Shown here: in pieces, positions 1-37,781 of the stretch
How positions within the stretch are numbered: the first letter of the stretch is position 1
How the letters are laid out: each line of letters begins with the position of its first letter
Source: a virus
DNA length: 37,781 nucleotides
Strand: one strand, 5' to 3'
IMG/VR virus record: IMGVR_UViG_3300046389_000412
Span: 1 to 37,781 of that record
Position numbers and translations under genes: made by a program
Notes under the pieces: generated by a model
Told to the model about the DNA's origin: nothing
Seen by the model: only the letters and a program-made list of their open reading frames with translations
Databases searched by the model: none

Positions 1-8
1 GGCTAATT

Positions 9-323
9 ATGAAAAAAGTAAAATTATTTGAACAGTTTATAGGTGAAGCTAAGATTACCGAAAAAGATTTTGATAAGGTAGTTAAAGCGCTGAAAAAATC
101 AAAATATCCAATAACTGTAATGTTTGTTTCTAAATGGAATGAAATAGACATTGTTATAGGAATGGATGCCCCTGATCCTATTGCTGAAGACATCATCGAT
201 AGATTAGATAAAATAGGTTTATACGGAAATAGAGACATTTCAATTTCAGGCGATTCTTCTAATTATTCAAGAAGAGAATACGATAAAATTGAAAGAATTA
301 ATGGAGGTCATAGAGACTATTAA
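9..323 (+). CDS. Small putative internal head protein with capsid-targeting-like N-terminus
   Basis: This 104-residue protein has no recognised enzymatic motif. Its first residues, MKKVKLFEQFIGEAK, match the pattern of the T4 capsid-targeting sequence (MKTYQEFIAEA in T4 internal proteins, recalled from memory), which the gp21-type prohead protease removes after a hydrophobic-x-Glu site. Here that site would be I11-G12-E13|A14, with a second possible site at I16-T17-E18. The next two genes carry the same tag. The remaining ~90 residues look like a small mixed alpha/beta domain, lysine-rich at first and acidic in the middle. The start at base 9 puts the tag at the extreme N-terminus and has no Shine-Dalgarno before it (GGCTAATT). 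I infer an internal capsid protein delivered with the DNA. The gene could instead be an uncharacterised early gene. Confidence 0.75.
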   Translation: MKKVKLFEQFIGEAKITEKDFDKVVKALKKSKYPITVMFVSKWNEIDIVIGMDAPDPIAEDIIDRLDKIGLYGNRDISISGDSSNYSRREYDKIERINGGHRDY

Positions 324-327
324 TAAG

Positions 328-858
328 ATGAAGCACCTAAAACTATTTGAAGAATTTACATCCTTAAACGAAGGAGTTAGCAAATACGACTACGATAAGT
401 GGATTAAAAGTAACGGTAAAATTAAATACCCCAAATGGATAGAAAAGACTCGTAAAGAAATTATTAAAGCGGGTATGATGGATAAGGTGTATGATAGTGA
501 ACACCAGAACATGTCAATATGGACTAATTCTTTAGGAGACGAATTGTTTAAAATATACGCAGATCGTAAACTAAGAGATAAAGAGTTTGGTAAAACAGGT
601 AGTCAATTTCTTAATGACAAATGGAATGATATTAGAGGATATACTGCGTTCGAATGGGAAGGTGCAGTGATTGCGCTAGGATTAAGTAAAATGGTTGAAG
701 ACATGGTTGCTAACGACGAACCAGTAGAACCAGCATATTATATTACTAAAGAATGGTTTAAAAATCATGGAAAGGATTATAGTAGAAGTAGAATGTTTGA
801 CGCAGCCACTAAAAAGTTAGAAGATTGGATAAAAAGAAATAACATCAAAACCTTATAA
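328..858 (+). CDS. Putative internal head protein with capsid-targeting-like N-terminus
   Basis: The 176-residue product is of unknown function. An in-frame ATG at 289 lies inside the previous gene. I prefer the ATG at 328, four bases after the preceding stop, because it makes the protein begin MKHLKLFEEFTSLNEGVSK, the same tag as its neighbours. The likely protease site is L13-N14-E15|G16. The rest is rich in Lys, Trp, Asp and Glu (several K-W and E-W pairs, for example KYPKWIEKTRKE) and looks soluble, with no membrane segment or signal peptide. It sits between two other tagged genes, so a packaged or scaffold-associated role is the best inference. I see no catalytic motif. Confidence 0.8.
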   Translation: MKHLKLFEEFTSLNEGVSKYDYDKWIKSNGKIKYPKWIEKTRKEIIKAGMMDKVYDSEHQNMSIWTNSLGDELFKIYADRKLRDKEFGKTGSQFLNDKWNDIRGYTAFEWEGAVIALGLSKMVEDMVANDEPVEPAYYITKEWFKNHGKDYSRSRMFDAATKKLEDWIKRNNIKTL

Positions 859-864
859 AAAAGG

Positions 865-873
865 GATATATAT
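865..873 (+). promoter_or_regulatory. Candidate late-promoter box GATATATAT
   Basis: GATATATAT lies in the gap after the preceding stop, with 29 bases between GATATATA and the ATG at 902. The same box at nearly the same distance recurs before several other transcription-unit heads in this window. It resembles the T4 late promoter TATAAATA in being a lone -10-type AT box. No separate -35 element is evident. The AT-rich background makes any single copy weak evidence. Confidence 0.4.
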
Positions 874-901
874 TAAGTAAAAAAATTAAAAACAAATAAT
901 T

Positions 902-2326
902 ATGGCAAAATTAAAATCATTTGAACAGTTTTTATCTGAAATGGATAGAGCTGAAGAAGTGCAACAAGATGTAGTTGCTACTGCTGAGCCAGTTGAACAT
1001 TCAGAAGAAGAAGCGGAAGAAGTTCAGGGTAATGGTGATGCTGTAGAAGAATCTACTGAAGAAGTAAATGAAGGTGTACACCCTAAATTAAAGAAAGCTC
1101 AAAAAGCAATTAAGAACGGCGAAACTGTTTACGGAGAAAACGTTAGATTTCCTGGAAGATTTAAAATCATAGAACTTGGAGATATGTTCGCAACAGTGGA
1201 CTATGAAGATGGTACTAAACCAATGGAAATGGCTTCAATGAATATCAGAATTGATTCTTTACAATTTGAATCCGTTGAAACCGAAGACGTAAACGAAGGT
1301 ATTAGCCCTAAAATTAAGAAAGCTATAAAAGCTGTCGAAAAAGGAGAAACAGTTTATGGTGAAAACATCAGATTCCCTGGAAGATTTAAGATTTTATCTT
1401 TTAACAAAGCTGGTAATATGGCTACCGTAGACTATGAAGATGGTACTAAACCAATGGAAATGGCTTCAATGAACATTGCTATTGATAAATTACAATTTGA
1501 ATCAGCTGAAACTGAAACGGTTGAAGAATCATGTGGAGCATGTAACGAAGAACCATGTGTTTGTGAATCTGAAAAAGTTACTGAAGGTAAGAAAATTGCT
1601 AAAGCAGACATCGAAGAAGTTGCAGATTTTAGAGACGGTGAAGGATATTCTTCTAATCAATATTATATTCTAGCTGACTTTGCTCAAGAAAAGCTTGGTG
1701 ACGGACCATACGACATTAAAGAACTAGAAAAGTTATTAAAGTCTAAAGAAGTACAAAAAGCACTAAAAGGAGAGGAAGAAATAGACATGGAACATCTTGA
1801 AGAATTCTCAGAATCAGTAAAGACAATTACTGAATCTGGAGAAGAAGCTGGTTTACCTGCTGAAGATTTAAAAGATGAAACTAAAGAAGTTGATAACGAT
1901 GTTGAAGCTCCTGAAGATAAGTCAAAAGAATTAGAAACTGAATTAGAAGATACAGTTGACGGTGCAGGTAATGAAGAAATTTCTGAATCTGAAGAATCTG
2001 AAGAATCTGAAGAAGTTGCAGAAGAAGAAGCTGAAGAAACTAAAGCAGTTTCTGATATGTTATCTGAGGTGTATGAAGCATGTAAAAACGAAGCTAAAGC
2101 ATGGGAATCTGATGCACATGATGAGCATACAGTAGAAACTTACATGAAAGAAAATGCTGCATTAGTTGGTGGATTATCTGCTAAATGCCTTAAAGAAATG
2201 AAAGAAGATTATTCTGTTGAAGCTTATGAAGCTGCATGTAATGAAATGATCGAAGCATATTCTAAGAAAGTGAATGAGATGAAAGAATCTGATTCAGCGG
2301 TAGGTGAAGAAACACCAGAAGCTTAA
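902..2326 (+). CDS. Acidic repeat-containing head-associated protein with capsid-targeting-like tag
   Basis: The 474-residue product begins MAKLKSFEQFLSEM, the third copy of the tag, with a candidate cut at L11-S12-E13|M14. Residues 55-124 and 130-201 are a tandem duplication of a ~70-residue small beta-rich module containing VYGEN(V/I)RFPGRFKI and TVDYEDGTKPMEMASMNI. Each copy is preceded by V-N-E|G, a plausible prohead-protease site, and V-T-E|G recurs at 226-229. Residues 211-221 form a C-x2-C-x4-C-x-C cluster that could bind zinc. Residues ~310-380 are extremely Glu/Ser-rich and probably disordered. The last ~90 residues look helical. The gene has its own promoter-like box upstream and a strong terminator downstream, suggesting an abundant product. 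I infer a scaffold/core or internal capsid protein that is proteolytically processed; no homologue is recognised. Confidence 0.85.
   Translation: MAKLKSFEQFLSEMDRAEEVQQDVVATAEPVEHSEEEAEEVQGNGDAVEESTEEVNEGVHPKLKKAQKAIKNGETVYGENVRFPGRFKIIELGDMFATVDYEDGTKPMEMASMNIRIDSLQFESVETEDVNEGISPKIKKAIKAVEKGETVYGENIRFPGRFKILSFNKAGNMATVDYEDGTKPMEMASMNIAIDKLQFESAETETVEESCGACNEEPCVCESEKVTEGKKIAKADIEEVADFRDGEGYSSNQYYILADFAQEKLGDGPYDIKELEKLLKSKEVQKALKGEEEIDMEHLEEFSESVKTITESGEEAGLPAEDLKDETKEVDNDVEAPEDKSKELETELEDTVDGAGNEEISESEESEESEEVAEEEAEETKAVSDMLSEVYEACKNEAKAWESDAHDEHTVETYMKENAALVGGLSAKCLKEMKEDYSVEAYEAACNEMIEAYSKKVNEMKESDSAVGEETPEA
1064..1504 (+). repeat. Tandem duplication of a ~70-codon module
   Basis: Codons for residues 55-124 (1064-1273) and 130-201 (1289-1504) encode near-identical modules. 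The central stretch coding for TVDYEDGTKPMEMASMN is also almost identical at DNA level, for example ACTATGAAGATGGTACTAAA in both copies, which points to a fairly recent duplication. The second copy is two residues longer, in the loop after FKI. Confidence 0.9.
1985..2011 (+). repeat. Three perfect 9-bp units (GAATCTGAA)
   Basis: Three direct copies of GAATCTGAA encode Glu-Ser-Glu within the acidic linker of the tagged 474-residue protein. This is a short in-frame microsatellite, so its copy number could vary between relatives without disrupting the reading frame. Confidence 0.85.
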
Positions 2327-2352
2327 TACTTAAACAATAATATAAACTTTTG

Positions 2353-2385
2353 AAAAGGTCTGTGTATAATACATAGACCTTTTTT
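2353..2385 (+). terminator. Intrinsic terminator
   Basis: AAAAGGTCTGTGTA can pair with TACATAGACCTTTT (one G-T wobble) around a very small loop, and the right arm runs into TTTTTT. It lies 27 bases after the stop of the 474-residue gene and before the dCMP deaminase gene, closing the head-protein unit. Confidence 0.85.
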
Positions 2386-2399
2386 ATTTATAAAGAATC

Positions 2400-2906
2400 A
2401 TGCCAAGAATATCAGTAGACGTAATTTACATGCAAATAGCATACCAAGTTTCAAAACTTAGTTATGCAGAGAGAAGAAAGGTAGGATGCATTATCGTTAA
2501 AGACGAGCAAATAGTTTCATTCGGATATAATGGAACTCCACATGGATTTGACAATACATGTGAAGAAACCCAAACTAGAAACATAGATAATCCTGATCAT
2601 AAAGAAATATTGATAGAGAAAGGATATGAGTGCGAAGACACTTGTTGTTCTAAACAGGTTACTAAGCAAGAGGTTTTACACGCTGAATCTAATGCGCTAA
2701 TGAAGATTTCAAAATCTACACTCACTTCAAAGGGAGCTATCCTATACACGACAACCTCTCCGTGTTTTGAATGTGCTAAATTAATTATACAAGCAGGTGT
2801 AAAGAAAGTATTCTATTGTGAAAGCTATAGAGATATGTCAGGCATTGCTTTATTAGAAAAGGCTGGAATTATTGTCGAACAAGTAATAGTATGGAATGAG
2901 CATTAA
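2400..2906 (+). CDS. cd: Deoxycytidylate (dCMP) deaminase
   Basis: The 168-residue product belongs to the dCMP deaminase/ComEB branch of the cytidine deaminase superfamily. It would convert dCMP to dUMP, feeding dTTP synthesis. The catalytic zinc motif is complete: H94-A95-E96, with E96 as the proton shuttle, and P121-C122-x2-C125 in SPCFECAKLIIQAGVKKVFY. N-terminal signatures VGCIIVKD and GYNGTPHGFDNTC match the family, including T4 Cd. Further cysteines (C30, C54, C78, C82, C83) fit the second structural zinc site known in phage and eukaryotic forms. Length is close to the ~190 residues of T4 Cd. It follows a terminator and overlaps the next small gene, so it probably heads the small-gene operon. 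It is the one clear nucleotide-metabolism gene among structural genes. Confidence 0.93.
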   Translation: MPRISVDVIYMQIAYQVSKLSYAERRKVGCIIVKDEQIVSFGYNGTPHGFDNTCEETQTRNIDNPDHKEILIEKGYECEDTCCSKQVTKQEVLHAESNALMKISKSTLTSKGAILYTTTSPCFECAKLIIQAGVKKVFYCESYRDMSGIALLEKAGIIVEQVIVWNEH

Positions 2907-3117
2907 CAAAAGATTTTTACCAGAAAAGAAAGAATTACAATTATTTTTAAAAGAAAACGGAAGCCATAAATTCTACGAAAGGTTTCTAAAAAAGACAGAT
3001 GTGATGGTAGGACCTAGTTTATCCCATGAATTCATCGACGAATTTATGATATACTATCAGAAAGGCAACACACCCGTATTTTATCAAATTCCTCAACTTA
3101 AACTTTTTGAAGTTTAA
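2896..3117 (+). CDS. Small hypothetical protein
   Basis: A 73-residue protein of unknown function, starting ATGAGC inside the end of the deaminase gene (11-base overlap), so the two are probably translationally coupled. It is basic and aromatic-rich (KRFLPEKKELQLFLKENG near the N-terminus, KFYERFLKK in the middle) and predicted mostly helical. No signal peptide, membrane segment or known motif is visible. Tight coupling to the deaminase supports it being real; nothing supports a specific role. Confidence 0.65.
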   Translation: MSINKRFLPEKKELQLFLKENGSHKFYERFLKKTDVMVGPSLSHEFIDEFMIYYQKGNTPVFYQIPQLKLFEV

Positions 3118-3144
3118 GAGTATAATATTTAAATAGGTTTAATC

Positions 3145-3678
3145 ATGCAAAAAGAAGAGACTAAAGAAGTCCTTAAATATCAGTGGAAAAAAGGAGATAA
3201 ATTTGGAACTATCGTAGAGGTAAAGGAATCTGATGATAAGTTTTTATATTTTACAGATGGAAGCAAAATATTCCATGAAGTAGCTTCTGAATTTTTAGAA
3301 GAAATAAAGGGAGAAGAGATTCCATTTCCAGGAGCAGACTTAATAGGCGAAAACATTATTCCCGATAATAATTCTAAAAAAGAAGTAGTTGTACAACCTA
3401 AAGAAGTTAAAAAGGTTGTAGAAGTAGAGGACTCACCATTAACACAGTTAATTAAAAACCTATCTTCTAAAAACGTGGAGTCTTTCACCATGGACATAGG
3501 GATTAATCTTCCTAAAAAAGAAATTTTTAAAATGCTAGTTGATAATTCTGAACAAGAAGAATCGGAAATAATCGAAGAGATCAGCAAAGTAGCATCTTCT
3601 CAAATAGAGATAAATAACCTACAAGAATTTTTAACAGAAGAAATTCAAAAATACGTTACTAACTATTATAAATTATAA
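3145..3678 (+). CDS. Hypothetical protein with small beta-barrel-like N-terminus
   Basis: A 177-residue protein of unknown function. Residues ~12-52 (WKKGDKFGTIVEVKESDDK, then LYFTDGSKIFHEVASEFL) look like a small SH3/KOW-like beta-barrel. They faintly resemble the duplicated module of the 474-residue tagged protein, which shares an F-x-DG(S/T)K...E(V/M)AS pattern. A linker rich in Lys, Val and Glu follows (residues ~75-95). The C-terminal ~75 residues (from SFTMDIGINLPKKEIFKML) form an acidic, helical domain. The start follows an A/T-only leader and the next gene begins three bases after this stop. No enzyme motif is seen. Confidence 0.75.
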   Translation: MQKEETKEVLKYQWKKGDKFGTIVEVKESDDKFLYFTDGSKIFHEVASEFLEEIKGEEIPFPGADLIGENIIPDNNSKKEVVVQPKEVKKVVEVEDSPLTQLIKNLSSKNVESFTMDIGINLPKKEIFKMLVDNSEQEESEIIEEISKVASSQIEINNLQEFLTEEIQKYVTNYYKL

Positions 3679-3681
3679 CAA

Positions 3682-4071
3682 ATGAGTTTAGCAAGAAAAT
3701 ACAGAAGAGATACTTATAGAAAAATGGGTCTATTAAAAGCTAAAAATGGCTGGGGTAGATTTTCAGAAAAAGGAATTGCATGGTACGGTCTAAAGCAGGA
3801 AGAAGGTAGAGACTTCCACGAAAAGCACATGAGGATGGTTAATGATCAAATAGAAGAACAGTTAGGTTCTAAACTAAACTCTTTAAAAGAAACGTGGAAA
3901 GGACTCAATTACTCAGAAAAAGAAATTGAAATGCTGGAAGAGGCGTTTACTATAACAAACATAAAAGATAAAGAAACCTGGAGAGAAGATAGAAAAAGGG
4001 CAAAGTCTTTGGTAAAAGAAGCTAATAAATCAAAAAAGGAAAGATTAGCAAATGCAGGAAGTAAATCTTAA
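3682..4071 (+). CDS. Basic hypothetical protein
   Basis: A 129-residue, strongly basic, helix-rich protein (MSLARKYRRDTYRKMG at the start; KRAKSLVKEANKSKKERL at the end) with conserved-looking Trp residues in NGWGRF, IAWYGL and ETWKGLNY. The charge would suit nucleic-acid binding or contact with an acidic partner, but no defined DNA-binding motif is visible. It follows the previous stop by three bases and overlaps the next gene by 20 bases, consistent with one operon of small genes. Function unknown. Confidence 0.75.
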   Translation: MSLARKYRRDTYRKMGLLKAKNGWGRFSEKGIAWYGLKQEEGRDFHEKHMRMVNDQIEEQLGSKLNSLKETWKGLNYSEKEIEMLEEAFTITNIKDKETWREDRKRAKSLVKEANKSKKERLANAGSKS

Positions 4072-4363
4072 AATAGCAGATAATGGTGTTATTAAAACTA
4101 TAACAGATGATAACATTAATGCTGCTGGAGAAAATTACGAATCTACTGTCGTATATGATTTTGAAAAAGGTATCGAAGATAAGATAAATTTTATAAATGA
4201 CATATGCATAGATATCGGATTAGATTTTGGTAATTCAAAACAATCTAATCAGATACAGGTGAAAAGTGATTGGGGTAATAATTATAAGCCTTCTACCCTT
4301 GAAATAAAACATAAAATCCAAGAGCTGAAAAAAGAATTAGCTGAATTGGAGAAAATGGTATAA
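4052..4363 (+). CDS. Small hypothetical protein with C-terminal coiled coil
   Basis: A 103-residue acidic protein of unknown function. Its start (ATGCAGGAAG) lies inside the end of the previous gene. The last ~20 residues (IKHKIQELKKELAELEKMV) form a clear heptad pattern, so the protein may dimerise or bind a partner through a short coiled coil. The middle (YDFEKGIEDKINFINDICID) looks helical. The stop overlaps the next start by one base (TAATG). No known domain is recognised. Confidence 0.65.
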   Translation: MQEVNLKIADNGVIKTITDDNINAAGENYESTVVYDFEKGIEDKINFINDICIDIGLDFGNSKQSNQIQVKSDWGNNYKPSTLEIKHKIQELKKELAELEKMV

Positions 4364-4761
4364 TGGAAGAAAAGACGATTACTATAGAATGTATATGGTG
4401 TAATAGCCGAAAGGAATTTAATAAATTTTGCAGAAATAATCCTGGTGAAACTGTCATCGATCATTTTAGTATTAGAAATAAATTAGTAAAATCAGATCCT
4501 TACGACACAGAACCACACGCATCAGTAATCGGCCTAGCAATAAGAAATTCATTTATAAATGTTTTAAATAAAAATGAAGACTTAAATAAAATCGTTTATT
4601 TGTTTAAAAACTTAGATACTGAAACTATAGATAATTTTAAATTATTTTTAGAAGACACTATTGAACCAATTGCTTCATTAAATTTAACCGTAATTAATAG
4701 AGATGATTATCCTAAAAACGTTCTTAAAAGATTTGAAAGCGTTAAGATAATTGACCTATGA
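4363..4761 (+). CDS. Hypothetical protein, small alpha/beta domain
   Basis: A 132-residue protein of unknown function. The N-terminus contains ECIWCNSRKEFNKFC, with three cysteines that could bind metal. The rest alternates strands and helices (VIGLAIRNSFINVL, KIVYLFKNLD, LNLTVINRDD), suggesting a compact alpha/beta fold. I see no nucleotide-binding loop. It is joined to its neighbours by a TAATG overlap upstream and an ATGA overlap downstream, so it sits inside one translationally coupled cluster. Confidence 0.7.
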   Translation: MEEKTITIECIWCNSRKEFNKFCRNNPGETVIDHFSIRNKLVKSDPYDTEPHASVIGLAIRNSFINVLNKNEDLNKIVYLFKNLDTETIDNFKLFLEDTIEPIASLNLTVINRDDYPKNVLKRFESVKIIDL

Positions 4762-5348
4762 TAAGACACAAACTTTTTTCAAAGGGCGAAAGGATTCACG
4801 CTCTTATTTCAAACTCTAGACATTCTCACATCGTATTTCCCGTATTGGGGGTTATACATGATGTTAAATTTGATGAGGATATGCCAAGATATCAAATTAG
4901 GATTACCAAATTTTACGATAACATAGACTTTTTAAAAAGATATTTATTTGGAATGAAATTTTCAAAAGATTTCGGTAATAAAAAAACTACATTTGGCCTT
5001 TCTAGAAAGAACTATAAATCTATGAAAGATTTCCAAGATCATATTGACTCAAAATGGGAATCATATATGATATCCGTAGATTCCGTAATGTGTGTTAAAA
5101 CTAAGTCGGAGGTAATACAGTTGTTTAATAACATACAAGATTTTTTAATTGAAAGAAATTTTAAAGATATTTATGAACTTTCTAGTAGGAGTGTATATTC
5201 AGGAGGTTCCTACTATTATCAATCAAAGGGAGTATATTCTGCCCATCTCAAGAAATTTTTAGGAGAAAGAGAACCAAAGATGGATAAATATTATGATAAG
5301 CTTTTATATAGACCGCAGTCAGACGACCTGGATGACATAGAATTGTGA
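4758..5348 (+). CDS. Hypothetical protein
   Basis: A 196-residue, basic, aromatic-rich protein that I do not recognise. The start ATGA overlaps the preceding stop. The N-terminal half (RIHALISNSRHSHIVFPVLG, RYQIRITKFYDN) looks beta-rich. The middle has KYLFGMKF-like and KNYKSMKDFQDHI segments and the C-terminus a Ser/Tyr-rich loop (SVYSGGSYYYQSKGVYS) before an acidic tail. It is the last gene before the baseplate block; a late promoter-like box overlaps its stop codon. It may be an uncharacterised baseplate or regulatory protein, but nothing in the sequence decides. Confidence 0.75.
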   Translation: MIRHKLFSKGERIHALISNSRHSHIVFPVLGVIHDVKFDEDMPRYQIRITKFYDNIDFLKRYLFGMKFSKDFGNKKTTFGLSRKNYKSMKDFQDHIDSKWESYMISVDSVMCVKTKSEVIQLFNNIQDFLIERNFKDIYELSSRSVYSGGSYYYQSKGVYSAHLKKFLGEREPKMDKYYDKLLYRPQSDDLDDIEL

Positions 5349-5357
5349 ATATATAAA
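5347..5357 (+). promoter_or_regulatory. Candidate late-promoter box GAATATATAAA
   Basis: The box begins within the TGA stop of the preceding gene and leaves 28 bases between GAATATATA and the ATG at 5384, the start of the baseplate block. This spacing matches the other candidate late boxes in this window. The leader between is A/T only (…ATAATATTAAAATATG). Confidence 0.4.
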
Positions 5358-5383
5358 ACATAGTAAAAACATAATATTAAAAT

Positions 5384-7141
5384 ATGCCATTATTTGGGTT
5401 AGTATCTACTGCAACAGTTTCCAGTTTAAAATCATCTGTTTCCGGTTTCGGAGACAAGGTTGATAATTTTTTCGATTTATCCAGTCCGGACGGATCAGGA
5501 GTACCTAAGAATGTTGATCCACAAGACACTATTCTTGGAACGTTTGATAATCCAAATGCAAGAAGTAGGGCAATGTTAGTTGGAGAACCTCTCAGTAATG
5601 TTAGACCCGGCGGCAAAGCACAATACTATACACAAGAGGCTGAATCCGTAATATATTACAAGAGAGGTGCTGACGGAAAAGACACTAAAGAAGAGATTAC
5701 AGACGGAAAGCATGCATATTCCGTGTTTAACAAATATTCTCTTGTAAATTATAGGGGTAGTTTCTTTACACCGGGTGGATCTGCAAAGGCAAAAGGAGCA
5801 GACAAAGAGGAATATAATAAAATAGATGAAAGAACTTTAGATAACCCTACTGTTTCTAAAATAGTTGAAATTACTAAAAACAATGCTTCTTCCGCAAGTG
5901 GCTATGGATATATGTATAATTATGCAGATTTTGCATTATGCAGATATAATGGTAAAATACCTAATAATTATCTATTAACGCTTAGAAGATTCCCATATCC
6001 TGTACAGGATGATATTATCACGCCGATGAATATTGATAAGGCCGGAAAGCCTAGAGAAGTTGATCAGCCAGATATTGCGAGAGCAGTTACGTGGATGAGT
6101 GAAGTTACAGGTAACAGTATGTCTGATATTTTAGGGTGGTCTCATGGATATAATTGGAAAGATGAATCAGCAAGTGTGCAAACTAAACAATCTACTAATT
6201 CCAGTAGAAGAGGTGCCTTCGGTCAGTTTTTGGATTCAAGTGTAATAGGTACTGCAGCTGCTAATGCTGCTGCGGGTGTTGATGGAATCACAGCACAAAG
6301 AAGAAAAAACGGAGGAAGCGGATACGATTACATGGAAAATACATATCCAAATCACGTATTTGGACCTGTTAATGTTATAAAAGATGTTGCCTTTAGAGAG
6401 CAAGGACTAACGTTTAGTCAAGAATTCAAACTTAAATTTGAATATGAATTAAGATCTTTCGGAGGAGCAAACCCTAAAGTTATGATGCTAGATCAATTGG
6501 CTAACATCATGGTTTTAACATCTAGTCAAGCTCCATTCTGGGGAGGAGCCGTAAGATATGTTGGAAGCGGAGGAGCAGGAAAACCTTTAGGAGATTTAAG
6601 TTTAATTAAATCTGGTAATTATAGCGGATTTATTAAAAGTGTCGCTTCGGGATTAGGAGATATGTTCCAAGGTGTTAAAAAGGATGTTGCTAATTTAGCA
6701 TCTGGAAAGGATAGTAAATTCTTAAATAATATATTAGGTGGAACACTAATGAAACTATTTAATTCTCCATCAGGTGGACAGGCAGCAGCTTCTCTATTAA
6801 CAGGAGATCCTACTGGTGCATGGCACCTTACAGTTGGAAATCCATTAAATCCTATTATGATGGTAGGTAATCTTACATGTAGAGAAACTAATGTAACCTT
6901 TGAAGGAGGATTGGGTGTTCAGGATTTTCCAGAAAGAATGGTTGTTGAAATAACATTAAAGCCTGGTAGAGGTAGAGATAAATTAGATATTGAATCTATG
7001 TTTAATATGGGTAGAGGTAGATTTTATTTACAACCTGAAGACGGAGTTGATGTTAATAAAGTTTATGTGGAAACTGCATACGGTGGAAAAGATAAGAGAA
7101 AGGCTCTTAACTCTGAATTTAGAAAAATAGCTAACGGGTAA
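5384..7141 (+). CDS. Baseplate/tail-tube-initiator-like structural protein
   Basis: The 585-residue product is probably part of the baseplate-tail tube junction. Evidence is architectural. The sequence NNYLLTLRRFPYPVQDDI (~residues 204-221) and the C-terminal stretch with NPIMMVGNLTCRETNVTF, then PERMVVEITLKPG and FNMGRGRFYL, resemble tube-fold proteins such as T4 gp48/gp54/gp19, where a conserved strand pair closes the barrel. The 429-residue protein at 9944 has a comparable end. A long Gly/Ala-rich middle (residues ~285-490) is presumably an insertion. It opens the block that also holds gp53-, hub- and gp5-like genes, the usual company of tube initiators. The exact T4 counterpart is uncertain; it could also be a separate hub-associated protein. 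Confidence 0.75.
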   Translation: MPLFGLVSTATVSSLKSSVSGFGDKVDNFFDLSSPDGSGVPKNVDPQDTILGTFDNPNARSRAMLVGEPLSNVRPGGKAQYYTQEAESVIYYKRGADGKDTKEEITDGKHAYSVFNKYSLVNYRGSFFTPGGSAKAKGADKEEYNKIDERTLDNPTVSKIVEITKNNASSASGYGYMYNYADFALCRYNGKIPNNYLLTLRRFPYPVQDDIITPMNIDKAGKPREVDQPDIARAVTWMSEVTGNSMSDILGWSHGYNWKDESASVQTKQSTNSSRRGAFGQFLDSSVIGTAAANAAAGVDGITAQRRKNGGSGYDYMENTYPNHVFGPVNVIKDVAFREQGLTFSQEFKLKFEYELRSFGGANPKVMMLDQLANIMVLTSSQAPFWGGAVRYVGSGGAGKPLGDLSLIKSGNYSGFIKSVASGLGDMFQGVKKDVANLASGKDSKFLNNILGGTLMKLFNSPSGGQAAASLLTGDPTGAWHLTVGNPLNPIMMVGNLTCRETNVTFEGGLGVQDFPERMVVEITLKPGRGRDKLDIESMFNMGRGRFYLQPEDGVDVNKVYVETAYGGKDKRKALNSEFRKIANG

Positions 7142-7143
7142 GA

Positions 7144-7617
7144 ATGAAATTATATAGTATAGATAAAAAAGAAATATCTGAAGGAAAACTAACAATGTCA
7201 ACTCCTTCTTTTATTTTTCTAGAAATGGCAGAAAGTTCCGTTCAATCTGTTCATGTTGTTGAAAATGATGAAACATGTAGAATAGATCTAGTGTCTCTTT
7301 CCGAATACGGAACACATGACCATGTGGATGCTATTTTAAAGTTTAATGGAATATCTAATCCTTTTTCAATCACAGAAGGAGATGTTCTTCTTATACCTAA
7401 GATAGATGTTGCTAAGAAAAAATGGAAGCTTACCTTAAATAAAAACTATAAAAATCCTATTAGAGATCAGTTTATAAACACGAAAAGATTACCTGTGAAG
7501 GATGCTAATAGAATTAAGTATTTAAGCAAGAAATATAATAAAGAAATATTGCCACCTAATATATTACAATCGGGGCAAACCAATATCGAAGTTACTAACG
7601 GGGAAATAAGAACTTAA
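7144..7617 (+). CDS. 53: gp53-like baseplate wedge protein with LysM-like domain
   Basis: The 157-residue product resembles T4 gp53, a wedge protein built around a LysM-like fold that helps join wedges to the hub. The pattern RIDLVSLSEYGTHDHVDAIL, then KFNGISNPFSITEGDVLLIP (~residues 50-95), matches the gp53/LysM order: Asp-Leu-(I/V)-S, Tyr-Gly, a helix with hydrophobic positions, FN-x-I-x-(D/N)PF, and G-x-x-L-x-IP. The C-terminal ~60 residues are basic and unassigned. The start lies two bases after the previous stop (TAAGAATG). The gp53 assignment rests on this pattern and the baseplate neighbourhood. Confidence 0.75.
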   Translation: MKLYSIDKKEISEGKLTMSTPSFIFLEMAESSVQSVHVVENDETCRIDLVSLSEYGTHDHVDAILKFNGISNPFSITEGDVLLIPKIDVAKKKWKLTLNKNYKNPIRDQFINTKRLPVKDANRIKYLSKKYNKEILPPNILQSGQTNIEVTNGEIRT

Positions 7618-7621
7618 AAGT

Positions 7622-9931
7622 ATGCCATTAAATAATCATGTTTTAAATGTATTAGAGCACGCTTTGGAATTAGATGTTATAAAATTTGATTCGTTTAAAG
7701 AAGAAGAAGGTGCACCAAAAATAAGCCATGAAATTGGAGGGCCAGTTCCTATGATTGTAATCAATGGTGTTTCATTTTTAGATCAGGATATTAAAAGAAT
7801 GGAAATAAACTGCAATGTAAAAATTCCAACAATTGATGCAACGATCATAGACACTCGAGGAACTTTAGATATAGATAACATACCAAGGGATGGTGATGTA
7901 ATTTCCGTAAGAATCGCTGCAAGGCAACAAGATACATTTAGAGATATTAGAATAGATTTCGATATTGATGAGGTTTCAGGACCTCCTACTAGAGATCTGG
8001 AAAAAGCAACAAAAGGAGCTAAATATACTTTTAGTGGGACTATGAAAATACCCACTATGCATTCTGAAGGATGTGCTTCATATGAAGGAACTTCTAGAGA
8101 ACAAATTGAAGAATTTGCGACAAACCTAAAATTAGGGTTAGCCACTAATATAGATTCTGCAGACGATAACATGAAAGCGCTTAATGCCTGTCAGCCTAAT
8201 TTTGAGTTTCTAAATAATTTAGTAGAACATTCATATATAGGTGAAGATAGTTTTCAAACTTATTCTATAGATCCTTATTATAATATATGTTACGTTGATG
8301 TCAACTCTCTTTTAAACTCAGAAGAAGGCGTTGATGAAACATTTGTTAATTTTGAAATAGATTTTGATGAAGATGGCGAAGAACAATCTTCTAACAAGAT
8401 ACAAATGTCTAATATATTAACCAATGCTTCGTCAATGAATGCAACTAATACATTTATAGAAAGCTATAATCTTATAAATAATTCAGGCGCATTATCTAAA
8501 AGAAATGGTTATAAGAGAAAAATGATATACTATGAAAATGATTCTGAAGGAATAGTAGCTCATGAATTAGAGCCGCTTGCTAGTGAAAACATGAAAGACA
8601 TTGAAGAGCCACTGAAGGGTAGAAGAGGAGAAGATAGATATCAACAAGAAGTAAAATCAAAATACGTTGGAAGGCTTCCTATTCAATCTGATGAAGCTCC
8701 GAACGTACATTTAAATTATTCATATTCTGCAATAAGCAATAAGCAAAATATTGATGAAATGAATAAAATGAAACTTGAAATAACTTTAAAAACGTTTAAC
8801 CCAGGTATACATTTATGGCAAAAAATACCTGTTCAAATAATGAAAGGTGGTTTTGCACAAATAACTGCACAGCAACAGACTAATAAAGACAAAGATGAAA
8901 AAGGATTTGATACAGATCAAGAATTAGAATCTGAAAATGTAAATGACTTAAATGTAGATCAAGTTAGAGATGAATTTTTATCAGGTTATTATATTATAGG
9001 CGGTATTATTTATATGTATAAACCTTCTACGGGAATTACTCAAAAATTAACACTATTAAGAAGAGAATGGCCTAGTAGAATGTCAGAAATTAACGAAGAA
9101 ACTCTGGCTGAAGAAACTCCACCACCTACACCACCAGCTCCGGAACCTGAACCAACTCCTGAACCTGTTGTTGAAGAACCAGAAGAAGAATTAGAAGAAT
9201 TAGAAGTAACCCTTACAATAGACGGAGAAGGCACTTCATTCTCTCAAAGCGAAAGTAATTATCTTTCTATAACAGGAACCTGGGAATCTAATAGAGATTT
9301 TGAAGGATTTGAAGATGTTGAAATTGAATTTGAATCTACGGATGACGATGGAATATGGGGTTATCCTCAAATAACTCCTAAAAAAGGAGAAGGTGTGACA
9401 AGTGGAACATGGGAATTTAAAAGCCCAGAGATAATATATGAAGATGGAGATTACGAAATAAATATTACATTTACAGCGGAAGATAAGGAATTTACAGCTT
9501 CTTCTAGTATGACTTTCGCATATAATGATTCTCCATATACATATGAAATAACAAAACAAGGTCCTAAGAAAGGCATAGTAGTCTACAAGGAAGATACTGA
9601 AGTATATAGAGGTGTTCCGGCCATAGGTGCTACTGAAGAAATGTTAGTAAAAGAAGCTAAACTCGAGCTAGACTCACTTCAAGAAGATGATGACATCCAA
9701 AACATGCAACCAAGATCTGAAGATTCTTCCCCACATGTTTATGAAATAAACACAACGGGTAATACAATAACAATCGTCGTGTATGATACCAATGGCACAG
9801 AAATATACAGAGGCGATCCTAGAATTAGTATAAACCCAATGCTAGATGAGGGTGGAGTTGTAAACGAAGCTAAAGCAGCCTTAGATCCATCAGGGCAGGA
9901 TCCTAATGTCCAAAATATGCGACCAAAATAG
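7622..9931 (+). CDS. gp27/gpD-like baseplate hub protein with extra C-terminal domains
   Basis: The 769-residue product looks like a phage tail hub protein, which forms a trimeric platform for the spike. Residues ~40-230 show the hub pattern: strand-rich start (MIVINGVSFLDQDIKRMEIN), RDGDVISVRIAA, and a bundle with CQPNFEFLNNLVEHSYIGED. Residues ~452-490 (GYYIIGGIIYMYKPSTG then LTLLRREWPSRM) match the closing strands of hub proteins. Beyond ~495 it is unusual: a Pro/Glu-rich linker (PPPTPPAPEPEPTPEPVVEE), an Ig-like beta domain (~525-635), and two related ~60-residue modules (640-698 and 706-769). T4 gp27 has 391 residues, so about 270 residues here are additions. Its position before the gp5-like spike fits the hub role. 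Confidence 0.8.
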   Translation: MPLNNHVLNVLEHALELDVIKFDSFKEEEGAPKISHEIGGPVPMIVINGVSFLDQDIKRMEINCNVKIPTIDATIIDTRGTLDIDNIPRDGDVISVRIAARQQDTFRDIRIDFDIDEVSGPPTRDLEKATKGAKYTFSGTMKIPTMHSEGCASYEGTSREQIEEFATNLKLGLATNIDSADDNMKALNACQPNFEFLNNLVEHSYIGEDSFQTYSIDPYYNICYVDVNSLLNSEEGVDETFVNFEIDFDEDGEEQSSNKIQMSNILTNASSMNATNTFIESYNLINNSGALSKRNGYKRKMIYYENDSEGIVAHELEPLASENMKDIEEPLKGRRGEDRYQQEVKSKYVGRLPIQSDEAPNVHLNYSYSAISNKQNIDEMNKMKLEITLKTFNPGIHLWQKIPVQIMKGGFAQITAQQQTNKDKDEKGFDTDQELESENVNDLNVDQVRDEFLSGYYIIGGIIYMYKPSTGITQKLTLLRREWPSRMSEINEETLAEETPPPTPPAPEPEPTPEPVVEEPEEELEELEVTLTIDGEGTSFSQSESNYLSITGTWESNRDFEGFEDVEIEFESTDDDGIWGYPQITPKKGEGVTSGTWEFKSPEIIYEDGDYEINITFTAEDKEFTASSSMTFAYNDSPYTYEITKQGPKKGIVVYKEDTEVYRGVPAIGATEEMLVKEAKLELDSLQEDDDIQNMQPRSEDSSPHVYEINTTGNTITIVVYDTNGTEIYRGDPRISINPMLDEGGVVNEAKAALDPSGQDPNVQNMRPK
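9539..9928 (+). repeat. Duplicated C-terminal module of the hub protein
   Basis: Residues 640-698 and 706-769 share the pattern Y-E-I-(T/N)…I-V-V-Y…(T/D)EVYRG or TEIYRG-x-P, a helix with (V)KEAK-x-x-L or NEAKAAL, and D-x-(D)-x-(I/V)QNM(Q/R)P. The corresponding DNA is diverged, so the duplication is older than the one at 1064-1504. Confidence 0.8.
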
Positions 9932-9940
9932 AATATATAA
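9931..9940 (+). promoter_or_regulatory. GAATATATAA box directly before a start codon
   Basis: TAGAATATATA appears here immediately before ATG 9944 and again at 17286-17296 before ATG 17302. At four bases from the start codon it is too close to act as a promoter for that gene in the usual way. It may be an A/T translation-initiation element, a promoter for downstream genes, or coincidence. Confidence 0.25.
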
Positions 9941-9943
9941 CCC

Positions 9944-11233
9944 ATGTCAGACTTTAAAGATAGATTAGATTTTCAAAAAGGTAAATTAGCACAGTCTCCT
10001 TATCAGGACCCGACTTATTTGTCGTTTGTAATATTGTTTAACACGAGCGATCATACTAATTCTCCTCTTTTATCAGGTGCTGCAGAAGAATTTTACACAC
10101 AGCAGCTAGGAGCGACTGCAAGAAACGAAAGAAATATAGATAACGCTACTAAAAAGGAAGGTTCTCATGGGCTTTCGGCTCTTAGAGCTGAAGAATCTGC
10201 TAGACTAGATTCTTTGACCGACTCTTCCCCTACGGTAAGGTTTTATGAAGATAGATTACAAAATCTTATAAAGTTTAAAAAGGCATTATTAGATATTAAT
10301 AGAAATACACCTTGGTTTTTCCAAGGATTACAAGGAATAGACAGGGCAGTTACTGCAATCAATCCGAGTAATCCATATTATGGAGGAGACGATGCGAAAT
10401 TAACATTAAGTTGTTTAGAATCTATTAACCTTAGAGTTTCGGGTTTAATGCACCTTTATAGAAAAGCTGTTTTTGACGAAGTAAAATGGAATTGGATTTT
10501 ACCTGAAAACTTAAGAAAATTTTCTATGGTGGTTTATGTAACTGAAATAAGAAAAATACAGAATATGTCTAAAATAGAGCTAACTGGAGTTCCTAAAAAA
10601 ATAGACATAGATACTATTAAAGGTTTTCCTGGAAATTTAAAACCTAAAGTAGGAGTCGGTAATAGCAATGAAGGAATTTCAGGAAGTGCAAACAGACCAT
10701 TCTTTATGTTTAGATTTGGAGAATGTGAATTTTCTTTAAATACAGGTTCAGAAATATTTGGAGATCTTACTAAAAATCCAGGTGAACAGGCAAGACAAAG
10801 TATAGAGATAAACTACGAGGTCATAGATAAGATGGACGCTAGAGTTTTAAATGGAATCGTATCAGATACTATTCCAGATGCATTATCCCCTGCAGCAGAT
10901 TCTGAAAACTATGCAGCCGATGGAATTGGAGGATTTTTAGAAGATAAAATAAAAGGGAAATTAAAAGAATTAGGCCAGAGAGGTCTAGATGATTTAAATA
11001 GATTAGCAAGAGAAAAGAAAGACGAATTAGTACAAGGAGCTAGAGATGCTGTTAGAGGAAGAGTTCCTAATTTTGAAAACATATATCAAGATGCTCTGCG
11101 AGGAGTTTCTGACGGAGTGGATAACATTGGAGCTACTATTGCTGAAAACGTATTTAACGTAGATACTTCAGCAACAGTTGGAGAAGCCTTGACTAGAGCG
11201 GCTGAAGAATCTCTTGGTAACGTAAACGATTAA
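9944..11233 (+). CDS. Second tail-tube-initiator-like baseplate protein
   Basis: The 429-residue product has the middle and end of a tube-fold protein. LPENLRKFSMVVYVTEIRK (~residues 187-205) is followed by FFMFRFGECEFSLNTGSEIF (~residues 250-270), an insertion, and QSIEINYEVIDKMDARVLNG. This resembles the closing strands of T4 gp48/gp54-type proteins and parallels the 585-residue protein at 5384. The C-terminal ~110 residues are helical and repeat-like (KLKELGQRGLDDLNRLAREK), perhaps an extended arm. It lies between the hub-like and spike-like genes, the right place for a protein that starts the tube on the hub. The start follows GAATATATAACCC with no Shine-Dalgarno. Confidence 0.75.
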   Translation: MSDFKDRLDFQKGKLAQSPYQDPTYLSFVILFNTSDHTNSPLLSGAAEEFYTQQLGATARNERNIDNATKKEGSHGLSALRAEESARLDSLTDSSPTVRFYEDRLQNLIKFKKALLDINRNTPWFFQGLQGIDRAVTAINPSNPYYGGDDAKLTLSCLESINLRVSGLMHLYRKAVFDEVKWNWILPENLRKFSMVVYVTEIRKIQNMSKIELTGVPKKIDIDTIKGFPGNLKPKVGVGNSNEGISGSANRPFFMFRFGECEFSLNTGSEIFGDLTKNPGEQARQSIEINYEVIDKMDARVLNGIVSDTIPDALSPAADSENYAADGIGGFLEDKIKGKLKELGQRGLDDLNRLAREKKDELVQGARDAVRGRVPNFENIYQDALRGVSDGVDNIGATIAENVFNVDTSATVGEALTRAAEESLGNVND

Positions 11234-11236
11234 TAT

Positions 11237-11962
11237 ATGTCAACTGAAAAAGAATTAAATACTGATAACCTTAGAGACACTCACTGGTTAGGAGAAGTAA
11301 TCGATAATGTCGATCCTCTTAAGCTAGGTAGATGTAAGGTTAAAGTTTTGGGAAAGTTTGATAATTTACCAGATGATGCTATTCCATGGGCAACTCCCAT
11401 GAATAGAGACGCAGTAGGTTCACATCATGTTCCAAGAATAGGAGATATTGTTTCCGCTAGATTTGATAATGGAAACCTATATCATCCTGAATATTGGTTT
11501 CACATCGATCAGAACAAAGACCTTAAGGCAGATATATTAGACGGCGCTGACAATGCTGAAAATGTAATTAGTTTAGTATATGATGCTGAAAGAAATGTAA
11601 GAATCTATCATTCAGAAGAAGATGGTTTGGTAATTACCAGAGGAAGTGGTGCAAAAGAAAGACCTATAATTCAAATCGACGAAGCAGGTGATATAAAAAT
11701 CTCAACCGAAGCGAGAGTATTTTTAGATTCAGGAAATGTATATTTAAGTAATACGGGTGAAGAAGGAGAAGACACATCTGAACCAGCTGTAAGAGGTAAA
11801 TCTCTAGAAGCATGGTTAGATGAGTATTTAACCCTTTTCGAAAACCATATACATCCAACCGGTGTTGGTCCATCAGGAACCGCAGTCTCATTGCCGCCTA
11901 CCCCATCAGGTGTTGCATCTTTGAAAAGTAAACACCCTGATTATCAACAAGAAAATAAATAA
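11237..11962 (+). CDS. 5: gp5-like baseplate spike protein (OB-fold), no lysozyme domain
   Basis: The 241-residue product carries the gp5/VgrG-type OB-fold at residues ~16-92: HWLGEVIDNVDPLKLGRCKV, then IPWATPMN, VPRIGDIVSARFDNGN and HPEYWF, typical of the phage spike base that sits on the hub. Downstream (~105-180) short strands with Gly turns suggest a brief beta-helix stem. The C-terminal ~60 residues contain a His/Pro/Gly tail (ENHIHPTGVGPSGTAVSLPP) like those on other phage spike proteins. T4 gp5 is 575 residues with a lysozyme domain between OB and beta-helix; that domain is absent here, so wall digestion, if needed, must come from another protein. The gene follows the tube-like gene by three bases. 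Confidence 0.88.
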   Translation: MSTEKELNTDNLRDTHWLGEVIDNVDPLKLGRCKVKVLGKFDNLPDDAIPWATPMNRDAVGSHHVPRIGDIVSARFDNGNLYHPEYWFHIDQNKDLKADILDGADNAENVISLVYDAERNVRIYHSEEDGLVITRGSGAKERPIIQIDEAGDIKISTEARVFLDSGNVYLSNTGEEGEDTSEPAVRGKSLEAWLDEYLTLFENHIHPTGVGPSGTAVSLPPTPSGVASLKSKHPDYQQENK

Positions 11963-11964
11963 GA

Positions 11965-13695
11965 ATGACTGCACTTTGGCCAATATTTATAACAAACGTA
12001 ACCAAAATTCTTCTAGAACAAACTCCAGACACAGCAGGAGATTTTGGTAATAAATTAGCTAATGAATATTTAGCAGCTGTTAAAACCTTTGCAACATGTG
12101 TTCCTGGAACAGCCATTCATGAATCTTCACCCGGAGAATCTGCATTTATTTCAAGCTATGAACAATGGTTTACAGACCTTTTTGAAAAAGGAGAACCCGT
12201 AATGGTATCTCCTGATACCGAAGAAGAAAAATTAGGAATTGCAGCATGGCTTGCAAGTGCAGCTGGAGCTGGATCTAGATTAAGTATCGCTGGAAAGGAT
12301 AGTGATCCCGCATATAATAAATTAGAAGGAGAAATTGGAGGAGGTATACAATATCAGCCTACTGAAGAACTTGATAAGTATTTAGAGGAGTATAAAGACG
12401 ACGAAGCAGAAGATCTATATAGATTTAAGTATTTTGAATTTCATCGCCTAGATGGAAAAGAAAGTGCAGATGAGTTAGCTAGAATTTTTGCAACTAGACT
12501 ATTGATGCAATTTGAAGATATTACTGACGGCCTTAAGCCCGCTAAAGATAGGAGATGGGATTTTATACGTTGGTTAGGTAAATTTGAAACAAATAAACAT
12601 AACTCAAGTAATAATGGAGATGTTGGAGGCGTGACAAATGCTATCATTAATGACAGGGTTGCAAATAGGACTTCGGCTATTAACGAATTAAAAAAACTTG
12701 ACTGGAGTTGGAGTGATTTTCAAAAGGAAGTTGGAATTACAAATAACACAAGAAACAGGAATGGAGAATTTCATAAGTTAGTTGTAAAATACGTTTATGA
12801 AGAAATAATGAAAGCACATCCCCTAGACGAAGATGCTACATGGGCAATGGGTACTAGTAGAACTACTGTTAGAACTACAATATGGCATGAAAGAGCTATA
12901 AAGGCGGAGGCTACACAGCCTATTAAATATCCATGGCCATTCGACAAAGAACTACCTGAGAATTATGAGGAAATGGAACCAGGTGAAAAGATGAAAGTTA
13001 GATACCCTTTTAAATTAACTAACTTAAAAATACAGGAACCTTATGATGAAAATCCACAGATGCCACCTGTATTAACTACAAATGTTATTTCAGAATTTAC
13101 GTGGAACGGAACTAAAGAGTACGGTCAAAGAAAAAGTAAGCTTGATCAAGCCTTTATTAAAACTGAATTAAGAAAAAAATGGTTTGGGTGTCCATTAACA
13201 GAGTCAGACGAAGGCACCGATTCTATAGTGAATATAGATATGTCCAAAACTGGTACTGTTGCAAAACAAATTAGAAATACCTTAATAGTTGAATTAGGAT
13301 TAGAAGCTGCGATGTTGGCAGAGGGAGGTAGTAAAGACGATCCATATAAAGAACTTGCAAAGGCAACTCTTAAATACTGGAAGGACGCAAAATTACAGCC
13401 TTTTGCAACTTCTGCACCAACTCCACCATGTTCTTCTGTTCCCCCTTTGGGCGGAAAATACATAGGAGTTAGTTACGGAAATCAAAAAAAATTAGCAGAC
13501 AATATACGAAGAGCACTTAATTCTGGAAAAGATTATGGATTAGATAGGGCTGGAGCTGCGGCTGCGGTGGCTAAGGCGCTAGCGTATTCTTATTTTACAC
13601 ACCTTAGCGAGATGAAATTTATTTACCTTGGAGGCATTCCTGCAGGAACTGTTCCATACATTCCGATGATAGGATTTGACGCCACCGTAATTTGA
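11965..13695 (+). CDS. Large hypothetical virion-associated protein
   Basis: The 576-residue product is not recognised. The start sits two bases after the gp5-like stop (TAAGAATG), so it is probably co-expressed with the spike. The N-terminus (LWPIFITNVTKILLEQTPD … NEYLAAVKTFATCVPG) looks like a compact helical domain. The middle (~130-440) is helical and charged with many Trp residues (DWSWSDFQKEVG, DATWAMGTSRTTVRTTIW). The C-terminus has a PPCSSVPPLGGKY segment, a helical Ala-rich stretch (RAGAAAAVAKALAYSYFTHL) and a hydrophobic Gly/Pro end (YLGGIPAGTVPYIPMIGF). I see no lysozyme or protease catalytic signature that I can defend. It could be a hub-associated, tip or host-contact protein. 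Confidence 0.75.
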   Translation: MTALWPIFITNVTKILLEQTPDTAGDFGNKLANEYLAAVKTFATCVPGTAIHESSPGESAFISSYEQWFTDLFEKGEPVMVSPDTEEEKLGIAAWLASAAGAGSRLSIAGKDSDPAYNKLEGEIGGGIQYQPTEELDKYLEEYKDDEAEDLYRFKYFEFHRLDGKESADELARIFATRLLMQFEDITDGLKPAKDRRWDFIRWLGKFETNKHNSSNNGDVGGVTNAIINDRVANRTSAINELKKLDWSWSDFQKEVGITNNTRNRNGEFHKLVVKYVYEEIMKAHPLDEDATWAMGTSRTTVRTTIWHERAIKAEATQPIKYPWPFDKELPENYEEMEPGEKMKVRYPFKLTNLKIQEPYDENPQMPPVLTTNVISEFTWNGTKEYGQRKSKLDQAFIKTELRKKWFGCPLTESDEGTDSIVNIDMSKTGTVAKQIRNTLIVELGLEAAMLAEGGSKDDPYKELAKATLKYWKDAKLQPFATSAPTPPCSSVPPLGGKYIGVSYGNQKKLADNIRRALNSGKDYGLDRAGAAAAVAKALAYSYFTHLSEMKFIYLGGIPAGTVPYIPMIGFDATVI

Positions 13696-13702
13696 TATAT
13701 AA
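13694..13702 (+). promoter_or_regulatory. Candidate late-promoter box GATATATAA before the S1 gene
   Basis: The box overlaps the TGA stop of the preceding gene and leaves 40 bases before ATG 13742. The leader is otherwise A-rich (CCTTTTAAAAACAAAATTAAATG). Together with the terminator at 15049 it would make the S1 gene a self-contained transcription unit. Confidence 0.4.
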
Positions 13703-13741
13703 CAAGTAAAACATACATTAACCTTTTAAAAACAAAATTAA

Positions 13742-15028
13742 ATGTCAACAAAGACAACAATTAAACAAAAGAGACAAAGAATCTCTACAAAAACACAAGA
13801 AGTAGAAGTAAAAATCGAAGAAACTTCAAAAGATGAAAGCCTTTTAAATTCCCCAGAACCACTTGAAGATTTTGATTGGGAAGCTTACGAAGCAGATTGT
13901 CCAACTAAATTTAGAAAACCAAACCCACATGTCAAGGCACCTCCTGGTGTTAAAGTTTATAGTAGGGAAGCTTATGCCCAAGAATTACTAGACTTAATGG
14001 AGGGTTATTCATTAACTTCTAATACACAATATAATTTAAAACTAGGTTCAAGTTACACCGGAAAAGTTTACGGAGTAGACTCAGACTGGGCATCCATCGA
14101 CGTAGGTTATAGAGAACTAATATATGTAGACTTATCTAGAGAAACCACAGAAGTAAGAGAATTATTACAAACAGGCGTAGAAGTAGACGTACAGTTAATA
14201 GCTGATAAATCTATGAACGTCAAAAGGTATATGGTGGGATCAGTTACCGCTGGTCTAAAAACAAAGGTGGTAAGAGAAATTGTAGAATCTATAAATGAAG
14301 GAAATACAGCGTATAGTGGAACAGTTATTAAAATGATTCCAGGCGGAGGATATATTGTACAAGTCCAAGGCGTAGATTGTTTTATGCCAGGTTCCTTAGC
14401 TGGAGTTAATAAACTACACGACTTTGAATCTATTATTGGAACAGATATGTATGTAGTTCCAGTAAGTTATTCTGAAGAAAAAGGAACTGTTGTAGTTTCT
14501 CATAGAGCTTATTTAAGAGCCTTAATTCCTAATAAGATTAAAGAAATACAGGAAGATATTTCAGTAGAAAGAACAGGCCATGTTACGGGTTCCGCAAAAT
14601 ATGGTGTCTTTGTAGAATTTGAAGGATGTTTAACGGGCATGATTCATGTTAATGATTTAGATAAAGAAACTGCAAAATTACATAGAGAAAGAACATTAGA
14701 ACCAGGTTCTGAAATTAATTTTTATGTAAAAGAAGTTATTAACGAAAGAAAAATAACTCTTGTACAGGGTTCTCCAGCTGAAAAGAAAATAGACCCATGG
14801 GAAGGTATTTCACAAAGATATAATAAAAAGACAGAAGTTATCGGAAAGGTAAAGTCTACTAAAGATTATGGTCTATTTGTTGAGGTTGAAGAAGGTGTAG
14901 TAGGTTTATTGCATGTTTCAGAATTTCCAGATAATATTGACATTAAAGAAATATCTAAAGGAGCCGATATTACGGTTCAAATTATTAGAGTTGAAGAAGA
15001 TACTAGGAAGGTATTTCTTAAATTATAA
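13742..15028 (+). CDS. Ribosomal protein S1-like protein with four S1 repeats
   Basis: The 428-residue product contains four S1 RNA-binding OB repeats, at about 100-165, 187-255, 275-343 and 362-428. The last two are canonical (TGHVTGSAKYGVFVEFEG … GMIHVNDL; IGKVKSTKDYGLFVEVEEG … GLLHVSEF). The first two resemble the ribosome-binding repeats of bacterial bS1 (GVDCFMPGSLAG). The N-terminal PLEDFDWEAYEADC recalls the start of Bacteroidota S1 as I remember it. Cellular S1 usually has six repeats, so this is a shortened form; the first ~95 residues are charged and Pro-rich. It could enter host ribosomes or bind phage mRNA and change initiation preference. It is flanked by its own promoter-like box and a terminator, and sits among baseplate genes. 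Its effect is inference; S1 homology is clear. Confidence 0.92.
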   Translation: MSTKTTIKQKRQRISTKTQEVEVKIEETSKDESLLNSPEPLEDFDWEAYEADCPTKFRKPNPHVKAPPGVKVYSREAYAQELLDLMEGYSLTSNTQYNLKLGSSYTGKVYGVDSDWASIDVGYRELIYVDLSRETTEVRELLQTGVEVDVQLIADKSMNVKRYMVGSVTAGLKTKVVREIVESINEGNTAYSGTVIKMIPGGGYIVQVQGVDCFMPGSLAGVNKLHDFESIIGTDMYVVPVSYSEEKGTVVVSHRAYLRALIPNKIKEIQEDISVERTGHVTGSAKYGVFVEFEGCLTGMIHVNDLDKETAKLHRERTLEPGSEINFYVKEVINERKITLVQGSPAEKKIDPWEGISQRYNKKTEVIGKVKSTKDYGLFVEVEEGVVGLLHVSEFPDNIDIKEISKGADITVQIIRVEEDTRKVFLKL

Positions 15029-15048
15029 TAAGGTTTATTATTAATTTT

Positions 15049-15077
15049 AAAAGCCCGGTCATTCCGCCGGGCTTTTT
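15049..15077 (+). terminator. Strong intrinsic terminator after the S1 gene
   Basis: AAAAGCCCGG pairs perfectly with CCGGGCTTTT around an 8-base loop, followed by a further T. The GC-rich stem is conspicuous in this AT-rich DNA. It begins 20 bases after the S1 stop and separates that gene from the amidoligase-like gene. Confidence 0.93.
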
Positions 15078-15100
15078 CACGTGAAAGAGTATCTAAGAGA

Positions 15101-15110
15101 GATATATAAA
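15101..15110 (+). promoter_or_regulatory. Candidate late-promoter box GATATATAAA
   Basis: The box lies just after the S1 terminator, leaving 28 bases between GATATATA and ATG 15137. A terminator immediately followed by this box is the best positional evidence that the box is a promoter, because the downstream gene needs a new start of transcription. A second AT stretch (TTATATAATT, 15120-15129) lies nearer the ATG. Confidence 0.5.
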
Positions 15111-15136
15111 TCAACTTAAGTTATATAATTACGTAA

Positions 15137-16435
15137 ATGAACAACATCAATAACTCTAAAATATTGGAGAATGCTCTTATCGGGGTAGAATTTGAATTTT
15201 ATTCAAACAAGTCCATAGACGATACTGCCAAAGAATTAGCTAGTCTTTTAGGTAAAAAGATTAGAGTAGAATCTAAGGCACATAGCGATTTTGAAGTTAC
15301 CAGAGATGAGTTCAAAATAGAACCAGATATGAGTGGAGGTGAAAAACTTATGGAACTTGTAACTGGTGCACAACCATATCATTCAGGTAGAATGATGATT
15401 ATCAAGGTATGTAAATGGATAGAAGAAAACGGATATACTAATGATAGAAGTTCTATTCATTTAAATCTTTCATTCGATACTAGTAAAATAGAAAATAAGC
15501 ACAGAATTTCTAAAATGAATGTTCTTAAATTTATTTTAGATTTTAAAGAAAGTCAAGTGTTTAAGTTTTTTCCAGAAAGAAAAGATTCAGCCTACGCTAA
15601 ATCAATTAAATTTGTTTTACCAAAATCTGATACTTATTTCTTTGATGGTTTAAATATTACTCCTAGTAATTTTACATTTCCAGATTCTAAATATTATGGA
15701 GTTAACTTTGAAAAAAGACACAAAAACTATTTAGAATTTAGATATTTGGGTGGTGCTGATTGGGAAAAGAAAACTTCTAAGATATTGCAAATGTTAGAGC
15801 TATTTATATCTCAATTATGGGATAGCACTTCAACAACTTCATTTACACCGTTAAATGCAATAGAGCTTAGAAAAATTCTTTCTAAAAATGAAAAAATTAT
15901 AAAAAGTAGATCTGATTGGAGAAATATCGATAAGGGATGGAATGGCAAGGTAAAACTAACCGTTGATCTTAAAGACAATGAAAAAATAATAGATTTACAT
16001 TGGCCTAATATTAGAGAAAGAGTTTTGACGCTTTTCACACATGGCGAATTAAATACTGGGCACATTAACTATGATTCTGACAATGGGACAATTCAAGTTG
16101 AGGGAGGTAATCTTCCTTATTGTGTGGATTTAAGAGGATATGAATTTGTTAGGTGTTTTCTTAGAGGCGAATTTACAGAATGTGATTTCTTTAGTTGTGA
16201 TGTAAACGGATCAGATATTCATTCATCTAATTTTTATCAATCTAGTCAGGTAAATTCTTCTAAATTAGAAAGTTCATACGTCCATCAAACATGTGTATTA
16301 AAGGATTGCTACATATATGGTAGTGGTATGATGAAAGGTAAAATGGAAGGTGGTATATTTAGAGATGGAAAATACGATAAGAAAACGGCGCAGTTTAGCA
16401 CTGAAACAGAAAAAATACTTTATACAGAAGTTTAA
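15137..16435 (+). CDS. Amidoligase-like enzyme with pentapeptide-like C-terminus
   Basis: The 432-residue product matches the signature order of the Amidoligase_2 family (glutamine-synthetase fold), which joins amino groups to carboxylates with ATP. It has G16-V-E-F-E-F (metal-binding acidic pair), E73-L-V-T in the second acidic strand, S106-x-H108-L-N, and FEKRHKNYLEFRYLGGADW (~191-209), with the Glu-Phe-Arg strand typical of the C-terminal catalytic half. Residues ~330-405 change to Ser/Cys/Asp-rich short repeats (CFLRGEFTECDFFSCDVNGS) resembling a pentapeptide-type beta-helix, an unusual fusion. The substrate is unknown; candidates are peptidoglycan, a virion protein or a small peptide. 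It lies between the S1 gene and the gp25/gp6 wedge genes behind its own promoter-like box. Confidence 0.7.
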   Translation: MNNINNSKILENALIGVEFEFYSNKSIDDTAKELASLLGKKIRVESKAHSDFEVTRDEFKIEPDMSGGEKLMELVTGAQPYHSGRMMIIKVCKWIEENGYTNDRSSIHLNLSFDTSKIENKHRISKMNVLKFILDFKESQVFKFFPERKDSAYAKSIKFVLPKSDTYFFDGLNITPSNFTFPDSKYYGVNFEKRHKNYLEFRYLGGADWEKKTSKILQMLELFISQLWDSTSTTSFTPLNAIELRKILSKNEKIIKSRSDWRNIDKGWNGKVKLTVDLKDNEKIIDLHWPNIRERVLTLFTHGELNTGHINYDSDNGTIQVEGGNLPYCVDLRGYEFVRCFLRGEFTECDFFSCDVNGSDIHSSNFYQSSQVNSSKLESSYVHQTCVLKDCYIYGSGMMKGKMEGGIFRDGKYDKKTAQFSTETEKILYTEV

Positions 16436-16451
16436 AAATAATTAAAATAAA

Positions 16452-17285
16452 ATGAGCGATAATATAATAGGTAATCAATCTGATTTAACGACTCCACCTT
16501 CATGGGATACGGAGTGTTTTAATAATTTTGTAAATGAATTAGCATCAGAAGTAACAGGGTCTTGTATGATTCCTATGAATCTTCCAAAATCAGAAGTTCA
16601 AAATATTGTTAAAAGAGCAAAGAAATGGTTTTATAAAAACTATGAATATTCTATGAAGGAAAACTTTATGGTTCTTCCTAAGGAATTATTTAATACGACA
16701 TACTTTAAAAATAAAAGAACATTTACTCTTCCTACAATGGACCCAGCAACAGGAGGTGGAGAAGTATATTCAGTATATGGATGCTTTGAAACAGGATCTA
16801 AATATGCAGGTGGAACAGATATTAGATTTTCACAAGGTGATTTTGCAATTGAAAGAATGATGTATACTGGTATGTTTAGCGGAGATGGCGTAGTAGATGC
16901 TGCAGAAAACTTACAATATTATGTAATTAATGAAAGCTTTTTTGATTTAGCTAGACAGATTTTAGAAAATCCAATAGGTTATCACTATAATCAATTAACC
17001 CATGAAATTAAATTTACAGGAGAAACTCCTAATAGAGACATTATATTGGAAGTATATGAAACTATCCCAGAATGTGCACTATTTGAGGATGAGGCCTTTT
17101 TTAGATATTGTGCCGCAAAAATTAAAATTTCATTAGGTCAAAAGTTAAGTATATTTGGGTTTGCATTACCTGGAAATATTGAAGTTAATCCCGACGCAAT
17201 TCAAGGCCTAGGTGAAGGAGAACTAGAAGCTGTGATTGAAGAAATAAAAACAGATGAGGGCACCGATTGGATGATGCACTCGTAA
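16452..17285 (+). CDS. Virion structural protein, probably baseplate or neck
   Basis: The 277-residue product has no recognised domain. It contains a helix with KRAKKWFYKNYEYSMKENFM (~54-73), a beta-rich middle with a Gly-rich loop (PTMDPATGGGEVYSVYG), and a C-terminal helix pair (FEDEAFFRYCAAKIKISLGQ) before an acidic tail. Similar proteins next to gp25 in marine T4-like phages are, as far as I recall, annotated only as structural. The gene is followed at once by gp25 and gp6, so a wedge or tail-completion role is the most economical reading. The leader is AATTAAAATAAAATG, with no Shine-Dalgarno. Confidence 0.75.
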   Translation: MSDNIIGNQSDLTTPPSWDTECFNNFVNELASEVTGSCMIPMNLPKSEVQNIVKRAKKWFYKNYEYSMKENFMVLPKELFNTTYFKNKRTFTLPTMDPATGGGEVYSVYGCFETGSKYAGGTDIRFSQGDFAIERMMYTGMFSGDGVVDAAENLQYYVINESFFDLARQILENPIGYHYNQLTHEIKFTGETPNRDIILEVYETIPECALFEDEAFFRYCAAKIKISLGQKLSIFGFALPGNIEVNPDAIQGLGEGELEAVIEEIKTDEGTDWMMHS

Positions 17286-17287
17286 TA

Positions 17288-17297
17288 GAATATATAG
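17288..17297 (+). promoter_or_regulatory. GAATATATAG box directly before the gp25 start codon
   Basis: TAGAATATATA here is identical to the 11 bases at 9929-9939 and likewise stands 4-5 bases before an ATG (17302). The distance argues against promoter function for this gene; an A/T initiation element or chance are alternatives. Confidence 0.25.
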
Positions 17298-17301
17298 TTA
17301 A

Positions 17302-17655
17302 ATGGAGTTTTATATAAAAGCAAAAGGTGATCCCGGATTTAATCCTTCTACGTTAGAAATTAATTCTGATTTAGCTAGATTAATGACACAAATAGAAACT
17401 GTTCTTTTTACAAGAAGAGGAGATGTTTTAGGTGAACCTGAATTTGGTGCAAATTTAGAAGATTACGTATACTCTTTGAGTTATAATGATTATTTACTTA
17501 AAAAAGTAGTTGCTGAGCAAATTTATAAATATGTTCCCTTAGCTAGTAAATTTAACGTCACGGTAGATGTCGATTTCACAAAAGAAGTTGATAGACACAT
17601 GGTGTTTGTAGACATAAGAATTGATAATAGATATCAACTAGGTGTCTATGTATAA
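17302..17655 (+). CDS. 25: gp25-like baseplate wedge protein
   Basis: The 117-residue product matches the GPW/gp25 family, the wedge protein that nucleates sheath assembly and is conserved in contractile tails and type VI secretion (TssE). The diagnostic segment is IETVLFTRRGDVLGEPEFGA (residues 31-50), with the Arg-Gly and Pro-Glu-Phe-Gly core, followed by N-L-E-D-Y-V. Length is close to T4 gp25 (132 residues). It directly precedes gp6, the usual order in contractile-tail operons. Confidence 0.93.
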   Translation: MEFYIKAKGDPGFNPSTLEINSDLARLMTQIETVLFTRRGDVLGEPEFGANLEDYVYSLSYNDYLLKKVVAEQIYKYVPLASKFNVTVDVDFTKEVDRHMVFVDIRIDNRYQLGVYV

Positions 17656-17672
17656 TAAAACTAAAATTAAAA

Positions 17673-19493
17673 ATGGCAGATAATAAATTTTTATCGACAT
17701 CCAGAATTAAAGCTGGTGAAATGATTGAAGACGTGAGATCCTACATTAGTAGGATATACGGGGAAGTACAAGGTGCTTTTACAACAGCTTCTCCCTTTTC
17801 ACAGATCCTAGATGTCATTTCAGAAATAGGAAGATTAATATTCTTCTATATTGAAGATTCTACAGTAGAGCAAAACATATTAACAGCACAAAACCCTGAA
17901 TCCATTTATGGAATATCTAGGTTAGCTGGTCATGATGCATTTAGAGGAGCTGCCGCCGTTGGTGAAATAAAACTTAGATTAGGCGTTTCTAATTTAGACG
18001 ATATCACTGGAGATGCATTAAATATTCCAGCAAATGCTACTATAGAATGTAAAGATAACGGCCTTAAATATACTCTAAGAACTAGTAACGATCAATTTAG
18101 ATTAGAAAAATCAAATTCAAATTACATATATGCTCCCGTTGTTCAGGGTGAATATGAAACACAGAAGCTTACTTCAACTGGAGAATCTTTTCAATCTTTT
18201 AACGTAATTACAAAATCAATGGTAGATCATAGCGATGTTAGGGTAAAAGTTAACTCAGCGCTTTGGACAAAATATGATTCACTATATGACATGAAGAAAA
18301 ATACTCAAGGATATATTGTAAGAACAGGTATATCTGGAGGATTAGATCTTTATTTTGGAAATGGATCTTTTGGAGAAATTCCTGAAATGGGATCTACAAT
18401 AGAAGTAGAATATTTAAAAATTGAAGGAGCTATGGGTAATTTAAACGGAAGAGCAGACCTATCGTTTAAATTTAAGACAGAAGGAACAGATTCACTAGGA
18501 AATACACATGATTTAAATGAACTATTAGAATCTGAATTTACAGTAGCTCCTAAAATGGGAGCAAACCCTGAAGATATTGAATTAACAAAGCTAATTGCTC
18601 CATTACAATCACACTCATTTGTATTAGCAACACCAGATAACTATGAGCATTTTCTATCAAGATATGGTATGTTTTCATATTTAGACGCATATAATACAAC
18701 TGACGATGGATATTTAGATGATGATAATGTTATCTATCTATTTATGTTACCTAATACTCTTAAAAAGTTACAAAATAATAAAGACTATTTTTCTCTAGAT
18801 ACTTCTGAATTCTTTTTTACAGAAATAGAAAAAGAAGGTATTTTAGGATTATTAGAAAAATCAGGAAGACAGATGGTAACGACAGAAGTAAAAGTCGTGG
18901 ATCCTAAACCCCAATTTTTTAGAATGGACATTAAAGTAAGATATTTTGAAGGGTATACTAAAGCAAATCTTGCTACTGAAATAAGATCTAAAGTTGCAGA
19001 ATATTTAATTAATATAACTAGAAGAGACCGCCTTCCAAAATCAGATATAGTTGCCATAGTAGAAGCAATAGAAGGAATAGATTCTGTGAACGTAAAATTT
19101 ACTTCTGAAAAAGAAGAAACAGCTAGAAGACTAGGATATTATATTTCTGAGACAGTTACTGTTACGCCTTCTACACCTGTGTTAAAAGACATAGGTAATG
19201 GTAAACAAAAAATGGTTTTCTTTAAAAGAAACGTAACTACTTCTCAAGTTAATTTTGAGCCTGGAGCTCCTTTACCCGAAAATGTAATTAACTTAGATTC
19301 ATTTGGTGATATAATTTTAGAAAAAGAAGAGGTAGCATTATTCAGAGGAGGATGGCTAGATTCGGACGGATCAATGGTAGATGATTCTGTTAAAACAGGT
19401 GAAAAGGCCGCGTTATCAATATACTTTGACGAACCAGCTGTTAAAAATACAATCTTTGCGAAGGTTCAAGCTAAAAATAGGAAAGCTATATAA
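17673..19493 (+). CDS. 6: gp6/gpJ-like baseplate wedge protein
   Basis: The 606-residue product resembles the Baseplate_J/gp6 family, whose dimers form the inner ring of the contractile baseplate. Signatures include an N-terminal helical region (SPFSQILDVISEIGRLIFFY), then NPESIYGISRLAGHDAFRGA and a beta-rich section with IPANATIECKDNGLKYTLR, then GGLDLYFGNGSFGEIPEMGS, which matches the conserved FG(D/N)G-x-x-G-x-x-P motif of gp6/gpJ. The C-terminal half has KVRYFEGYTKANLATEIRSK and VAIVEAIEGIDSVNVKF, also typical. T4 gp6 is 660 residues. It ends in TAATG overlapping the next gene. Confidence 0.92.
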   Translation: MADNKFLSTSRIKAGEMIEDVRSYISRIYGEVQGAFTTASPFSQILDVISEIGRLIFFYIEDSTVEQNILTAQNPESIYGISRLAGHDAFRGAAAVGEIKLRLGVSNLDDITGDALNIPANATIECKDNGLKYTLRTSNDQFRLEKSNSNYIYAPVVQGEYETQKLTSTGESFQSFNVITKSMVDHSDVRVKVNSALWTKYDSLYDMKKNTQGYIVRTGISGGLDLYFGNGSFGEIPEMGSTIEVEYLKIEGAMGNLNGRADLSFKFKTEGTDSLGNTHDLNELLESEFTVAPKMGANPEDIELTKLIAPLQSHSFVLATPDNYEHFLSRYGMFSYLDAYNTTDDGYLDDDNVIYLFMLPNTLKKLQNNKDYFSLDTSEFFFTEIEKEGILGLLEKSGRQMVTTEVKVVDPKPQFFRMDIKVRYFEGYTKANLATEIRSKVAEYLINITRRDRLPKSDIVAIVEAIEGIDSVNVKFTSEKEETARRLGYYISETVTVTPSTPVLKDIGNGKQKMVFFKRNVTTSQVNFEPGAPLPENVINLDSFGDIILEKEEVALFRGGWLDSDGSMVDDSVKTGEKAALSIYFDEPAVKNTIFAKVQAKNRKAI

Positions 19494-19762
19494 TGGAATT
19501 ATTTAACGGTCTTTTTAAAAGTAGAAAAAAAAGAATTTATTCTATTAGAGAAACAGTTTTTGATGATAGAAAAAATTTAGGAAACGATTATAGAAAAAAC
19601 ATGTTAAAAAATTCTATATCTAGCCATATATGGAGAAATAACCAAATGAATGATTTTATAAATTTCGTTCAAGAGGTATTAGCGGATTGGGTTGATTCTG
19701 TAAATTATTTAAAAATTTATAAGTCATACACAATGAAAAAGGACGATAAAAAAATTAGATAA
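19493..19762 (+). CDS. Small hypothetical protein between wedge genes
   Basis: An 89-residue basic protein of unknown function, starting in the TAATG overlap with the gp6-like gene and ending two bases before the next gene. It is Lys/Arg/Asn-rich (LFKSRKKRIYSIRETVFDDR at the start) with a helix IWRNNQMNDFINFVQEVLAD. The tight packing between gp6- and gp7-like genes suggests a small wedge or assembly factor; no motif supports more. Confidence 0.7.
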   Translation: MELFNGLFKSRKKRIYSIRETVFDDRKNLGNDYRKNMLKNSISSHIWRNNQMNDFINFVQEVLADWVDSVNYLKIYKSYTMKKDDKKIR

Positions 19763-19764
19763 TA

Positions 19765-22542
19765 ATGTCATATCAAAATCTTAGATTTTTTGATAATAAT
19801 TCTAACGAATTAAATTTAGAATACGATAGTGTGCTAGGATATTCTAAAGGTACTGTTTTTTTAAATGAAATATCAACAGGCCTTTATGAGACTTTAAATC
19901 TATACGTATTAGAAGAAGTTAGGGATGAATTAGATAACGTAAGGTTCGTTCATCCTATTTCAGCAGACGCTAATAATAATACTATTAAATTTAAGTTTGT
20001 TTCCGAATATGGAGATAGTGAGGATATTTTTCTATACAGTGGTGTTATGAAAAATGGAGATTATGAGGTTAATGTAGATAATTTTCAAACTAGCGAAATG
20101 AGAGATAGTTCTTTTTATAATGGGCTAGATTCTGAGGGATTTAAGGTAGTTCCTTTAAACGCAACCGCTTTACACCCTACTGCATGTTTGGCTAATATAG
20201 CTTTAAGTTCTGAAATTGAAGGATTTCATATACGAAAGCTAGAAGTATTCGCAGACCAGGATGGAGTAGAAACTAAAATAGCCGAAATAAAAGTATACGG
20301 TGAAGTTGTTGCAGAAGACGAAAGGCTTAAAACTCTTTTAACAAACATGGCCCTTAATCTTGACGAAATGGATTATCTAATATTTAGAGATTCTGACATT
20401 AAAGATTTAGGAGTAGATTATAAACTATTAAATGCAAAAAGAAAAGAGCTTTTATTACAGGCTTCCACTATAAAGCCATTTATAGGAACTTATAAAGCCC
20501 TATTGGGAATAATAGATTTTTTCGGATATAGCAATGTAAGCCTTAGAGAGTATTGGTTAAACATAAACGAAAAGGCAGAAGGTTTTGGAAAAATGATCGT
20601 TGTGCCTGTTGCTAATCAAACTGAAGTAGGTTTCCTAGCAAAGAAAAGCAGAAATACCAATTTACCTAATTCTAATCAAAAGAAAACCTCTAGATTTTCT
20701 TTAGCGTATAGGTTAAATGTTCCTACTGGAAGGTTAAATGAATTTGATTTACCAGAGGTAGAAGAAATAACCGATTTTTCACCTGATGAAATATTAATAA
20801 AATTATATGCTTTAAAGCGTAAATTACAAAGAGAGTATTTACCCCTTAATGCTAAGATAGTCGATATTACTGCCGAAGGAGATTATTTCGATAGCGTCAG
20901 TCAAAGAACATGGAACAATCAACACCAAATAAAAATTCAAAATGCAGGGCAAGATGTCCACTATGAAGTTTTCCCTGAAGTAAAATCTATTTATATAGAA
21001 GATTTAAGAAAAGTTGATTATAGATTAGAAGGACTAGGTCATGATATATTTTCTTTTTCAAAATCTATTAGAAACGAAATAGAAGCTTCTATTAGATCAT
21101 TTTACACGGAATGGCATGATGAAGATATGTCTTCTTATAATACTATCGCCGGAATTCCCGTAGGAGCTCCTTTAATTTTATCAGGAACTTCTCTTAAAGA
21201 CACATGGGACGATGCAAACTTTACTTATATAGATGCAAATGACACCGACGATGACGCAAATATTTTACATTCAAGTGGACAATCAACTTTACAAGATCCT
21301 TTTTTAACATGGGATGATTGGTGGAAAAGAAGTGTATATGAAATTGAATGGATTATCAAAGGTCCTAGAGGATATTCTAAAAGTGTGAGAGGGCCGGTTG
21401 AAGACTGGTATACTTTACCATTAATATTACCATACGTTGGTGAATATTCTATAGATGTTGCGTTTTGGGATTTATATAACGTTAGAAGTGTTAGTCATAA
21501 CGAAAAGATTAATGTTAAATCTAAAAATGTAGAAATATATGGAGTATATCAGAAGCTGACACCTGAGTTAGATTGGTCTAACTATAAATATCAATGGGAT
21601 GAAGCTGGATCTTCTTGGGAATGGGGAAGAGAAAACCTAAACACGGTTGAAGAAAATATAGCAACGTATTATTTAACATTAGATAGAGCTAATTATCTGA
21701 ATAGTGATGAAGACGGAAAAGAGTTTTCAGTAGTTAGAAGATTTGCAGACTCAAATACTCCTACTGGATTTAATGAAACAACCGGACCATATCAATGGAA
21801 AAAACTTAGAAAACAAGTATGGAATGATGGACCTTCTATTAGCTGGGATCAAACGAGAGTAGGTCCAGACTTAAACTCTTCGTTTAAACTAGAAATAAAT
21901 GGCGCGACAAACGGTACTATTTCTGTTTCTCAAATAGACAATTTAACAGGTCTTGAAATAGTTGAAGAATATTCTCCTATTTCTACATATCCTACTTCTA
22001 ATACTGATTTTTCTGCATGGGAAAATCTGAAAGAAGAATTAAATAATTTAAATCCTAATCAATGGCCTATCTTTACCAAGTTTAATTGGAACCCAGTATA
22101 TGAAGATACGGATGGCAATATAATAAATAACTTTGATGGCGCCGATCTATGTAATTATATGTTAGTTGTTTCTAAGCAACCTAATCAATTGTATGATTTT
22201 TACAATGCGACAACAACTACAGGAAATATAGATCCTAGCAGCTTTGTTAAATATCAAGCTTACAACCCTAGCTTTAACGATACCTACGTTATTGATGACC
22301 ACGGCGCTATTAATCTTCTTAATCATATGACGTTTTCATACGATTTAACTAAAATGCCGGGTGTAATTAATCAGAAATGGAGATTGATAAATAATAGTGT
22401 AAAAAAAGAAGATATATATTATGATAATCAGTGGCTGACATACTTATTTGACACGAAGGGAGAGTATAGTATTGAGCTGGAATTAACTGATATTAACGGA
22501 AATAAAAACATAACAAGAAAAAACATCTTAACAATTAAATAA
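19765..22542 (+). CDS. gp7/gpI-like baseplate wedge protein with PKD-like domains
   Basis: The 925-residue product follows gp6, the position of T4 gp7 or P2 gpI. Residues ~203-256 (DYLIFRDSDIKDLGVDYKLL … IKPFIGTYKALLGIIDFFGY) resemble the helical gpI-type core, where the chain enters the wedge. After ~480 the protein is Trp/Asp-rich (FLTWDDWWKRSVYEIEWIIK; YQWDEAGSSWEWGREN) and contains beta-sandwich modules of PKD/Ig type, with the pattern GEYSIDVAFWDLYN near 555 and GEYSIELELTDINGNKN at the C-terminus (~900-915). T4 gp7 has 1032 residues. The wedge role is inferred from order and the N-terminal half; the PKD-like modules suggest surface-exposed decoration. Confidence 0.75.
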   Translation: MSYQNLRFFDNNSNELNLEYDSVLGYSKGTVFLNEISTGLYETLNLYVLEEVRDELDNVRFVHPISADANNNTIKFKFVSEYGDSEDIFLYSGVMKNGDYEVNVDNFQTSEMRDSSFYNGLDSEGFKVVPLNATALHPTACLANIALSSEIEGFHIRKLEVFADQDGVETKIAEIKVYGEVVAEDERLKTLLTNMALNLDEMDYLIFRDSDIKDLGVDYKLLNAKRKELLLQASTIKPFIGTYKALLGIIDFFGYSNVSLREYWLNINEKAEGFGKMIVVPVANQTEVGFLAKKSRNTNLPNSNQKKTSRFSLAYRLNVPTGRLNEFDLPEVEEITDFSPDEILIKLYALKRKLQREYLPLNAKIVDITAEGDYFDSVSQRTWNNQHQIKIQNAGQDVHYEVFPEVKSIYIEDLRKVDYRLEGLGHDIFSFSKSIRNEIEASIRSFYTEWHDEDMSSYNTIAGIPVGAPLILSGTSLKDTWDDANFTYIDANDTDDDANILHSSGQSTLQDPFLTWDDWWKRSVYEIEWIIKGPRGYSKSVRGPVEDWYTLPLILPYVGEYSIDVAFWDLYNVRSVSHNEKINVKSKNVEIYGVYQKLTPELDWSNYKYQWDEAGSSWEWGRENLNTVEENIATYYLTLDRANYLNSDEDGKEFSVVRRFADSNTPTGFNETTGPYQWKKLRKQVWNDGPSISWDQTRVGPDLNSSFKLEINGATNGTISVSQIDNLTGLEIVEEYSPISTYPTSNTDFSAWENLKEELNNLNPNQWPIFTKFNWNPVYEDTDGNIINNFDGADLCNYMLVVSKQPNQLYDFYNATTTTGNIDPSSFVKYQAYNPSFNDTYVIDDHGAINLLNHMTFSYDLTKMPGVINQKWRLINNSVKKEDIYYDNQWLTYLFDTKGEYSIELELTDINGNKNITRKNILTIK

Positions 22543-22543
22543 A

Positions 22544-23092
22544 ATGGCAAGTATTACAACAATTTTAGGAACGCACAGCCTTTCTTCTTCGAGACTTACT
22601 ATCAATAATAACTTTGATAATGTAAATGAAGAATTAGGTTTAATTGCAAACGTTCTAGACACGACAAACTCTACGTTAACTTTAACAGGCGCTGTTTCTG
22701 CGGGAACTCTTTCTTTAAATAACGGTTCTTTATCTACATTTAGTGTAACAGGATCTTCTTTTGAATCAGGAGTAGAATCCACATTTAAAGAGAACGTTAT
22801 TTTAGAAAAATCTTTACAGGTTTCTTTTGCAGATACTGCTAATTTCCCTGTAGGAACCCCTTCATTAGGTGCATATGAGTACACTGGTTCTGACCCTATT
22901 TCATTAGGTGCTTCTACTAGTGGACAATTATTAACAATTGCCGCTAATGTTGAGTTTACAATGGACTTAACAGCTGCACTAATTCACGGTGCAACATCTA
23001 TTACCGTTTTACAAGGTGGTAGTATTAGCTTAATGGGAGATAACAACGGAAAATGGTATATTGTAGGTTCTTATAACGCTACAATTGCTTAA
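22544..23092 (+). CDS. Small fibre-like virion protein
   Basis: The 182-residue protein begins with SSSRLTINNNFDNVNEELG (residues 13-31), an N-terminal motif that recurs in both collagen-like fibres downstream as DKIN(F/Y)NF. The following Thr/Ser/Leu-rich strands (NSTLTLTGAVSAGTLSLNNG) look like a triple-beta or beta-helix shaft. The C-terminal ~75 residues (GASTSGQLLTIAANVEFTMD … DNNGKWYIVGSYN) resemble a small beta knob. It is probably a short trimeric fibre or decoration attached to the wedge. The start is one base after the preceding stop. Confidence 0.75.
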   Translation: MASITTILGTHSLSSSRLTINNNFDNVNEELGLIANVLDTTNSTLTLTGAVSAGTLSLNNGSLSTFSVTGSSFESGVESTFKENVILEKSLQVSFADTANFPVGTPSLGAYEYTGSDPISLGASTSGQLLTIAANVEFTMDLTAALIHGATSITVLQGGSISLMGDNNGKWYIVGSYNATIA

Positions 23093-23117
23093 TTATAAAA
23101 TAAAAAGTTTTAATTAG

Positions 23118-25106
23118 ATGGCTACACCACTAATAAGGATTCCACAGGAACAGGGCGGTACGATGTATGCTTTTGCTAACGCAGCAAGAGATCTTACTCG
23201 CGCCTATTATAATCCAGATATTAATTTTGAATTTTCTAAATTTGCACTACTAGACTTGCCAGTATATGCAGATTCAATTCAAAGCGATCCGAATAACCCT
23301 GAGTATGTTGGACCTAACTATATTGAATACAATAGATTATTCGAAGGTGGAGGTGGTGAAAATGCTAGTTCTTATGACGATACGTTACATGATGGAAACG
23401 GTAACGTTCATTTTGCACAAACTTTTCAAAGCTATGCTTTAAATTTAGAGAATATGCTTTTAAACCCTGAAAGCAATGACGATTTTGACGACGTATTATT
23501 TCAGAGTGATGCAGAAAAAATATTTTTTAAATATCTTTATCACATTAACGCATTTAGAGTTAGAACTGCAACTTCACAAGAGGTTTCTACAGGATATTCT
23601 AGAATGATAGAATTAGACGATTCTCTTCAATCAGGTTCAGAATACAGTAAGGTCATAAAATATATTGGAAATATAGATGTAACCAATGATAAAAATTATA
23701 AAGGTCAACAATACAATGAAATATTTGTAAACGTTCCTTCTTCGGTAGGATATACTCCTGAAGTTTTATTAACTTCTTCTCCTTTCAATACTAATAATAT
23801 TAAGTTTACGCCAGGAGAAGCTTTATCTGGAAGATCTATAGATGATATACACCCGGATCCATATTTAAATCTTGAAACGTATACTGATCAAGACGATGGT
23901 ACTTATAACACGAATGTTAATGAAATACCTGGTTTCGGAATTGATTTTAATTCAAGCGCATATTCTAAAATAATTAACGATCCAAAGTTAAACACTATAT
24001 TAGATTATTCACAAAGAGGTGGAGACTTTAGATTCAATGCGATATTGGTTTATTACGACTTATATTCTAAGTCTAATATTGGAAATAAAGCAACTAATTT
24101 ATATGGTGTAATATTATTAGATAACTGGAAGGAAGATACTACTAATGATGGATGGTATATTCCGGAGCTTACAAAATACAAACCTAACGAAGTCACGGGT
24201 CTTAATGGTAATGCATTTGCTCTTAAATTAAATTTAAAATTTAATTCTTCGCTAGATAATGTTGGTGTTGAAAAGAATGTTAATGATTATTCAACATTCT
24301 CTATGGACATTTTCCTAGATACGACGTCTACACTAGAAAATGCAGCACAGCTATTAAGAGACGCAAATAAAAGATATAATGAGATTGCAGAGAAGGTAGA
24401 AATGCTAGAGAGCTTTTTACTAAACTCAGAAAGTTTACAAGGATTAAATACTAGATTGGATTCAGTAGAATCAGATTTAGAAAATGCTACATTAAATTTC
24501 CAAGATGAAAGAACACTTTTAGATTTAATAACTAATACTAATTCTAGGTTAAACCAGGTGATATCTGGTGTAATTCCTGCAGAAATACAATATAATACAG
24601 ACGTGTTAGAGTCAGGTAACTCAGGAGTGTCTATTGATAAAACAGGAAACGGTAAAGTTAGAATAAATAATTCTAATTTTGGTTATAATTTAAGTCAGGC
24701 ATATGTTTACGATACCGTCTCTTCTATTAACGAAAGAGAGCTTAATTCAGATGGACCATTTTTACCTTCTGAATCTGGAACTAAAGCTGTTTGGCAAAGA
24801 CTTAAAACCTTTGATAACTTAGTTAGAATTTATACAGACCAGAACGAGGACTTTGATTCGAATCTAAATATATACTTAGACGATACTGTGTCTTCTTGGA
24901 AAAAAGGACAAGTAGTCAGAGTAACTTTTAAAAATAAAATTAAAAATCTATCAACTAATTCTATTACAATATGGACAGATAAGAATAATGGATGGTCACA
25001 AAAATTATCCATTCCATCGTCATCCTTAATAAGCGATATTCCATACATAGAAATAATCTGTATAGATGAAGTAAATAAAACGTTTGAATACGATATTTTA
25101 AGATAA
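23118..25106 (+). CDS. Large virion structural protein with coiled coil
   Basis: The 662-residue product is not recognised. It is beta- and Asn/Asp-rich from the start (MATPLIRIPQEQGGTMYAFA) to ~400. A clear coiled coil runs from ~405 to ~480 (LLRDANKRYNEIAEKVEMLE … LNTRLDSVESDLENATLNF), implying an oligomer, probably a trimer. The C-terminal ~180 residues are a separate beta domain (VYDTVSSINERELN … VVRVTFKNKIKN). It lies between the fibre-like 182-residue protein and two still larger structural proteins. A peripheral baseplate or fibre-connecting role in the position of T4 gp8-gp10 is plausible. Confidence 0.75.
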   Translation: MATPLIRIPQEQGGTMYAFANAARDLTRAYYNPDINFEFSKFALLDLPVYADSIQSDPNNPEYVGPNYIEYNRLFEGGGGENASSYDDTLHDGNGNVHFAQTFQSYALNLENMLLNPESNDDFDDVLFQSDAEKIFFKYLYHINAFRVRTATSQEVSTGYSRMIELDDSLQSGSEYSKVIKYIGNIDVTNDKNYKGQQYNEIFVNVPSSVGYTPEVLLTSSPFNTNNIKFTPGEALSGRSIDDIHPDPYLNLETYTDQDDGTYNTNVNEIPGFGIDFNSSAYSKIINDPKLNTILDYSQRGGDFRFNAILVYYDLYSKSNIGNKATNLYGVILLDNWKEDTTNDGWYIPELTKYKPNEVTGLNGNAFALKLNLKFNSSLDNVGVEKNVNDYSTFSMDIFLDTTSTLENAAQLLRDANKRYNEIAEKVEMLESFLLNSESLQGLNTRLDSVESDLENATLNFQDERTLLDLITNTNSRLNQVISGVIPAEIQYNTDVLESGNSGVSIDKTGNGKVRINNSNFGYNLSQAYVYDTVSSINERELNSDGPFLPSESGTKAVWQRLKTFDNLVRIYTDQNEDFDSNLNIYLDDTVSSWKKGQVVRVTFKNKIKNLSTNSITIWTDKNNGWSQKLSIPSSSLISDIPYIEIICIDEVNKTFEYDILR

Positions 25107-25107
25107 T

Positions 25108-28100
25108 ATGAGCGCTAGCAATTCTATATCACATTTACTCGAACAGTTTCTTGAATTAAACACTAATTCTTTAGAAACTTTTGAGCGTATCAATGAGGCT
25201 ATTTCTACAGATAAAGAAACAGTTACAATTGACTTATTTGACAATCGCACTGGGGAAATGACAGCGATTCAAATTCCAGCGTTTGGATTTTTGAAAAGAG
25301 AAATTGAAAGAATTGATAAGAATTTAACTTCTATAAGCGGATTAGACACATCAAGCGCTAATGTAAGATTAAAAGATGGTTCTTATAGAAGAATACATAC
25401 TTCAAAGTTAAAAGGCCCCTCAGCCCCTATTACTAGTTTAGCAACCCCTAAAGAATTTAACACTAAATTAAATGATTTCTTTGAGGATTTTTTAAACCCA
25501 TTATTAACTATTAATCTAGATGTAAAGGGTCAAATTCCAGTAGACACGGAAAGAGTTTATACAGAAAGATTTATTTTTGAAAAAGATCATGTTTCTTCTA
25601 CGGAGGCTTTTGACGAAATATTTAAAGGTCAAAACGATATAAACTATTCTAAATTTATCTCTAAAATAAAAGAAGATGGATTAAAATATAGAATAGATGC
25701 GGAAACAGTTGACATGCCGATTAGATCTATTCAATACAATGGAGAATTAGATGTATTAAAGGTAGAAAATGTACAGAAAACCCTATTAGTAGATGGAATC
25801 ACTCAAACTAAAACGGTTAAAGTATACACTTTAAATAAATTAACATATTCAGATTCTAATAAGGAGATGAAAGACACTGAATCTCTTAAAGTAGGAGATT
25901 CACTGGTCGTGAATACAAAGGAATATAATACTAGATATAAGGTTTCTTCTATTGACTCTTCTACTTCTCAGGTAGAATTATCATTAATGGAAGGATATGC
26001 ACCTATAAAAATAGGAGCAAAAGCCTTAAGAATTTATAAAGATATTGACGCATCAGTTTCAATAGACGTTAAAGTCGGGTTTGACGAAAGGCAAGTTGTC
26101 TTTGTAAAACCAATCGATCCTATTTCTAAAATACCTGCTACTGATTTTTCACCAGGTATTGCGTTTTATTCTAATGAATTAACTATTCAAAATGAGGATG
26201 GCATAGTTACTACACTTGCAAAATATTATAAAGAAGAAGTTGCAGACTTTGGTCAATTTATCAAAGCTCTTAAAGTAGATTATATTCCGCCAGCATCTGA
26301 GGGTCTTATTCCAGATTCACCAGAAGTTGAAGTAGATAACTTTAAAGTTACTCAGATTAATAAGCATTTAACAGATAATGCTAGTGTTGAAAAAGTTAAG
26401 AAGATTAAGGCAGATAAAGTAAAAGCCAAAGAAGTAATTAAGAAATTAGACACTACTATTAAAAAGAAGAGAAAATTAATTGCTACTAAAAAGTTTTCTT
26501 CTAAGATTGAAAGAAATAGGGAAAAGAATGAATTAGTTTCTTTAGTAAGAGAAAAAGAGGCAGAAACAAAGGTATTTTCTTCAAGCGTTAGCGAAATAAA
26601 GGCTATTGCGGAATCTAATGAATTACCAAAGGTAACTCCAAAATATAGAGTTAGAGGTTTTTGGTCTATTCCAGACGCTAAAAAAGTTGGTGATGAAATT
26701 TCACAAGAAGTAGTTCAGTTCGTAGCAAGATATAGATACATTTCTGCGACTGGTAAAACTTCTGTAATAGAACAAATTAAATTTAATAAAAAGACTGCTG
26801 CTTTTTCAAATTGGGTTGAAGTTAAAGGACCTATTAGAAAAAGAGAAAAGCAGGCCGATGGAGGTTATAGATGGATTATAGAATCTGAAGAAGATTCACA
26901 AGCTATTAATTTTAATTCAATTGATTTACCAATTCAACCTGGAGAAAAGATAGAATTAATGGTAAAATCTATTTCTGAAGCTGGTTTTCCACAAACACCA
27001 GTTGAATCAGAATGGTCTGAGATAATTACTATTCCATTCCCAGAAGGAGAAATCGCAACAGACGGAGCTAATACACTAGTTAATCAAAACGATTTAGATA
27101 ATGTTAAGGTAGAAATCAACGATGATTTAGAATCTCAAGGTTTATTTACTCACTTAGACGATGGATTTACTGCAGGAGATACTTATTACGCACACCAAGC
27201 TGATACTGTTGCTTCAGGATTTTTAACAGGAGAACAAACACCCATTAGTGTATATGATAAACTATTAGAATTACAAAATCAATTAGAAAGATTACAAGCA
27301 CAGGTTTCTGGAGCGGTTGGTGAATTGCAAGTTAAAATTATAGATGAAGATGGAGACGTTACTTTAGTTAAAAACAATTCTACTGCTAAAATATTCGCAG
27401 GATATTATGTAGATGATGCTCCTACAGGAGAAACTAAAGGCTATATAGTAACTAAAAACTTTAAGATAGAATTACATAATACTAAGGCATCCGATCTTGA
27501 ATTATGTGCCAGAATAGTAGGAGACTTAAAACAGCCTGCATATATTTCTACTTCTGAACAAGAATTTGGATTAGGTATAATTGACCTAAGTACAGGAAAT
27601 CTAAAACAAGCGGCTGATGCGACACCCGATTCAATGGTGTCAAACGATTCTTATTATACACAAGAAGCACGATACGATCAAGTCCCTGTTGTTTATCAAA
27701 ACTTAACCGGAGATGCGAATTCATATAATCATTTTGCAGATTCTCCAGATCAATCTACGCAGTTAAATGGTCAATTTATTTATTCTAGATTTAAAAATCT
27801 AGCAAATAATGGTAATTTATATTCAACTACAAACCCCGATACAGACGCAACAAGAAAGGCAAATTTATCAGGTGTAACAACTGCTGAATATGGATTATCA
27901 TATGCGGTATCTGGTACTACTGGGATTCAAGATAGAACTCACTTAAGAGATTTTAGCTCTGCCAGTTTTACAGCTATCGCTACAAATACTACTAATCTAG
28001 GTGGTAGTGATGATTTTATTTGGAATGGTACATTTAATAATTTAGGTGCTAGTGGTACTACACCTGATGTAGTTTCCATTTCGCAATTAGGTGCATCTGA

Positions 28101-28878
28101 ATATGATAGTGGTCTTTTCTTATCAAAATTTCATCCACTAATTCAAGACGCCAGTGGTGATGAAGTAAATTCCGGAATGACTTTAGATGAAATTATTTCA
28201 ACAGGCGCAGTAGCAATGCCAAAATATGCGGTAAAAAGATCTAACGATCAGCTAGGAGGCAAATTACAAACCGCATATCAACCTCTTACAATTACCTTTA
28301 GAGATGGTAGCGAATCTGGACCTAAAGATGATGACGGCACGGTTATAGCTAGAAAATCTATTAAAAACTCATTTACAGAGGAAGACAAATATTTATTAGG
28401 AGGTCTTTCTTGTGGATCTTTCTTATATCTTTCACCTATAAATCAAGAAAGTTTATCAGTAGATGGTCCTACGAAATATGGTAAAAAAATAGTAGAAGGT
28501 GGAAGCCAAAATGCGATTTCAGTAGATATGGTATTTCAGTATAGAATGACCGATTACTTTGGAAAGAACTCAACAGGTAAAGGTAGATTAGGTGGAATAT
28601 ACGGAAACACATTCTCAAACTTGACATATTCTAAGAAAATAGGACTAGATATTATTGATACTTATAAAAATGAGTTTAGGTTTGACGTTGAAGTATACGC
28701 TAAATACAGAGCAGTTGGAACAAATAAGAATAGTATTAATAAGGTAATGCTTACTAAATACCGTGCTTCAGGAAGTGGAATAACTAACTGGTGGTGGAAT
28801 AGAAGAAGATTCTTTACCGGTTATAATGACTTCTATTCATCTAGACTTTACGACTTTGACGCTCGCCCATATAGGTAA
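25108..28878 (+). CDS. Very large multidomain virion protein with FN3-like domain
   Basis: The 1256-residue product is unrecognised overall. The N-terminal ~400 residues are mixed (SHLLEQFLELNTNSLETFER first). Residues ~410-505 form a highly charged coiled coil (KVKKIKADKVKAKEVIKKLD). Residues ~512-648 look like a fibronectin-III-type domain (KYRVRGFWSIP … EKIELMVKSISEAGFPQTPV). A second short coiled coil (KLLELQNQLERLQAQVSGAV) lies at ~715-740. The rest is beta-rich, ending in an aromatic/basic segment (NWWWNRRRFFTGYNDFYSSR). It starts one base after the preceding stop, so it belongs to the same unit. Probably a baseplate-peripheral or long-fibre-base protein. Confidence 0.78.
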   Translation: MSASNSISHLLEQFLELNTNSLETFERINEAISTDKETVTIDLFDNRTGEMTAIQIPAFGFLKREIERIDKNLTSISGLDTSSANVRLKDGSYRRIHTSKLKGPSAPITSLATPKEFNTKLNDFFEDFLNPLLTINLDVKGQIPVDTERVYTERFIFEKDHVSSTEAFDEIFKGQNDINYSKFISKIKEDGLKYRIDAETVDMPIRSIQYNGELDVLKVENVQKTLLVDGITQTKTVKVYTLNKLTYSDSNKEMKDTESLKVGDSLVVNTKEYNTRYKVSSIDSSTSQVELSLMEGYAPIKIGAKALRIYKDIDASVSIDVKVGFDERQVVFVKPIDPISKIPATDFSPGIAFYSNELTIQNEDGIVTTLAKYYKEEVADFGQFIKALKVDYIPPASEGLIPDSPEVEVDNFKVTQINKHLTDNASVEKVKKIKADKVKAKEVIKKLDTTIKKKRKLIATKKFSSKIERNREKNELVSLVREKEAETKVFSSSVSEIKAIAESNELPKVTPKYRVRGFWSIPDAKKVGDEISQEVVQFVARYRYISATGKTSVIEQIKFNKKTAAFSNWVEVKGPIRKREKQADGGYRWIIESEEDSQAINFNSIDLPIQPGEKIELMVKSISEAGFPQTPVESEWSEIITIPFPEGEIATDGANTLVNQNDLDNVKVEINDDLESQGLFTHLDDGFTAGDTYYAHQADTVASGFLTGEQTPISVYDKLLELQNQLERLQAQVSGAVGELQVKIIDEDGDVTLVKNNSTAKIFAGYYVDDAPTGETKGYIVTKNFKIELHNTKASDLELCARIVGDLKQPAYISTSEQEFGLGIIDLSTGNLKQAADATPDSMVSNDSYYTQEARYDQVPVVYQNLTGDANSYNHFADSPDQSTQLNGQFIYSRFKNLANNGNLYSTTNPDTDATRKANLSGVTTAEYGLSYAVSGTTGIQDRTHLRDFSSASFTAIATNTTNLGGSDDFIWNGTFNNLGASGTTPDVVSISQLGASEYDSGLFLSKFHPLIQDASGDEVNSGMTLDEIISTGAVAMPKYAVKRSNDQLGGKLQTAYQPLTITFRDGSESGPKDDDGTVIARKSIKNSFTEEDKYLLGGLSCGSFLYLSPINQESLSVDGPTKYGKKIVEGGSQNAISVDMVFQYRMTDYFGKNSTGKGRLGGIYGNTFSNLTYSKKIGLDIIDTYKNEFRFDVEVYAKYRAVGTNKNSINKVMLTKYRASGSGITNWWWNRRRFFTGYNDFYSSRLYDFDARPYR

Positions 28879-28904
28879 TATCTCGCTGTAACGAAGCAAG
28901 ATAT
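28878..28904. other. Imperfect inverted repeat in the gap before the 1592-aa gene
   Basis: ATATCTCGCT and AGCAAGATAT form a 10-bp stem with one mismatch around a 7-base loop (GTAACGA). It starts on the last base of the preceding stop codon, and its right arm overlaps the GATATATA box. No T-run follows, so it is not a typical intrinsic terminator. It could be an RNA stem protecting or processing the transcript end. Confidence 0.4.
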
Positions 28905-28908
28905 ATAC
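28900..28908 (+). promoter_or_regulatory. Candidate late-promoter box GATATATAC
   Basis: GATATATA leaves 28 bases to the ATG at 28936, the same spacing as the candidate boxes at 5347 and 15101. It stands in a 57-base gap, one of the longer ones in this window, ahead of the largest gene. Confidence 0.4.
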
Positions 28909-28935
28909 TCTAACAAAAATAGAGTCTATTCATAA

Positions 28936-31900
28936 ATGGCGAAAATTATTAACACAGCGGTAAAGAATAGTTTACATAAAAACAAATCATTTGCCTTATT
29001 AAGAACTAATCCAAAGCTTACGTCTAACGTAAAGCTAGTTACGGATTCTAATGAAGATATTTATTTGAGTTCAATAAAGGCGAGTAGAACCCTATCTCAA
29101 TCTGAATTTCAAAAATATCCTATTTCTGACTCCGGTCAATATTGTAGGGATGTTTCTCAATTTTATGGAAGACTAAGTAAAGATGAAAGATATAGACTCG
29201 GAAGAGAGTTTACCGATTTAGGTGTATCTTCTGATTATTCTACACAATACGAGAATTTATATAACTATGGAGCTTCTTTTAACTTTACAAAGGTATATGA
29301 TGAGCAGTGTAGAATATTCGCTCCGATATGGTTAGAAGAAAGTGTTCCTGAAAAATTTGTCATTTACAGGGTTAAAGATGTTGATTTTAAAGAAAACATA
29401 GGGGAAGGTACAGAAGGTCAAAATTCTAGAATTCAAGAAATGCTGTCAAATGCAACTCTTATTAAGACGTTTGATTTAACTAATAATTCAAAATTAGGTA
29501 GATATTTAAATAGCCATATTAACGATCCTCTTCTTCCAAAGTCACACATAGATTTTAATTTCGAATTAGATGACCCTACGTATTTTAATGGCATTGATGT
29601 AATGTTGGGTGGATTTATAGAAAAGTCTGACTATATTGACGACGATTATATAAAAGAAGATCTTCCAGAAATATTAGCAAATAACACTTTAACCACGAGC
29701 TTTGAAAGAAATGGAATAATTTCGCATAATGTTTTTAATTTAGAATTTTTATTTGATGATAATGATGCTAATGATTATGAAATTTACAGATACTTTGGAT
29801 TATTCGTAGATGTTCATGAAGAAGGAAAGGTTTTAGTTAACTCGGTAAATGCACATGGATATTTAAACTTAGATGGCTTTGTTGATAGCGATAATTTACC
29901 TTCTCTTACGGATATTACACAGCCTATTTTAGGATGGGTAAAAGATTCTAATCAAAACTTTCACAATATATTAAATAGATTTAGAAAAACCAGGTTAAAT
30001 GGTAATCAAATCCTTACTTCATATAGAGGTGATTCTTCTTTATTTGTAAATAAAGTAAAGAACCCTTTTAATACCCCTGTAATAAGTAAAGAGCCCTTTA
30101 ACGGGTTTATTGAGTTAGATATAATTCAATCTCCTTCTCACAATGACAAAATATTTTTAGGAGACCTTTTAGAAATCAGTATAGAAAACTTTAATTTAGG
30201 AGACTTTATTTTAATAGCAGATGAAAATCTACAAATAGGTACTTTTGAAGAAAATAGATATTCTGCACAAGGCAATACTTCTCAAATTGCAGCGGCATTA
30301 GCTGCAGCTATAAGAAATGCAGAAGTAATACCATATAAAGCCACGTCTATAAAAAACAAAGTTATTATAGACGATTATTCTCAAGGTAGAAATAAAAATA
30401 CTACAGTCTTCGGAATACATTCTTCTAATCCGTATATTTTTATCAATATGCAAAGCTCTACTGATGCTAATGAAATTTTTGAAAAAAAGTATAATGAGTT
30501 TATCAGTGAAGGTGGAACCGTAACCGGAGGATTATCTCTTGGAGATTATGAAATATACACAATGATTGGAGGATGTGCTGTTTCACAAGGAATACTTATA
30601 TCTGAATTAGAAATAGGTAACGTTAGAATAGGAGATTACGTTAAAGAAAAAAACAAAGATGTTTTTGTAAAAATAATAGAAATAGTTAAAGACCCTTATT
30701 CTGATAATTATAGGGTTATTTTTGATAGGCCTGTTAATTTTTCATCTGATTTAGATCTAATCTCTTATACTATATATGAAACTCCATTTGGAAAGTTTTC
30801 TGCATATGATTTTAAAGATTTTAATTTTGATTTTTACGACACCTCAAACTCGGATACGTCTGCATTAGATTTAGAGAGCATTCAATATAAAAACGATGAA
30901 GATAAATTTTCAGTTTCTAGCGCATATTCCGTTTCTATATTAGCGCCTAATGAAGGTAGCAGCACCTTTGCAGGTCCTGACCACGCTGTAATTATTTCTG
31001 GAGGAAACTTTAGAGATTTTATTAAAAAAGGAGACTTTTTAAAATCATCTACTGATGGAGAATATGTACAGGTTAAAGAAGTTTTATGGACGGGAGATTC
31101 TTATAATGTTACTAGAATATCTTTACAGGGTGAACCCTGGTCAGGTTACACTATACCTAACGGTCAAGTTAACGAAGACTCGGAAATTGTATATAGACCT
31201 GGAGATGATTCTTTAAATTCATTTAAATTTAAATCTTTGACCGGAGTTATTGCAGATGACGGTACTGAAAATGATGTCGATTCTAATATAATTGAAAGTG
31301 AATATGATAGGCTAAATGAAAATAATTTAAAAGAAACTTCTATAAATTCTAGAATAATTCCAACAATATGTAAATTTTCGTTGAAGAATTCTACAAATTC
31401 TAGAAATTTACCTTATATTTTAAATGTCAATGAGGCATTTGGAGTAAACAATTTATCTTCTGATATTTCTATTTTTTCTGATAGAGATCCTCAGAAATTA
31501 AACATGGAACATTTCTATTTGTTAAACATACCTTCGTATTTAAAAAATGAAAACAGCATACCACTTATTAGAGATTATGTGGAAGTTGGAAATACAAAGG
31601 GAACTTATGAATATCTTTCAGATGCATTTAAAGATACGTCCTTTGACTATTTTAGTTATTTTATGAATTATACAGGTGGTTTTGATTCTGATGAAAACTG
31701 GGTAAATGCAATTCCACATCAAATGTATACTATATTTGGAGAAGGAGATTCTATGAATTTTTCTTCAAGTGTATTTAAAGGTCTAAGGTATGTATATAAA
31801 GATAGAAAGGAATTTGAATTAGATGAACCTATTTCATTTACACCTTCTTCATCTGTTAACGGATATAAAATGTCTACTATATTATGCTATCATACACCGG

Positions 31901-33714
31901 ATGAAAACACAAATCCGGCTGAAGAAGATATAAACGATGATGTTAAAATAGAAGTAATTAAAAACGATAAATTTAAAACAATATCTATTTTAATCAACCT
32001 TAGAGTTTCTATAAATGATGTAAAAGAATTAGATAGATATTTGTTATACACTCTTGAAGATTTAAAATCCGGTGACGAAGTAAAGAACACTAAAATTCGT
32101 GGATTTTTAGAATTTGGAGGTACTTCTTCATGGGGAGACGGAACAGGTACTACACAAATGCAGTCTTCTGCTCAATCAGTAGGGCTAGATGCGCCTAGAT
32201 TCTCACAAGACATATTTAAAATAAATGAAGAATATTCATACATACTGTTCGATGCCCCAGGGTTTGGAACATATGCACTTGAAGTTGTTTCTGTGATAGA
32301 CGACAACAATATAATAGTTACTAATCAGGCGTATAAATGGACGGTAGAAGGTATTGATAAAAATCAACCACTACAGCAGCCTAGTATAATTCCTAATAAT
32401 ACACCTCTAGAATATTCAGGAGGTGGTGAAAGAGGCTGGAACAACATTTTACAAGATATTACTTCTTACGGGCTTTCAAATAGAATAAATTCTAATAGAG
32501 AAATTGAATATGTTGCTGTTTCAGAATTAGGTGAAATTTCAAATAACGACTATGTTATTCATATAGAAGACGGTGTTGAATTTATAAAAACATCGATATT
32601 AACTGTAGAAACAGATGATGATAAACCAAAGGCTTTTAAAACTAACAATAGGGAAATAGGATATGATTTAGTTGCGAGAGAAGATGGAGGTTATTATACT
32701 ACTCTAAAAAGAATGAATGGTTCATACGATCCATTGTTTAGAGATGTTATAACTTTTACATCTCCTTATGAAAAGTATAAATTCATAGACACCGATCTTA
32801 TGAATACATGGGAGAATATTAGCAGGGATCAATGGACTCGAAGTGAAGAAAATGCATATCATGATTATATAAGGTATAATAGATTTTCAGGAATAAATTG
32901 TATGTTCTCTTCTAATTTAAAATTAAACGATAACTATGGTTTTATTAAAAATTTCTTTTTCCACAAGGTAAATGAAGAAGGAGGAACAGTTGTTAAATTA
33001 AGCCAAGAAACTGATAAATTACCACTATACCCTCTGATTGGAGAGATAGCAATAGATAAAAAGGATTTAAATTTATTTAAAAGTAAATACTCTAATGATT
33101 ATTACACTAGATCCTATGGAGGTTCTAGGTCGGTTCCAGTAAGTGGTACATTAAGTCCCATAGAAGAAAGATCATTCATGGCATCTACGATAATGAAAGT
33201 TAAGAATGAATATAATATTTCTTCATATGACACTATTTATGTTTCATCTTTAACTGAACTGGATATAATTAGATATGATGAAAAAGAAAATGAAGGAGCG
33301 TATTTCTTTGAAGATTCTCAAAAAATATACATAGATTTTTATGTAGCTGATTCTTTTATTCAAGAGCTAAAAGAGGATAAAATTACTTCTTATTATAATA
33401 GATATGTAAAACCCGAATCTTCATTTGGAGATAAGACAACACTAGAAGACGATGTAAATATCTACATTAGAGAAAATATTATTCCAAGATTTTTAATAGA
33501 TTCTATAAAAATATATGGAAAGCAAATTGCCGGTTCTTCATCTGAGTTAAATAGTATTTCTGATGTAGAAGACATTTCTTCAGGAGGATATTTAGAATTG
33601 ACTAATTTTGAAATTAGAAGTTTTGCGGAAAAGCCCCTGGACTTTAGATTAATATATAATAAAAAACCCGGATATTCCTATAAATTAAGAGTCCATTCTA
33701 AAATAATTGCATAA
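28936..33714 (+). CDS. Giant virion structural protein, unrecognised
   Basis: The 1592-residue product is the largest here and I do not recognise it. The N-terminal ~110 residues (SFALLRTNPKLTSNVKLVTD, SEFQKYPISDSGQYCRDVSQ) are followed by long Asp/Asn/Ile/Phe-rich sections with many short strands and Gly turns (ISGGNFRDFIKKGDFLKSST), typical of phage tail or baseplate surface proteins. No signal peptide, membrane helix, protease or lyase motif is evident. It sits directly before the collagen-like fibre, three bases apart, so it may form the baseplate rim or fibre-attachment structure. Size and position argue for a virion component; precise function is open. Confidence 0.78.
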   Translation: MAKIINTAVKNSLHKNKSFALLRTNPKLTSNVKLVTDSNEDIYLSSIKASRTLSQSEFQKYPISDSGQYCRDVSQFYGRLSKDERYRLGREFTDLGVSSDYSTQYENLYNYGASFNFTKVYDEQCRIFAPIWLEESVPEKFVIYRVKDVDFKENIGEGTEGQNSRIQEMLSNATLIKTFDLTNNSKLGRYLNSHINDPLLPKSHIDFNFELDDPTYFNGIDVMLGGFIEKSDYIDDDYIKEDLPEILANNTLTTSFERNGIISHNVFNLEFLFDDNDANDYEIYRYFGLFVDVHEEGKVLVNSVNAHGYLNLDGFVDSDNLPSLTDITQPILGWVKDSNQNFHNILNRFRKTRLNGNQILTSYRGDSSLFVNKVKNPFNTPVISKEPFNGFIELDIIQSPSHNDKIFLGDLLEISIENFNLGDFILIADENLQIGTFEENRYSAQGNTSQIAAALAAAIRNAEVIPYKATSIKNKVIIDDYSQGRNKNTTVFGIHSSNPYIFINMQSSTDANEIFEKKYNEFISEGGTVTGGLSLGDYEIYTMIGGCAVSQGILISELEIGNVRIGDYVKEKNKDVFVKIIEIVKDPYSDNYRVIFDRPVNFSSDLDLISYTIYETPFGKFSAYDFKDFNFDFYDTSNSDTSALDLESIQYKNDEDKFSVSSAYSVSILAPNEGSSTFAGPDHAVIISGGNFRDFIKKGDFLKSSTDGEYVQVKEVLWTGDSYNVTRISLQGEPWSGYTIPNGQVNEDSEIVYRPGDDSLNSFKFKSLTGVIADDGTENDVDSNIIESEYDRLNENNLKETSINSRIIPTICKFSLKNSTNSRNLPYILNVNEAFGVNNLSSDISIFSDRDPQKLNMEHFYLLNIPSYLKNENSIPLIRDYVEVGNTKGTYEYLSDAFKDTSFDYFSYFMNYTGGFDSDENWVNAIPHQMYTIFGEGDSMNFSSSVFKGLRYVYKDRKEFELDEPISFTPSSSVNGYKMSTILCYHTPDENTNPAEEDINDDVKIEVIKNDKFKTISILINLRVSINDVKELDRYLLYTLEDLKSGDEVKNTKIRGFLEFGGTSSWGDGTGTTQMQSSAQSVGLDAPRFSQDIFKINEEYSYILFDAPGFGTYALEVVSVIDDNNIIVTNQAYKWTVEGIDKNQPLQQPSIIPNNTPLEYSGGGERGWNNILQDITSYGLSNRINSNREIEYVAVSELGEISNNDYVIHIEDGVEFIKTSILTVETDDDKPKAFKTNNREIGYDLVAREDGGYYTTLKRMNGSYDPLFRDVITFTSPYEKYKFIDTDLMNTWENISRDQWTRSEENAYHDYIRYNRFSGINCMFSSNLKLNDNYGFIKNFFFHKVNEEGGTVVKLSQETDKLPLYPLIGEIAIDKKDLNLFKSKYSNDYYTRSYGGSRSVPVSGTLSPIEERSFMASTIMKVKNEYNISSYDTIYVSSLTELDIIRYDEKENEGAYFFEDSQKIYIDFYVADSFIQELKEDKITSYYNRYVKPESSFGDKTTLEDDVNIYIRENIIPRFLIDSIKIYGKQIAGSSSELNSISDVEDISSGGYLELTNFEIRSFAEKPLDFRLIYNKKPGYSYKLRVHSKIIA

Positions 33715-33717
33715 CAC

Positions 33718-36700
33718 ATGAACATAAGAATCAAAGAACTTTTTAAGAGTGATCTAGATCCTAACAGCAATGAATGGTGGTCAAAGGATAAAATTGATAA
33801 AATCAATTTCAATTTTAATCTTCTTAGAAATGGAGGTCCATCAGGTCCATCTGGATTAGAAGGTCCTAATGGAGTTGAAGGGGATAAGGGTGAAACGGGA
33901 ACTGAAGGAAATCAAGGTCCATTTGGTTTTCAAGGAATTGTAGGTCCTTCGGCTGTTGGAAGCTGGAAAAGTACAATGCTCAACGGCGTTGATGAAAATG
34001 GAGATAATTATACTCAAAAAGTAATTTGGCCAGCTGTTCCGATTGGAGTTGCTGGTATGGCTATTCCTGTAATTGGTACTAATTCTAACTTAGACACTAA
34101 TGGAGATTATTTAAGTCCATGGTATGGAACAACTGCAACGGCACCTATAAACCTTTCTTCTAATGGAGCTTTTAATGTTTTAACAAATGGAGCAACAAGA
34201 GCAAATAACGAGGATTTCCATGAATATTCTTCTTTATCATCTTTTTCATTAGATAGTGATGATAGTTCTCACTACTTTAATTTTGGAATAAGTAATGCAT
34301 CTGATCTGGCCCTTGGAACAGCGTTCAATTCTGTTTTCGAAATAAAGCCCAACGACGCGTCTTCCGGTTATAGATATGAAATAGACTTTCAAAGGAATAT
34401 TAATTTTAATTTTATTTCTAATCTTGGAAATATTAATACTTTAGGTGAAAACTCTGTAATAAATTATCCTTTATATGTAGATGCAACTCAACCCGGTAGA
34501 AAAGTAGAATTTGTAGTAGGAGGCTTAAAATTTAATCACCAAGCTAATTTAAATAATGTATTAAAATCAAATGATAACGTAGGAACTGTTACTTGGGAAA
34601 ATGTTTCAAGTTTATTTTCAGTGTTACCTATAGGATCTATTGTTAAAATACCTTCTACTTCTTTTAATTCTTCTAATTTTTATACCGATAATGCAACTGT
34701 TACAGATTTAAGTACAGGTGGAACTACTAACATTAGAACAAACTTTGGAGCAGGTAGGCCAGATGGAATGTTTGGCGCATGGTATTTATGTAATGGTAGA
34801 AAATGGGGAGATGGCGGAATTATATCATATGATACCCCTAATTTAAATGGATTTCATTATTCATTTGGAGTGTCATCTACGTCTAATCCTGGAAAAAGCA
34901 TATATGGAGGATCTGAAACTTCTCTTTCAACTAATACTAGCACAGGTGTTATTACACAGTCTCATCAATCAGGGTCTCAAAACGGAAGATACCTAAGTGA
35001 TATTCAAAATAATTACGGAGATGAAAATCATATCGTATTTGGAGAACATGTTAGTATTATTTTTTTAGGCAGTTATGGATATGAATGGGGTAATTTAGAT
35101 TCTACAGCTGAAACAACAGACTTTTCAGCAGGGTACCATGAATATGTCGATTCCCCTGATCAAGATGGTTTTGATATTTCAGCAAGGTATGCAGCTTCTC
35201 TTAATCCTGTAACGCGACAGTGGACTGCTGATATAAGCGGAGGTACTTCAATAGATACCTTTTGGCTAAGTGACGCTTCTTTTACAACCGATGGAACTAG
35301 CAATCCTTCATCTTCGACAGGTATTAGAGTTTATGAAAATGGAATTGAAGTTGATGACGGATGGTTTTTTAGAGAACATTCGGCAGTACCTGGCGGAATA
35401 GCAAGATATTATGAAAATGGCACAGGATTCACAGGTTTAAAACATGTGTTCGAACCCCAACAGAGTTGGATGTGGTATGGAGAAGGTCTATGGGATGTTG
35501 ACGGAAATTCAGTTGATATTTTTCAAACAACATATAATAATGAACCCGTTTCTCTAGCAACCATACAAAATAGTAATAATCCTGTTTTTGTTGAAATGCA
35601 TGTGTCTAGTGATTTTCAAGGAAATCCTACCGCTAATAGTCAAAATTCAAACACTAACGATCCTGATTTTACAGATTATGAGTCAAATTCTCATATATGG
35701 TCAGTTAATTCTTCTAATCAGATTGTAATTCCTACAACTGGATGGTGGAGAAGCGTTACATATACAGATGCCTTTACGGGTAGTTATAATATATCCTTAC
35801 CTGCCGGTTATCAATTGACTTATAGAAAATATTGGAATAATTCAGACAACGAATTTAAAGGCGCTACGATTAAAGATAATTATATTCCTTATAATAGGAC
35901 ATGGCACCTAGCTAGTGGTGCAAATTCAAGTAGTGCAGCATGCGATACATCAGGAACAAATTCATTAACATTCTATGCTAGAGACGCCTATGGTACATTT
36001 GCAGGAAATACAGTTAGTTTATCTTTTTCTAATTTTTCTGCTCAAAATTTTAACTTTATTACAGATCAAATATACGTAAGAGGAGATGCATCTCATTCGT
36101 CTAGTACAACCTCCCTAGCTGACACTGGAAAACACCCTCTAGTCCTAGTAAAAGACGGTCCTATAATAGGGGAGCAACCAAACATAGTTATCGCTGATTC
36201 AGTTTCTTCAAAATATAGAGAAATTAATTCTAATTCTATGGCTCCTACTTTATCAGATTGTAGTGGAGGCTCTACGCCTAGTGAGTATACATTTGATTTC
36301 ACTAGCATTAGTCCGGATATGGGAACTGGTTCCGGGACCACAGTCGCCAATTTTAATTGGAATGGGCCTAATTTAAGTACTTCTGATTTTACACTCAGCA
36401 ATATACCAGGTACCCTTTCAATGGAGGTAAGTAGTATAAGCAACTTTAATAATAACGTAACAATTAGTATAATGCCGACTCAAAGCGCCGGAACCCATCA
36501 AACGATTGATCTTGATTTTAACGGTCCTTATCCGATTACAACAAGCTCAGACACTGATATTGATTTTATATGGGGACCATGTCACGTAGAAGGAACATTA
36601 ATAACTATGTCAAACGGTAAATTTAAAAAAGTTGAAAACTTACAAATAGGAGATAACCTATCTTCATACGAAATAAATGGATTAAGCGAAAGCGGAGAAT

Positions 36701-37047
36701 GGAGAAATTTTAAGGTAAATAAACTAATTAAAGAGACCTCAACTGTTAAAGTTGTAAACATAAAAAAGGGAACACATGCATCATATAGGGATATTAATAA
36801 AGGTCTAACTAAAATAACAGGTGAACACCCTGTTTTAGTAAAACACAATAATATAATTCAATTTAAGCAGGTTAGTGAAATATCTTTAGGAGAATTTATA
36901 TATGTAAATGAAAAATGGACCAAGGTTTTCAGTAACGAACATGTAAAAAAGACATCTAATACTTATAGTATAGATGTTGAAGCAGATGATGTCTATATAG
37001 CTGATGGTGTACTTTGTCATAATCAAGAAGAAGCAAAAACCGAATAA
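33718..37047 (+). CDS. Collagen-like tail fibre with collar-like domain and C-terminal Hint domain
   Basis: The 1109-residue product has a modular fibre layout. Residues 25-36 (KIDKINFNFNLL) form the N-terminal motif shared with the next fibre. Residues 40-78 are 13 Gly-x-y collagen-like triplets. Around 345-385 lies a phage tail-collar-like segment (PDGMFGAWYLCNGRKWGDGG then YDTPNLNGF). Beta-rich sections follow to ~950. From Cys955 to Asn1102 is a Hint domain: block A C955-HVEGTLITMSNG with LQIGD, block B T1034-G-E-H1037-P, and block F YSIDVEADDVYIADGVLCHN (1083-1102). Only seven residues follow, the first Gln1103 rather than Cys/Ser/Thr, so protein splicing is unlikely, but self-cleavage at either end is possible. 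The fibre role is well supported; what the Hint domain does here is unknown. Confidence 0.88.
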   Translation: MNIRIKELFKSDLDPNSNEWWSKDKIDKINFNFNLLRNGGPSGPSGLEGPNGVEGDKGETGTEGNQGPFGFQGIVGPSAVGSWKSTMLNGVDENGDNYTQKVIWPAVPIGVAGMAIPVIGTNSNLDTNGDYLSPWYGTTATAPINLSSNGAFNVLTNGATRANNEDFHEYSSLSSFSLDSDDSSHYFNFGISNASDLALGTAFNSVFEIKPNDASSGYRYEIDFQRNINFNFISNLGNINTLGENSVINYPLYVDATQPGRKVEFVVGGLKFNHQANLNNVLKSNDNVGTVTWENVSSLFSVLPIGSIVKIPSTSFNSSNFYTDNATVTDLSTGGTTNIRTNFGAGRPDGMFGAWYLCNGRKWGDGGIISYDTPNLNGFHYSFGVSSTSNPGKSIYGGSETSLSTNTSTGVITQSHQSGSQNGRYLSDIQNNYGDENHIVFGEHVSIIFLGSYGYEWGNLDSTAETTDFSAGYHEYVDSPDQDGFDISARYAASLNPVTRQWTADISGGTSIDTFWLSDASFTTDGTSNPSSSTGIRVYENGIEVDDGWFFREHSAVPGGIARYYENGTGFTGLKHVFEPQQSWMWYGEGLWDVDGNSVDIFQTTYNNEPVSLATIQNSNNPVFVEMHVSSDFQGNPTANSQNSNTNDPDFTDYESNSHIWSVNSSNQIVIPTTGWWRSVTYTDAFTGSYNISLPAGYQLTYRKYWNNSDNEFKGATIKDNYIPYNRTWHLASGANSSSAACDTSGTNSLTFYARDAYGTFAGNTVSLSFSNFSAQNFNFITDQIYVRGDASHSSSTTSLADTGKHPLVLVKDGPIIGEQPNIVIADSVSSKYREINSNSMAPTLSDCSGGSTPSEYTFDFTSISPDMGTGSGTTVANFNWNGPNLSTSDFTLSNIPGTLSMEVSSISNFNNNVTISIMPTQSAGTHQTIDLDFNGPYPITTSSDTDIDFIWGPCHVEGTLITMSNGKFKKVENLQIGDNLSSYEINGLSESGEWRNFKVNKLIKETSTVKVVNIKKGTHASYRDINKGLTKITGEHPVLVKHNNIIQFKQVSEISLGEFIYVNEKWTKVFSNEHVKKTSNTYSIDVEADDVYIADGVLCHNQEEAKTE
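33835..33951 (+). repeat. Collagen-like Gly-x-y repeat (13 triplets)
   Basis: Residues 40-78 of the first fibre read GPS GPS GLE GPN GVE and on to GIV GPS without interruption, the periodicity of a collagen-type triple helix. This would trimerise the fibre near its attachment end. Confidence 0.9.
36580..37023 (+). other. Hint (intein/Hedgehog-type) autoprocessing domain within the tail fibre
   Basis: This 148-residue segment has the invariant Hint features: an N-terminal nucleophile Cys955, a block-A Gly-Asp (IGD), a block-B T-x-x-H (Thr1034, His1037), and a C-terminal His-Asn (1101-1102). There is no room for a homing endonuclease, so it is mini-intein-sized. The residue before it is Pro954, often unfavourable for thioester formation in inteins, and the +1 residue is Gln. 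This is closer to bacterial intein-like (BIL) domains than to a splicing intein. Confidence 0.85.
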
Positions 37048-37074
37048 TAATTATTAAGATATAGTATTAATACA

Positions 37075-37084
37075 GATATATAAA
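37075..37084 (+). promoter_or_regulatory. Candidate late-promoter box GATATATAAA
   Basis: Identical over ten bases to the box at 15101-15110 and leaving 24 bases to the ATG at 37107. It lies in the 59-base gap between the two fibre genes, suggesting the second fibre can be transcribed separately. Confidence 0.4.
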
Positions 37085-37106
37085 CCATAAATAATAAAAA
37101 GAAGTA

Positions 37107-37781
37107 ATGCCAATACCTATTAATTTAAAGCAGATTTTACAGTCAGATACTCAGCAAGAGAAACTAGATAAAATCAATTATAACTTCGATCAGCTTATTG
37201 CTAATGGAGGAGGACCTATGGGTGCTACTGGTTCAATTGGCGAAACCGGTGCACAGGGTGTTACTGGAGATCAAGGTGCACAGGGAACTCAAGGACCCCA
37301 AGGACCCCAAGGACCCGCAGATACAAGTACTAATTCACAATGGAAAGACGCTAGTACATGGGCAAACGGAAATCTTAGTATAAAAACTATTACACCTATT
37401 AACGAGGGTGACACTAATAATAATCCCCCAACATCAGTACTTATAGGATTTGCTTCTAACGACCCAGAATATAACGGAAATCAGAATTTAAGTAATTTAG
37501 GAGGAGTTTTAAACATTAACAAAAACTCTAATTATTCAACTTCAAATATTAGGTTATTTTCTGAAAAAAATTACGATCAATATTTAGATATTAATCTAGA
37601 CACTGATTCAGATACATCTACTAGTACTATAGAATTTAAGTTTAACTCTATTGTCGGCGACGGAGAATTTAATTATTCAGCTGATAAATTTAAAGTTAGT
37701 GATTTGTCAGGAAACGAAATGATGTCCATAGATTATTCTAATGGTGTTTTATTTACAGGCACTCTAGTGGCTTCTAGTTCA
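37107..37781 (+). CDS. Second collagen-like tail fibre, cut by the right edge
   Basis: An open frame of 225 codons runs from ATG 37107 to the end of the window without a stop. It begins MPIPINLKQILQSDTQQEKL, then residues 19-30 KLDKINYNFDQL match the N-terminal motif of the first fibre, and residues 36-71 are 12 collagen-like triplets (GPM GAT GSI GET …). After that come Asn/Ser/Thr-rich short strands (NQNLSNLGGVLNINKNSNYS) like a fibre shaft. It is a paralogue of the preceding fibre in its first ~75 residues; the shaft that follows shows no close match. Whether it also carries a collar or Hint domain lies beyond this window. Confidence 0.88.
   Translation, partial: MPIPINLKQILQSDTQQEKLDKINYNFDQLIANGGGPMGATGSIGETGAQGVTGDQGAQGTQGPQGPQGPADTSTNSQWKDASTWANGNLSIKTITPINEGDTNNNPPTSVLIGFASNDPEYNGNQNLSNLGGVLNINKNSNYSTSNIRLFSEKNYDQYLDINLDTDSDTSTSTIEFKFNSIVGDGEFNYSADKFKVSDLSGNEMMSIDYSNGVLFTGTLVASSS
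37212..37319 (+). repeat. Collagen-like Gly-x-y repeat (12 triplets)
   Basis: Residues 36-71 of the second fibre are uninterrupted Gly-x-y triplets. At DNA level 37290-37316 is three perfect tandem copies of CAAGGACCC, so the number of GPQ triplets may change by slippage in frame. Confidence 0.9.

Follow-up and report, generated by a model that had tools for sequence, protein, structure and literature searches.

Members of the Hint superfamily carry a Cys or Ser at position 1 and the motif TxxH in block B. Class 1 splicing inteins have a Cys, Ser or Thr at position +1 followed by a real C-extein, and have intein-less alleles whose flanks are continuous. A-type bacterial intein-like (BIL) domains end with His-Asn, have no Cys, Ser or Thr at +1, belong to bacterial, non-conserved proteins, where they occupy variable regions, and cleave themselves at one end or both. 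In the Hedgehog Hint the Asn has been lost, and in BUBL1 of the ciliate Tetrahymena further domains follow BIL2. According to excerpts of PMC7664689, Hedgehog uses the first step only, and BIL domains, which have no nucleophile at +1, yield cleaved products for the most part. In tail spikes and fibres, Peptidase S74 chaperones are described as C-terminal modules that release themselves (excerpt of PMC10579305).

Among the matches listed in a literature search (titles and opening lines of abstracts, with most subscription journals and bioRxiv outside), related work dealt with inteins in enzymes of replication, packaging and nucleotide metabolism, with BIL and Hint reviews and with S74-type chaperones, and no description of fibre-terminal Hints was found. 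A passing look at parts of the literature, including PMC6143709, showed no Hint-bearing fibre that had been analysed by mass spectrometry of virions. Databases already name some of the family members presented below as Hint or intein proteins.

Results

The window, which is the whole stretch of 37,781 nucleotides analysed here, derives from a large phage, probably with a Bacteroidota host. Downstream of genes with matches to baseplate and connector families, it carries a collagen-like tail fibre gene (Table 1). Residues ~38–80 of the fibre match collagen and tail-fibre PHROGs, and the Gly-X-X stretch was detected with Pfam Collagen at E 7e-4, below the cut-off. The Peptidase_S74 Pfam model gave no match in the fibre at E up to 1.

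Table 1. Features of the fibre gene, with positions in the window.
Feature	Position	Strand	Basis
Collagen-like tail fibre gene, 1109 aa, carrying the Hint domain	33718..37047	+	ORF; collagen and tail-fibre PHROG matches
Conserved N-terminal anchor, residues 1–40	33718..33837	+	Identity among related fibres
Collagen-like Gly-X-X stretch, residues ~40–78	33835..33951	+	Pfam Collagen (below cut-off); PHROG tail fibre families
Variable tip domain before the Hint, residues ~857–951, probably Ig-like beta sandwich	36286..36570	+	Predicted model; identity drop
Pro954, residue −1	36577..36579	+	ORF translation; P at −1 in 8/73 family rows
Hint domain, Cys955 to Asn1102, 148 residues	36580..37023	+	PHROG, profile, predicted fold, motifs
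Cys955, Hint position 1, predicted N-S acyl shift residue	36580..36582	+	Kept in 71/71 evaluable rows
Block B, T1034-G-E-H1037	36817..36828	+	Motif reading; family rows
Block F, Asp-Asp-Val-Tyr	36985..36996	+	Asp in 72/72 evaluable rows
His1101-Asn1102, predicted Asn cyclisation site	37018..37023	+	Kept in 72/72 evaluable rows
C-terminal tail QEEAKTE, seven residues, then stop	37024..37044	+	ORF translation

The original prediction had placed a complete Hint domain at the end of this fibre. Re-reading of the ORF showed that all residues named, i.e. Cys955, IGD (at residue 977), T1034-x-x-H1037 and H1101-N1102, and their coordinates were correct. Cys955 and T1034xxH1037 provide position 1 and block B of the superfamily; H1101-N1102 is the terminal His-Asn of A-type BIL domains, and Gln1103 at +1 is none of Cys, Ser and Thr. 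The second Asp of block F occupies the place of the intein block F His.

PHROG 38766 matched residues 955–1104 (E 2e-12). The profile search that had been suggested was done with a 7-sequence family profile and delivered a Hint match, the best PDB sequence match being the bacterial intein-like domain 2lwy (E 4.3e-12), which we take to be a type A BIL. With the Hint segment as sole query sequence, no significant Hint match was obtained among PDB sequences. None of the Pfam Hint/intein models reached its gathering score on the fibre protein or on its C-terminal segment, the best of them, Hom_end_hint (cut-off 32.1 bits), scoring 16.0 with the full-length fibre and 20.8 with the segment alone; this score is a curation rule and no biological feature, and the motifs and, in the predicted model, the fold of Hint domains are present. 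TIGR01443, the NCBIfam intein C-terminal motif, exceeded its cut-off on the isolated segment only (16.5 vs 15.6 bits) and was not among the matches of the whole fibre protein. The ataxin AXH domain was also matched by the segment (E 8.6e-4, below cut-off; PDB E 0.09); it was set aside as a likeness to the N-terminal half of the Hint and was absent from the best 50 of the PDB fold matches to the Hint model.

The structure prediction, also proposed beforehand, was run with AlphaFold2, and the resulting Hint model (pLDDT 88.5) displays the predicted horseshoe Hint fold. Comparison with the PDB gave 83 chains at Z ≥ 8, and the best 50 entries were all intein, BIL or Hedgehog. Best among the matches listed was BIL2 of Tetrahymena BUBL1 (6y75, Z 18.8; also 6tmm), of which the identity to the fibre Hint is 22%. 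Further matches were the C. thermocellum BIL (2lwy, Z 17.5), the Ssp DnaB intein (Z 17.3), the Mtu RecA intein (2in8, Z 16.9) and Hedgehog (1at0, Z 16.8). The structural alignment begins at Cys955 (model residue 11), opposite residue 1 of 2in8 and residue 258 of 1at0, and with 2in8 it ends at Asn1102 (model residue 158), opposite residue 440. The family profile and the AlphaFold2 model both indicate a Hint fold, and the domain is complete; by sequence and model, the fibre end is a Hint domain, which confirms the original observation.

A model of tip plus Hint (5 alignment rows) was poor, with a mean pLDDT of 49.4, and is usable for the tip part only. There, the tip domain shows eight strands (block pLDDT 53–90). 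Its best fold match reached Z 8.0, with Ig folds at ~6.4–6.8, and the Ig resemblance may merely reflect a common strand arrangement.

Related phage Hints were collected with block B and block F patterns, and 79 distinct loci of 176 relatives were obtained in one scan and 79 of 143 in the other, the contigs being largely shared. Two pattern scans of genome_contigs revealed no close bacterial relative. The family sample consists of 73 rows (76 less three helicase-intein rows, L090 twice and L091) and represents 70 distinct domains, as three are present twice (L052/L055, L028/L188, L067/L068); many of the others are near-copies. Cys1 could not be aligned in L047 (contig edge) and in L005_19, a near-stand-alone copy of phage NCTB, nor could block F and the C-terminus in L065 (contig edge). 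All evaluable rows retained Cys1 (71/71) and the terminal His-Asn (72/72), both of which lie outside the search patterns and are thus free of a construction effect. In block B, 71 of the 73 rows carry the T and 72 the H, with changes in L168 (Ser) and L005_19 (Val/Tyr), and block F has Asp in 72/72 evaluable rows and His in both evaluable helicase-intein rows, a conservation that is partly by construction because the search patterns lay in these two blocks. That Cys1 and His-Asn are both invariant speaks for selection on the thioester-forming and the Asn-cyclising end. At the level of coding sequence, the Hint domain is under purifying selection (dN/dS 0.31 and 0.28 in two comparisons).

The tail after the Asn varies in sequence and length. 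It counts at most 36 residues in 52 rows (3–36, none ending at Asn), where +1 is Cys, Ser or Thr in 7 and another residue in 45, the column counts of this tabulation still including the three helicase-intein rows. Pro at −1 is retained in the close fibre relatives and occurs in 8 of the 73 rows overall. In a tree, five intein rows fell mostly on long branches, their separation being weakly supported (60/87).

Five phage helicase/terminase inteins were read to the C-end (L090 two, L091, L092, L196), a sixth, L093, being outside this comparison. They resemble the fibre Hint in the Hint fold (via solved inteins) and in both end motifs, but lie, by annotation, inside helicases, a P-loop NTPase or terminase, have Cys or Thr at +1 and carry the block F His (read by eye; one shifted by one residue). 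Jumbo phages of Erwinia, Dickeya and Yersinia (Alexandravirus and related) have proteins with a Gly-X-X N-part and a C-terminal Hint, whose annotation reads virion structural protein or putative tail fibre protein (five records). In 5/5 records examined, 10 residues follow the Asn. These Hints differ from the fibre Hint in sequence (25–28% identity, four aligned) and in having Thr or Val at +1. The Hint of phage NCTB is likewise C-terminal. A search of 20 records at E 0.001 detected no Hint in three of them, LR756500, PAU and pT24.

Residues 1–50 show 88–98% identity in four related fibres (L002, L014, L028, L029), and in the three more distant ones the stalk, compared in 50-residue bins, drops to 12–58%. 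Compared with L002, the bins preceding the tip are 70–100% identical and the tip only 54% (851–900) and 24% (901–950). Among related fibres the Hint is more conserved than the tip. At nine loci, which encode six distinct proteins, the fibre can be aligned to the window fibre between its first residue and ~843–876; beyond this stalk the tip is a different one and the Hint is absent. Among 44 uncut loci found by the N-terminal part of the fibre, the Hint is missing in 26, of which 14 are weaker matches. Alignment of the six distinct Hint-less orthologues revealed no allele with continuous flanks; their tips differ. From these sequences, tip and Hint together look like an exchangeable C-terminal cassette. 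The Hint follows the region in which the fibre varies most and is optional among orthologues, as expected of an A-type BIL with its variable-region neighbour. The original suggestion of a removable folding chaperone is weakened for the fibre generally by the nine same-stalk loci, since Hint-less fibres on the same stalk indicate that the stalk needs no Hint release.

Discussion

The best explanation, in which we place moderate confidence, is an A-type BIL-like Hint that would cleave itself from the fibre tip and be exchanged with it. In this reading, the fibre would fold, upon which Cys955 would attack the Pro954-Cys955 bond to form a thioester, to be resolved by water or another small nucleophile. 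The Hint would be shed, and the tip domain would form the end of the mature fibre, near residue 954. Cyclisation of Asn1102 would take off the short tail, and tip and Hint would be swapped jointly as a single cassette. Since a +1 nucleophile is missing, cleavage is expected and not splicing; we infer this cleavage, its order and its purpose. As a point against this reading, the first Hint step could be slower with a Pro at −1. The fibre Hint shares Cys1, TxxH, terminal His-Asn, the missing +1 nucleophile and the variable-region neighbour with A-type BIL domains such as that of C. thermocellum (2lwy), which is among the best fold matches listed. It differs in occurring in phage fibres and other phage proteins, in its extreme C-terminal position and, in the profile alignment, in the block F Asp of phage Hints where 2lwy has His. 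This Asp in place of the intein His may also count against self-cleavage, and the Hint-less orthologous fibres do, since the stalk needs no release. So does the Asn: if N-cleavage alone mattered, it could be lost as in Hedgehog, and it never is in evaluable rows.

The Hint could instead remain on the fibre, uncleaved or minus its tail, and serve there for binding or as a structural cap. The −1 Pro of the window fibre and its close relatives and a conservation exceeding that of the tip fit such a role, yet invariant residues at both Hint ends are hard to explain without catalysis, and the near-stand-alone copy of NCTB, in which block B is altered and Cys1 cannot be aligned, shows that such residues are able to change; we regard a retained Hint as unlikely. 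Covalent coupling appears rather improbable. Here an amine or hydroxyl of a host receptor, another fibre or a baseplate protein would resolve the Cys955 thioester and link the tip, comparable to Hedgehog with cholesterol. BUBL1 BIL2 being the closest solved fold among the matches listed and the expected distal position beside the variable tip domain are in line with it, but no acceptor molecule was identified, no extra recognition region was found apart from the Hint, and the invariant Asn would be superfluous. That the Hint could serve as a chemical warhead, the Cys955 thioester bonding a nucleophile of the host surface and making adsorption irreversible, is quite speculative.

Asn1102 might also cyclise before the thioester is resolved, so that the freed amino group of Gln1103 attacks it, the tail is joined to the fibre end and the Hint is excised. 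At least 3 residues follow the Asn in 52/52 short-tail rows, and ligation without nucleophilic side chains is claimed in the title of a paper on a bacterial intein-like domain (cited in PMC7664689). Against this, the tail is conserved neither in sequence nor in length and an excerpt of the same source describes BIL products as mainly cleaved, which makes such splicing rather improbable as well. An ordinary intein inserted near the gene end would share fold and motifs, but is very improbable and was rejected. The original prediction that this is not a splicing intein holds as regards ordinary inteins, with Gln at +1 and a C-flank of 7 residues where a class 1 intein has Cys, Ser or Thr and a real C-extein. 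Moreover, 148 residues leave no room for an endonuclease, block F has Asp, and the aligned Hint-less orthologues have a different tip and include no continuous intein-less allele.

As a C-terminal module of a fibre, the Hint resembles the Peptidase S74 chaperone, its own release being predicted. It differs in that the window fibre has no S74 match and in that the Hint is missing from fibres sharing the stalk; among the proteins of the anchor scan, one that is collagen-like (L239) terminates in S74 itself. That related Hints terminate other phage proteins too suggests, at the level of sequence, trimming or chemical activation of the fibre tip in some phages. If true, a second module, chemically unlike S74, would be present at the fibre C-terminus in several phage groups. 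Natural orthologues with and without Hint on one stalk offer a ready control, and self-cleaving tags acting at a fibre end could be derived. With both intein half-reactions conserved, this would represent a new maturation or coupling chemistry for phage tails.

Identification of the Hint domain

A complete Hint domain had been proposed at the C-terminus of the collagen-like tail fibre, and its residues and coordinates, like those of the fibre, were found to be correct on re-reading of the sequence. The domain is preceded by Pro (position -1) and its terminal Asn is followed by Gln (+1).

Positions of the tail fibre gene, its Hint domain and the adjacent fibre gene
Feature	Position	Strand	Basis
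Tail fibre ORF, 1109 aa	33718-37047	+	ORF reading
Cys955 (Hint position 1)	codon start 36580	+	sequence reading
T1034xxH1037 (block B)	from 36817	+	sequence reading
H1101-N1102	37018-37023	+	sequence reading
Tail QEEAKTE, then stop	directly after H1101-N1102	+	sequence reading
Second collagen-like fibre, N-terminal anchor (DKINYNFDQLIANGGGP) related to that of the first, incomplete at the window end	37107-37781	+	sequence reading

Searches of the fibre with the Pfam Hint and intein models gave matches below the cut-offs only, and TIGR01443 (intein C-terminal motif) exceeded its cut-off only with the isolated segment as query. Residues 955-1104 were matched by PHROG 38766 (E 2e-12). The expected profile match to Hint domains was obtained with a seven-member family profile, for which the top PDB entry was 2lwy, the bacterial intein-like (BIL) domain of C. 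thermocellum (E 4.3e-12), followed by BUBL BIL2 and gp41-1 structures. An AlphaFold2 model computed from 37 rows (window and viral contigs) reached a pLDDT of 88.5 and a pTM of 0.83 and, in line with the original prediction, superposed on BIL, intein and Hedgehog structures. The best fold match (Foldseek, VIA-align) was BUBL1 BIL2 (6y75; Z 18.8, rmsd 1.9, 139 aligned), followed by 2lwy (Z 17.5), Ssp DnaB (17.3), Mtu RecA (16.9) and Hedgehog (16.8). Model residues 11-158 were aligned to residues 1-440 of the Mtu RecA intein chain (2in8), and the alignment with Hedgehog (1at0) starts at model residue 11, opposite residue 258; residues 1 and 440 of 2in8 and 258 of 1at0 are presumably the catalytic Cys or Asn of those proteins.

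The Hint family in phages

Two profile scans of viral contigs were considered for their best 79 loci of 176 and of 143 relatives, respectively. The pooled loci gave at least 183 Hint domain matches, spread over at least 179 loci, and at least 76 distinct segments, from which three helicase-intein rows were removed to give a family of 73 rows (70 distinct domains). Among evaluable rows, Cys1 is kept in 71 of 71, the penultimate His and the Asn in 72 of 72 and the block F Asp in 72 of 72, while the block B Thr is present in 71 of the 73 rows. In contrast to the phage Hints with their block F Asp, both evaluable helicase inteins carry a block F His and a +1 Cys. The inteins in loci L090, L091, L092 and L196 show Cys or Thr at +1 in all five cases with C-ends read.

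In a short-tail group of 52 rows the Asn is followed by 3-36 residues (median 10) and is never the last residue; the +1 position is occupied by Val (17), Ala (12), Thr (6) and others in fewer rows, with Cys, Ser and Thr together in 7. The remaining rows have at least 44 residues after the Asn, mostly about 100, intein rows included, which presumably account for the two with 407. A tree built from 68 phage Hints and five inteins (73 rows) places the long-tail Hints in a single clade (99/98) and the window Hint with those of its fibre orthologues (98/99), and separates inteins weakly from phage Hints (60/87). The Hints of L067-L089 (except L070), L167 and L170 form a separate clade with about 97-254 residues past His-Asn and mostly Lys at +1.

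Five records of Erwinia, Dickeya and Yersinia jumbo phages hold an annotated protein of 477-480 aa in which a long Gly-X-X stretch is combined with a Hint at the C-terminus, ending 10 residues ahead of the stop. In phage NCTB, a single cluster of tail genes includes three with Hints. One of these Hints lies in a nearly stand-alone frame of 161 codons, with VTGY as block B, no alignable Cys1, and the HN end kept and followed by three residues. Gly-X-X runs of at least six were found in 15 of 43 short-tail parents vs 30 of 316 other ORFs of the same loci, counting parents longer than 250 aa that start inside the locus, with near-copies in both counts and neighbouring fibre genes in the background. 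Tail or virion PHROG matches outside the Hint were seen in four of ten parents scanned (L045, L058, L163 and L168).

Genomic context and probable exchange of fibre ends

In the 37.8 kb virus record, genes matching baseplate hub, baseplate wedge and connector families lie upstream of the fibre. Relatives of the first 801 residues of the protein encoded at 25108-28878 occur in 31 annotated phage records, labelled Prevotella (15), uncultured (6), Tenacibaculum (5), Sphingomonas (2, phage PAU), Chryseobacterium (2) and Flavobacterium (1). The source is likely a large phage of Bacteroidota, with the caveat that the host recorded for PAU belongs to another phylum. Fibre residues 1-953 gave no match to annotated phages at E 0.001. 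Elsewhere in the window, a protein encoded within the tail/baseplate gene run (15137-16435, +) matches Pfam Amidoligase_2 at 25.4 bits, against a cut-off of 22, over residues 14-69 only; a 428-residue protein with S1 RNA-binding domains is flanked by structural genes (13742-15028, +); and an acidic protein (902-2326, +) holds two copies, spotted by eye, of a repeat of some 45 residues around KxGETVYGENxRFPGRFKI.

With the N-terminal 82 residues of the fibre as query, 51 loci were found, of which 18 end in a Hint (five distinct Hints), 26 are Hint-less and seven are cut off. Twelve Hint-less loci (L202, L220-L223, L225, L226 and L230-L234) share 59-83% anchor identity; the other 14 are weaker matches, several over the collagen part only. 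In nine of the twelve, which represent six distinct proteins, the alignment to the window fibre extends from residue 1 to 843-876, at 51.6% identity for L202 (over 1-843) and 32-34% for the rest; past the aligned stalk they carry another tip and no Hint. The end of the fibre, made up of the tip (about 857-951) and the Hint, thus acts as a single cassette that can be exchanged as a whole. For L231, L232 and L233, similarity is mainly in the first 400-463 residues. An Ig-like sandwich is the probable fold of the tip, according to a model that is good in the tip part only. No Hint was found in the 55 loci matching the anchor of the second fibre, three of them cut off; in L045 and L163 an anchor of this type, judged by eye, is joined to a Hint.

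Compared with the related locus L002 in 50-residue bins, the fibre shows 70-100% identity to residue 850, 54% and 24% over 851-950, and 88-92% over 951-1100. Against L014, L028 and L029, identity is 88% in the anchor (1-50), 52-66% in the Hint and 12-58% in the remainder. The dN/dS of the Hint is 0.31 vs L002 and 0.28 vs L029; in these comparisons the tip is far more diverged and the tail varies freely. Synonymous divergence from L002 is uneven: it is about 0.02 at 35068-36267 (residues 451-850), reaches about 0.16 both in residues 41-450 and in the Hint, and rises to about 1.2 in the tip. This pattern suggests mosaic recombination within the fibre gene.

Possible function of the Hint domain

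Pro at -1 may slow the first step of the reaction; it occurs in 8 of the 73 rows (six fibre-orthologue rows, L114 and L141). Hedgehog is a pure thioester device, whereas in the window Hint family both ends are invariant, which makes a device of that style less likely. Less probable alternatives are covalent coupling of the fibre tip via the Hint, in its most novel form to the host surface, mini-splicing of the tail onto the fibre, and retention of the Hint on the fibre as a cap.

BIL domains are described, in reviews and papers on them, as having no +1 nucleophile, giving mainly cleaved products and being sited in variable regions (PMC7664689; PMC5874633; PMC7765530). The window Hint resembles them in having the residues for both half-reactions, no +1 nucleophile and a variable tip next to it. 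On this BIL-like anatomy, self-release is preferred: most likely, the Hint would free itself from the fibre tip and the tail would be lost too. Another self-releasing end on a collagen-like protein, a Peptidase S74 chaperone, was met in L239 from the anchor scan, whose likeness to the window fibre is limited to the collagen stretch and its vicinity.

Some members already bear database names ('large intein domain protein' in phage NCTB, 'Hint domain containing protein' in uncultured phages), and among the literature matches listed, judged by title and start of abstract, none describes Hint domains at phage fibre ends.
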